From: Clostridia bacterium
GTDB lineage: Bacteria; Bacillota; Clostridia; Oscillospirales; CAG-272
Assembly (NCBI GenBank): GCA_017938205.1
Contig: JAGBCA010000011.1
Coordinates: 1-44,029, forward strand
DNA: 44,029 bases
Direction of reading: 5' to 3'
The notes below the pieces were generated by a model, which was not told where the DNA came from, did no database searches, and saw only the letters and a program-made list of their open reading frames with translations. This document shows, in pieces, positions 1-44,029 of this stretch. The number at the start of each line of letters is the position of its first letter. The stretch's first letter is position 1. Position numbers and translations under genes: made by a program.

Positions 1-187
1 GTAGCGAAGCGGCCGAGCGGTAGTGAATGGCGTTAATAACGCCAGAGCCGTGAGGGACCGAGCCCGCAGGCGAGACCTCACGCCTCGAAGAACGAAAATT
101 TTCGCGTGGGATCCCCCTATCCCCTTAACGCATTCGAGGGTTGCTCAAGTTTTTGCAACTTGAGCTACCCTCTTTCACGTTTTTATT
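1..187. other. Hairpin-rich non-coding stretch at window edge
   Basis: No credible gene is seen here. The stretch contains a 7-bp hairpin (TGGCGTT at 28-34 with AACGCCA at 38-44), a second 7-bp hairpin (CGTGAGG at 49-55 with CCTCACG at 76-82), a 12-bp palindrome CGAAAATTTTCG (93-104) and the terminator at 136-172. It is GC-richer and more symmetrical than the AT-rich intergenic DNA elsewhere in the window. This suits an interspersed extragenic repeat or the 3' end of a structured transcript entering from the left. It could also be the tail of an upstream gene, because the bases before position 37 read as open sequence in one frame. Confidence 0.45.
136..172 (+). terminator. Intrinsic terminator, plus strand
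   Basis: GAGGGTTGCTCAAGTT (136-151) pairs with AACTTGAGCTACCCTC (157-172) with a single mismatch and a 5-base loop. It is followed by TTTCACGTTTTTATTT on the plus strand. The U-rich tail exists only in the plus direction, so this hairpin most likely ends a transcript that enters from left of the window. It may weakly slow the minus-strand transcript that ends at 188. Confidence 0.65.
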
Positions 188-1897
188 TCAGATTTTTTGG
201 GCCTCAATTTTTTTCATCACCGCCGCCCAGCGTCTTTCATGGCTTTCGTGAGTAAAGATCGGACGGAAACCGAGTGAAAGATAGAGACGGATGGCAGGGA
301 TGCGCGCATCGTCCGTGGAGAGGAGCGCGCTCTTAAAGCCGCGCTCACGAAGCGCGTGCAGTGCCGCAAGGGCGATCCATTTGCCCATGCCCTCTCCACG
401 CGCGCTTTGATGTACGCCGACCATACGGAACCAGCCCTCGCCCGGATACGCCTCGTTTTCCACGGCGGTTGCCGTTGCGATCTTTTTGCCGTTTCTTACA
501 AGGTAAAGCACGTGATCGGGTGCATAGTCGCCACGCGTGCGCAGAAAATCAAAGGAATAGGGGTGGCCAAAGGCGCTCTTGATCAGCTCCTCCCATTCCG
601 CCTCTTCTCCTTCCTTATGCGTATGCACCGTGACTTTTTCGGGAAGATCCAGGGTGGGAAGACTCGTTATATCGGGATTGCGCATCAAAAGCTGCGGCAA
701 GGGATTCCCCTTTGGTGGATCGCCAAAATCCGGAACCTCAAGCACGGCACCGCCCTGCTTGATCGACTCATAGGCAACGAGCCCCGGAACGGTGTATCTT
801 GCGGCAAGCCATGCGTTGACGGTGGGAATCGTGCCCTCGTACACCGCCGTGCAGAAATCGTTGATCAGGAACTGATGGCTGGCCATATGGCCGTTTGGCA
901 GATCCTTATAGGCATCGGGCAAAACGTCGGGCGTTTGGATCGGGGCAAAGCTGTTCCACTGCCAGGTATGGTTTGCCACGCGCTCCTTGAAATCGGGATC
1001 GTTTTTATGCGCGGTCATATCCGTGGGGTTGACGTAATCGCTCACGTCCGCCAAGGAAACACCGCTCTCCGAGAGCGAGGTGTAGACGTGCTGGGCATTG
1101 GAGAACTGATAGGAGGCCTTCGTGCCGTAGAAGGCAGAAATAAACGAGGAGGGGGCTTTATAGCCGATACGGCGGCACTCGTTGATACGGATCACACCGC
1201 CGTTTTCAAGCGTCATCAGCGAGAATGCGTTGGAGATCGTGTTGTCCCAAAGGTTTACACCCTTTTTGAAGATCGGATCGTCCTCGGTGTCCTCATAGCC
1301 AAAGGCGGAGACCTTGGTTACGTGCGAGCCCGTGGCCGCAAGCACCATCGAGAGCGAATGCGTGGGGTAAAAGAAGGGCGGCACGCCCATGGCGGCAAGA
1401 TCCGAGCGATGCTTCTCTGAAAAATGCGAAATGTCGTGATGATACTGCGCCTCGGCATAAACGAATTTACCCATTTCGCCGCTTTCAAAGCGCTCCTTGC
1501 AGAACATGGAGCAGGGGTAATAAATGCAGGTTTCACCCATCATATAGGTCAGTCCCGTTTGCTCCACGAGGCGCACGATCTCTTCGCAGTGGCTGATCTC
1601 GGAGGCCATCGGCACGGCACTGTATACGTGTCTGCCCGCCTTCAAGGCCTGAACGACTAAGGGACCGTGCGTGTGGCGCGGCGTGAAGATGGCAACGGCA
1701 TTGATGTCCGTTTCGAGAAGCTCATCCAAGCTATGATAGTATTCCACGCCGAAGCGCTCGCCGAAGTCCTTGGCATTTTGCTCGTCCGTGTCTGCCACTA
1801 CGACGCGCTCCACATATGGATGCTGCTTAAAAAGCTCGACGAAGGAAGCGGAAAACTGTCCGCAGCCGAGAATACCGATACGAATTTTTTCTTTCAT
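188..1897 (-). CDS. Gfo/Idh/MocA-type oxidoreductase fused to GNAT acetyltransferase
   Basis: 569 aa, two domains. Residues 1 to about 395 form a Gfo/Idh/MocA-like protein, with a Rossmann fold starting GILGCGQF and a C-terminal alpha/beta domain. Residues of about 430-565 form a GNAT N-acetyltransferase with the acetyl-CoA loop RGEGMGK (500-506). The usual EKP motif carrying the catalytic lysine is AVP here (94-96, within YSAVPMA), and the usual GGG..D.G.H motif is replaced by YPTHSLSM. Classical NAD-dependent sugar oxidation is therefore doubtful. The next gene upstream is a paralogue with the same changes but no GNAT domain. The two overlap by 4 bp (ATGA), so they are translationally coupled. 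The start has an AAAGGA site upstream, and MKEKIRIG matches the paralogue's start. A sugar-modifying role is inferred; the substrate is unknown. Confidence 0.85.
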   Translation of the reverse strand: MKEKIRIGILGCGQFSASFVELFKQHPYVERVVVADTDEQNAKDFGERFGVEYYHSLDELLETDINAVAIFTPRHTHGPLVVQALKAGRHVYSAVPMASEISHCEEIVRLVEQTGLTYMMGETCIYYPCSMFCKERFESGEMGKFVYAEAQYHHDISHFSEKHRSDLAAMGVPPFFYPTHSLSMVLAATGSHVTKVSAFGYEDTEDDPIFKKGVNLWDNTISNAFSLMTLENGGVIRINECRRIGYKAPSSFISAFYGTKASYQFSNAQHVYTSLSESGVSLADVSDYVNPTDMTAHKNDPDFKERVANHTWQWNSFAPIQTPDVLPDAYKDLPNGHMASHQFLINDFCTAVYEGTIPTVNAWLAARYTVPGLVAYESIKQGGAVLEVPDFGDPPKGNPLPQLLMRNPDITSLPTLDLPEKVTVHTHKEGEEAEWEELIKSAFGHPYSFDFLRTRGDYAPDHVLYLVRNGKKIATATAVENEAYPGEGWFRMVGVHQSARGEGMGKWIALAALHALRERGFKSALLSTDDARIPAIRLYLSLGFRPIFTHESHERRWAAVMKKIEAQKI

Positions 1898-3177
1898 TTT
1901 CTATTTTCCTTTCTATATTCGTCATACGTATTGGGATTGACCTCACGATCCTCGGAAAGCACCTCTATTCCCTGTGGGGGATCGCCGAGATCGGGTACGT
2001 CCATCGTTTTTCCGTTTTGCATCGCGCTCTCGTGCGCTATGAGGCCGGGAATGTTGTATCTTGCAGCCTGCCACGCATTCGTTGGCGATAGCTTGCCCGT
2101 GACGTATGCCTGACAAAAATCATCCACCATAAATTTGTGCGTGCCTGCATGGCCGGTTCCAACCTCCGCAAGCTCGATCGGTAAGCGATCCACGCGTTGG
2201 ATCGGCGCTTCCGCACTCGACCACGCACCCTCTGCCGCTCTTTCGAGAAAATCCGAATCGTTCTTATGCGCTGTCAGCTCGATCGGGTTCAGAAGATCGC
2301 TCACGTTTTCATACTCAACCGTCTTATCCTTTGCGCGCACGAAGCTATGCTGCACAAGAGAGCACTCATACGAGGCGGCCGTGCCGTTAAAACAAGTGAT
2401 GTAGGTTTCGGGGAAATGCCATGCAATGCGGCGGTTTTCGCTCACACGAAGCACCGATCCGTCACTCATTTTAAGGAGCATGCTCGTATTGGAAAAAGGA
2501 TTATCCCAATAATTCTTGCCTTCTCCGAAGATATCCGTATCCTTTCGCTCTTCATAGCCAAAGGCAGAAACACGCACCGCGTGTGCCTTGGTGGCAGATA
2601 GAAGCATAGACGTGGAATGCGTTGGATAATACAGAGGCGGCAGACCTGCCATCTTGCGCCACGCATCCCCCTCCGTATACTGAAAGGTATGATACAAGCG
2701 ACTCATATCGTGGTTATACTGCGACTCTGCGTACACGAGATCACCGATCTCACCCGAAGCATACTTCTGGCGGCAAAAGATCGCGGCAGGGCGATAAATT
2801 CCCGTTTCGCCCATCGAATAGGTCAATCCTGTTTCCGAAACAAGACGAACGATCTCACGGATCTCTTCCACGCTCGTTGCCATCGGAACGGCACTGTAAA
2901 CGTTCTTCCCCGCCTTCAGAGCAGCGATCGCCATTTCGCCATGCTGATTTCTCTGCGAGAAGATGGCAATACAGTTGATCTCGTCAGAAGCAAGCATTTC
3001 TTCATAGGTGTCAAAAATACGGTCACAGCCGAAACGATCAAAATAATCCTTGGCACGCTCGGGAAATTTATCACAGACCGCGATGTACTCCACAGCCGGA
3101 TGCGCCTTGAAAATCGGAACGAAGCCTCTGCAGAACTGACCGCAGCCAACGAAGCCGATACGAATTTTTTCTTTCAT
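1894..3177 (-). CDS. Gfo/Idh/MocA-type oxidoreductase, non-canonical active site
   Basis: 427 aa from the ATG at 3177, chosen because MKEKIRIG aligns with the downstream paralogue. A TTG two codons further upstream is possible. GGAGG lies about 9 bases before the ATG. The N-terminal Rossmann fold begins IRIGFVGCGQF. The EKP lysine motif is again missing (AVP at 95-97), and the histidine-bearing motif reads YPTHSTSM. It belongs to the same subfamily as the gene downstream and clearly arose with it by duplication. It is the first gene of the pair and has its own sigma-A promoter, divergent from an AraC regulator that probably controls both. Binding of a sugar or cyclitol is inferred; enzymatic oxidation is not assured without the lysine. 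Confidence 0.85.
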   Translation of the reverse strand: MKEKIRIGFVGCGQFCRGFVPIFKAHPAVEYIAVCDKFPERAKDYFDRFGCDRIFDTYEEMLASDEINCIAIFSQRNQHGEMAIAALKAGKNVYSAVPMATSVEEIREIVRLVSETGLTYSMGETGIYRPAAIFCRQKYASGEIGDLVYAESQYNHDMSRLYHTFQYTEGDAWRKMAGLPPLYYPTHSTSMLLSATKAHAVRVSAFGYEERKDTDIFGEGKNYWDNPFSNTSMLLKMSDGSVLRVSENRRIAWHFPETYITCFNGTAASYECSLVQHSFVRAKDKTVEYENVSDLLNPIELTAHKNDSDFLERAAEGAWSSAEAPIQRVDRLPIELAEVGTGHAGTHKFMVDDFCQAYVTGKLSPTNAWQAARYNIPGLIAHESAMQNGKTMDVPDLGDPPQGIEVLSEDREVNPNTYDEYRKENRK

Positions 3178-3203
3178 AAACAAAAGCCTCCGTTTTTTCT
3201 TCC

Positions 3204-3232
3204 ATTGTAGCAGAAGGGGAGCGTAAATACAA
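3204..3232 (-). promoter_or_regulatory. Sigma-A promoter for the Gfo/Idh pair
   Basis: Read on the minus strand: TTGTAT (3232-3227), a 17-base spacer, then TACAAT (3209-3204), with an upstream TG giving an extended -10. It lies back to back with the promoter of the AraC gene, with only about 50 bp between the two -35 boxes. One AraC operator could therefore control both directions. Confidence 0.7.
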
Positions 3233-3284
3233 TGCCGTACGGTTGTTTAAAAATTGTATTTTTGTTGCTTTCTTATTTTTTTCC

Positions 3285-3313
3285 TTGCCTTTTTTTCCAA
3301 AACATGCTATATT
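3285..3313 (+). promoter_or_regulatory. Sigma-A promoter for the AraC regulator at 3348
   Basis: TTGCCT (3285-3290), a 17-base spacer and TATATT (3308-3313), preceded by TGC (extended -10). The expected start near 3320 gives a leader of about 28 bases containing GGAGGAG (3336-3342). Confidence 0.65.
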
Positions 3314-3347
3314 TATCTTGTAAATACGTTGCTATGGAGGAGTTTAC

Positions 3348-4175
3348 ATGTCCTATGACACCGACCGATACCGCTTGCCGCGGCAAAGCGAACGACTGAC
3401 GATCACGGAATGCGGCATACAGATCTGCCATCCCGGGCACGCCGCGCCAATGCTCAAATACCGCGAATACTCGGCGCATTTTATCTTAGAGGGGGCGGGC
3501 GTTTATGAGATCGGCGACAGCAGCTATCCCTTGGAGGCGGGGGACGGCTTTATGATCACGCCGGGGGCGGTTTGCTCCTATACGGCGGATGAAAAGCGTC
3601 CATGGAAATACGTTTACGTTTCCTTCTCGGGACGGGAGGCGGATGCAATTGCAGAGAGTGCCGGGATTTGTGAGGGAAACGTGATCTTTCATTTTCCGGC
3701 AGACGATGCGATGCGCCACGATATTTACGCCCTGCACGCGGCAGGAAAGCAAAGCGGTGCTTGCGGCTATGACGTGCTCGGATACTTTTTGCTCGTGATG
3801 AGCCGACTGATAAAAAAATGTGCGCCCTCAAAAATACAGGAGCGCACGGGCGAACACTACGTTCGCCTTGCAAAGCAATACATTGAGGACAACTATCCTT
3901 ATAAGATCGGAACAGCCGAGATCGCCTATCACGTATGCCTGGAGCGATCCTATCTTTACCGCCTTTTTATGAAAGAGGAAGGAATCTCCCCCTCACGCTA
4001 TCTTTTGCGGTATCGGATGCAGAGGGCGGTCTCGCTTCTTTTGCAAGCGGAGCACTCCATCTCCGAGGTTGCCGCCGCCGTTGGCATTCCCGAGCTCGCG
4101 CATTTTTACAAGGCCTTCAAGGCCTTTTACGGCGTGACACCGAAAAAATACAAAGAGATGCAAAAAAGCATTTGA
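3348..4175 (+). CDS. AraC-family transcriptional regulator
   Basis: 275 aa. The N-terminal half is a cupin-type ligand-binding domain (EGAGVYEIGDSSYPLEAGDGFMI, written here only as a landmark around residues 50-72, followed by the typical WKYVYVSFSG). The C-terminal 100 residues hold two helix-turn-helix motifs, ending GVTPKKYKEMQKSI, the usual AraC tail. The start has GGAGGAG 5 bases upstream. The gene is divergent from the two Gfo/Idh genes and followed by a metallohydrolase with its own promoter overlapping this stop codon. By position it probably senses the sugar or derivative handled by these neighbours and acts on the shared 170-bp intergenic region. The ligand is unknown. Confidence 0.92.
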   Translation: MSYDTDRYRLPRQSERLTITECGIQICHPGHAAPMLKYREYSAHFILEGAGVYEIGDSSYPLEAGDGFMITPGAVCSYTADEKRPWKYVYVSFSGREADAIAESAGICEGNVIFHFPADDAMRHDIYALHAAGKQSGACGYDVLGYFLLVMSRLIKKCAPSKIQERTGEHYVRLAKQYIEDNYPYKIGTAEIAYHVCLERSYLYRLFMKEEGISPSRYLLRYRMQRAVSLLLQAEHSISEVAAAVGIPELAHFYKAFKAFYGVTPKKYKEMQKSI

Positions 4176-4200
4176 CACGCAAGGCAACTTGTGATAAGAT
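4172..4200 (+). promoter_or_regulatory. Near-consensus sigma-A promoter overlapping araC stop
   Basis: TTGACA (4172-4177, containing the upstream TGA stop), 17-base spacer, TAAGAT (4195-4200). The leader carries a small hairpin, TTTCGC (4213-4218) with GCGAAA (4224-4229), whose right arm touches the AAAGGAG ribosome site. Translation may therefore be tuned. Confidence 0.7.
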
Positions 4201-4240
4201 GATATATATATTTTTCGCGCTATGCGAAAGGAGATACAAA

Positions 4241-5731
4241 ATGAAGCTTTTATACGATACCTACGAGGGTAAGGGTGCTTACGTTAAGGGGTACGAGGAT
4301 GCGAGCGTGAAGGATGCTTTGGCACTCGCGCAGAGCCTTTCCACCGAGGGCTATACGGTCACAGACACCGAGATGCTTTCCGAGAACACCTTTACCTTTT
4401 ACGAAAAAGACGGAGAGAAGCGGATCCTTGCTTACTATCCCGAAGCGAAGGAAATAAAGCTTGTGACCGAGGAGGGCGCGCTGATCCATGGGCTTACGGA
4501 TACCACTAAGAAAAAGCTTTGCAAGCCGCTTTTCACGATGGTGGACACCTTTGACTTCGGAATTTCCTTAGTTCTTCGTTTGGAGGACGGCCGCTTTATC
4601 GTTTTTGACGGCGGCTGGGAAACGCGCGATTATGCCGAGCGGCTGATGGCAGTGCTCAAAAAGCAGTGCGTGACCGAGGAGATCACCATTGCCGCATGGA
4701 TCATGACACATCCGCATATCGATCACTACCGCTGCTACACTTCTTTCGCGGAAAAGTTTGAAAATCAGTACAAAGTGCAAAGATTTATTTACAATTTATT
4801 TGATTTTGATGCATCAGAGGACTTTATCGCAGGGGCGGCAAAGGAAGGCCCGCACATGGCGCGCTTCTTCGAAGCCGTTGAAAAAAGCGGTGCGCCCGTA
4901 TACCGTGCGCACACGGGCGAGACCTTTGAGATCGGGGGTATGCGCTTTGAAACGCTCTCCACGCCCGACGATACGATGAGAAACCGCGTGACGAACATCA
5001 ACAGTCTTTCTCTCGTTTTCAAAATTTTCTGTGAGGGACAAACGCTTCTTATCACGGGCGATGCCATGCTTCCCTCCTCGCATCTTGCGGCGCGCTTCGG
5101 CTCGTATCTTAAATCGGACATTCTGCAGGTGCCACACCATATGTTTGACGGCGGATGCGTTGACTGCTACCGCCTGATCGATCCCGAAACCATCGTGATC
5201 CCCTGCGAGGATGAATACGTTTTCTCCGTGTTCTCCACGCGCAAAAAGGGTACGAAGGATCCTAACCTCCTTTTGCTCCGCGATCTGAACGTGAAGGACT
5301 GCTACACCGGTGCGAGAGGCAATATCGTTTTAGAGCTTCCCTTCGCGCCTCGCGCAAACGGCAGAGAGCTTCTGCTTGCCGATATTGAGAGGGGTGACCG
5401 CTCAATCGGCGCAAAGGATTGGTATTTCGGGGATATTACGACCGAAAGCTGTGACTTCACGGTTGTGAACACCGCTTGGGACACCTCCGTTTTCCGCATC
5501 GATATTCTTGCTGCAGAGGGCGAGACCAGCGTGCACGATTTCAAGGAGCTTTCCGTTCCGAAAAGCTGTTACAAGACCTTCAGGCTTACGGATGCGGAGG
5601 GCTACGAGCCCGAGGCACGCGGCGGCGAAATTGAGAAATACATCAAGGAGGGCCACAAATACGTGGTGCGCTTCCGTTGCTATACGCCCATGATCGTGAA
5701 GGGACCGAGCGACCCGATCTATCATTCTTGA
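4241..5731 (+). CDS. Metallo-beta-lactamase-fold hydrolase
   Basis: 496 aa. The ATG at 4241 was chosen because AAAGGAGATACAAA precedes it directly; the open frame extends upstream only through the AraC gene in another phase. An N-terminal region of about 120 residues with no recognised fold precedes the MBL domain. The metal motif is HPHIDH (157-162, the HxHxDH signature), followed downstream by LLITGDAM (metal-bridging Asp) and VPHHMFDGG (distal His). No signal peptide is seen, so it is cytoplasmic. The C-terminal region of about 110 residues is again unassigned. The fold covers lactonases, esterases, phosphodiesterases and nucleases. Beside sugar-oxidising-type proteins, a sugar lactonase or ester hydrolase is a reasonable guess. 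Its strong independent promoter means it need not follow AraC control. Confidence 0.85.
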   Translation: MKLLYDTYEGKGAYVKGYEDASVKDALALAQSLSTEGYTVTDTEMLSENTFTFYEKDGEKRILAYYPEAKEIKLVTEEGALIHGLTDTTKKKLCKPLFTMVDTFDFGISLVLRLEDGRFIVFDGGWETRDYAERLMAVLKKQCVTEEITIAAWIMTHPHIDHYRCYTSFAEKFENQYKVQRFIYNLFDFDASEDFIAGAAKEGPHMARFFEAVEKSGAPVYRAHTGETFEIGGMRFETLSTPDDTMRNRVTNINSLSLVFKIFCEGQTLLITGDAMLPSSHLAARFGSYLKSDILQVPHHMFDGGCVDCYRLIDPETIVIPCEDEYVFSVFSTRKKGTKDPNLLLLRDLNVKDCYTGARGNIVLELPFAPRANGRELLLADIERGDRSIGAKDWYFGDITTESCDFTVVNTAWDTSVFRIDILAAEGETSVHDFKELSVPKSCYKTFRLTDAEGYEPEARGGEIEKYIKEGHKYVVRFRCYTPMIVKGPSDPIYHS

Positions 5732-5766
5732 CCGGAAAATCATTATAGTAATAGCTTATTAAATCA

Positions 5767-5803
5767 AACACCCCCTGCACATCATTATCGTGCAGGGGGT
5801 GTT
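5767..5803. terminator. Bidirectional terminator between convergent genes
   Basis: Perfect 14-bp stem: AACACCCCCTGCAC (5767-5780) with GTGCAGGGGGTGTT (5790-5803), 9-base loop. It lies between the stops of the MBL hydrolase (plus) and the SGNH hydrolase (minus). The flanks are moderately T-rich in both directions. Confidence 0.85.
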
Positions 5804-5807
5804 CGGT

Positions 5808-6863
5808 TTATTTCAAGATCCTTTTGAGGGTGGGAAGGAAGCCCTTCGCCATAAAGTAAAATCCGCAATCGTTCGGATGGCAATTGTCCACGGTGCAGTA
5901 GTCTATATCCGTGTTCTGATAGAAGGAGGCACCGTCTACGAAATAGATGTTTTCGTCCTCTTTATAGTTTCTTAAGTAAGTATCCATTACCACAGCGCGG
6001 CGAAGCTCCTTGGCACGCTGCCCTGCCTTCATAGGCTTCCAGAAATCGGGGCAGGAAGCAAAAATGATGGGAAGCGTGGGGTTCTTTTCGCGGATGATCT
6101 TATAGAAGCGCTCGTGCGTTTTTTCAAGATGCTCGACGGAGGGGGCGTTATGATCGTAGTCCATCACGAAGGCGCTCATAGGAAGAGAGGCGATATATTC
6201 CGCCATCACGTCCTCGCCTCTGGCACTGCCCGAGAAGCCGAGGTTAATATGATCCACCGAAAGCTCGCGCGAGAGCTTTGCCTGATAGGCATTGCCGGGG
6301 CGAGAGGCGCAACCGCCCTGGGTGATGGACGAGCCGTAATACACGATCGGGGGAATATCCCGGTAAGGGTTATAGGCTTCGAGGCTTGCACCCTTTTCAA
6401 GACCGATATACAGGCTTTCTACGGCACTGTACAGTGGGAAATGGATCAGGAGATCTCTATCCTCATTCGTTTCAAGGGTGATCAGACCGCCGAAGCCGTC
6501 CTCTATGAGATATGGCGGTTGGTAAGTGCTAAGATATTGCGTTTTTTCATAAATATCAAAGCCTGCAAAGCCGCAAGCGGTGAAGTGCGAAAAACGCGCC
6601 ACGCTGCGCATTTTTGCGCTGATAGCTACGTATCGGGAATTCGTGCGGAAGGTAACTCGCCCACCTGCAGAATGCTCATGCAGGGCGTATACACCATCGT
6701 TGGTCGCTTTGGCAACCGCATCGGGAAGGCGGCAGAAGGAATCGTCCTCATACATCAAGCCCCATACCTTGAAGGGGGTCTCTCTGACGTCAAAATACTC
6801 CAATTCTACGCCTTCGGGCAGGCTCTTCGGCTTAAAATTCTTATCAATGTCCTCGATTCTCAT
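5808..6863 (-). CDS. SGNH/GDSL-type hydrolase with N-terminal jellyroll
   Basis: 351 aa. The N-terminal 160 residues resemble the GxDLY-type beta-sandwich found ahead of some SGNH esterases (AGFDIYEK, about 100-107). The catalytic domain starts with block I GSSITQG (177-183, nucleophile Ser179) and ends with the Asp/His pair in DNCHPND (D326, H329). No signal peptide is seen, so a cytoplasmic carbohydrate esterase is likely, for example removing acetyl or other acyl groups from imported sugars. AAAGGAAA precedes the ATG. It lies 29 bases downstream of the YfcE-type phosphoesterase and is probably co-transcribed with it. Its substrate cannot be read from sequence. Confidence 0.88.
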   Translation of the reverse strand: MRIEDIDKNFKPKSLPEGVELEYFDVRETPFKVWGLMYEDDSFCRLPDAVAKATNDGVYALHEHSAGGRVTFRTNSRYVAISAKMRSVARFSHFTACGFAGFDIYEKTQYLSTYQPPYLIEDGFGGLITLETNEDRDLLIHFPLYSAVESLYIGLEKGASLEAYNPYRDIPPIVYYGSSITQGGCASRPGNAYQAKLSRELSVDHINLGFSGSARGEDVMAEYIASLPMSAFVMDYDHNAPSVEHLEKTHERFYKIIREKNPTLPIIFASCPDFWKPMKAGQRAKELRRAVVMDTYLRNYKEDENIYFVDGASFYQNTDIDYCTVDNCHPNDCGFYFMAKGFLPTLKRILK

Positions 6864-6892
6864 AAAAATTTCCTTTCAAGTCTTAATATTTC

Positions 6893-7396
6893 TTAATATT
6901 CGGTTTCACCGTGAGATAACAAATAATTTCCATCCTTTATTGTTAAGAGGCCGTAGGTCGGGCGGCCAAGATCGGAGCGGCCGATGCTCCCCGGATTGAA
7001 GAGTGTGAAGGGGGGTTCCCTCTCGCTATGGTATTCCTCCGTCGAACGGTGGGTATGCCCGAAAAGGCAAAGCCGCGCATCCTTTCTTGCGGCAAGCGCA
7101 CAAAGACCGCCCGTGGAAAACTTTGCATCGTATTTATGTCCGTGCGTGAAAACGATCTTCACGCCCTCGATGGTGATCTCATCCGTTTCCTCCGTGGGAT
7201 AAAGCGGTGCAAAATCGCAGTTCCCTCTCACAAAAAGGAAGGTTCGATCGGGAAAAGACACAGGTAGCGACTCCGCCTCCGAAAGTCCGTCACCGAGAAA
7301 GAAGATCACCGCGGCATCGGGATGGCTTTCGATCACGCGCTTCATGCGGTATAGGCCATGGCCGTGACTATCCGAAAATATCAGGCATTTTTGCAT
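6893..7396 (-). CDS. YfcE-type metallophosphoesterase
   Basis: 167 aa from the ATG at 7396 (MQKCLIFSDSHGHG), chosen because GAAAGGATC lies just upstream; an in-frame extension of 29 codons is unsupported. It carries the calcineurin-like metal motifs in order: SDSHG, FLGDG, RGNCD, THGHKYD and FGHTHRS. Length and order match the small YfcE/MJ0936 phosphodiesterases (COG0622). It would be a soluble Mn-dependent enzyme; the natural substrate is not defined for most members. It precedes the SGNH hydrolase on the same strand and diverges from the small genes beginning at 7469. Confidence 0.92.
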   Translation of the reverse strand: MQKCLIFSDSHGHGLYRMKRVIESHPDAAVIFFLGDGLSEAESLPVSFPDRTFLFVRGNCDFAPLYPTEETDEITIEGVKIVFTHGHKYDAKFSTGGLCALAARKDARLCLFGHTHRSTEEYHSEREPPFTLFNPGSIGRSDLGRPTYGLLTIKDGNYLLSHGETEY

Positions 7397-7468
7397 AAAC
7401 GATCCTTTCACACAACCGCCGCACCCTTCATAGAATGAGGGTAGAAAACGAAGAACGGAGGTTTTTGA

Positions 7469-7699
7469 ATGAAGCTGAACCAAGAACAGTTAAAGAGGCT
7501 CTCCGCGCTTTCCGATGCGGAGCTTGAGCGCGAGATCCGCCGCATGGCGGCCGCCAAGGGGCTTTCCCTGCCGCAGGCTTCGCCTGCGCACGAGGATCTT
7601 GAAAAGCTGCGCGCGCTTCTGACGAGCGAAAAGGGCTTTGGCCTCATGGATGCTATGCGCTATTACAACGCATACAAGAAAAAATACGGGGCGAAATGA
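7469..7699 (+). CDS. Small conserved-looking protein, unknown function
   Basis: 76 aa, charged and mostly helical by composition (LKRLSALSDAELEREIRR). It ends in a lysine-rich tail, MRYYNAYKKKYGAK. No family is recognised. ACGGAGG stands 7 bases before the ATG. It is the first of three genes in tight array: its TGA overlaps the next ATG (ATGA). No transmembrane segment or signal peptide is seen. Codon use resembles the surrounding genes, so it looks like a real chromosomal gene rather than noise. Confidence 0.75.
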   Translation: MKLNQEQLKRLSALSDAELEREIRRMAAAKGLSLPQASPAHEDLEKLRALLTSEKGFGLMDAMRYYNAYKKKYGAK

Positions 7700-8037
7700 G
7701 CACGGCAGGCGGGCAAGGCCCGGATCTTTCAAGAATCGTAAGCCTGATCATGCAAAATCCCGATCTGATCCGACAAATTGAGGCACTTGCTAAGGATAAT
7801 TCCGAAAATACGGAAGCCGATACGCAGGTAAGCTCCCCTCCGCTCCCTGCCCCCGAGGAGACGGAGGCGGTGAGCAAGACAGCGCACGCAAGTGTCGCGG
7901 TGCGCGGCGCGGATAAGCGCGAAAAGCGCACGCAGCTGCTTTCTGCTCTGCGCCCCTACGTTTCCGAGAAGCGCGGAAAAACCATTGACACGCTGCTTGG
8001 CGCGATGGATCTTTGGGATCTCGTGGGAAGGGGGTAA
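7696..8037 (+). CDS. Small protein of unknown function, second of a trio
   Basis: 113 aa. The N-terminal 40 residues (PDLSRIVSLIMQNPDLIRQI) look amphipathic and helical. The middle is low in complexity and rich in S, P, E and T. The C-terminal 40 residues have a positively charged helical segment, LLSALRPYVSEKRGKTID, then LLGAMDLWDLVG. I have the impression that this C-terminal pattern recurs in short clostridial proteins, but I cannot name a family. It is translationally coupled to the upstream gene by a 4-bp overlap and sits 2 bases before the next start. A partner or scaffold role for the third, membrane-associated protein is possible but is inference only. Confidence 0.72.
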   Translation: MSTAGGQGPDLSRIVSLIMQNPDLIRQIEALAKDNSENTEADTQVSSPPLPAPEETEAVSKTAHASVAVRGADKREKRTQLLSALRPYVSEKRGKTIDTLLGAMDLWDLVGRG

Positions 8038-8039
8038 GC

Positions 8040-8420
8040 ATGTACGCACGAAGCTATGAAAAAAACGCGTTTGAGGAGGAGGTACAGCGCACGCTTCCGA
8101 GCGGCTACAGCGGTGTTGCCTTTGAAAGCGAGGCGGCAGAGCCGCCGCAGCAGGACGATATTGTGCTGCGCAGAGAGGAAAGCGTTCCCACGGCACAGGA
8201 AGCAACCGAGGCAGGGGGCTTTTCTTCCCTGCTTACGCGCATTCCCTTTTTACAAAGGATCAAGCTTCCCTTTTGGGAAAAATTTTCCATCGGCAGCTGG
8301 TTTTCCGACACGGAGGATCTTCTCCTCCTGGGGCTCGCGCTCCTGCTGCTCCTATCGAAGGAGGGCGATCCGCTCTGCGCCGTAGCGGTGCTGATCCTGT
8401 TTTTCTCGGGAAAGGACTGA
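8040..8420 (+). CDS. Small protein with C-terminal membrane segment, third of a trio
   Basis: 126 aa from the ATG at 8040 (MYARSYEKNAF), supported by GGAAGGGGG just upstream and by the 2-base gap from the previous stop; an earlier in-frame ATG lies inside the preceding gene. Residues 1-90 are polar. The last 35 residues are strongly hydrophobic (LLLLGLALLLLLSKEGD then AVAVLILFF), forming one or two short membrane helices with a charged turn. No known family is recognised. The trio ends 6 bases before the convergent polC stop with no evident terminator, so the transcript may run into the antisense of polC. Confidence 0.75.
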   Translation: MYARSYEKNAFEEEVQRTLPSGYSGVAFESEAAEPPQQDDIVLRREESVPTAQEATEAGGFSSLLTRIPFLQRIKLPFWEKFSIGSWFSDTEDLLLLGLALLLLLSKEGDPLCAVAVLILFFSGKD

Positions 8421-8426
8421 AAGTAC

Positions 8427-11400
8427 TTAGAACATAGAAAATTGGTTGGTTTCCGTCAGCCCATCCAGAACGCGGTTACGGCGAAGGATCTCAACCACCG
8501 TTTTGGAAATGCCCGTGCGGCGGCGCAGATCCTCAACGGAATAGATCTCAAAGTTTTCTCTTGCCTCGATGATCTTATCCGCGGCGGTATCGCCGAGACC
8601 GGGCAAGGAATTGAAGGGCATACGGATCTTGCCGTTTTCGGGCAGGAAGGCCGTGGCATCCGAGCGGCGCAGATCGACGCTTAAGAACTGCACGCCGCGC
8701 GCAAGCGCTTCGCGCACGAGCTGGAGGGTGGTGAGCATTTCATTGTCCTTCTGCGTTGCCTCCTGCCCCTTTTCCTCAAGCTCCTTGATGGTTTCGTTGA
8801 CCTTGCGCAGGCCGCCGCCCACGATCTCGGCATCAAAGCCGCCGGGCGCAACGGTGAGGAATGCGGCGTAGAACTCCATCGGATAGTAGATTTTATACCA
8901 GCAAAGGCGGATCGCGGACATTACGTAGGCCGCGGCGTGCGCCTTCGGGAACATATATTTGATCTTTTTGCAGGAGGCGATGTACCAATCCGGCACGTCG
9001 TGCTCGCGCATGGTCTGCTCGTATTCGGGCTTTAGACCCTTACCCTTTCGCACGTCCTCCATGATCTTGAAGGAGATCGAATCCTCAATGTCGTGGCGCA
9101 GAAGGTAGAGCATGATACCGTCTCGCGTTCCCACGACCTCGGAAATGGTGCAGGTACCTGCTTTGATCAGATCCTGCGCGTTGCCGAGCCAAACGTCCGT
9201 GCCGTGCGTCAGTCCCGAGATCTGCAAAAGGTCCGCAAAGGTCTTGGGCTTTGCATCCAAAAGCACCTGCTGGATGAAGCGCGTGCCCATCTCGGGAATG
9301 CCGTACGTTCCGAGCTGACAGCCGCCGAGATCCTCCGGCGTGATGCCGAGGGGGGCGGTGCTTGCAAAGAGCTCGTACACGCTCTTATCGTTCATCTTCA
9401 CGTCGAGAACGCTGGTGTTCGTGTATTTTTCGAGCATCTTATACTTGGTTGGCATATCGTGTCCAAGCTCGTCCAGCTTCAGTATCGTATCGTGCAGATA
9501 GGAGAACTGGAAGTGCGTGGTGATGATGTCGGAATTGGGGTCGTCCGCCGGGTGCTGTACGGGAGAGAAATCGTAAATATCGTATTCCTGCGGCACAACG
9601 ATGATACCGCCGGGATGCTGACCCGTGGTGCGCTTGATACCCACCATCTGCGTGACCATATAGCCGATCTGCGCCTTGGGGATCTTGATGCGGCGCTCCT
9701 CGAGATATTTATTGATATAGCCCCATGCGGTCTTATCTGCCAGAGTACCGATCGTTCCCGCGCGGAACACCTGTCCCGAGCCGAAGAGCTCCTCCGTGTA
9801 CTTATGCACCTTACCCTGCACGTCACCCGAGAAGTTCAGGTCAATATCGGGAGATTTATCACCGTAGAAGCCGAGGAAGGTCTCGAAGGGAATATCGTGA
9901 CCGTCCATGATCAGATCCTCGCCGCACCTCGGGCACTTGGCATCGGGCAAATCAAAGCCCGAGCCGATCTTGCCATCCGTGAAAAACTCGGTGTATTTAC
10001 ACTTCGGACAGCGATAATGCGGCGGCAGGGGATTTACCTCCGAGATGCCCGACATTGTGGCAACGAAGGAGGAGCCGACCGAGCCGCGCGAGCCGACCTG
10101 GTAGCCGAGGCTTTCGGAATAGGCAACGAGCTTTACGGCGATCATATACAACACGGCAAAGCCGTTTTTGATGATGGAATCCAGCTCCTTTGTCAGACGC
10201 TTGGAAACAAGCTCCGGCACGGGATCTCCGTACCATTCTTTGGCTCTTTGCCAACAAGAGTTTACAAGATCCTCCTTTGCGCCAGGAAGATCGGGCTCGT
10301 AACGGCCTTCGGGGATAGGACGGATCTTCTCGATCATATCCGCGATCTTGTTCGGATTTTCGATCACGACCTCCTCGGCGACCTCACGTCCGAGATACAT
10401 AAATTCCTCCAGCATCTCATCGGTGGTACGAAGGTAAATGCCGGTATCCTTATCCGCATCGGAGAACTTCTGCCCTGCAAGCAGGATCTTACGGTACAGC
10501 TCGTCCTCCTTATTCATAAAGTGCGCATCACAGGTGGCGCAGACGGGCTTGCCGAGCTTTTTACCAAGATCAACGATCTGGCGGTTGATGTCCTTCAGCG
10601 CCTCCTCGCTTGCCACCTTTCCCTCTTCTACGAGGAAGCGGTTGTTGCACAGGGGCTGGATCTCCAGATAATCGTAAAATGCGGCGATCTCTTCAATATC
10701 CTGGGTGCTTCTTCCGTCGAGGATCGCTTTATAAAGCTCGCCCGCCTCACAGGCCGAGCCGATGATCAGGCCGTCTCTGTGCTGCTCGATCACGGATTTC
10801 GGCATACGCGGAAAACGCTTGAAATAATCGAGATAGCCGTAGGAGACAAGCTTATAGAGATTTTTGAGGCCTTCCTTGTTTTTCGCAAAAATGATGATAT
10901 GATGGGTGGGGAGCTTCTTCGGATCGGTGCGCTCGCTCATAGCCTCCGTCATACGCTCAAAGGTGTCGATCCCCTCCTCGCCGAGGCGCTTTTGCATCAC
11001 GAAGAAGATGTGCGCCAAGATCTTCGCATCGTCCGATGCGCGGTGGTGATGGAAGTCCTCTAACTGATAGTGCTTGGCGATCGTATCGAGCTTATGGTTT
11101 TTCAGCTCGGGGTTGACGTATTTTGAAAGTCCGACCGTATCAAGGAAGGTGTTATCAAACGGCATTCCCTGCCGCTCGGCGGCAACGCGGATAAAGCCTA
11201 CGTCAAAGTTTGCGTTGTGCGCAATCAGAAGGCGGTCGCCGGCGAAGGCAAAAAACTGCTCCAGCGCTTCCCTCTCCTTTGGTGCGCCCTTGACCATTTC
11301 GTTCGTGATCGAGGTCAGCTGCGTGATCTCCTCGGGGATCTCGCACTCGGGATCGACGAAAATATCCATTTCGTCCACGACCTCGCCCGCACGGATCAGA

Positions 11401-12848
11401 ACCGCGCCGATCTCAATGATGCGGCAGGTGCGGTTGGAAAGACCCGTGGTCTCGATATCGAATACTACCATCTCGTCGTCAAAGGCGGGATAGCGGCTGC
11501 CGAACACGCAACGCGCGGTATCGTTGACGAAGTAGCCCTCAATACCGTAGAGCACCTTGAAATCCTCGGCCTTGGACTTCTCCAATGCAAGCATCATTTC
11601 GGGAAAGGCCTGCACGTTTCCGTGATCCGTGATCGCGATGGCCTTATGCCCCCAGCGAATGGCGGTATTGACGATCTGCGCCGGCGTCATGATCGCATCC
11701 ATCTGCGACATATTGGAGTGCAGATGCAGCTCCACGCGCTTTTTCTCGGCGTTGTCCATACGCGAAAGCGTTTTGATCTTCATGATGGCCTTGGGGTTGA
11801 CGATCAGCTCTCCGTCAAACTTATCCACCATCACGCGGCCCATGACCGCAACCGGGATATGACCGCCCTTGAGCCCCTTTTCAAGCCCCTTGGCAAAGCC
11901 GAGCTCCTCGGCGGCGAAATTCTTTTTTATGTAAATGCCGCCCGCACCGTCCGAGATGCCGATCATCACGTTGGCACGGTCGCCTGCGCGGTTTTCCTTG
12001 ATCGTTACCTCAAACACCGAGCCGAGCAAAATGGTGGCACCCGATCTTGCGCTCCCTGCCTCGGCAATGGGCGTTGGCTCGCTGATCTCAAAGGGATCGC
12101 CGAAGATCGCCTCCGCGCCCTCGCACTCATAGGTCGTTGCGCCCATGAGATAACGGGTTGCCGTTAAGGTCTCGGCATTATGGAGCGCGGCGGAAATGCC
12201 TGCACGCTTTTCAAAATCGTAATGCGGATCGGCGGCACGTGCGGCCTCCTCACGCTCTCTTGCCATCGTTTCGCGCTGCTGTCTTGCCTGCTCAATGCTC
12301 TGCCGCTCGGCCTCTGCCAAAATTCTTTGGCGGTTCTGCTCTCTTTTCTGCTCCGCGGCGCGTGCCGCGCCCTCCGAGGAGGATATCACGAAGCGGCGGT
12401 GCACGCCGTAGCGGCTTTCAAGAATGCGAGAAAGGATGCTCTCCGTATCCGCGTTTTTGACGAAATTCACGCCACCCTCGAAGAAGGGGATGGTGATCTC
12501 CACGGTCTCACCGTCATCATCGTAGGTTGCGTTATGGAAAAAGCCGTGCGTGACTGCGCCGCTCATCGCCGCCTCGGTTGCAATCTCCGCCATGCGGGAA
12601 AGATCAAAAAGTGCGGGCGGGAAATGCGGAAAAATGCGGAAGGACGCCACCGCATACAGCGTGCAGCATTCGTCCGCAACCTCGTATATGGTTTCCGCAT
12701 CGATCCATCGCTCGGAGACGATCTCGACTTCGATGCGGCCGTTTTCCTTGTCATAGCGCAGGGTGCTTACCCGCGCATTTTCAAGCGCATCCAGCTTTTC
12801 GGGGGCAGGATGGTATCTTGAAAAAACCTCAAAAAAGCCTTTTTCCAT
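8427..12848 (-). CDS. polC: DNA polymerase III PolC-type alpha subunit
   Basis: 1473 aa, close to the roughly 1440 aa of other Firmicutes PolC proteins. Order of parts: N-terminal domain (1-210), OB fold (about 215-340), PHP domain starting near residue 373 (ELHLHSNMSQMDA), a DEDD-type proofreading exonuclease inserted in the PHP domain (VFDIETTGLS, about 460), a CPKC...CPRC zinc motif near 945, then the polymerase core with the acidic motif PDIDLNFSGD near 998, and helix-hairpin-helix motifs at the C terminus. It is the main replicative polymerase and works with the beta clamp. It is the last gene of the pyrH-polC operon. AAAGGAT lies about 9 bases before the ATG. The upstream gap contains a hairpin whose poly-T faces the other strand. 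Confidence 0.98.
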   Translation of the reverse strand: MEKGFFEVFSRYHPAPEKLDALENARVSTLRYDKENGRIEVEIVSERWIDAETIYEVADECCTLYAVASFRIFPHFPPALFDLSRMAEIATEAAMSGAVTHGFFHNATYDDDGETVEITIPFFEGGVNFVKNADTESILSRILESRYGVHRRFVISSSEGAARAAEQKREQNRQRILAEAERQSIEQARQQRETMAREREEAARAADPHYDFEKRAGISAALHNAETLTATRYLMGATTYECEGAEAIFGDPFEISEPTPIAEAGSARSGATILLGSVFEVTIKENRAGDRANVMIGISDGAGGIYIKKNFAAEELGFAKGLEKGLKGGHIPVAVMGRVMVDKFDGELIVNPKAIMKIKTLSRMDNAEKKRVELHLHSNMSQMDAIMTPAQIVNTAIRWGHKAIAITDHGNVQAFPEMMLALEKSKAEDFKVLYGIEGYFVNDTARCVFGSRYPAFDDEMVVFDIETTGLSNRTCRIIEIGAVLIRAGEVVDEMDIFVDPECEIPEEITQLTSITNEMVKGAPKEREALEQFFAFAGDRLLIAHNANFDVGFIRVAAERQGMPFDNTFLDTVGLSKYVNPELKNHKLDTIAKHYQLEDFHHHRASDDAKILAHIFFVMQKRLGEEGIDTFERMTEAMSERTDPKKLPTHHIIIFAKNKEGLKNLYKLVSYGYLDYFKRFPRMPKSVIEQHRDGLIIGSACEAGELYKAILDGRSTQDIEEIAAFYDYLEIQPLCNNRFLVEEGKVASEEALKDINRQIVDLGKKLGKPVCATCDAHFMNKEDELYRKILLAGQKFSDADKDTGIYLRTTDEMLEEFMYLGREVAEEVVIENPNKIADMIEKIRPIPEGRYEPDLPGAKEDLVNSCWQRAKEWYGDPVPELVSKRLTKELDSIIKNGFAVLYMIAVKLVAYSESLGYQVGSRGSVGSSFVATMSGISEVNPLPPHYRCPKCKYTEFFTDGKIGSGFDLPDAKCPRCGEDLIMDGHDIPFETFLGFYGDKSPDIDLNFSGDVQGKVHKYTEELFGSGQVFRAGTIGTLADKTAWGYINKYLEERRIKIPKAQIGYMVTQMVGIKRTTGQHPGGIIVVPQEYDIYDFSPVQHPADDPNSDIITTHFQFSYLHDTILKLDELGHDMPTKYKMLEKYTNTSVLDVKMNDKSVYELFASTAPLGITPEDLGGCQLGTYGIPEMGTRFIQQVLLDAKPKTFADLLQISGLTHGTDVWLGNAQDLIKAGTCTISEVVGTRDGIMLYLLRHDIEDSISFKIMEDVRKGKGLKPEYEQTMREHDVPDWYIASCKKIKYMFPKAHAAAYVMSAIRLCWYKIYYPMEFYAAFLTVAPGGFDAEIVGGGLRKVNETIKELEEKGQEATQKDNEMLTTLQLVREALARGVQFLSVDLRRSDATAFLPENGKIRMPFNSLPGLGDTAADKIIEARENFEIYSVEDLRRRTGISKTVVEILRRNRVLDGLTETNQFSMF

Positions 12849-12866
12849 TCGTTTTTTATCCTTTAT

Positions 12867-12890
12867 CGGGGAAAACCTCCCCGTTTTTTT
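12867..12890 (+). terminator. Plus-strand terminator inside the minus-strand operon
   Basis: CGGGGA (12867-12872) pairs with TCCCCG (12878-12883), followed by seven T (12884-12890) on the plus strand. Both flanking genes, ispG and polC, are on the minus strand. Read that way, the hairpin has no U tract and would not stop the operon transcript. It would stop antisense transcription coming from the polC side. Confidence 0.55.
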
Positions 12891-12891
12891 C

Positions 12892-13968
12892 TTATAAATT
12901 CTTGATCTCTGCGATCAGGGCATCCAACGCCTCGCTCTCGGGGAGCTTGCGAAGGATCTCGCCCTTTTTGAAAAGCAGAGCCTCACCCTTGCCGCCCGCG
13001 ATACCAACATCCGCTTCCTTAGCCTCGCCCGGTCCGTTGACAACACAACCCATCAGCGCGACCTTGACAGGCTTTGAAAGCAAGCCCTCTTCCTTGGCGC
13101 GCGCCTTGAAGGCACGGCAGAGCGCGATCAGGTCGATCTGCGTGCGGCCACAGGTGGGGCAGGACACAATGTCCATGCCCGGCTCCTTTGCAAGATCGAG
13201 AGAAGCGAGGATGCCCCTCGCCGCCGAGATCTCCTCCACGGGATCGTCCGTCAATGAAACGCGCACCGTATCTCCGATGCCCTCGGCAAGCAAAGTACCG
13301 ATGCCAACGGCGCTTTTGATCAGCGCCGCATCTCCGCCGCCTGCCTCGGTCACGCCGAGATGGAGCGGATAATCGGTTTCTTTCGCAAGAATGCGGTTGG
13401 CCTCGATCATCGTTCGCACATCAGAGGCCTTCACCGAGATCAAAATATTTTTATAGGAAAGCTCCTCCAAAAACGCCGCATGATACAAGGCGCTTTCCGC
13501 AAGCGCCTCTGCGGTGGGAGAGCCGTATTTTTCAAGAATATGCTTTTCAAGCGAGCCTGAATTGACACCGATACGGATCGGGATCTGCCGCTCACGACAG
13601 GCATCCACCACGGCGCGGATCCTTTCCTTATCCCCGATATTGCCGGGATTGATGCGGATCTTGTCCGCACCTGCCTCGATCGAGGCAAGGGCAAGGCGGT
13701 AATCAAAATGAATGTCCGCAACCAGAGGCATCCCGACACCTGCCGCCTTTACGGCAGAAAACACCTCGGCCGCCTTCATATCCGGCACGGTCAGCCGCAA
13801 GATCTCACAGCCTGCGGCCTTCAGAGCGCGCGCCTGCGCAAGTGTTTTTTCAAGATCGTGCGGATCGGTATTTGCCATCGATTGGATGGGAATGGGATGC
13901 TCGCCGCCGATGGGAATATCTCCCACGCGTACCACGCGGGATGAGCGGCGCTTGATCGCTTGCTTCAT
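12892..13968 (-). CDS. ispG: 4-hydroxy-3-methylbut-2-en-1-yl diphosphate synthase
   Basis: 358 aa from the ATG at 13968, preferred because AAAGGAG lies 5 bases before it; an in-frame ATG at 13983 touches the rseP stop but has no site of its own. IspG (GcpE) converts 2-C-methyl-D-erythritol 2,4-cyclodiphosphate to HMBPP with a [4Fe-4S] cluster, the penultimate step of the MEP isoprenoid pathway. Seen are the N-terminal TIM-barrel signature IPIQSMANTDPHD and the cluster cysteines in SCPTCGRTQIDL and MGCVVNGPGE. The length fits the short bacterial form. It shares the operon with dxr (same pathway) and uppS (pathway user). Confidence 0.97.
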   Translation of the reverse strand: MKQAIKRRSSRVVRVGDIPIGGEHPIPIQSMANTDPHDLEKTLAQARALKAAGCEILRLTVPDMKAAEVFSAVKAAGVGMPLVADIHFDYRLALASIEAGADKIRINPGNIGDKERIRAVVDACRERQIPIRIGVNSGSLEKHILEKYGSPTAEALAESALYHAAFLEELSYKNILISVKASDVRTMIEANRILAKETDYPLHLGVTEAGGGDAALIKSAVGIGTLLAEGIGDTVRVSLTDDPVEEISAARGILASLDLAKEPGMDIVSCPTCGRTQIDLIALCRAFKARAKEEGLLSKPVKVALMGCVVNGPGEAKEADVGIAGGKGEALLFKKGEILRKLPESEALDALIAEIKNL

Positions 13969-13982
13969 AGAAGCTCCTTTCA

Positions 13983-15056
13983 TCAGCGCAAAAGCTGAAA
14001 AACGTCCTTAAACATGATCACCACGGACAGGCCGAGAAGAAGGATCAAGCCAATTCCATGGATCATGCTTTCCACCCTCGGCGGGATCTTTTTTCTCGTG
14101 ATCATCTCGATAAGGAGGCACAAGAGGCGGCCTCCGTCCAATGCGGGAAGCGGCAAAAGATTCATCACACCGAGATTGATGCTGATCAACGCAACGATAT
14201 ACAAAAACGAGGAGAAGCCGAGTCTGGCTGCGTCTCCGATCGCAGAGGAAATGCCAACGGGACCCGAAACCGCCGCAAGCGTGTATCTGCCTGTGATCAG
14301 ATCAAAGATCGATTCCCAGCACATACGCACAATGAGAACGGATTTTTGAAACGCGTGCGAAAGTACCGATCCAAAGGTTTGCTCCACACCAAAGACATAG
14401 AAATCCATCTGCCCGAAGGTCTGCTCCTGCTCCACCGCCGTGGGAAAGACAACGTCGTTTATGGGAAGCGTTTGCTTTTTACCGTCCACCGTTCGCTCAA
14501 CCAAAAGGTCGATGGGCTTATCTCCATGACGCATAATTTCATATTTCAGCTCATCGAGAATGCTGACCTTTTTACCGTACACCTCAAGGATCTTATCCCC
14601 GACCTGCAAGCCGTATTCCTCGGAGGAATGCGTGAGCTGCTCACTCTCGACGAAGCTGTGCACCACGGTGGTGCCGAGCGGCGTTTTTCCTTCGCCCGCG
14701 GAGAGTGAGCAAAGGATCGTCATAGCGAGAAAGCCTGCAAGGATATTGATCGTGGCACCTGCGGCAGTGATGATAAAGCGCTGCCAAGCGGGCTTTTTAT
14801 TAAAGGCATTCGGGTCACTGCTCTCCTCGTCCTCGCCCGCCATCGAAACGAAGCCGCCGATCGGAAGGGCTGCGACCGTATAACGAATGCCGGTCTTCTT
14901 CGAATCGTACCACAAGAGCTTTGGCCCCATACCGATGGAAAACTCCTTGACCGTTACGCCAAAAATGCGGGCAAAAATATAGTGACCAAACTCGTGGATC
15001 AGAATTAAAACTCCAAAGGTAAGAATGGCTAAAAGAATGGTTGTAAAGGTATTCAA
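13983..15056 (-). CDS. rseP: Site-2 zinc metalloprotease RseP/RasP
   Basis: 357 aa integral membrane protease of the M50B family. It cleaves transmembrane substrates such as anti-sigma factors and signal-peptide remnants. The first membrane helix carries the zinc motif HEFGH (21-25). A PDZ domain lies centrally (about 115-200, LQVGDKILEVYGKK). The third metal ligand is in LPALDGGRLL near residue 305, followed by the last helices. Length and order match other Firmicutes RasP proteins. It lies 42 bases downstream of dxr, and its stop adjoins the ispG start region, so it is clearly part of the operon. Confidence 0.96.
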   Translation of the reverse strand: MNTFTTILLAILTFGVLILIHEFGHYIFARIFGVTVKEFSIGMGPKLLWYDSKKTGIRYTVAALPIGGFVSMAGEDEESSDPNAFNKKPAWQRFIITAAGATINILAGFLAMTILCSLSAGEGKTPLGTTVVHSFVESEQLTHSSEEYGLQVGDKILEVYGKKVSILDELKYEIMRHGDKPIDLLVERTVDGKKQTLPINDVVFPTAVEQEQTFGQMDFYVFGVEQTFGSVLSHAFQKSVLIVRMCWESIFDLITGRYTLAAVSGPVGISSAIGDAARLGFSSFLYIVALISINLGVMNLLPLPALDGGRLLCLLIEMITRKKIPPRVESMIHGIGLILLLGLSVVIMFKDVFQLLR

Positions 15057-15098
15057 ACGGTTTTCTCCTAACTATTGTTTACAAAAAAGCGTTTTTTC

Positions 15099-16250
15099 TC
15101 ACTTTTTGATGAGAGCAGAGGCAAGTGCACGCGCTTCCTTATCATAGGCATCAAATGCATCCAACGTGCTTGCACTTTTGGCCTCTTCGAGGGAAAGAAA
15201 GGCTTCCTCCACCACCTCGGCAATACGGTAAAAGGAGATCCTTCCGCCGAGGAAGGCGGCAACGGCCACCTCGTCTGCCGCATTCAGGACCGCGCCCATG
15301 CCGCCGCCCATGGAAACGGCCTTACGCGCAAGGGGCAGAAGCGAAAAAGCGTTCTCGTCCGGACGAAGGAAGGAGAGCGTTCCGACCTTGAAAAGATCAA
15401 GCGGCTCGCAGACCGCCGCCTCGCGTGCCGGATAGTCCACAGCGTATTGCACGCACGCGCGCATATCGGGAACACTCAGCTCGGCGATCACGGTGTTATC
15501 AATATATTCCACAGCGGAATGAATTATACTTTCTCTATGCACAACGACTTCGACGTTTTCGGGTTTCACAGAAAAAAGGTGCACGGCCTCGATCAGCTCA
15601 AAGCCCTTATTCATAAGCGTTGCGCTGTCTACCGTGATCTTCGCGCCCATTTTCCAGGTGGGATGTGCAAGCGTTTGTGCAAGGGTTACGCTACGCAGCT
15701 GCTCTTTGCTATAGCCGAAAAACGGGCCGCCCGAGGCGGTGAGCAAAATGCGCCTGATCTCTTCCCTCTTTCCTGCCTTGAGACACTGGAAAATAGCACA
15801 GTGCTCGCTATCCACCGGCAGGATCTCCGCTCCCGTCTTCCTCGCGCGCTCGGTGACGAGTGTGCCGCCGATGACGAGGCTTTCCTTATTGGCGAGAGCC
15901 AGGCGCTTACCGCGATCCAGCACCGCCAGCGAGGGCGAAAGGCCGCTTTGCCCGAGGATGGCGTTGACCGCCGTATCGTATTCGGAGACGGCAAGCCCCT
16001 CCAAAATCCCCTCGGCGCCGATCAGCACCTTGATATTCGTATCCGCCAGGCGGGCACGGAGATCCTTGCCGGCCTCCTCATCTGCCATGGCGATGCGGGT
16101 AGGACAAAAGCGGCGGGCAAGCTGCTCGGCTCTGCCGGCATTCTTCCCCGCGCTCATATAATCTACGCGATAGCCGCGCGCCTCGGCCACGGAGAGAGCT
16201 TGCTCTCCCACGGAGCCGGTGGCCCCCAGTATCGCAACGGTTTTCTTCAT
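15099..16250 (-). CDS. dxr: 1-deoxy-D-xylulose 5-phosphate reductoisomerase
   Basis: 383 aa, the usual size. It rearranges and reduces DXP to 2-C-methyl-D-erythritol 4-phosphate with NADPH and a divalent metal, the first committed step of the MEP pathway. The NADPH-binding N terminus reads AILGATGSVGEQAL. Substrate and metal residues lie in LVIGGTLV, VDSEHCAIFQCL and the later VDSATLMNKGFE. The C-terminal helical region has NAADEVAVAAF. It lies 20 bases after cdsA. The order uppS-cdsA-dxr-rseP is the classical Firmicutes arrangement, so the assignment is secure. Confidence 0.98.
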   Translation of the reverse strand: MKKTVAILGATGSVGEQALSVAEARGYRVDYMSAGKNAGRAEQLARRFCPTRIAMADEEAGKDLRARLADTNIKVLIGAEGILEGLAVSEYDTAVNAILGQSGLSPSLAVLDRGKRLALANKESLVIGGTLVTERARKTGAEILPVDSEHCAIFQCLKAGKREEIRRILLTASGGPFFGYSKEQLRSVTLAQTLAHPTWKMGAKITVDSATLMNKGFELIEAVHLFSVKPENVEVVVHRESIIHSAVEYIDNTVIAELSVPDMRACVQYAVDYPAREAAVCEPLDLFKVGTLSFLRPDENAFSLLPLARKAVSMGGGMGAVLNAADEVAVAAFLGGRISFYRIAEVVEEAFLSLEEAKSASTLDAFDAYDKEARALASALIKK

Positions 16251-16270
16251 AGAGAAATCCCTTTCGTTTT

Positions 16271-17104
16271 TTAATGGAACGGAGGCAGGATCATGGTGAT
16301 GATCAGCGTTGCCACGCTGACGGCCATGATCGAATCAAAGCGATCCATCACGCCGCCGTGACCCGGGAAAATGTGACTGTAATCCTTGATGCCCGCTTCC
16401 CTCTTGATCAGAGAGGCAAAAAGATCTCCCACCTGCGAGATCACGGGCAAAACGAGGCCGAGCACAGCCAAAACGATATAGTTCGCCTCTGCATCCGTGA
16501 TACGCTCCACCAAGAATCCGTACAGCATGATCAGTGCAAAGGTGCAAACAACGCCGCCGATCGCGCCCTCCACGGTTTTCTTGGGGCTGACCTCCACGAT
16601 GAGCTTGTGCTTTCCGATAAACGTGCCGACGAAGTAGGCAAAGATATCGCAGCCCCACGCCGTAAAAAACACGATCAAAAACTCATAGAAGCCAAAGGGC
16701 AGGTAGCGCAAAAAGCAAAGCGATGAAAAGCCGACCAGAATATAGCTCACCGTTGTATATGTGGAAAAGACCTCCGCAAGGAGCATTTTCCCCTTATGTA
16801 CAACGCAGATGGTGAACAGATACAGCATGTAGATAAAAAGGCCGAGCACCAAAAGCACGAGCCCACGCGTTGGATCTTGCGAGCGCAAAATGAAGTACGG
16901 CGCAAGCGGATAAAAGAGCGCCAAAAGGAAGGAGGGCACGGCAATTTCCGGGCATCTCTCCTTTTTGAACGTCTTTAACATCTCATAGGTTGCCATCAGG
17001 CACAAAAGAGATAAGAATATCGGGTAAACGATATACTGCGAAAACAGAAGAACGGGGATGGCAACTGCGGCCATGCAAAGCCCCGTTATGATTCGAACCT
17101 TCAT
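16271..17104 (-). CDS. cdsA: Phosphatidate cytidylyltransferase
   Basis: 277 aa from the ATG at 17104 (AAAGGA 8 bases upstream); a GTG one codon earlier is possible. It makes CDP-diacylglycerol from phosphatidic acid and CTP, the branch point for all membrane phospholipids. The protein has about eight hydrophobic helices and carries the family signature near the C terminus: SQVGDLFASLIKRE, then KDYSHIFPGHGGVMDRFDS, with the two metal-binding aspartates. It sits in the operon between uppS and dxr. Confidence 0.97.
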   Translation of the reverse strand: MKVRIITGLCMAAVAIPVLLFSQYIVYPIFLSLLCLMATYEMLKTFKKERCPEIAVPSFLLALFYPLAPYFILRSQDPTRGLVLLVLGLFIYMLYLFTICVVHKGKMLLAEVFSTYTTVSYILVGFSSLCFLRYLPFGFYEFLIVFFTAWGCDIFAYFVGTFIGKHKLIVEVSPKKTVEGAIGGVVCTFALIMLYGFLVERITDAEANYIVLAVLGLVLPVISQVGDLFASLIKREAGIKDYSHIFPGHGGVMDRFDSIMAVSVATLIITMILPPFH

Positions 17105-17147
17105 CACGATCTTCCTTTAAAAATCTTGTAATCGAACGATCGGAGGA

Positions 17148-17879
17148 TCAGGTATCCTCCTTATTCAGACCACCGAAGCGGCGCTTTCTTGTAAGAAAGC
17201 TTTCAACAGCGGTGATGACCTGCTTACGGTCGAAATCCGGCCAAAGCGTTTTGGTAAAATAAAGCTCGGAATAAGCGCACTGCCACAAAAGGAAATTGGA
17301 AATACGCATATCACCGCCCGTGCGGATCAGAAGATCCGGATCGGGGGATTCGGCAGTATACGTATACTTCGAGAGCGTTTTTTCGTCCAAGACGGTCACG
17401 CCGTCTGCGATCGCGCGGTTTGCTGCGCGAACGATCTCGTCTCTGCCGCCGTAATTTAAGGCAACGTAGCAAATATATTCCCGATTTTTGCCAAGAGCCT
17501 CGATCTCTTCGCATTTCTTACGCAGCTTTTCGGGCAAAACAGAGATGTCCCCCGCAAAGCGAACTGAAAAATGCCCGTCGCTGACGATCTTATCCTGCAC
17601 GACCTCGTCAAGATACTTATAGACGAGATCCATGATGCCGTCCACCTCTTCCTTCGGGCGCTTCCAATTCTCCGTAGAAAAGGCGTAAAGAGTGACGTGA
17701 TGCACACCGAGCTCGCGCAGGGTGGTCAGCACCTCCTCCACGCGTGCGGCACCTGCCGCGTGCCCTGCAAGACGGGGAAGACCGCGGCGCTTTGCCCAAC
17801 GGCCGTTTCCGTCCATAATGATACCGACGGAGCGAAGACGCCCCTCGGTATCCGGGAGCGTATTTTTCTTAAAAAGCAT
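17148..17879 (-). CDS. uppS: Isoprenyl transferase (undecaprenyl diphosphate synthase)
   Basis: 243 aa. This cis-prenyltransferase adds isopentenyl units to farnesyl diphosphate to make the C55 lipid carrier for peptidoglycan and other wall polymers. The active-site motif IIMDGNGRWAKRRGLPR holds the Mg-binding Asp. Also seen are GHAAGA, YAFSTENWKRP and the C-terminal DLLIRTGGDMRISNFLLWQ and ELYFTKTLWPDF. AAAGGAGAGG precedes the ATG. Its substrates come from the pathway that includes dxr and ispG in the same operon, a logical grouping with cell-wall growth. Confidence 0.98.
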   Translation of the reverse strand: MLFKKNTLPDTEGRLRSVGIIMDGNGRWAKRRGLPRLAGHAAGAARVEEVLTTLRELGVHHVTLYAFSTENWKRPKEEVDGIMDLVYKYLDEVVQDKIVSDGHFSVRFAGDISVLPEKLRKKCEEIEALGKNREYICYVALNYGGRDEIVRAANRAIADGVTVLDEKTLSKYTYTAESPDPDLLIRTGGDMRISNFLLWQCAYSELYFTKTLWPDFDRKQVITAVESFLTRKRRFGGLNKEDT

Positions 17880-17905
17880 AAGCCTCTCCTTTGGGGAAGG
17901 ATCGA

Positions 17906-18460
17906 TCAGATCTCCATAACCTCTTTGGTCTTTGCGGCCGTAACGGCATCCACTTCCTTCACAAACTTGTCCGTCAGATCCTGCACGCTCTTATCGCCTG
18001 CCTTTACCTCATCCTCGGTCAGCTCGCTGTTCTTCTTCATAGCCTTGATCTTATCGTTTGCATCTCTGCGGATGTTACGAAGCGCAACCTTTGCATCCTC
18101 GCCCATCTTTGCTACCTGCTTGGAAAGCTCCTTACGGCGCTCCTCGGTCGTAGGCGGGAAGGTGAGGCGGATGCAGCTGCCGTCATTCTGAGGATGGATG
18201 CCGATATCGGAGGTGAGGATCGCCTTTTCGATGCCCTTCATCGCCGTTTTATCCCATGCGGTGATCGTGATGGTTCTTGCATCGGTCACCTTGATCTCTG
18301 CGATGGCGGAGATCGCTGTGGGCGAGCCGTAATAATCCACGGTCACCTTCTTCAGAACATCGGGGTTTGCGCGACCTGCGCGAATGGTGGAAAGGTTCTC
18401 GGAATAAGAGGCGATGCTCTTCTTCATTTTCTCTTCATAGGGCTTGGTATCGAATTTCAT
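17906..18460 (-). CDS. frr: Ribosome recycling factor
   Basis: 184 aa, the usual length. With EF-G it splits post-termination ribosomes. Seen are the three-helix-bundle residues typical of RRF: IRAGRANPDVL (about 29-39), the PTAISAIAEIKV beta region, the strongly conserved IRLTFPPTTEERRKEL, and the C-terminal helix KAGDKSVQDLTDKF. AAGGAGAAACACT precedes the ATG. It lies 33 bases downstream of pyrH, as in most bacteria. Confidence 0.98.
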   Translation of the reverse strand: MKFDTKPYEEKMKKSIASYSENLSTIRAGRANPDVLKKVTVDYYGSPTAISAIAEIKVTDARTITITAWDKTAMKGIEKAILTSDIGIHPQNDGSCIRLTFPPTTEERRKELSKQVAKMGEDAKVALRNIRRDANDKIKAMKKNSELTEDEVKAGDKSVQDLTDKFVKEVDAVTAAKTKEVMEI

Positions 18461-18493
18461 AGTGTTTCTCCTTGTATGTAGTAATTTTTTTCA

Positions 18494-19192
18494 TCAATCG
18501 GGGGTTACGACCGTGCCGGGCTTCTCATCCTTCACGGCAGCAAAAATATCCATCGGCTCGGTCATGCCGAAAATACGCACAGGCAGACCGACCGAGCGGC
18601 AGAAGGCCGCGGCAGTAGCGTCGATCGCGGCAAGTCCCCATTCGAGGATCTGTGAGCAGGAAACCGTGAGAAGCTTCTTGGCGTTCGGATCCTTTCTCGG
18701 ATCGGCCGTGTAAATATAATCAATATTCTTCGCCATCAGCATGGCATCCGCGCCGATCTCTGCGGCACGCACGGCACCTGCCGTATCGGTGGAAACGAAG
18801 GGCATACCGAGCCCGGCACCGAAGATCACGATCTTCCCCTCCGAAAGGTATCTCTTGGCAAGTTCTGCATCGTAGCACTCTGCGAAGGGGCTCATGGGAA
18901 TCGCGGTCATCACCGTTGCAGAAAAGCCCGCGCGGATCAAAGCATCCTTAAGGCAAAGAGAATTGATCACGGTGGCAAGCATACCCATACGGTCTGCCGT
19001 AGTACGATCCATTTCTCCGCCCTCGCGGCCGCGCCAGATGTTACCCGCACCAACCACGACGCCAACCTCCACGCCGCTCTTTACGCAGGCACCAAGCGCC
19101 TCGGCAACGCCTTCGACAAAGGGATGATTGTAAAGCGCTCCGTTTTCGCCCTCAAGGGCTTCACCGGAAAGCTTGATCAAAACACGTTTCAT
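18494..19192 (-). CDS. pyrH: UMP kinase
   Basis: 232 aa, slightly shorter than the typical 240. This hexameric amino-acid-kinase-fold enzyme phosphorylates UMP to UDP with ATP. It starts RVLIKLSGEAL and carries VVVGAGNIWRGREG and DRTTADRMGMLATVINSL (UMP site), then GAGLGMPFVSTDTAG and IYTADPRKDPNAKK (ATP site). It is the first gene of the 10.8-kb operon and has its own sigma-A promoter. The rpsB-tsf genes that often precede it are absent; an AT-rich gap and a converging terminator stand there instead. Confidence 0.97.
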   Translation of the reverse strand: MKRVLIKLSGEALEGENGALYNHPFVEGVAEALGACVKSGVEVGVVVGAGNIWRGREGGEMDRTTADRMGMLATVINSLCLKDALIRAGFSATVMTAIPMSPFAECYDAELAKRYLSEGKIVIFGAGLGMPFVSTDTAGAVRAAEIGADAMLMAKNIDYIYTADPRKDPNAKKLLTVSCSQILEWGLAAIDATAAAFCRSVGLPVRIFGMTEPMDIFAAVKDEKPGTVVTPD

Positions 19193-19225
19193 ATAGTTTC
19201 TCCCTCTAAATATTTTATCTCCTAT

Positions 19226-19254
19226 ATTTTACATCATAGGGAAAGATTTGTAAA
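19226..19254 (-). promoter_or_regulatory. Sigma-A promoter of the pyrH-polC operon
   Basis: On the minus strand: TTTACA (19254-19249), 17-base spacer, TAAAAT (19231-19226), then a leader with GAGGGAG before the pyrH ATG. The remaining gap (19255-19416) is AT-rich with no gene seen. It contains runs such as AAAAATATTTTTG that could act as an UP element. Confidence 0.65.
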
Positions 19255-19416
19255 CACCTTTTCAAAAATTTTTACAAAAATATTTTTGAAGTTTTACGAA
19301 AGCTCGGTGCAGAAAGGCAAGAACAAAACAGATACCGCGTTTTCACTTTTGTGATAAAAAATACCAAAAATCAACAGAATACAACGGTTTGTTCTTTGAT
19401 AATCCCTATTTTTTAC

Positions 19417-19458
19417 AAAAAAACACCCGTCATCCCAAAAAGGGACAACGGGTGTTTT
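19417..19458 (-). terminator. Intrinsic terminator after the DegT gene
   Basis: On the minus strand, AAAACACCCGTTGTCCC pairs with GGGATGACGGGTGTTTT (two mismatches in the middle, loop TTTTT). It is followed by a T-rich run at 19423-19417. It lies 36 bases beyond the stop of the DegT aminotransferase and insulates the pyrH operon. Confidence 0.85.
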
Positions 19459-19493
19459 GCATAGCGGGAAATTATCCCACCGTTTAAAAGCAA

Positions 19494-20807
19494 TTACTTG
19501 CCTGCCTGCATCTCGGCAACAGCCTCGAGGATCGCATCAGCCATGTAAATGAGCTGCTCCTCGTCAAGGCCGTAGAGAGGAAGGTGCGTGAAGCGCTTGT
19601 AGAATACTTCCTCGCAAACGGGACAGGTCTTTGCAACCTCATCGGGATCGATACCCATGATCGTATGAACAACGTTGAAGCGGTAGAGAGGACCGAAGTG
19701 AGGAATGCTGGTTACACCCTTCTCCTCGAGTTTCTTCTTCAGCGTCTGGATCGTGCCGCCTGCCTTTGCAGGGTCGATCTGCAGAAGGTACATATGGTAA
19801 GTAGGCTTCACGTTCTCATCGTCAAGCTTGCAGGGGATGATCGCATCGCAAACAGAGAGTCTCTTGTTGAGGTACTCTGCAGCAGCGCGGCGCTCTGCAA
19901 TGATCTTCTCGTTTCTTGCGATCTGACGAGTAAGACCAAGACCCTGGATCTCGGTGGTGGAGGAGTTGTTGGAAGCAACGAAGGGGCCGTACTTGCCCTG
20001 GATGGGAGTGATGTTATAGAGCCAATCCTTGATGGGGCAGGTGAAGTCCAGACCAAGGAAGCGCGCACGCTTCAGCTCACCGTCATAACCGGGGATGGTG
20101 GTGGTAACGATACCACCCTCACCGAAGGAGGTGATATTCTTAACCTCGTGGAAGGAGAAGGAAGCAAAATCACCGATGGTACCGATCATCTTGCCCTTAT
20201 ACATTGCACCGAATGCATGAGCGGCATCCTCAAGCACAACGATGTTATGCTTCTTTGCAAGCTCCATGATGGGATCCATATCTACGGGATAGCCTGCAAG
20301 GTGAACGGGAACGATCATCTTGGTCTTGGGAGTGATCTTCTTCGCAACGTCTGCGGGATCCATGTTCAGCGTGCGGGGATCAACGTCAGCAAATACAAGC
20401 TTGCAGCCGATGGAAAGAGGATATGCCATCGTTGCAACGAAGGTGATGGCGGGAACGATAACCTCGTCGCCTGCCTTCAGGTTTGCATACTTGTATGCGA
20501 TCTCGAAGCCTGCGGTAGCGTTGGTAACGAAGGTGGAGCTATCCGTCTTCAGATATGCGTTGGATGCGGCCTCTGCAGCCTCAACGTGCTTAGCAAGAGA
20601 GAGCTTGCCGGGAGGGGTTGCAACAGCGTCCAGCTTCTGAACCTGCTTCCAAACAGCCTCGATCGCCTCGTCGTATTCCTTTCCTTCGCCCTGCATCAGG
20701 AAGCGAATTACCTCCATAAGGTCCTCAGCATTGTAGTTCTCGCCTACAGCAGCCCACGGAACCTTAGTTGCGCCGGTATTATACCGGAAATCAGTGCTCT
20801 TGCCCAT
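19494..20807 (-). CDS. DegT/DnrJ/EryC1/StrS-family aminotransferase
   Basis: 437 aa, PLP-dependent, somewhat longer than the usual 370-400 aa because of about 60 extra N-terminal residues. Seen are the fold-type-I landmarks VIVPAITFVATM, FADVDPRTLNMD, VLEDAAHAFGA (PLP-binding Asp) and SFHEVKNITSFGEGG, where the lysine after HEV is the Schiff-base residue. The family transfers amino groups to or from keto-sugars and keto-cyclitols. A PLP lysine is present, so it should be an active transaminase. It is the last gene of a minus-strand series after an AraC regulator and a jellyroll protein. It faces a deacetylase/dehydrogenase/kinase operon across the divergent promoter, so catabolism of an amino sugar or aminocyclitol is a reasonable inference. 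Confidence 0.93.
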   Translation of the reverse strand: MGKSTDFRYNTGATKVPWAAVGENYNAEDLMEVIRFLMQGEGKEYDEAIEAVWKQVQKLDAVATPPGKLSLAKHVEAAEAASNAYLKTDSSTFVTNATAGFEIAYKYANLKAGDEVIVPAITFVATMAYPLSIGCKLVFADVDPRTLNMDPADVAKKITPKTKMIVPVHLAGYPVDMDPIMELAKKHNIVVLEDAAHAFGAMYKGKMIGTIGDFASFSFHEVKNITSFGEGGIVTTTIPGYDGELKRARFLGLDFTCPIKDWLYNITPIQGKYGPFVASNNSSTTEIQGLGLTRQIARNEKIIAERRAAAEYLNKRLSVCDAIIPCKLDDENVKPTYHMYLLQIDPAKAGGTIQTLKKKLEEKGVTSIPHFGPLYRFNVVHTIMGIDPDEVAKTCPVCEEVFYKRFTHLPLYGLDEEQLIYMADAILEAVAEMQAGK

Positions 20808-20828
20808 TGTGTTTCTCCTTATAGAAAA

Positions 20829-20865
20829 TTTATATTTTTACATTGCAAAACGCCAAAAATGTAAA
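20829..20865 (-). promoter_or_regulatory. Probable promoter and inverted repeat before DegT gene
   Basis: A possible promoter on the minus strand is TTGGCG (20856-20851), 16 bases, TATAAA (20834-20829). An 8-bp perfect inverted repeat, TTTACATT (20837-20844) with AATGTAAA (20858-20865), encloses the -35 box. This is an operator-like arrangement, though it could also be a hairpin in a longer transcript. Confidence 0.4.
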
Positions 20866-20871
20866 CAAAAG

Positions 20872-21495
20872 TTAAAATTCAGGCTCATAAACCTGGGGGA
20901 ACTCTTCCCATTTGATCTCTCTGACCTCGATATCCTTGATGCGAAGCTTGGTGCAATACGGAGAAAATCCGACGGCACCGCCGATCAGAGGATCCGGATC
21001 GTACAGCTCGGTGATCAGCACATCATCCACCACCATAAAGCAATGCCCTTGCACCGCGCCGCAGATCATATGGATCTCCGTGCCCGGCTCATAGTGATAC
21101 AGAGGGCTGATGGAATTGAGGCCCGGCTGCGGATTGCGCTCGATGCCGCTCTTGTGCTCGTACCAGCCGTTAAGACCGCAAACATAGGAATCACCGAGAT
21201 AATTGTTTTCCTCGTCCACGCGGGCGCAGAAAAGCGCATTCAGATCTCTGGTGGCAGGCAGAACGGATGCCATCGTGAAGCTGAACATCACGTCCTTTTC
21301 GTAAAATTCATGCGTGAGAAGGATGCCGCCGAAATTCCCGGTCTCCTCTCCGATCAGCCATCCGTTTTCCACCGACCATTTTCCGCGCAGACGGCGAAAA
21401 ATCTTCTCCCAATTTTCGTCCGGCTGATAGGACATAACAACGGGGGAATTCTCAATGTCGATCTTTTTTCCGCAAAGGTGAAGCTCTTTTAACAC
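20872..21495 (-). CDS. Concanavalin-like jellyroll protein (DUF1080/LamG-like)
   Basis: 207 aa from a GTG at 21495, chosen because GAGG lies 6 bases upstream; a TTG nine codons earlier lacks a site. The protein is beta-rich throughout. Segments WSVENGWLIGEE, LLTHEFYEKDVMFSFTM, FCARVDEENNYLGDSYVCG and the C-terminal VGFSPYCTKLRIKDIEVRE resemble the sugar-binding or sugar-lyase sandwich of the DUF1080 (3-keto-disaccharide hydrolase-like) group. No signal peptide is seen, so it would act inside the cell. It lies between the AraC regulator and the DegT gene and is probably co-regulated with them. Whether it is an enzyme or a binding protein cannot be told. Confidence 0.72.
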   Translation of the reverse strand: MLKELHLCGKKIDIENSPVVMSYQPDENWEKIFRRLRGKWSVENGWLIGEETGNFGGILLTHEFYEKDVMFSFTMASVLPATRDLNALFCARVDEENNYLGDSYVCGLNGWYEHKSGIERNPQPGLNSISPLYHYEPGTEIHMICGAVQGHCFMVVDDVLITELYDPDPLIGGAVGFSPYCTKLRIKDIEVREIKWEEFPQVYEPEF

Positions 21496-21607
21496 GACAC
21501 ACCTCAAACTATACTTCTTCAAATTTAATTATACACAAAAAAACTCTGCTTGTCAATAGCCGTTTTCATTTTATTTTCGGTTTTCACACAGGCAAAAAGA
21601 AGGCATA

Positions 21608-22504
21608 TCACGCCCTGCCCATCCTTTTTCTGCCGACCGAGCGCTTATACACCGTGGGGGTAACTCCGATGATGCGCTTGAAGCTCTTGGAAAAATAATT
21701 CGGCGTATCAAAGCCAAGGCACTCCGCGATCTCGCGCACGGAAAGCGCGGTGGTAGAAAGAAGCTCGGCGGCGCGCCGTATTCTTCTTTCATTATAATAA
21801 GCGATGATGCTCTTTCCCGTGGCGCGCTTGAACTCGCGGAAGATATAGGCTCGGCTGTAGTTCGTTTGCCTGGCAATATCCTCCACGCGAAGAGCACCCG
21901 TGAGATTTTCATCCATCATGCGGATGATATGCGAAACGAGACGCCCCTGCAGCTCGCTTTTTTCGATGAACACGGGATTGCCCTGCTCCGTCTCCGTCAG
22001 CGACCGCATGAGACTGATCAAAAATAGCTCAAGATAGTTTTTGATCAGCTGCTCTCCTCCGAGCGTCGGCGCGGGAAGAAGCTCCATTCTCTGCCGATCC
22101 GGATCGCTCTCTGCCATATCGAAGGTTTTTTCCCCTTCCTCAAAAACCGAATACAGAAGGCGAAGGCAGCGCTCGTCCGGACGAAGCTTTTTCTCCTCAA
22201 AAAAGCGCATGGCCTCCGATTTGCATTCAAAGGAAACGACTCTCACCAAAGGATCCTTGCGGCCGTTTGCCATCAGGACGTGATGCTCGTTGGGCTTATG
22301 GAAAAGGACCTCCCCCTCCTCCAGGATGATTTCCCTGCCGTCCGCCGTGCAAACGAGGCTCTCCCTTTCAGCAAACACGATCTCCCAGAAGTTATGAGAC
22401 TCGCCCGCCGAGGAAAATCCTTTATCAAAGGAAAAACGATGCAGCGTTACGATCTTATTGACCAAAAGAAGGTTTTCGATCTTGTGATAAAAATACTTTT
22501 TCAT
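21608..22504 (-). CDS. AraC-family regulator, probably leaderless
   Basis: 298 aa from the ATG at 22504 (MKKYFYHKIENLL). The in-frame ATG at 22522 lies inside the promoter and cannot be the start if that promoter is used. The N-terminal cupin domain includes ESHNFWEIVFAERE and EGEVLFHKPNEHHVL. The C-terminal double helix-turn-helix runs from LRVEDIARQTNYSRAYIF to CLGFDTPNYFSKSFKRIIGV. There is no ribosome binding site. The -10 box ends 8 bases before the ATG, so transcription should begin at or within two bases of it. It is divergent from the PIG-L operon and upstream of the jellyroll and DegT genes, the natural targets. Confidence 0.92.
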   Translation of the reverse strand: MKKYFYHKIENLLLVNKIVTLHRFSFDKGFSSAGESHNFWEIVFAERESLVCTADGREIILEEGEVLFHKPNEHHVLMANGRKDPLVRVVSFECKSEAMRFFEEKKLRPDERCLRLLYSVFEEGEKTFDMAESDPDRQRMELLPAPTLGGEQLIKNYLELFLISLMRSLTETEQGNPVFIEKSELQGRLVSHIIRMMDENLTGALRVEDIARQTNYSRAYIFREFKRATGKSIIAYYNERRIRRAAELLSTTALSVREIAECLGFDTPNYFSKSFKRIIGVTPTVYKRSVGRKRMGRA

Positions 22505-22512
22505 ATGCAAAG

Positions 22513-22541
22513 AGTATAACATAAGAGAGGCAAAAAGTCAA
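22513..22541 (-). promoter_or_regulatory. Near-consensus sigma-A promoter, leaderless start
   Basis: On the minus strand: TTGACT (22541-22536), 17-base spacer, TATACT (22518-22513). The ATG at 22504 begins 8 bases past the -10 box, exactly where transcription should start. Confidence 0.75.
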
Positions 22542-22577
22542 GTAGACTTTTTTACTCTTTTCGTGTACGATTGAGCA

Positions 22578-22606
22578 TTGTTTTTTATTCTCCCGAATGC
22601 TATAAT
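22578..22606 (+). promoter_or_regulatory. Promoter of the PIG-L/Gfo-Idh/NagB-like/PfkB operon
   Basis: TTGTTT (22578-22583), 17-base spacer, TATAAT (22601-22606) with TGC upstream (extended -10). It lies 36 bp from the divergent araC promoter, which suggests shared control. The leader of about 57 bases carries ACGGAGG before the ATG at 22670. Confidence 0.7.
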
Positions 22607-22669
22607 AAAATCGTATATTATATTCTTTTTAAGACTTGACGAAAAAGTATTTACGGAGGAAACAAAACC

Positions 22670-23377
22670 ATGAGAATTTTGGCCATCGGCGCACATCCCG
22701 ACGATATCGAGATCGCCTGCTCCGGCACGCTCGCAAAATGCGCCGCACGCGGCGACAAGGTGTTCGTTTGTCACGTATCCAACGGCGACCTCGGACACGT
22801 GATCATTCCGCCCGAGGAGCTCGGCATCATGAGACAGAACGAGGCAAAAACCGCAGGATCGCTTGCAGGCATTGAGGTGATCTGGGGCGGCTGCCATGAC
22901 GTGAAGATCTATGCCGACGACAAGGATGCAAGAGATAAGATCGTTGACGTGATCCGTTACGCACAGCCCGATCTGATCATCACCCACAATCCCGACGACT
23001 ATATGCCCGACCATACGGCGGTCTCCAAGCTCGTTTACGACGCAAGCTTTGCCGCATCCGTTCCCGGCTACAAGACCGAGAAGGATCTGCCCGCCTCCAA
23101 GCTGACTCCCATTTATTATATGGACACGCTGGCTGGCGTAAACTTCCAGCCCGAGCTCTACGTGGATATTACCGACTTTATCGATAAGAAGATCGATATG
23201 CTGGAGTGCCATAAGAGCCAGCTCGAATGGATGAGAGAGCACGACCACATCGATTTTGCAGACATGGTGAGAACCTGCTCCCGCTATCGCGGCTATCAGT
23301 GCGGTGCGGACTACGCCGAGGGCTTCATCGTTTGCAAGGCATATCTGAAGGGCACGACCGAAAGACTGCTTCCCTAA
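22670..23377 (+). CDS. PIG-L/LmbE-family deacetylase
   Basis: 235 aa. Zn-dependent de-N-acetylase family acting on N-acetyl sugars and related pseudo-disaccharides. The zinc motif AHPDD lies at 8-12, with the third ligand His115 in MPDHTAVSKLV. A conserved NPDDY precedes it. No signal peptide is seen, so the enzyme is cytoplasmic. It is the first gene of a four-gene operon (Gfo/Idh, NagB-like, PfkB follow), which suggests it deacetylates the entering substrate. It is larger than a plain BshB but within the family range. Bacillithiol synthesis is an alternative role, but the sugar-catabolic context argues against it. Confidence 0.93.
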   Translation: MRILAIGAHPDDIEIACSGTLAKCAARGDKVFVCHVSNGDLGHVIIPPEELGIMRQNEAKTAGSLAGIEVIWGGCHDVKIYADDKDARDKIVDVIRYAQPDLIITHNPDDYMPDHTAVSKLVYDASFAASVPGYKTEKDLPASKLTPIYYMDTLAGVNFQPELYVDITDFIDKKIDMLECHKSQLEWMREHDHIDFADMVRTCSRYRGYQCGADYAEGFIVCKAYLKGTTERLLP

Positions 23378-23416
23378 TTGTAATTTAATTCAAATATATA
23401 AAGAGAGGTACATACC

Positions 23417-24427
23417 ATGAAAATGAAATGGTGCGTTATCGGTGCGGCAGGCATTGCCGACAGAAGAACCATCCCCGCCCTCGTGGCAGACGAGGAGAAT
23501 CAGCTCTGCGCCGTTATGGACAAGGTTGAGGATGCGGCCAAGGCCGTTGGCGAGAAGTACGGTGTTCCCTATTACACCGATGCAGAGCAGATGCTGAAGG
23601 AGGTTGCCTGCGACGCCGTTTATATTGCTACCCCCGTATTCTGCCATTATGAGCAGGCTATGCTTGCGCTCAAATACGAAAAAAACGTTCTGATCGAGAA
23701 GCCCATCGCAAGAACCGAGGCTGAAAGCGCAGAGATCCTGGATGCCTTCAAGAAGGCAGGCAAGCAGCTGAGCGTTGGCTACATGATGAAGTATCACAGC
23801 CTCCATCAGAAGGCGCGCAGCTTCATCAAGAAGGACAAGGTCGGTAAGGTAAACAACGTACGCCTACAGTTCTCCTGCTGGTATCCCGACATCCCCGGCG
23901 CATGGCGCCAGATCAAGTCTCTCGGCGGCGGCGGCGCGATCATGGACCTCGGCGTTCACTGCCTGGAGCTTGCGGAGTATATCCTTGACGAGGAGATCAT
24001 CGACGTTAAGTCCTTCATCAACACCCAGACCTTCAAGTATGAGGTTGAAGATAGCGCCGTGATCATCTTCAAGACCAAGAGCGGCACGCTTGGTCACATC
24101 GACGTGAACTTCAACATTCCCGACGACGTTTCGATCGCAAAGCTCGAGATCTACGGCACAAAGGGCTACATGATCTGCAACAACACTCTTGCACAGGATG
24201 ATGTTGGAACGATGGCTTATCTCTACGCACCTCAGGGCGATTACGATGCAATGCAGGAGCACATCATCATTAAGCCCAAGAAGTTCCGTGCAAGCGGCAA
24301 GAACATCTACGCAAAGCAGCTCGCTGAATTTGCAAAGCACGTAAAGGCAGGCAAGCCCAACTACAAGTACGCAAAGAGAGCCGTTCACATCCAGGCACTC
24401 TGCGACAAGATGTACGCAGAGCAGTAA
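23417..24427 (+). CDS. Gfo/Idh/MocA-family sugar dehydrogenase
   Basis: 336 aa, canonical length. The N-terminal Rossmann fold begins CVIGAAGIADRR. The catalytic lysine motif is intact as EKP (94-96, Lys95), and the second motif is GGGAIMDLGVHCLEL with the expected Asp and His. This protein should therefore be a working NAD(P)-dependent dehydrogenase of a sugar or cyclitol, unlike the two family members at the start of the window. AGAGAGG precedes the ATG, 39 bases after the PIG-L stop. Codon use is strongly biased towards C-ending codons in this operon, suggesting high expression. Confidence 0.95.
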   Translation: MKMKWCVIGAAGIADRRTIPALVADEENQLCAVMDKVEDAAKAVGEKYGVPYYTDAEQMLKEVACDAVYIATPVFCHYEQAMLALKYEKNVLIEKPIARTEAESAEILDAFKKAGKQLSVGYMMKYHSLHQKARSFIKKDKVGKVNNVRLQFSCWYPDIPGAWRQIKSLGGGGAIMDLGVHCLELAEYILDEEIIDVKSFINTQTFKYEVEDSAVIIFKTKSGTLGHIDVNFNIPDDVSIAKLEIYGTKGYMICNNTLAQDDVGTMAYLYAPQGDYDAMQEHIIIKPKKFRASGKNIYAKQLAEFAKHVKAGKPNYKYAKRAVHIQALCDKMYAEQ

Positions 24428-24467
24428 TCCGTTCATAATAAAAAACTTCACATAAAGGAGAACTATC

Positions 24468-25412
24468 ATGGATTTTAATTCTACCGTTAAAGGCAGCCTT
24501 CTCGAGGGCTTCTATCCCGAAGGCTGGGATTTCGAAAAGATCGACGCTTGCTGCTCCCACGCTCCCTCCGAGGTGCTGGACAGACAGGCATTCTGGAACA
24601 AGGACTTCTCTCCCGTAAAGTGCGACAGCCTTGACGAATTCAACGTTAAGATGGGCCACGAGATCGCAAACGAGATCAAGAAGGCAAACGAGAGAGGCGA
24701 GAAGATCGCTTTCATCCTTCCCGTTGGTCCTATGGGTATGTACAAGTGGGCCGTTTACTTCCTTAAGGAGTGGAACGTTTCCTGCAAGAACGTATGGTGC
24801 TTCAACATGGACGAGTGGGCTGATGCCGAGGGCAACACCATCACCGGCGAGGCTTCCTTCCAGAGCGCAATGGAGAACGCATTCTACAATCCCCTGGGCG
24901 AGCTGACCGTTCCGAAGGATCACAGAAACTTCGCTACCAAGGAAAACCTTCCCACCTACCCCGAGAAGATCGCCGCTCTTAAAAAAGAGGGCGCAAAGCT
25001 CGTTCTTGTTTACGGTATCGGCCGTATGTGCCACATCGCATTCTGGGAGCCCCAGTTCGGCTCCGAGTTCACCTCTGACGAGGAGTGGCTGAAGCAGCCC
25101 TACAGAATCGCCGCAAAGCTCCATCCTCTGACGATCGAGCAGAACGCGATCACCTCCTTCAGAAGCCGTACGAGCATGGTTCCCTGCCGTGCAAACACCA
25201 TGGGCCCCGGCCTTATGTTCCAGGCTGACTACGCCATCGGCGGTGCTGACGGCTGCTTCAACCGCGGTATGCAATGGCAGGGCATGAGCTTCTGGATGAC
25301 GCTGCGCTACACGCCCACCAGATTCATCACCTCCTCCTTCATTCCCACCATTCCCGGTAAGCTCTTCTTCCTTGAGGAGCTGGCAGGTCCTCTCTGCCCT
25401 GACGTGAACTGA
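24468..25412 (+). CDS. NagB-like sugar isomerase/deaminase family protein
   Basis: 314 aa, longer than the 240-266 aa of NagB. The fold is recognisable by FNMDEWAD (Asp115-Glu116, matching the FNMDEY site with catalytic Asp72 of E. coli NagB) and by [14 protein letters not shown]. The latter matches GVGVDGHIAFNEP but has Met187-Cys188 where NagB has the ring-opening Asp141 and Gly. The partner His189 and Glu194 are kept. The protein may therefore bind a sugar phosphate but act differently from glucosamine-6-phosphate deaminase, perhaps on another amino sugar or as an isomerase or lactonase. AAAGGAG precedes the ATG. It is followed after one base by a PfkB kinase. Confidence 0.85.
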
Positions 25413-25413
25413 T

Positions 25414-26379
25414 ATGGCAGGAATCGCAATTGCAGGAAGCATCCTGGTTGATAAGATCAATGAGATCAGCGCCTACCCCTCGGTTGGCGAGCTTACCCAG
25501 ATCCGCGCGGTAAAACGCGCGGTGGGGGGCTGCGTTCCGAACGTGGCGATCGACCTCAAAACCCTCTCTCCCGAGACCGATATCTACGCCATCGGCAAGG
25601 TTGGCCAGGACGACGAAAAGACGTTTCTTCTCCACGAGCTTGGAGATCGCGGCATTGACCTTACGGGTATTCGCGTGAGCCGCAAGGAGCGCACCAGCTT
25701 CACCGAGGTTATGAGTATCGTCGGCGGACAGAGAACCTTCTTTACTTATCCCGGTGCGAGCGCAGCCTTCGGCCTTTCGGATATGAATTTCGAGAGCTTT
25801 AAGGCGGATATGCTCCATCTCGGTTATTTCCTTCTGCTTGACAAGGTGGATGGCGGCGACGGCGAGAAGATCCTTGCCAAAGCAAAGAGCCTTGGTATCA
25901 AGACCTCAATTGACCTCGTAAGCGAAAATTCCGACCGCTATAAGCTCGTGATCCCCTGTCTGAAGTACACGGACAACGTGATCATCAACGAGTCCGAGGC
26001 CGGCAAGATCGCGGATATGGAGCCCACGAAGGAAAATCTCAAGGCGATCGCACAAAAAATCATGAGCTACGGCATCGGCGAGCGCGTGATCATTCATATG
26101 CCTGCGCTTTCGGTTTGCCTCTCGAAGGACGGCACCTACACCACCCTTCCCTCCTATGATCTGCCGAAGGGCTTCATCCAGGGAACGACCGGTGCGGGCG
26201 ATGCCTTCTGTGCGGGCGCACTGCTCGCCATCTATCTTGGAAAGAGTGACGAGGAGATCCTCGCCATTGCCTCCAAGGCTGCCGTTGGCGCTCTTTCCGC
26301 GGCTGACGCCGTGAGCGGAATGAAGAGCCTTTCGGAGCTGGATGCACTTTGCGCCACGATGAAGCTGCAGAGCATCTGA
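25414..26379 (+). CDS. PfkB-family carbohydrate kinase
   Basis: 321 aa. The ribokinase-like fold shows the N-terminal GGCVPNVAIDL substrate region and the C-terminal anion hole and catalytic base in TTGAGDAFCAGALL. It begins one base after the stop of the NagB-like gene (TGATATG) with no clear ribosome site, so translation is coupled. It should phosphorylate a sugar or sugar acid, and in this operon probably primes the product for glycolysis. A strong hairpin terminator follows. The preferred sugar cannot be read from sequence. Confidence 0.93.
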   Translation: MAGIAIAGSILVDKINEISAYPSVGELTQIRAVKRAVGGCVPNVAIDLKTLSPETDIYAIGKVGQDDEKTFLLHELGDRGIDLTGIRVSRKERTSFTEVMSIVGGQRTFFTYPGASAAFGLSDMNFESFKADMLHLGYFLLLDKVDGGDGEKILAKAKSLGIKTSIDLVSENSDRYKLVIPCLKYTDNVIINESEAGKIADMEPTKENLKAIAQKIMSYGIGERVIIHMPALSVCLSKDGTYTTLPSYDLPKGFIQGTTGAGDAFCAGALLAIYLGKSDEEILAIASKAAVGALSAADAVSGMKSLSELDALCATMKLQSI

Positions 26380-26405
26380 TCCTACATTATTAATTATAAA
26401 AAATT

Positions 26406-26445
26406 GACCGAGCCATTTGCTTTGAAAAAAGCATTTGGCTCGGTC
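26406..26445 (+). terminator. Intrinsic terminator after the PfkB gene
   Basis: GACCGAGCCATTTGCTTT pairs with AAAGCATTTGGCTCGGTC (two mismatches in the middle), loop GAAA, followed by TTATATTATTATC. It closes the 22.7-26.4 kb operon. The sequence from 26446 to 26516 is AT-rich with no gene seen. Confidence 0.8.
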
Positions 26446-26516
26446 TTATATTATTATCAATTTTCTTTTCCATATTGCATATTCTCCCTGTTTAGGTGTA
26501 TTTTTTTATTGAAACA

Positions 26517-26545
26517 TTGACACTTCCGCGCTTATATGTTATACT
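26517..26545 (+). promoter_or_regulatory. Near-consensus sigma-A promoter of orphan AraC gene
   Basis: TTGACA (26517-26522), 17-base spacer, TATACT (26540-26545). The expected start near 26552 gives a leader of about 63 bases with AAAGGAGA at 26601-26608. Confidence 0.75.
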
Positions 26546-26614
26546 ATTTCACAAGCAAAGTCAATTGATTGTTTTGTTTGATCGTTGTATTTTTTCACTG
26601 AAAGGAGAGACGCC

Positions 26615-27466
26615 GTGAGATCCGTTTCCTACTATGCCTTTGAAGAAAAGGGCATGAACGGCCTTGATACGGGCAACCGCGCATCGGATGCGTACCCTTA
26701 TATGGTCAATTGCGCAGGCTTTATCAGCATTGCACACCCCTTCACCTCCTACAATTCCCGCGGACGGGAGGATTATTACCTGATGTATATAAATGAGGGA
26801 CATTTGCGCATGGATATTAAAGGCGAGACCGTGCGCGTTGGAGCGGGAGATGCCGTGATCTTTCCCCCAAAATATAAATATCGTTATACGCTTTCGGGAA
26901 ACGGCTCGATCTCTTATTATTATACACACTTCACGGGCTCGCACGCCGAGATGCTTTTAAATCGCCTCGGCTTCGGGGAGCTGCCATTCGTTTTTCATGT
27001 CGGGCACTCTGAGGAAGCCCTGAAAGGCTTTTCAGAAATGTTTGCCTCCTTTACGCGCGATGACGAGCTCCGCGACCTTTCTACCGCGGTTGCTACCGAG
27101 CAAATACTGATCGCGCTGGCGCGTGCCCGCCGCGCCGTAGCCGCTCCGATGCCGCTTGAGCGTTCTATCGCTTATATCAAGAGCTTTTACGCCGAGCAGA
27201 TCAGCATTCCCGAGCTCGCCGCAATGGAAGGGCTGAGTGTTTCGCGCTACAATACGCTCTTCAAGGCATTCACGGGGCAAACGCCGATCGGGTATATCAC
27301 AAACCTTCGTATCGATCAGGCCTGCTCACTCCTGAGGGCAACCAATTTACCGATAAAGGAGATCGGCGCGGCCGTTGGCTACAGTGACAATCACTTTTTC
27401 TCAAAGGTCTTTAAGAAAAAAATGGGCGTTTCGGCGCAAAAATACAGAGAAAAACAAGCTTTTTAA
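26615..27466 (+). CDS. AraC-family transcriptional regulator (orphan)
   Basis: 283 aa from a GTG at 26615, preferred because AAAGGAGA stands 6 bases before it; an upstream in-frame TTG at 26585 lacks a site. A cupin-like N-terminal domain (YYLMYINEGHLRMDIKGETV, then AGDAVIFPPKYKYRYTLSG) is followed by a double helix-turn-helix (ISIPELAAMEGLSVSRYNTL to GYSDNHFFSKVFKKKMGVS). No target gene lies next to it in the same or divergent sense. It is transcribed alone between two terminators, so its regulon is elsewhere or includes the upstream sugar operon. A sugar or phosphosugar ligand is likely by family. Confidence 0.92.
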   Translation: MRSVSYYAFEEKGMNGLDTGNRASDAYPYMVNCAGFISIAHPFTSYNSRGREDYYLMYINEGHLRMDIKGETVRVGAGDAVIFPPKYKYRYTLSGNGSISYYYTHFTGSHAEMLLNRLGFGELPFVFHVGHSEEALKGFSEMFASFTRDDELRDLSTAVATEQILIALARARRAVAAPMPLERSIAYIKSFYAEQISIPELAAMEGLSVSRYNTLFKAFTGQTPIGYITNLRIDQACSLLRATNLPIKEIGAAVGYSDNHFFSKVFKKKMGVSAQKYREKQAF

Positions 27467-27475
27467 AGAACAAAA

Positions 27476-27509
27476 ACAGGTGAGAAATTCTTTCGAATTT
27501 CTCACCTGT
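27476..27509. terminator. Bidirectional terminator
   Basis: Perfect 15-bp stem ACAGGTGAGAAATTC / GAATTTCTCACCTGT with loop TTTC. TTTTTC follows on the plus side and TTTTTG on the minus side. It serves the AraC gene and the convergent operon ending at 27555. Confidence 0.9.
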
Positions 27510-27554
27510 TTTTCATGGAAATATGCCAAAAGCAAATATCGCTTTACATTTTTC

Positions 27555-28292
27555 TTAAAAAACCGCTTGATATACGTATTCTCTTCCCTCAGTACGCACG
27601 TGTGAAACAAGTCCAAACTCGTCCTTTAAGATACGCAGTCCAAGATACGCGTAGCGCGGCTTTTCTCCGATCGCCCTCGCATACTGCTTGGCAGTGAACT
27701 CCTTAGGGAGCTCCTCTGGAAGGAATATGCGATAGTCCTCGCGGCGTGCGAGTGTGATCTCTTCTACAAAGCGGGTTGGGATGCGCTCAACACGCTCCAT
27801 GCCTCGGCGGCCTCTTCCCGTGCCGCCACGATAACGGTATTCCTCCATATCAAGAAGAAGGAGCTTGACCGTGAGATTTTCATGCGAAAGAAGCGAGCGT
27901 ATTTTATAAAGCTCGAAGAATGCATCCGCTGCCTTTCCCTTCTTGGGACTTTTGCGAGGCTCGGAGATCTCCTTCGTTACGGGATCGATCCAATGCAAGC
28001 GTTTTTCTCTTGCGATAGGATACACGAGCGTGACGGGATAGTGCGGTAAAAGCTTGATAAGCTTCGGGCGCATTTTCTCAAAGGCGCGCGTTTGGATCTC
28101 CGTGATCCCTTGCTCGTTTTGAATATCCGCAACCGAGCCGAGCACCTTTTGCTCGTGAAAAGCCTCGTTCGGTTCGATGGCGAGCTTCAAAATTCGATGC
28201 AGGGCGCGCTCGGAGAGCGTTCCGATGCCCTCGCGTCCGATCCCTTCGGTGAGAACGGCGCTCTGCGCGCGCATAAAGGCGGCCTTATCCAT
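27555..28292 (-). CDS. Probable PD-(D/E)XK-fold protein with winged helix
   Basis: 245 aa from the ATG at 28292, which overlaps the upstream stop by 8 bp with AGAGGAG just before it; an in-frame extension of 46 codons only shadows the YbaK gene. No named family is recognised. The first 100 residues show the order expected of a PD-(D/E)XK nuclease core: Glu28 in a helix, Asp56 in a strand (SVADIQ), then Glu65-x-Gln67 (ITEIQT), an ExQ variant known from some restriction enzymes. Helices and a VTLVYPI strand follow. Residues 195-245 (FTAKQYARAIG to EYVYQAVF) look like a winged helix-turn-helix. A DNA-acting role is inferred; a degenerate, non-catalytic member is equally possible. Confidence 0.7.
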   Translation of the reverse strand: MDKAAFMRAQSAVLTEGIGREGIGTLSERALHRILKLAIEPNEAFHEQKVLGSVADIQNEQGITEIQTRAFEKMRPKLIKLLPHYPVTLVYPIAREKRLHWIDPVTKEISEPRKSPKKGKAADAFFELYKIRSLLSHENLTVKLLLLDMEEYRYRGGTGRGRRGMERVERIPTRFVEEITLARREDYRIFLPEELPKEFTAKQYARAIGEKPRYAYLGLRILKDEFGLVSHVRTEGREYVYQAVF

Positions 28293-28770
28293 TCTCCTCT
28301 GCGGTCTTAGTGACGTCGATCCACTCACAGCCCGTGCAGACCTGGGAGAGACGATCCGGGGTGATCTTGATCGCGCTGGCAGGCGTTCCGCAAGCGGGGT
28401 ATACGGTTTCAAAGCGGCGAAGGGAGGCATCCAGATAGATCTTCACGCCCTCCTTCGGAGCAAAGGGGCAAACACCGCCGACGGGAAAGCCCGTGAGCGG
28501 CTCGACCTCCTCAAAGGAGAGCATTTTTGCCTTTATTGCAAACTGCGCCTTGTATTTATGGTTATCGATCTTGGCATCTCCCGCCATTACGATCAGGGCA
28601 ACGCCGCCATCCTTCATATGAAAGGAAAGCGTTTTCGCGATGCGCTCTTCCTCCGTTCCGAGGGCAACGGCGGCCAGCGCTACCGTGGCACTGGAGACCG
28701 TAAACTCCATCACGCCGTCGGCAAGGCCGTGCGGCGCGAGATATTCTCTGACTCTATCGATCGCATTCAT
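28285..28770 (-). CDS. YbaK/EbsC-family aminoacyl-tRNA deacylase
   Basis: 161 aa, the full length of the family. These proteins clear mischarged tRNAs such as Cys-tRNA(Pro) in trans. Seen are the N-terminal NAIDRVREYLA helix, the middle strand with IAKTLSFHMKDGGVALIVM (the lysine in AKTL is the usual substrate-binding residue), PVGGVCPFAPKEGVKIYLD and the C-terminal GCEWIDVT. The gene lies 11 bases downstream of the PqqD-like gene and overlaps the next gene by 8 bp. Its place in the LRR/HprK-like/PqqD-like operon has no obvious functional reason and may reflect only growth-linked expression. Confidence 0.92.
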   Translation of the reverse strand: MNAIDRVREYLAPHGLADGVMEFTVSSATVALAAVALGTEEERIAKTLSFHMKDGGVALIVMAGDAKIDNHKYKAQFAIKAKMLSFEEVEPLTGFPVGGVCPFAPKEGVKIYLDASLRRFETVYPACGTPASAIKITPDRLSQVCTGCEWIDVTKTAEENG

Positions 28771-28781
28771 TGTTTTTCACC

Positions 28782-29048
28782 CTATTCCTCAATTAAATTT
28801 GCCTCGCGAAGGGGCGAGAGAAAGCGCGCAACGTCCGCTTCGGCGGTTGCGGCATCAATTTCGTAAGCCTCGGTCAGCGCGGAAGCCATCTTTGCCTCCG
28901 TTGTCCCTTCCATGAGAAGAGAAAAAAGAAGCTTTCCCGTTTCATTCAGGGCGATCATTCCGCCAAGAGAAGCCGCCTTTCCGCCAACGGCAACGGCAAC
29001 GCTTTTTCCTGCCACGTCTCTGACGGCAAAGCCATCTACGATCTTCAT
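28782..29048 (-). CDS. PqqD-like protein
   Basis: 88 aa. The pattern fits PqqD-family winged-helix chaperones: an N-terminal strand (DGFAVRDVAGKSVAVAVGG), the central LNETGKLLFSLLMEGTTEAKMA, and a C-terminal helix ending in FLSPLREANLIEE. Known members hold precursor peptides for radical-SAM or lasso-peptide enzymes. AAGGAG stands before the ATG. It follows the HprK-like gene by 11 bases, a pairing seen in lasso and other peptide-modification clusters. No radical-SAM, cyclase or precursor gene lies in the window, so its partner is unknown. Confidence 0.85.
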   Translation of the reverse strand: MKIVDGFAVRDVAGKSVAVAVGGKAASLGGMIALNETGKLLFSLLMEGTTEAKMASALTEAYEIDAATAEADVARFLSPLREANLIEE

Positions 29049-29059
29049 TTGTTTTCTCC

Positions 29060-29782
29060 TTATTCTTTTAATTCAAGTGCGCGAAAGCCCTGCGCCGTAA
29101 CGAGCGCGGCCTCAACGTCCATATTGCAATGCATGGAAAGCAGGGGCACGGAGGAGAGCACCTTGTCGCAAAGCGTCATCGTTTCCAAAAGTGCCGCTCC
29201 GTTTTTCGGCATATAGACCTGCAAAAGAAATTTAGCCAGCGCATCGGCGGCGGCGAGAGGGTACGCCTCGTTTTTTTCGCTCCGCTCCAAAAATCCGATC
29301 CCCGAAAGTGGGAGAATGCCTCCCTCTCCGAGATTTTCCTTTCCCTTCCATGGCGTGCCGCAGATAAAGGCGCGGCCATCCTTCCAAAGAAGCACAGGCT
29401 TATCCCCGTTCAAAACGTAGGCACGCTCGCCAAAGGCCTTGAGCCAAAGGCGCAGATGCGTTGTTTTTCCAACGCCGCTGCGCGCCGTGAACGCATAGGC
29501 ACGACCATCGAGGACGACGACTGCGCCGTGGAACACCATCGCGCCGTACAGCGGCAGCTTCTCGGCGATCTTCCGATAGGCGACCACGCTTTCAAGATAG
29601 GCATCCGGCAGGCGTGGCTCGGAAAGCGCCCCCTCGGCGTCCAGCTCCTCTTGCGCCGGGCAAACGGTGAAGATCGGCTCACTTTCCTGCGGTGCAAGAT
29701 ACGCCGCGCAAAGGGACGAAAGATATCCGTAGCGGTGCTCAATTCCGACCGTGAGATCGGCAATGCTCAGCTTTATCATCAT
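29060..29782 (-). CDS. HPr-kinase-like ATPase
   Basis: 240 aa. An N-terminal region of about 75 residues precedes a P-loop kinase core like the C-terminal domain of HPr kinase: GAVVVLDGRAYAFTA, then the Walker A segment SGVGKTT (102-108), and later NGDKPVLL in the Walker B position. It lacks the HPr kinase N-terminal domain and its signature capping loop, so it is one of the HprK-related proteins seen in peptide-modification loci, not the PTS regulator. The start overlaps the LRR gene stop (ATGA) with GAGGAGG just upstream; the second ATG at 29779 is an alternative. It is coupled to a large membrane LRR protein, which is unusual. Confidence 0.85.
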   Translation of the reverse strand: MMIKLSIADLTVGIEHRYGYLSSLCAAYLAPQESEPIFTVCPAQEELDAEGALSEPRLPDAYLESVVAYRKIAEKLPLYGAMVFHGAVVVLDGRAYAFTARSGVGKTTHLRLWLKAFGERAYVLNGDKPVLLWKDGRAFICGTPWKGKENLGEGGILPLSGIGFLERSEKNEAYPLAAADALAKFLLQVYMPKNGAALLETMTLCDKVLSSVPLLSMHCNMDVEAALVTAQGFRALELKE

Positions 29783-32757
29783 TCTGCCTCCTCAGCGCTT
29801 ACGAGAACGGCGAACATCTCGTCATTTCCCTCCTCCACGGTAATACCGTAGAAGCGCTCGATGCTATAGGGATAAACGACCTCGATCAGCTCGGGGCAAT
29901 CATAAAACGCTTGTTTACCAATGCTTAAAAGCGATTTAGGAAGCGTTACGCGACCGAGCTTTGCACAACAATAAAAGGCACCGTCTCCGATCTTGCGAAT
30001 ATTATCCGGAAGATCGATAAACGCAAGGATAGAGCAGTTCTGGAAGGTGTTCTCTGGAAGCTCCTTCATATTTGAAGGAAGCGTAACGTAAAGAAGCGAT
30101 GAGCATCCGCTAAAGGTGCCCTTACCGATCGATGTCAAGGTATTCTTCAAAATCGCGGAACGAAGGGCGGTGCATTCACCGAACACCTCGTCTCCCAGTG
30201 TGGTGACGGTCGCAGGCAGATCGATCTGCGTAATGGAGGTACAATAGTAGAAGGCTCCGTCTCCCAGCGTGGTTACGGTGGGAACGAGCGGAAGCGCTTC
30301 CAGCGAGGTGCATCCGCTGAAGGCATAGGCATCGATGTGCGTCAGCGTTTCGGGAAGCTCTACCCTTTTCAGCGAGGTACAGTTTGAGAAGGCACGCGAG
30401 CCGATACGCTCCAAGGGCGCATCCATGCGCACGCTTTTGATGCCGCTGCAATTTGAAAAGGTACCGGAAGGCAGATAATAGAAGGTGCTCGGAATATGGA
30501 CCGAGGTCAGCGCGGTGCATCCGGAAAACGCCTCAACGCCAAGATCGTTGACATAGGAAAGATCCACGCGCTTAAGAGAAGTGCAAGAAAAAAAGGCTTG
30601 GTTTCCGATGGAATGCAGGCTCGTTGGAAAATCAAAGCTCGAAAGCTTGCCGCAACGATAAAAGGCGTTGGCCTCAATTTCAGTAAGCCCTCTTGCTACC
30701 ACGCGCTCCAGCGCGGTACAGCCGCCGAATGCGGCATTTCCGATCACGCGCAGCGTATCGGGAAGGACGATCTCCTTCAAGGCTTCGCAGGCAAAAAAGG
30801 CTTCCTCGTCAAGCGCCGTATAGCCCTCGGGAACGGTGACAGACTTCAATGCCTTGCAGCCCGCAAGGAAACCGAAGGGAACCTCCGTAATTCCCTTTCC
30901 CAGGGTAACCGAGGTGAGCTTCTCACAGTCGTTCAAAACGTATTCCCCCACGCTCGTTACCGAATCGGGAAGCACAAACGAGGTCAGATTCGTTGACATG
31001 AAGGCCATATCTCCCAGAGAGGTCACGCTGTTTGGCAAAGTAACAGAGGCAAGCGCGGTGCTCAAAAAGGCACGGCCTCCGATATGCGTGATCCCTTCTC
31101 CGAGGGTCACGGAGGTGAGGCTCGTGCAGTTGAAAAACATAGCATCCGCTATTTTACCGAGACATCCCGGAATTTCCACGGATGTCAAGGCATAGCAATC
31201 GGAAAACGCCGCCTCTCCGACCGAGACAAGCCCCTCGGACGGAAGCGAAAGGGATCTCATGATAACGCAGGCGGAGAAGGCGTATGCGCCGATGTGCTCA
31301 ACGCCCTGCGAGACCGTCACCGTCTCAAGAAAGTCGCAGGCATAGAAGGAATAATCATCGATCACCTTCACGGTGGAAGGAACGGTTACCCCGATCAGCA
31401 CGTCGTTGTTATAAAACGCACAAGAGATCCGCTTCACACTCTCGGGCAGCTTTTTCAGGCGAACGCCCACCTGCTTCATCGAAGTGCCGTTCCCCGTAAC
31501 GGTCACGCTCACGGGCTCGGCGTATTCGTTGGACACGTACTCCGTTCCAAGCGCGCCGCCCTTTTGCGGCGTATAATGGATCAGGATACCGTCCCCCACG
31601 ATGAGAAACTGCTCCTTGCTTTGCGCTACGTATGCGCACTCCACGAAAGCCATTGCGCCAACCTCGGAAAGCGATGCGGGAAGCACAAGATCCGTTAAAT
31701 TTTTGGTACTATAGAGCGCGTAGGATCGTATCTCTTCAAGGCCCTCGGGCAAAACGAGCGTTGAAAGCACGCTTGCGCCCGCAAGAGAATACGCACCAAG
31801 CGTCTTCGTTCCGCTCTCCACCGTCAGCGTACTGCGCGTGCAGGCTCGCGGATAGGCAAGAAGCGTTGCGGTTGCCGTTTCGTAAAGGGCATTATCCACC
31901 ACTCTGTATGCGGTATTCTGCGGATCCACCGAAAGATCTTTCAAAGCCGAAGCACCCGCCACCACGGCCTCTCCGATAGAGGTCGCCATATGAAAATCCA
32001 AGGAGGTCAGGGACGAGCAACCCTGGAATGCATAGGTTCCAACCGTTTGGATACCGTCCGGGATCACAAGCTCCTTGAGTGCCGTGCAATCCAGAAACGC
32101 TTTCTCACCGATGGCGGTGCAAGCGGCGGGCATTTTCACGCTTTCAAGCGCAGAGCAATAGCCAAAGGACAAAATGCCGACAGATGGAATATTGCTCGAA
32201 AGCTGAACGCTCTTTAAAGCAACACATTGGTCAAAGACCATATCGCCCATCTGCGTGACGGTATCGGGCATGACCACCTCCGAAAGAATGATGCATCTTT
32301 CGAAAGCACCGGAGCCGATCCTCTCCAACCCGCTTAAAAGGTCTACCGATTGCAGGGCGGTACAGTTATAAAAGGCATACGCACCGATCTCACGGATCAT
32401 GGGATGCAGCGTTACCGTTGCAATCGACTGATTGGATGAAAAGGCATATGCACCGATCTGGGTAACAAGGCGTCCCTCCAGCGCGATCGGAATTGAAAGC
32501 TCGCTCTCATCTCCGATATAGGTGAGGAGTGATATGGTATCGTCCTCCAGTATCTCGTATTCATAATTTCCGTAAACGTAGACCTCGCGCAGAGGCTCGG
32601 GCGGCTCAGGCCGCAATCCGATATACACGCCCCATAAGACGGCGGCTAAGAAAAGCACGCACGAAAGGACGATGGCGGTTATTTTAAACCAACGCGCGGT
32701 ATAGAAGGGCGGTTTATTTCCGCTTTCTTCGGGTGAAAGCTTCTTCTCTTCGATCAT
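29779..32757 (-). CDS. BspA-like leucine-rich-repeat membrane-anchored protein
   Basis: 992 aa. A charged N terminus is followed by one membrane helix (25-48, WFKITAIVLSCVLFLAAVLW); there is no signal-peptidase site and the chain should lie outside the cell. From about residue 75 to 970 it consists of roughly three dozen LRR_5 repeats of about 23 residues with the pattern IGxxAFxxCxxLxxVxLPxxVxxIG. An interruption near 400-440 lacks the pattern. Such proteins mediate adhesion or binding to host or plant surfaces. It is the first gene of the operon and has a perfect-consensus promoter. Coupling to the HprK-like gene by 4 bp suggests a joint function. Confidence 0.92.
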   Translation of the reverse strand: MIEEKKLSPEESGNKPPFYTARWFKITAIVLSCVLFLAAVLWGVYIGLRPEPPEPLREVYVYGNYEYEILEDDTISLLTYIGDESELSIPIALEGRLVTQIGAYAFSSNQSIATVTLHPMIREIGAYAFYNCTALQSVDLLSGLERIGSGAFERCIILSEVVMPDTVTQMGDMVFDQCVALKSVQLSSNIPSVGILSFGYCSALESVKMPAACTAIGEKAFLDCTALKELVIPDGIQTVGTYAFQGCSSLTSLDFHMATSIGEAVVAGASALKDLSVDPQNTAYRVVDNALYETATATLLAYPRACTRSTLTVESGTKTLGAYSLAGASVLSTLVLPEGLEEIRSYALYSTKNLTDLVLPASLSEVGAMAFVECAYVAQSKEQFLIVGDGILIHYTPQKGGALGTEYVSNEYAEPVSVTVTGNGTSMKQVGVRLKKLPESVKRISCAFYNNDVLIGVTVPSTVKVIDDYSFYACDFLETVTVSQGVEHIGAYAFSACVIMRSLSLPSEGLVSVGEAAFSDCYALTSVEIPGCLGKIADAMFFNCTSLTSVTLGEGITHIGGRAFLSTALASVTLPNSVTSLGDMAFMSTNLTSFVLPDSVTSVGEYVLNDCEKLTSVTLGKGITEVPFGFLAGCKALKSVTVPEGYTALDEEAFFACEALKEIVLPDTLRVIGNAAFGGCTALERVVARGLTEIEANAFYRCGKLSSFDFPTSLHSIGNQAFFSCTSLKRVDLSYVNDLGVEAFSGCTALTSVHIPSTFYYLPSGTFSNCSGIKSVRMDAPLERIGSRAFSNCTSLKRVELPETLTHIDAYAFSGCTSLEALPLVPTVTTLGDGAFYYCTSITQIDLPATVTTLGDEVFGECTALRSAILKNTLTSIGKGTFSGCSSLLYVTLPSNMKELPENTFQNCSILAFIDLPDNIRKIGDGAFYCCAKLGRVTLPKSLLSIGKQAFYDCPELIEVVYPYSIERFYGITVEEGNDEMFAVLVSAEEAE

Positions 32758-32829
32758 TTTCTGCTCCGTTCTTTTCCCGTGACGGGATGATCTAATAAAT
32801 ATATAAGAGAAAATAAATTGTCATTTTAA

Positions 32830-32858
32830 ATTATAACACAAGGAACGGCGAATGTCAA
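32830..32858 (-). promoter_or_regulatory. Perfect-consensus sigma-A promoter of the LRR operon
   Basis: On the minus strand: TTGACA (32858-32853), 17 bases, TATAAT (32835-32830), with TG upstream. The boxes and spacing are ideal, so expression should be strong. The 65-70-base leader contains a short hairpin TCCCG/CGGGA near the ribosome site. No other feature is seen in 32859-32994. Confidence 0.85.
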
Positions 32859-32994
32859 GACACGGGAGAGCAAGGCAATCTTATTCACACTTGCTTTCTT
32901 TTCTCAAAAAGGATTTTTTGTTTTCCCTGCATACTCTGCGCCATCTCAGGTAAAAATAGGTCATACAAAGCTCACGAAAGGAAAGGATATCTAT

Positions 32995-34266
32995 ATGAAG
33001 AAATTATTTCTCTTGCTCCTCACTTTAGCCCTCACAGTCACGCCGCTGATCTGCTCGGCCGCAACGCTCGGATCGGGCGTTTCCATGCTCTCCAAGGAAA
33101 CGAAAATGATCAAGACCGGCCTTTGCGGGCAAAAAATGACCTTTAACGACGTTGACTTCAAAACCGCCATGAACGTTTCCGACTTCAAATCCATCACCGT
33201 CACTACTCTGCCCCTCTCATCGGCGGGAAGCTTAATGTACGGCGGCAGACGTGTAAGCGAAGGACAGACCATCAAGCGCAAGCATATTTCCGCGCTTTCC
33301 TTTGTTCCATCCTCCAAAAATGTATCGGAATGTAAATTTTCATTTACTTCCGAAGGCTTAATGGGGGGGGCGGAAATGGATTGTGTGCTCAAATTCATCG
33401 ACAAGGTGAACTATGCGCCCGAGCATGATTTTAACGAGGATGAGAGTGTCAGCCTCTGGTCACAGGAGTCTGTCAGCGTATTCGGTGAGCTCTCGGCAAG
33501 CGATCCCGAGGGAGATGCGCTGGAATTTATGGTAGTGGAGTATCCCGAAAACGGTACGCTTCTTCTGACAGATAAAACGAGCGGCTGCTATTCCTACACG
33601 CCTGAGGAGGGCTTTACGGGAAAGGATCGCTTCGTTTACGTGGTGAGAGACGAATACGGCAACTTCACCGCCCCCGCATCCGTGGAGATCGAGGTGGATA
33701 AGCGGCTGACTGCCGTTTCCTTTACGGATATGGAGGCACACCCCTCGCAAAATGCAGCACTCGTTATGGAGGCAAAGGGGATCATGAGCGGTACGCGCAT
33801 CGGCGACGATATGTTTTTCATGCCCGAGGGAGGCGTGACACGCGCGGAGTTTGTTGCAATGGCAATGAAGGCCTACGGCCTGCGCGCCGACAGTACGCTG
33901 ACCGCCACGTATTTTGACGATAACGGCGAGATCCCCGCCTCGCTTGTCGGCTACGTTGCAACGGCTGCAAGGCTCGGCATCGTGCGCGGAAGCTTTGACG
34001 GCGAAGGTCTCCGCTTCCGCCCGAACGAAGCGGTTACCCGCTCAGAGGCGGCTCAGGTTCTCAGCGCGATCACAGGTAAAAGCGGCGGTGCTGAGCTTCC
34101 CGTTCTGGCGGACGGAGAGCTGCTCCCTCTCTGGGCAAGACCTGCCGTGCAGGGAATGTATCAATGCGGCATCTTCCTTGAGACAGACGGCGCATATTCC
34201 CACAGTGCAGAGGTAACGCGTGCAGAGGCAGCAGATTATCTTCTGCGCATGATACAAATGCAATAG
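32995..34266 (+). CDS. Secreted SLH-domain protein with cadherin-like domain
   Basis: 423 aa. A signal peptide (MKKLFLLLLTLALTVTPLICSA) is followed by an unassigned 120-residue region. Residues of about 140-220 match a bacterial cadherin/Ig-like domain (EGDALEFMVVEYPENGTLLL, then YTPEEGFTGKDRFVYVVRD). The C-terminal 190 residues hold two clear SLH repeats and one partial repeat (MPEGGVTRAEFVAMAMKAYG; RPNEAVTRSEAAQVLSAITG; AEVTRAEAADYLLRM). SLH domains bind pyruvylated secondary wall polymer, so the protein is displayed on the cell surface. The start follows AAAGGAAAGGA. A run of eight G (33363-33370) lies in codons 124-126. It is divergent from the LRR gene and is probably monocistronic. Confidence 0.93.
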   Translation: MKKLFLLLLTLALTVTPLICSAATLGSGVSMLSKETKMIKTGLCGQKMTFNDVDFKTAMNVSDFKSITVTTLPLSSAGSLMYGGRRVSEGQTIKRKHISALSFVPSSKNVSECKFSFTSEGLMGGAEMDCVLKFIDKVNYAPEHDFNEDESVSLWSQESVSVFGELSASDPEGDALEFMVVEYPENGTLLLTDKTSGCYSYTPEEGFTGKDRFVYVVRDEYGNFTAPASVEIEVDKRLTAVSFTDMEAHPSQNAALVMEAKGIMSGTRIGDDMFFMPEGGVTRAEFVAMAMKAYGLRADSTLTATYFDDNGEIPASLVGYVATAARLGIVRGSFDGEGLRFRPNEAVTRSEAAQVLSAITGKSGGAELPVLADGELLPLWARPAVQGMYQCGIFLETDGAYSHSAEVTRAEAADYLLRMIQMQ

Positions 34267-34282
34267 CCTTCCAAAAAGAAAA

Positions 34283-34320
34283 GCTCCGCATCACCGAGCA
34301 TGGGTGCGGAGCGTTTTTTA
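34283..34320. terminator. Bidirectional terminator
   Basis: GCTCCGCA (34283-34290) pairs with TGCGGAGC (34305-34312). GTTTTTTATTTTTT follows on the plus side and TTTTCTTTTT on the minus side. It ends both the SLH gene and the convergent flavoprotein gene, whose stop lies inside the plus-side T run. Confidence 0.85.
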
Positions 34321-35910
34321 TTTTTTCGTTTGATCCTCTGCATATTTCAGTGCCATGCGCACACCGTCTGCCGCCGATGAAACGATACCGCCCGCATAGC
34401 CTGCGCCTTCGCCGCAGGGATACAGTCCGAGAAGAGTCTTTGCTTCTCCGCTCTCGGTGCGGAGCACACGCACGGGCGAGGTGCTTCGCGCTTCTACACC
34501 GGTGAGGATCGCATCGGGATAATAAAATCCCGGCATCCATGCATCAAAATCCCGAATACCCGCGCGCAGGGACTCGGTAATAAAGGACGGCAGATACGTC
34601 TCGGACGAAACCGGGCGCGTGCCGCGCGGAAAAGAGGGCGAAACGCTTTTCGGCTCCGTGGGAGCATTTCCTTCCATAAGATCCTGCATACGGATGGCAG
34701 GCGCGCGGTGATCTGTGCCGCCTGCGAGGAATGCGGCTCGCTCTAACTCCTTTTGCAGGGCAAGCCCTGCAAGCGGGTGCTCCGACGGAAAATCCGCCGG
34801 GGTGACGGAAACCAAAAGGGCACTATTGGAGTTTTCGCCGTCTCTTGCGTGCTCGCTCATGCCGTTGGTGCAAAGACGCCCCTCGGCCGAGGTGGCGGCC
34901 ACGACCGTACCGCCCGGACACATACAGAAGCTATAAACGCTTCTGCCGCTTTCGAGATGGGTGACGAGATGGTAAGAGGCCGCGCCGAGCACTTCCCTTT
35001 CTTCTTTTCGGGGGTACACAAGCGCATCGATATATTCTCTCGGATGCTCCACACGCATACCGATGCCAAAGCCCTTGGCCTCCAGGGGCAGTCCCTTTTC
35101 ATACAGAAGCGAAAATACATCGTGCGCGCTATGCCCCGTGGCAAGAAAGACGGCATCCGTTTCGATCGAGTGGCGCGTGCCGTTCTGCTCGTATTCCACG
35201 GCGGTGATGCGGCCGTTTCTCACAGAAAAATCACACATTTTTGCACCGTAATGCACGGTAGCCCCCAGCGAAAGCAGGCGCTTTCGGATATAGCGCACGC
35301 AACCTTGGAGAAGATCGGTTCCCACGTGAGGGGCTTCCTTATATAAAATATCCTCGGGTGCGCCGCCCTCGACAAGGGCGCTTAGCACCTTCATCACCGC
35401 GCCGTCACGCGTGCCGAATTTCAGCTTTCCGTCCGAAAACGCGCCCGCGCCGCCCTCGCCGAATTGGATATTGGACTCCTCGGAAAGCGCACCGCCCGAA
35501 AAGAAGGCGGCAACATCCTTCATTCTCTGCTCCACGGGCTGACCGCGCTCTAAAACGATCGGCTTCGCACCTGCCTCGGCAAGCACGAGCGCGGCAAAGA
35601 GCCCTGCAGGCCCCATTCCGACCACCACAGGCGGCTTTACGGGCGCGATCGCAGGGATCGAAAGGCGCGGCGGCACATACGGCAAGACCTTCTTTTTCAT
35701 TTTGAGAAGCCCCGCCTCTTTTTCCTCGGACACCGAGAAGGCCACGCGAAGCGTATAGAAATGCGCATCCTCGCCGCCACCCTTCAGGGCGCGGCGCAGC
35801 TTTTTTATATTCGTAATCGGTGCATCGCCCAACGGCAGATGCGCACGCAAAGCGCGCTCTATATCCGCCTCGGTGTACGAAAGAGGCAAAACGATCTCGG
35901 TTTGTATCAT
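34318..35910 (-). CDS. FAD-dependent dehydrogenase, COG2509 type
   Basis: 530 aa from the ATG at 35910 (MIQTEIVLPLSY), with GGAGC before it. The in-frame extension upstream runs through a terminator and the GH4 gene and is rejected. A small N-terminal domain is followed by the FAD-binding GxGxxG stretch PVVVGMGPAGLFAALVLAEAG, IVLERGQPVEQR, and the SNIQFGEGGAGAFSDGKL segment typical of this group. Near the C terminus come YPCGEGAGYAGGIVSSAADG and the usual last helix. The group is widely conserved, but its physiological substrate is not established. It has its own promoter, embedded in the terminator of the preceding gene. Confidence 0.93.
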   Translation of the reverse strand: MIQTEIVLPLSYTEADIERALRAHLPLGDAPITNIKKLRRALKGGGEDAHFYTLRVAFSVSEEKEAGLLKMKKKVLPYVPPRLSIPAIAPVKPPVVVGMGPAGLFAALVLAEAGAKPIVLERGQPVEQRMKDVAAFFSGGALSEESNIQFGEGGAGAFSDGKLKFGTRDGAVMKVLSALVEGGAPEDILYKEAPHVGTDLLQGCVRYIRKRLLSLGATVHYGAKMCDFSVRNGRITAVEYEQNGTRHSIETDAVFLATGHSAHDVFSLLYEKGLPLEAKGFGIGMRVEHPREYIDALVYPRKEEREVLGAASYHLVTHLESGRSVYSFCMCPGGTVVAATSAEGRLCTNGMSEHARDGENSNSALLVSVTPADFPSEHPLAGLALQKELERAAFLAGGTDHRAPAIRMQDLMEGNAPTEPKSVSPSFPRGTRPVSSETYLPSFITESLRAGIRDFDAWMPGFYYPDAILTGVEARSTSPVRVLRTESGEAKTLLGLYPCGEGAGYAGGIVSSAADGVRMALKYAEDQTKK

Positions 35911-35928
35911 ATATGCTCCAAAAAAGAA

Positions 35929-35961
35929 TTCTTCCCCTCTATTGTAACACGAGGGGAAGAA
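35929..35961 (-). terminator. Intrinsic terminator after the GH4 gene
   Basis: Perfect 11-bp stem TTCTTCCCCTC / GAGGGGAAGAA, followed on the minus strand by TTCTTTTTT. It begins 10 bases past the GH4 stop and overlaps the promoter of the next gene. Confidence 0.8.
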
Positions 35962-35969
35962 AAAATCAA
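35941..35969 (-). promoter_or_regulatory. Promoter of the flavoprotein gene, embedded in terminator
   Basis: On the minus strand: TTGATT (35969-35964), 17 bases, TACAAT (35946-35941), with TG upstream of the -10. The -10 box lies in the terminator loop, and the spacer covers one stem arm. Confidence 0.6.
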
Positions 35970-35971
35970 GA

Positions 35972-37285
35972 TTAAAGTATTTTATAGCCCGCGCTCTCGT
36001 GCGCATCGAAAAGCTCGTCGCACATTTTGATAATATCGTCGATCGAAAGCTCGGCGGCGGTGTGCGGCTCAAGCATCGCGGCGTGATAGATATGCTCTTT
36101 TTTGCCGGTAACGGCAGCCTCAATGGTGAGAAGTTGGGGATTGATATTCGTCATATTCATTGCCGCGCATTGGACGGGCAGGCGACCGACGCGCGTGGGG
36201 TGGATGCCGGCGCCGTCTACAAGACAAGGAACCTCCACGCAGGCATCGTGAGGCAGGTTTTCGATCAGGCCGCCGTGATTTTGCACGTTGCCGCCGATCT
36301 GATACGGCGTGTTCGTTACGATCGATTCCATAATGCGCGAGGCGTATTCGTGCGTACGCACGTGCGTGATGTCCCCCGCAACAAGCTTAGGGCCGAGCGC
36401 ATTCCATTCCCTGATCTGGTTTTCACAGCGGCGAAGATATTCGTCGATCGGGATGTTGAAGCGATCGATCAGCTCGGGGTATTTCGATTTGATGTAGAAG
36501 GGATTGTATTCCGCGTTATGCTCGCTGGACTCGGTACAGTAATAGCCGAGCTTATCAATATAATCGTAGCGCACCATATCGCCGTGCTTTTGTGATGCAT
36601 TTTTCTTCTTGGCTCGCTGACGGATCTCGGGATACAGATCGTTGCCCTGCGTATCGTACACCTCAAGCAGCCAAGCCATATGGTTGATGCCCGCGATCAA
36701 CTCGCGCCCCACCTTGGCATCCATCTGAAGTCCCGACAAAAGATGCTGCGTGCAAACCTGCACACTATGGCAAAGACCAACGGTTTTCACCCCTGTGAAG
36801 CGCTGCATATACCCCGAAACGATAGCCATGGGATTGGTGTAATTCAACAACAGGGCATCCGGGCAGACCTGCTCCATATCCTTCGCAAAATCCTTCATTA
36901 CATGGATGGTGCGCAGGCCGCGGAAGATGCCGCCGATGCCGAGGGTGTCCCCGATCGTTTGATAAAGTCCGTATTTTTTCGGTATCTCAAAATCAAACAC
37001 CGTGCAGGGCTTATAACCGCCAACGGCGATGGCATTTACTACAAAATTCGCGCCGTGAAGTGCTTCCCTGCGGTTTTCCACGCCAAGATATTTTTTTACG
37101 GATGCCTTGCTTTCCCCTACGTTTCGGTTCAGAGCGCATACCATCCGATACGACTGCTCCAGGCGCTCACCGTCGATGTCGTAAAGCGCGATCTCGCACT
37201 CGCGCAGAGCCTCGGTCAATAAAACGTCGCCGAGAACGTTTTTGGCAAAAACGGTGCTTCCCGCACCCATAAACGTGATCTTCAT
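35972..37285 (-). CDS. GH4-family glycosidase (alpha-galactosidase/glucosidase type)
   Basis: 437 aa from the ATG at 37285 (AAGGAG 7 bases upstream); a GTG one codon earlier is possible. GH4 enzymes use NAD and Mn to cleave glycosides by transient oxidation. The NAD-binding start is TFMGAGSTVFAKNVLGD. The substrate and metal motifs NYTNPMA, GLCHSVQ and GINHMAW are all present. A C-terminal helical domain follows. No signal peptide is seen, so it acts on imported, possibly phosphorylated, sugars. It is divergent from an AraC regulator across 110 bp. A weak TAAAAT lies at 37318-37313 on the minus strand. Substrate choice (galactoside, glucoside or galacturonide) cannot be fixed from sequence. 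Confidence 0.94.
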   Translation of the reverse strand: MKITFMGAGSTVFAKNVLGDVLLTEALRECEIALYDIDGERLEQSYRMVCALNRNVGESKASVKKYLGVENRREALHGANFVVNAIAVGGYKPCTVFDFEIPKKYGLYQTIGDTLGIGGIFRGLRTIHVMKDFAKDMEQVCPDALLLNYTNPMAIVSGYMQRFTGVKTVGLCHSVQVCTQHLLSGLQMDAKVGRELIAGINHMAWLLEVYDTQGNDLYPEIRQRAKKKNASQKHGDMVRYDYIDKLGYYCTESSEHNAEYNPFYIKSKYPELIDRFNIPIDEYLRRCENQIREWNALGPKLVAGDITHVRTHEYASRIMESIVTNTPYQIGGNVQNHGGLIENLPHDACVEVPCLVDGAGIHPTRVGRLPVQCAAMNMTNINPQLLTIEAAVTGKKEHIYHAAMLEPHTAAELSIDDIIKMCDELFDAHESAGYKIL

Positions 37286-37341
37286 CACAGATCTCCTTTT
37301 TCGTTTTTTATCATTTTATCACATAATTTTCTGAAATACTA

Positions 37342-37371
37342 TTGATTTTTGCGACTAAAACATGTTAAAAT
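37342..37371 (+). promoter_or_regulatory. Promoter of the AraC gene beside GH4
   Basis: TTGATT (37342-37347), 18 bases, TAAAAT (37366-37371) preceded by TGT. A palindrome AACATGTT overlaps the -10 region and is a possible operator. Confidence 0.55.
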
Positions 37372-37396
37372 GTTGCTAACGAGAGGAGATGATGAA

Positions 37397-38149
37397 ATGT
37401 TCCGGCAATGTACTGTTTATAAAAGCGAGGGGCAAACGGACGTGGTGCCGCTCTTTGCGGGCGAGGAGGACTGTAAGCCGCACCACTGCTTCGGCCCTTA
37501 TATCCGAGAGCATTATCTTTTGCACTTCTGCCTTTCGGGAAAGGGCGTTCTTTTCGACAAAAGCGGCGAGCACACCGTAAAGGCGGGAGAATTTTTCATT
37601 ATACGCCCCGGGGAGGTCACACGTTACGTGGCGGACGGCGATGATCCGTGGCACTACGTATGGTTTGCCTTTCGCGGGGGCATCACAGCGCGCTTCGATC
37701 CCCTTTCATCCGTTTTAAAAACCCCCGAGGGGATCGCCGAGCGACTTTACGCCCTGATCGACGCAGGCGTAGAAAGCCCCGATCTGTACTGCGCCTTTGC
37801 CTACGAGCTTGCGCACGCGCTTTCGCTGGATCACAGTGACACCGACGCCCTATCGCGCGTGCACCGCTTCGTGCGTTATCATTATATGGAGGCGCTCTCC
37901 GTGGAATCCATTGCCGCTGATTTCGGCTTTGAGCGAAGCTACCTATATCGCATCTTCAAAAAACGCTACGGCATTGGGCTCAAGGAGCATATCACCGCCG
38001 TTCGCATGCAGCACGCGAAGGTCTTTCTTTCTCAGGGGATGCGCGTTTCGGAAACGGCAAGGATCGTTGGGTACGCGGATGAATTCAATTTCTCTCGCGC
38101 CTACAAAAAATTCTATAAAACAAGCCCGAAGGCTGATAAATGCAAATAA
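37397..38149 (+). CDS. AraC-family transcriptional regulator
   Basis: 250 aa from the ATG at 37397, chosen because GGAG (37385-37388) lies 8 bases upstream; an in-frame start 16 codons earlier lies before the ribosome site. The cupin domain shows LLHFCLSGKGVLFDKSGEH and AGEFFIIRPGEVTRYVADG, followed by WHYVWFAFRG. It is thus the same sub-type as the regulator at 3348. The double helix-turn-helix runs from LSVESIAADFGFERSYLYRI to GYADEFNFSRAYKKFY. It is divergent from the GH4 gene, its likely target. Its 3' end forms the left arm of its own terminator. Confidence 0.92.
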   Translation: MFRQCTVYKSEGQTDVVPLFAGEEDCKPHHCFGPYIREHYLLHFCLSGKGVLFDKSGEHTVKAGEFFIIRPGEVTRYVADGDDPWHYVWFAFRGGITARFDPLSSVLKTPEGIAERLYALIDAGVESPDLYCAFAYELAHALSLDHSDTDALSRVHRFVRYHYMEALSVESIAADFGFERSYLYRIFKKRYGIGLKEHITAVRMQHAKVFLSQGMRVSETARIVGYADEFNFSRAYKKFYKTSPKADKCK

Positions 38150-38190
38150 TTCTTTGCAAATATCGTCCTTCGGGCGATTTTGTTTTTTTA
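38124..38190 (+). terminator. Terminator whose stem includes the 3' end of araC
   Basis: GCCCGAAGG (38124-38132, still coding) pairs with CCTTCGGGC (38167-38175). An inner TGCAAA/TTTGCA pair lies between them, and GATTTTGTTTTTTTA follows. A smaller alternative stem, ATCG.CC/GGCGAT closed by TTCG, also fits at 38163-38178. Confidence 0.7.
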
Positions 38191-38196
38191 ATTGAA

Positions 38197-38997
38197 TTAC
38201 GGCTGCTTGCCGAAGTATGCCTGGATACCGCCGTCAACGTACAGGATCTGTCCGTTCACGAAGTTGGATGCATCGGAGGCAAGGAACACTGCGGGACCTG
38301 CAAGATCCTCGGGATCGCCCCAACGGCCTGCGGGGGTCTTGGTGTCGGTGATAAAGCTATCGAAGGGATGCTTCGATCCGTCAGCCTGCTTCTCGCGAAG
38401 AGGTGCGGTCTGAGGCGTTGCGATATAGCCGGGGCCGATACCGTTGCACTGAATGTTGTACTGACCGTACTCGGATGCAATGTTTCTGGTGAGCATCTTC
38501 AGGCCGCCCTTTGCAGAAGCGTACGCCGAAACGGTCTCACGGCCGAACTCACTCATCATCGAGCAGATGTTGATGATCTTACCGGACTTCTGCTTGATCA
38601 TGGAAGGAAGCACTGCCTTGGAAACGATGAAGGGAGCGTTCAGGTCTACGTCGATAACCTGGCGGAATTCCTCTGCCTTCATTTCGATCATGGGGATTCT
38701 CTTGATGATACCTGCGTTGTTCACGAGAATGTCGATCACGCCGACTTCCTTCTCGATGGTGGCAACCATTGCCTGAACAGCGGCCTCATCGGTTACGTCG
38801 CAAACGTAACCCTTTGCGTCGATACCTGCCTCAGCGTATGCCGCGAGACCTCTATCAACAAATTCCTGCTTCAGATCGTTGAAAACGATCTTTGCGCCTG
38901 CACCTGCGAGACCCTTTGCAATTGCAAAGCCGATACCGTAGGATGCACCGGTAACGAGGGCTACCTTGCCCTCAAGGCAAAAACTAATCTTGCTCAT
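38197..38997 (-). CDS. SDR oxidoreductase, KduD/gluconate 5-dehydrogenase-like
   Basis: 266 aa classical short-chain dehydrogenase. Cofactor motif TGASYGIG, structural NNAG (DILVNNAGIIKR), and the catalytic Ser/Tyr/Lys in ICSMMSEFGRETVSAYASAK. The end DGGIQAYFG resembles gluconate 5-dehydrogenase and 2-deoxy-D-gluconate 3-dehydrogenase (KduD) members. Downstream of KduI on the same strand, the likely step is NADH reduction of 2,5-diketo-3-deoxygluconate to 2-keto-3-deoxygluconate. AAGGAG lies 10 bases before the ATG. It is separated from kduI by a 308-bp structured non-coding element and may be read from the kduI promoter. kduD is likely, but idnO-type activity cannot be excluded. Confidence 0.9.
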   Translation of the reverse strand: MSKISFCLEGKVALVTGASYGIGFAIAKGLAGAGAKIVFNDLKQEFVDRGLAAYAEAGIDAKGYVCDVTDEAAVQAMVATIEKEVGVIDILVNNAGIIKRIPMIEMKAEEFRQVIDVDLNAPFIVSKAVLPSMIKQKSGKIINICSMMSEFGRETVSAYASAKGGLKMLTRNIASEYGQYNIQCNGIGPGYIATPQTAPLREKQADGSKHPFDSFITDTKTPAGRWGDPEDLAGPAVFLASDASNFVNGQILYVDGGIQAYFGKQP

Positions 38998-39030
38998 TTT
39001 TTATATACTCCTTAATATAGATTTTTTTGA

Positions 39031-39299
39031 TGGGGGAGATCGTCCGTATTTTGAGTACGGATGGAGAAGCGTGGAAAATCAGAGATCTCCCACCCTTCAC
39101 CACGATCTGCGGATTGCGTTTTACTACTACCTGTAAAGGATAGTCACATAGGCAAAATGCTGTACGCCCGTGCCGTCTGTGCTATGCGCTGGCGAGGAGA
39201 AATTGTTCAAGACAAGGCAAAACAAGCGAGGGAAATGAAGCCGTAGTTACCTACGGCGATTTGACCGAGTCGATGTTTTAACGCCGTATTGGACAATTT
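39031..39299. repeat. Structured non-coding element, candidate repeat or RNA
   Basis: The 308-bp gap between kduI and the SDR gene holds no credible gene but has two foldable units. Unit one: GGGAGATC (39034-39041) with GATCTCCC (39084-39091), enclosing TCCGTA/TACGGA (39043-39048, 39056-39061). Unit two, 39200-39300: outer 11-bp stem AAATTGTTCAA / TTGGACAATTT (one G-U), inner AAAACA/TGTTTT and AAAT/ATTT, and apical GCCGTAG (39240-39246) with CTACGGC (39251-39257), loop TTAC. A miniature mobile repeat or a structured intercistronic RNA would look like this. It resembles elements I believe recur in gut Clostridia, but I cannot verify that here. A 61-codon open frame across it is taken as fortuitous. 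Confidence 0.55.
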
Positions 39300-39305
39300 A
39301 TACCG

Positions 39306-40952
39306 TCAGCGGAGTTCTTTCGTTTCAATATGATCCATATCCGTAAATTCCTGGTTCTCGCCGCACATTGCCCAGATGAAGGAATAGTTCTTCGTTCCTA
39401 CACCGCTGTGGATGGACCAGGAGGGAGAAATTACGGCTTCCTCGTTGTGCATGATGATGTGACGGGTTTCCTTAGGCTCGCCCATCATGTGGAATACGGC
39501 GTCATTTGCGCCCATATCCAGGTAGAGATATACCTCCATACGTCTGTCATGCGTATGGCAGGGCATGGTGTTCCAGTTCGAGCCGACCTCAAGCTCCGTC
39601 AGACCCATAGCGAGCTGGCAGGACTTGATCACCTCGGGATGGATGTACTGATTGATCACTCTCTTGTTGCAATCCTCAACGCTGCCGCAGGGAACCTTGC
39701 GCGCCTTCGTGATGTCGATCTTCACGATGGGGTACGAGGTGTGTGCAGGGCAGGAGGTCATATAGAACTTCGCGGGGTTCTGGGGATCTACGCTTCTGAA
39801 GCGGAGCTCCTTATTGCCCATACCAACGTAGATACCGTCACGGGGATTCATTTCGTACTCCACACCGTCAATGGTGATGATACCCTTACCGCCGATGTTG
39901 ATACAGCCAAGCTCACGGCGCTGCAGGAAATAATCCGCTGCAAGCTCCTTGCCTGCCTCCAGCTTCAGGTTTGCGAATACGGGCATCATACCGATCACGA
40001 TGATACGGTCGGTATGGCTATATACCATACGGATGTTATCCTTGGTGAAGAGGTTCTTAATATGGAACTCCTCTCTGAGTCTATCGGTGGTGTAATATCT
40101 TACGTCCTTTGCGTTGGATGCGTTTCTGACTTCCATTCCTTCATTCTCCTCTTTAATATAATGGCCGTGTACGGCAAAATGAGACAGAGCGGCGAAGGAA
40201 AGCGAACCGTCCTCCAAGCGCTGCTGCAAGAATCCGCAGAGCTTTACGCTCTTGGTTTTGATGCCGGGGAAAGAAAAGCTCTGCCCCTCATCGGTTTTTT
40301 CAAGGAAGATGTGCTGCACCGTTCCGTCATCAAATACGAGGTCAGCCTCCTTCCAATAGGTATCGTGCGGGAAATCGGCGCGGATGTGGATCACGATCTC
40401 GTTGACCTCCACCTCCATACCGAACTGCACCGTGAACTCCAGATCCTCACGAAGTCCGCCGCCCCAGGAGTGATAGGGGTAGCAGCCGTGGTTGTGGTTT
40501 TCGGTTACGCCATCGATGGCGTTTCTCTCAAAGAAGCAGGGCTCCTCGCGCGTTACGAAGTTTGCCACGGCGTGGGGGAAATACTTCGGCACGTTGTGAC
40601 GGTCATGGGTATTGAGCGAGATCATACGGTCACCGTAGATCTCCGCCTCCGTCGGCTCGCTGACGCGAACACGATGGCTCGCCTCGGCAAAGGTGCCGGG
40701 GGCGTAGCAGGCCTTTCTCTCATAGCCGAAGGGGATCACAAATTCAAATGATCCGTCCGGCACGTAGACGATGCTCTCCGGAAGAAGCTCATCGAGCGAG
40801 ACCTTCATGAAAGCGCTGTCCGAAAGCTCGATTCGGAACTTATCGCCCTCCTCGTATTCGCCCTCGAAGCGCTCATCCACCTCGCTCCCGTAGGCCTTGA
40901 ACTTGACGTCACCCTGTGCGGAAATCAGCTTGATGCTTAAAATAACAATCAC
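39306..40952 (-). CDS. kduI: KduI isomerase with N-terminal galactose-binding-like domain
   Basis: 548 aa. Residues 273-548 form a complete KduI (5-keto-4-deoxyuronate isomerase; 276 aa, the normal full length) with the metal-binding region MPCHTHDRRMEVYLYLD and WSIHSGVGTKNYSFIWAMCG. KduI converts the uronate from pectin lyases to 2,5-diketo-3-deoxygluconate. Residues of about 100-265 resemble an F5/8-type galactose-binding jellyroll (FFERNAIDGVTEN, then VNEIVIHIRADFPHD); residues 1-100 are unassigned. This fusion is unusual. The junction contains AGAGGAG 9 bases before an ATG (40136), so free KduI may also be made. The 5' start is uncertain: GTG at 40952 has GTGAG directly before it, and an ATT codon at 40943 is better spaced from AGGTGA. 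Confidence 0.88.
   Translation of the reverse strand: MIVILSIKLISAQGDVKFKAYGSEVDERFEGEYEEGDKFRIELSDSAFMKVSLDELLPESIVYVPDGSFEFVIPFGYERKACYAPGTFAEASHRVRVSEPTEAEIYGDRMISLNTHDRHNVPKYFPHAVANFVTREEPCFFERNAIDGVTENHNHGCYPYHSWGGGLREDLEFTVQFGMEVEVNEIVIHIRADFPHDTYWKEADLVFDDGTVQHIFLEKTDEGQSFSFPGIKTKSVKLCGFLQQRLEDGSLSFAALSHFAVHGHYIKEENEGMEVRNASNAKDVRYYTTDRLREEFHIKNLFTKDNIRMVYSHTDRIIVIGMMPVFANLKLEAGKELAADYFLQRRELGCINIGGKGIITIDGVEYEMNPRDGIYVGMGNKELRFRSVDPQNPAKFYMTSCPAHTSYPIVKIDITKARKVPCGSVEDCNKRVINQYIHPEVIKSCQLAMGLTELEVGSNWNTMPCHTHDRRMEVYLYLDMGANDAVFHMMGEPKETRHIIMHNEEAVISPSWSIHSGVGTKNYSFIWAMCGENQEFTDMDHIETKELR
40136..40154 (-). promoter_or_regulatory. Internal ribosome binding site for the KduI domain
   Basis: On the minus strand, AAAGAGGAG is followed 9 bases later by ATG at 40136, which begins MEVRNASNAK, the exact start expected of a stand-alone KduI. 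Start and site both fit the strong sites seen elsewhere in the window. Confidence 0.55.
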
Positions 40953-40981
40953 CTCACAATGGTTTTATTTTATACAATTTT

Positions 40982-41010
40982 ATTTTACTATTTTTTTCCT
41001 CTCTTGTCAA
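40982..41010 (-). promoter_or_regulatory. Near-consensus promoter of kduI
   Basis: On the minus strand: TTGACA (41010-41005), 17 bases, TAAAAT (40987-40982). The expected start lies near 40975, giving a short AT-rich leader with GAGGTG. Confidence 0.75.
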
Positions 41011-41045
41011 GGGAAAACAAATAATCTATTATTTAACAATAATAC

Positions 41046-41708
41046 TCATCCTTCAAACAGAAGCGCTTCAAGCTCCTTTACGCTTCCGAGATAGAAATCA
41101 CAGTGGCGGCGCATAAAAGAGGAGATCCTCTCAATGTCGTGCGCCCAGCCTGCGGCGGCGAAGGGCACGCCTGCGGCGCGCGCCATATCGAAGCCCGGCT
41201 TCAGATCGTCCACCATCAGGATCTCATCGGGCGAAAGGTGATACCGCTCCATCAGATCAAGAAGAGGATAGGGCTCGGGCTTGCGTTTTTCCTTCGGCAG
41301 CTCCCAGCCGTAGATAATGCTCGGCTGCGGCAGGCCGTTTGCCTTATAATCACGCTCAATATAATAGGAGAGCGAATGCGAGGCAACGGCGATGATGCCC
41401 CCCTCCGAAAGGAAGCGCTCGAGGATCTCTTTCATTCCCTCGTAGGCCTCGGGGATATGATTTTTCACAAAATCCCGCCAATAGTATTCCTCTTCCTCCA
41501 TCTCCTTTTCCGAAAGCCCCACGTCCTTGGCAAAAAACTCAAGCACGCCGGGATCAAAGTTCTTCTCAAAGAAGGTGGGAAGATCGAATTTTCCGACGAG
41601 ATGCGGCTTGCGATCCGAAAGATACGCTTCGAAGCAGGGATAATGGATGGTGGCCGTGCTGTTGACGACCGTATCGTCATGGTCAAGGACCAGGCATTTA
41701 TACTTCAT
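41046..41708 (-). CDS. HAD-superfamily hydrolase
   Basis: 220 aa. Motif I is LDHDDTVVNST (Asp9 nucleophile, Asp11 acid/base). A helical cap domain (about 20-85) gives subfamily IA. Motif II lies in IAVASHSLSYYIE. Motif III has the lysine region GWELPKEKRKPEPYP. Motif IV is MVDDLKPGFDMARAAGVPFAAAGWA. It is probably a phosphatase of the phosphoglycolate/sugar-phosphate type; the substrate is unknown. The ATG overlaps the stop of the LRR gene by 4 bp, so the two are coupled. The AT-only inverted repeat AAATAAT/ATTATTT downstream is a weak terminator candidate. Confidence 0.92.
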   Translation of the reverse strand: MKYKCLVLDHDDTVVNSTATIHYPCFEAYLSDRKPHLVGKFDLPTFFEKNFDPGVLEFFAKDVGLSEKEMEEEEYYWRDFVKNHIPEAYEGMKEILERFLSEGGIIAVASHSLSYYIERDYKANGLPQPSIIYGWELPKEKRKPEPYPLLDLMERYHLSPDEILMVDDLKPGFDMARAAGVPFAAAGWAHDIERISSFMRRHCDFYLGSVKELEALLFEG

Positions 41709-42592
41709 TCTTTCACATCCAAAAAGTAGATTTTAGGGGTTATCATCGTTCCCGAAGAGGTCGGCACCGTCAGCGTTTTTCCGCCGAGAAGCATTTCCCA
41801 GCCCTCGGCATTGCCGCCGTAGGAGATCTCGCGCAGAGCATCACAGCCGTTAAAGACCTCGTTGTCCTCCAGCTCGCGCACCCCCTTCGGGAGCGCCAGG
41901 CGGCGAAGACTTTTGCAATCAGCAAATCCGTCCAGACCGATCTCAAGCAATGATACGGGCAGAATCAGCGTAACGAGCGACGAGCAACCGCGAAAGGCGC
42001 GGCGGCCGATGCGAACGAGCCTTGCGGGAAGATCGATGTCCGAAAGACTGCGGCAGCCCTCAAAAAGCGACTCCTCCACCGACTGCATATTGGCAGAGAG
42101 CTTGACGCTTTCGAGCGAAAAGCAGCTCTGGAACGCGTTGAACTCCACGCTCTCGCAGCTATCCGGGATCACGACCGTATGCAGGTTGAAGCAGAAGGAG
42201 AATGCGCCTGCGCCGATCGAGCGCAGACTCTCCGAAAGCTTCAGCGAGGAGAGCGAGGCGCATCCCTCGAAGCACCCCTCTCCGATATGCACAACGCTAT
42301 CGGGCAGGCGAACGCCCGTGAGCGACGAGCAGCCGCTGAACGCCTCGTCCCCGATCTCGGAGAGGCCGAAGGAGATCTGTAATTCAGAAAGTGACGTACA
42401 GCCCGCGAAGGCGGCCGCAGAGATGCGGCGCAACGACGAGGGGAGGATCACTTTTTTGATCTTTGTAAAATCGCGGAAGGCGTTTTCGGCAATCTCCTCC
42501 ACGCCCTCTTCGATCGAAAGCGTTTCGGGAATGCTCTCATTTTCATACTGCCCTGCGTAGATCACGGAGGACAGATCTTTGATTTCTTCCAT
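41705..42592 (-). CDS. BspA-like leucine-rich-repeat protein, cytoplasmic
   Basis: 295 aa from the ATG at 42592, which has AAGGATG about 8 bases upstream; an in-frame TTG at 42613 has no site. About ten LRR_5 repeats (IGDEAFSGCSSLTGVRLPDS is typical) run from residue 25 to 260. No signal peptide or membrane helix is seen, unlike the large LRR protein at 29779, so it would stay inside the cell unless exported in an unusual way. It lies 38 bases after valS and overlaps the HAD gene by 4 bp. A protein-binding role is inferred. Confidence 0.9.
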   Translation of the reverse strand: MEEIKDLSSVIYAGQYENESIPETLSIEEGVEEIAENAFRDFTKIKKVILPSSLRRISAAAFAGCTSLSELQISFGLSEIGDEAFSGCSSLTGVRLPDSVVHIGEGCFEGCASLSSLKLSESLRSIGAGAFSFCFNLHTVVIPDSCESVEFNAFQSCFSLESVKLSANMQSVEESLFEGCRSLSDIDLPARLVRIGRRAFRGCSSLVTLILPVSLLEIGLDGFADCKSLRRLALPKGVRELEDNEVFNGCDALREISYGGNAEGWEMLLGGKTLTVPTSSGTMITPKIYFLDVKE

Positions 42593-42630
42593 TGAATCAT
42601 CCTTGTTTTGCAAAGAATTGTTTGCAAAAA

Positions 42631-44029
42631 TTATTTAAGCTTTGCAATTGCGGCTGCCAAAGACTCACGCGTGGAGAGATATTTTTCAAGCTTCTTTCTC
42701 TCACCCTCGATAACGGCGGCAGGTGCTTTTGCAACGAAGCCCTCATTGGCAAGCTTCTTCTCAATGCGTTGGATCTCGCCCTCGTTCTTCTCGATCTCGG
42801 CGGTCAGGCGTGCCTTTTCCTTCTCAAAATCGATCACGTCTGCGAGCGGAATATAGAGGTTGCCCGCCTCGGTTGCGATCGAAACGGCATCCTCGCCGGC
42901 GTATGCATCGGTGAGGATCACCTCGGAAACGCCCGCAAGCTTTTCAAGGATCTTCGCGGTGCTCTTAAAGGTGCTCTCATGCTTGGTCACAACGAAGAGC
43001 TTTGCACGCTTGGAGGGCGGAACGTTCATTTCCGCGCGGCGGTTACGGATCGCGGTGATGGCCGTGATGATACGGTCAATATCCGCGCTTGCCTCTGCAA
43101 AGGAGGGGATCTCGTCTGCCTTCGGATATTCGGAGATCATGATGCTCTCGCCTGCATCCGGCAGGGCACCGTAGATCTCCTCGGTGATGAAGGGCATGAA
43201 GGGATGGAGAAGCTTAAGGATCGCGGTGAGCACGTAGCAGAGCACGCTCTTCGCGGTCTTTGCTCCCTCGCTTCCCTTCTCGAAGATACGGCTCTTCGCC
43301 ATCTCGATATACCAATCGCAGAAGGTATCCCAGGTGAAGTTATAGATCTCGCCAAGCGCAACGCCGAGCTCGTAGTTTTCCATATTCTCGGTGACGGTGG
43401 CAACGGTTTTCTGCAGTCTTGAAAGGATCCAGCGGTCCTCAATGGTGAGAAGTGCCTCATTCGGCAGAGCGGCGGTATCCTCCTCGTCAAGATTCATAAG
43501 AACGAAGCGGGATGCGTTCCAGAGCTTATTGGCAAAGTTTCTTGCCGCCTCGATCTTCTCATCCGAGAAGCGCATATCGTTGCCGGGGGCGTTACCCGTT
43601 GCAAGCGCAAAGCGCAAAGCATCTGCGCCGTACTGATCGATGATCTGCAACGGATCGATACCGTTGCCGAGGGATTTCGACATCTTTCTTCCCTTGGCAT
43701 CTCTTACGAGGCCGTGGATAAACACGGTGGAGAAGGGCTTTTTGCCCGTGTGCTCCAGCGCGGAGAAGATCATTCTTGCAACCCAGAAGAAAATAATGTC
43801 ATAGCCCGTTATGAGAACGTCCGTGGGATAATAACGCTTCATATCCTCGGTGTTATCCGGCCAGCCCATCGTGGAGAAGGGCCAAAGAGCGGACGAGAAC
43901 CAGGTATCCAGCACGTCCTCCTCCTGGCGCACCTTTGCACCGCACTTCGGGCAGGTATCGATATCGGTCTTGGAAACGGTCATTTCCCCGCAGGCATCGC
44001 AATAGAATGCGGGAATGCGGTGACCCCAC
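42631..44029 (-). CDS. valS: Valyl-tRNA synthetase, C-terminal part (cut by window)
   Basis: The reading frame runs off the window edge at 44029, so only the C-terminal 465 or so residues are present; the N-terminal half with the HIGH motif and most of the editing domain lies outside. Visible are WGHRIPAFYCDACGE with CPKCGAKV (zinc-binding region), VLDTWFSSALWPFSTMGWP, the class-I KMSKS motif (GRKMSKSLGNGIDPLQ), the anticodon-binding helical domain and the C-terminal coiled coil (FEKEKARLTAEIEKNEGEI to SLAAAIAKLK) typical of ValRS. It charges tRNA(Val). It heads the small LRR and HAD genes on the same strand. Confidence 0.97.
   Translation of the reverse strand, partial: WGHRIPAFYCDACGEMTVSKTDIDTCPKCGAKVRQEEDVLDTWFSSALWPFSTMGWPDNTEDMKRYYPTDVLITGYDIIFFWVARMIFSALEHTGKKPFSTVFIHGLVRDAKGRKMSKSLGNGIDPLQIIDQYGADALRFALATGNAPGNDMRFSDEKIEAARNFANKLWNASRFVLMNLDEEDTAALPNEALLTIEDRWILSRLQKTVATVTENMENYELGVALGEIYNFTWDTFCDWYIEMAKSRIFEKGSEGAKTAKSVLCYVLTAILKLLHPFMPFITEEIYGALPDAGESIMISEYPKADEIPSFAEASADIDRIITAITAIRNRRAEMNVPPSKRAKLFVVTKHESTFKSTAKILEKLAGVSEVILTDAYAGEDAVSIATEAGNLYIPLADVIDFEKEKARLTAEIEKNEGEIQRIEKKLANEGFVAKAPAAVIEGERKKLEKYLSTRESLAAAIAKLK

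Follow-up and report, generated by a model that had tools for sequence, protein, structure and literature searches.

A PIG-L/NagB-like gene set in Clostridia and a candidate phosphorylation-last route for N-acetylated amino sugars

Results

Gene content and candidate regulatory sites of the locus

The window, that is, the whole stretch of 44,029 nucleotides analysed here, is contig 72 of a Clostridia bacterium draft genome (2.36 Mb, 84% complete). Among the best 80 of 557 relatives of its NagB-like protein, the nearest named loci belong to Clostridia MAGs from water-deer rectum and sheep colon. The genes and sites of the locus are the following:

19494..20807, minus strand: DegT aminotransferase (Pfam PF01041), loosely linked
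20872..21522, minus strand: jellyroll-like protein (no Pfam match), loosely linked
21608..22504, minus strand: AraC family regulator (Pfam), divergent from the operon
22513..22541, minus strand: promoter-like TTGACT-17-TATACT for AraC (10 of 12 matches)
22551..22567, plus strand: candidate regulator site, the 17-mer TTTACTCTTTTCGTGTA, with a core kept in the AraC/PIG-L gaps of relatives
22578..22606, plus strand: promoter-like TTGTTT-17-TATAAT for the operon (picked out by eye; absent from the scan output)
22670..23377, plus strand: PIG-L/LmbE family protein, predicted deacetylase, core gene
23417..24427, plus strand: Gfo/Idh dehydrogenase (Pfam), optional partner
24468..25412, plus strand: NagB-like protein, probably without a 6-phosphate site (fold and residues), core gene
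25414..26379, plus strand: PfkB sugar kinase (Pfam PF00294), predicted ketose kinase
26406..26445, plus strand: inverted repeat GACCGAGCCA/TGGCTCGGTC 3' of PfkB, perhaps a terminator (picked out by eye; likewise absent from the scan output)

This layout is as the first-pass annotation had described it. The PIG-L, Gfo, NagB-like and PfkB genes form an operon with spacers of 39, 40 and 1 bp, the AraC gene diverges from it across a gap of 165 bp, and the jellyroll and DegT genes lie beyond AraC. Pfam backs every gene class of the locus except the NagB-like and jellyroll ones. No transporter for the operon substrate was identified.

The 17-mer lies directly upstream of the operon promoter picked out by eye. 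The operator core TTACTCTTTT, allowing at most one mismatch, was present in 28 of 39 AraC/PIG-L gaps versus 1 of 39 in one mononucleotide shuffle; it is the top scorer among all window-gap 10-mers tested, and kinship of the loci inflates the count of 28. When the draft genome was searched with the 17-mer, the operon was the sole exact match and one more site matched with two mismatches, versus five for the reversed control, so that a regulon beyond the operon was rejected. The lack of a second exact match in the genome suggests a local regulator. Promoter-like sites of the kind noted for AraC numbered 7 in the stretch versus 3.6 in shuffles.

Elsewhere in the window, two further Gfo/Idh-like genes stand in tandem at 188-3177 (569 and 427 aa, by eye from the translations), and a gene resembling GH4 NAD-dependent glycosidases occupies 35972-37285 (by eye). 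Look-alike proteins of about 350 aa were noticed by eye at 5808-6863 and in a subfamily-B cluster (L129:15411-16484).

The PIG-L and NagB-like genes recur together

The 557 relatives of the NagB-like protein came from a scan of one genome per species, and the locus study used the best 80. Within the window's family, 27 of 196 genomes carry the gene. In a phylum-wide draw, only 8 of 398 genomes, own included, matched the NagB-like family profile (E 1e-30), five of them being distant subfamily B, and the family is therefore not common in the phylum. The window protein had no match when searched against plasmids at E 1e-15.

Gene calls over 106 loci, which include some genomes fetched twice (L006 = L099), gave PIG-L in 89, PfkB in 47, the AraC cluster in 44, a class II aldolase in 33, the Gfo cluster in 23 and an MtlD-like dehydrogenase in 16. 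They were made with our own codon-score script, which misses some genes, such as the NagB-like gene of L131. We then considered the 43 loci, from the best 80 of 557 relatives, that have at least 5 kb on either side. PIG-L lay within 5 kb of the NagB-like gene in 40 of these 43, which supports a recurring unit. Within the same distance and set, PfkB and the AraC cluster were each found in 23, the Gfo cluster in 18, the aldolase in 15 and the MtlD-like dehydrogenase in 8. The last two never occurred together (0/43), and the MtlD-like dehydrogenase runs counter to the pathway proposed below, which does not account for it. In three loci (L034, L037 and L087), a sugar O-acetyltransferase gene and an MtlD-like dehydrogenase gene stand 3' of the NagB-like gene and before PfkB, with the aldolase absent.

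In Clostridia the order is AraC / PIG-L-(Gfo)-NagB-like-PfkB-aldolase, and in records titled Lentisphaerae or Kiritimatiellae it is NagB-like-PfkB-aldolase-PIG-L. The NagB-like proteins of these records are 76-81% identical to that of the window (best 80 of 557 relatives), which suggests transfer. Altogether, PIG-L and the NagB-like gene are a real mobile unit that spans gene orders and phyla; they are its core, PfkB and the aldolase are frequent partners, and Gfo is optional. We found no paper on this gene set; most subscription journals lay outside the search, and we do not claim that none exists.

Metal site of the PIG-L protein

HxDD + H is given as the PIG-L/LmbE metal motif (PMC4101496), and the corresponding H9, D11, D12 and H115 were invariant in 27 sequences. 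The His that stands three residues before the last metal His (MshB His144; BshB His110, which that enzyme needs) was Met in 86 of 89 PIG-L sequences, Cys in 2 and His in 1. Since a His conserved in LmbE-like enzymes is replaced, mostly by Met, the predicted deacetylation is not assured. The structural kin of the protein were mostly biosynthetic deacetylases and included a hydratase, GalB. Diacetylchitobiose deacetylase and BshB share the PIG-L fold and the HxDD + H metal site with the window type, but the window type has Met for the His before the last metal His. Bacillithiol synthesis, named beforehand as an example of what would contradict an amino-sugar pathway, is ruled out: the BshB1 NCBIfam model scored 143.7 bits versus a cut-off of 182.5, and the position of BshB Arg109 was Tyr in 89 of 89 PIG-L sequences.

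The NagB-like protein has probably lost the 6-phosphate site

The structure model of the NagB-like protein has the NagB fold. D72, H143 and E148, which we take to be the catalytic residues of NagB, were kept in 12 aligned members of subfamilies A and B; a paralogue from the window's own genome (own_L134) has D148. T41, the G43-T44 loop, R172 and K208 are presumably the 6-phosphate ligands of NagB. In the same 12 members T41 was V, the loop was two residues shorter, R172 was I, L, F or Q, and K208 was Q. The NCBIfam model for nagB (TIGR00502) matched weakly (42.7 bits versus a cut-off of 236.9). Judging from these residues, the NagB-fold enzyme has probably lost its phosphate site, and the 6-phosphate pocket is probably absent. 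Because the model is poor at the catalytic loop (pLDDT below 50 at 186-189), the residue argument rests on the alignment. The first-pass annotation, whose observation was confirmed in part and whose interpretation was supported in part, had overlooked both this loss and the class II aldolase found 3' of PfkB elsewhere.

Related genes outside Clostridia were also inspected. Two Haloarcula plasmids carry a loop-deleted NagB-like gene with glpR and the genes of a kinase and a fructose-bisphosphate aldolase downstream on its strand. The first kinase is a prokaryotic ketohexokinase (PF25270, E 4.7e-139) and the second is 59% identical to the first; a free ketose as product fits such a neighbour. 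Haloarcula pelagica has two divergent NagB-like genes (L152:6952-7809 and 7917-8777; 37% identical), one of them annotated as 6-phosphogluconolactonase, with Gfo, an MFS transporter and ABC parts nearby. On a conjugative plasmid of Vibrio nigripulchritudo, a loop-deleted NagB-like gene that keeps the K208 lysine (L153:7959-8855) has nucleoside hydrolase, adenosine deaminase, ribokinase and CNT transporter genes as neighbours. This member of the clade, in a nucleoside operon and with K208 kept, indicates that the clade is wider than amino sugars.

The NagB-like protein might still use a phosphorylated amino sugar, with other residues holding the phosphate, in a NagA/NagB-type route where PIG-L replaces NagA. 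The retained fold and catalytic residues would suit this, as would several arginines that are invariant across the NagB-like family and the uncertain catalytic loop of the model. Moreover, NagB-type proteins of the window's own genome vary at the same phosphate positions. Outside the clade, R172 is P in Persicobacter NagB and L in AgaI, and own_L136, from the window's genome and also outside the clade, has a gap in the loop as well. However, all four presumed phosphate positions differ in the 12 aligned members, PfkB and a YdjI-like aldolase follow, and haloarchaeal members adjoin ketohexokinase genes. We consider a phosphorylated substrate unlikely.

The PfkB kinase and its partner aldolase

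The PfkB family profile had YdjH as its best PDB sequence match, but identity between the window PfkB and the E. coli protein is only 23%. All 33 class II aldolases of the operon cluster, some of them partial sequences, were nearer YdjI than GatY or KbaY, in a comparison limited to these three E. coli proteins. KbaY Arg257, a position that we take, with some uncertainty, to hold the second phosphate, is Leu in YdjI and was Arg in none of the 11 operon aldolases that have a residue at it. In the NCBI annotation, E. coli YdjH is an octuluronate kinase and YdjI an octuluronate-1-phosphate aldolase. As in the unit described here, a PfkB kinase adjoins a class II aldolase in E. coli YdjH-YdjI, and some Kiritimatiellae loci of the unit add a dehydrogenase like YdjJ; in contrast, deacetylase and deaminase are absent from the E. 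coli pair. The window operon has no aldolase, and the nearest aldolases of its genome lie elsewhere.

Gfo, DegT and jellyroll are accessory

Pfam recognised a Rossmann domain in Gfo, and K95, D177 and H181, presumably the K, D, H set of Gfo/Idh/MocA dehydrogenases, were invariant in 14 sequences. The Gfo cluster mixes proteins from 65% down to 18% identical to the window Gfo. The latter has no GH109 Pfam match and was rejected as a GH109 glycosidase, though GH109 genes lie near relatives. Gfo and DegT had been put forward as steps of the pathway; as obligatory steps they are unsupported, and Gfo was rejected as one, the Gfo cluster occurring in just 18 of the 43 loci (best 80 of 557 relatives) and DegT beside the operon in none but the two nearest species.

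Among the best 80 of 557 relatives, these two species (L032 and L033) are also the sole ones with jellyroll next to the operon, and DegT and jellyroll were rejected as operon members in subfamily A. A co-occurrence search like that proposed earlier, made with the NagB-like gene, gave a positive result for genomes: of 192 family genomes, 10 have a window-type DegT, and the NagB-like gene is present in 9 of these 10 (27/196 overall). Counted by genome with and without DegT, the NagB-like gene was present in 9/10 versus 18/182 (Fisher p 5e-8), and by genus in 6/6 versus 19/71 (p 2e-4), in tests that ignore relatedness and join two draws, of 196 and 192 genomes. The link between DegT and the unit thus holds at the genome level, loosely.

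As for gene neighbourhoods, PIG-L, NagB-like, DegT and Gfo genes share one cluster in L128 and L129, and likewise in L130, where PIG-L was not called. In the nine other DegT genomes, all of which were inspected, DegT stands beside Gfo in two (G037 and G106) and beside jellyroll in two (G085 and G106). The Gfo of G037 is 57% identical to the Gfo cluster; G106 has jellyroll, DegT and Gfo in a row, with the DegT frame in two pieces; and G085, which has no NagB-like gene, carries jellyroll with a pair of DegT genes, of which the second runs off the contig and shares 64% identity with the DegT of L129. In G060 and G098 the neighbours of DegT include a NagB of canonical type and, by eye, a gene resembling NagA, whereas in G040, G184, G052 and G141, two of them at contig ends, it lies near no Gfo, jellyroll, NagB or NagA-like gene.

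A PDB sequence search with the jellyroll protein gave no match up to E 1. PF06439 (3-keto-disaccharide hydrolase) gave 19.5 bits (E 0.0011) on the jellyroll of L164, below the gathering score of 26.8, and nothing on those of the window and L171.

NagA and NagB elsewhere in the genome

The statement that NagA is missing is true at the locus but not genome-wide, as two NagA genes over the NCBIfam cut-off lie outside the operon. For NagB there were seven matches, none over the cut-off, and the two best-fitting pieces sit at contig ends (C10, 174.8 bits; C46, 100.1 bits). They look like one canonical NagB gene cut by the assembly, and the genome probably has a canonical NagB elsewhere. That the operon does not serve ordinary GlcNAc use still stands, because of the NagB-like active site and the location of NagA elsewhere.

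Two further regions of the genome carry related genes. L133 (C23:12000-31500), a second amino-sugar-like cluster, combines a pair of loop-deleted NagB-like genes with PfkB, a class II aldolase and an amidohydrolase resembling NagA, as well as FGGY-like kinase and AGE-like epimerase genes (by eye), and it may be another late-phosphorylation route. L134 (C49:12000-31000) has a NagB-like paralogue, a NagA-like amidohydrolase, AraC genes, a GH20 gene, a ceramidase-like protein (PF04734, just under the cut-off) and a Gfo that shares 59% identity with the Gfo cluster. Genes of the ceramidase-like kind turn up repeatedly alongside subfamily B (L126-L130).

Discussion

With moderate confidence, we propose that the operon is a phosphorylation-last pathway for an N-acetylated amino sugar, the likeliest substrate being a free or glycosidically bound HexNAc. 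The direct basis is the linkage of the genes, the fold, the kept catalytic residues, the replaced phosphate-site residues and the partner genes. PIG-L would take the acetyl group off the unphosphorylated sugar. The NagB-like protein would then open the ring, isomerise C1/C2 as NagB does and release ammonia from a sugar without a 6-phosphate, yielding a free ketose, which would be fructose for GlcN and tagatose for GalN. PfkB would phosphorylate this ketose, with C1 the likeliest position. The ketose-1-phosphate would be cleaved to DHAP and an aldehyde by a YdjI-like class II aldolase, whose gene adjoins in many relatives but is not in this operon. AraC would control the operon from the divergent gap, and Gfo and DegT, as accessory enzymes, may adapt further substrates by C3 oxidation, epimerisation, glycoside cleavage or removal of a second amino group. 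Deacetylation and deamination would thus probably precede phosphorylation, the reverse of the textbook order.

The earlier suggestion that the enzyme classes fit a HexNAc route is supported, and its aminocyclitol variant is disfavoured, since the substrate of NagB chemistry is a reducing 2-amino sugar and the protein retains the ring-opening His. GH20 genes were found in the fetched stretches of L046, L128, L134 and L144, and GH109 genes in L070 and L144 with a partial GH109-like gene in L082, few loci in each case. A symporter-like gene stands 3' of PIG-L in L086 (by eye), and L089 has FGGY kinase and class II aldolase-domain genes ahead of PIG-L. As raw counts with no control, the GH20, GH109 and other neighbours favour HexNAc glycosides.

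A substrate that cannot be 6-phosphorylated, such as a 6-deoxy, uronic or diamino HexNAc of microbial glycans, is a further, rather improbable reading. Phosphorylation at C1 and aldol cleavage would then proceed as in L-fucose or L-rhamnose use, and DegT and Gfo would remove a second amino group. The replaced phosphate site agrees with it, as do the genes for a kinase and an aldolase of rhamnose type ahead of PIG-L in L089 (partly by eye), the annotation of YdjI and YdjH for a uronate-type sugar, and the NCBIfam models nearest to DegT, which describe amino-deoxysugar transaminases and all scored under their cut-offs. The GH20 and GH109 genes close to some members suit ordinary GlcNAc or GalNAc instead, and DegT is missing from most family carriers of the NagB-like gene (9 of 27 have it). 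Biosynthesis, with Gfo and DegT making an amino sugar or aminocyclitol, PIG-L trimming it and the NagB-like protein running in reverse or catalysing another reaction, seems very unlikely: Gfo and DegT do occur together (G037, G106; with PIG-L and NagB-like in L128 and L129) and the structural kin of PIG-L are mostly biosynthetic, but most carriers have no DegT, and the 33 aldolase-bearing loci, the AraC control and the GH20 and GH109 neighbours point to breakdown.

The proposed phosphorylation-last pathway resembles NagA-NagB catabolism of GlcNAc in E. coli in that a deacetylase is followed by a NagB-fold deaminase with D72, H143 and E148. It differs in having PIG-L instead of NagA, a NagB-like protein without the 6-phosphate site, and a kinase and often an aldolase thereafter. 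The Aga pathway for GalNAc and GalN in E. coli also brings a deacetylase, a deaminase/isomerase and a class II aldolase together in a single gene set (PMC3668189). There, however, a PTS and 6-phosphates are used and the deaminase is AgaS, of the SIS fold and not NagB, whereas the aldolases here are closer to YdjI. No AgaS (SIS) deaminase was matched with the unit at E 1e-5 among the gene-called proteins searched. A precedent for the order of steps is the oxidative chitin pathway OngB-OngC-KdgK, in which deacetylation and deamination precede phosphorylation; its substrate is an aldonic acid and its enzymes are of the D-aminoacylase and PLP types (PMC9537276).

Extended further, and only as a speculative possibility, the loop-deleted NagB-fold clade could be a further main amino-sugar route from gut Clostridia to haloarchaea (deacetylate, deaminate to the free ketose, phosphorylate C1, cleave), with the window lineage tuned to non-6-phosphorylatable sugars (6-deoxy, uronic or diamino HexNAc of microbial glycans) and a second amino group taken off by DegT and Gfo.

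Proteins related to the NagB-like one are annotated as glucosamine-6-phosphate deaminase or 6-phosphogluconolactonase, so that metabolic models would assign them phosphorylated substrates, which probably do not fit their active sites. If the phosphorylation-last pathway is correct, the gain or loss of the NagB phosphate site would be directly testable at four positions, and the clade may yield enzymes that convert free glucosamine to fructose. Many uncultured herbivore-gut bacteria would then have a separate route for using amino sugars of host or microbial origin.
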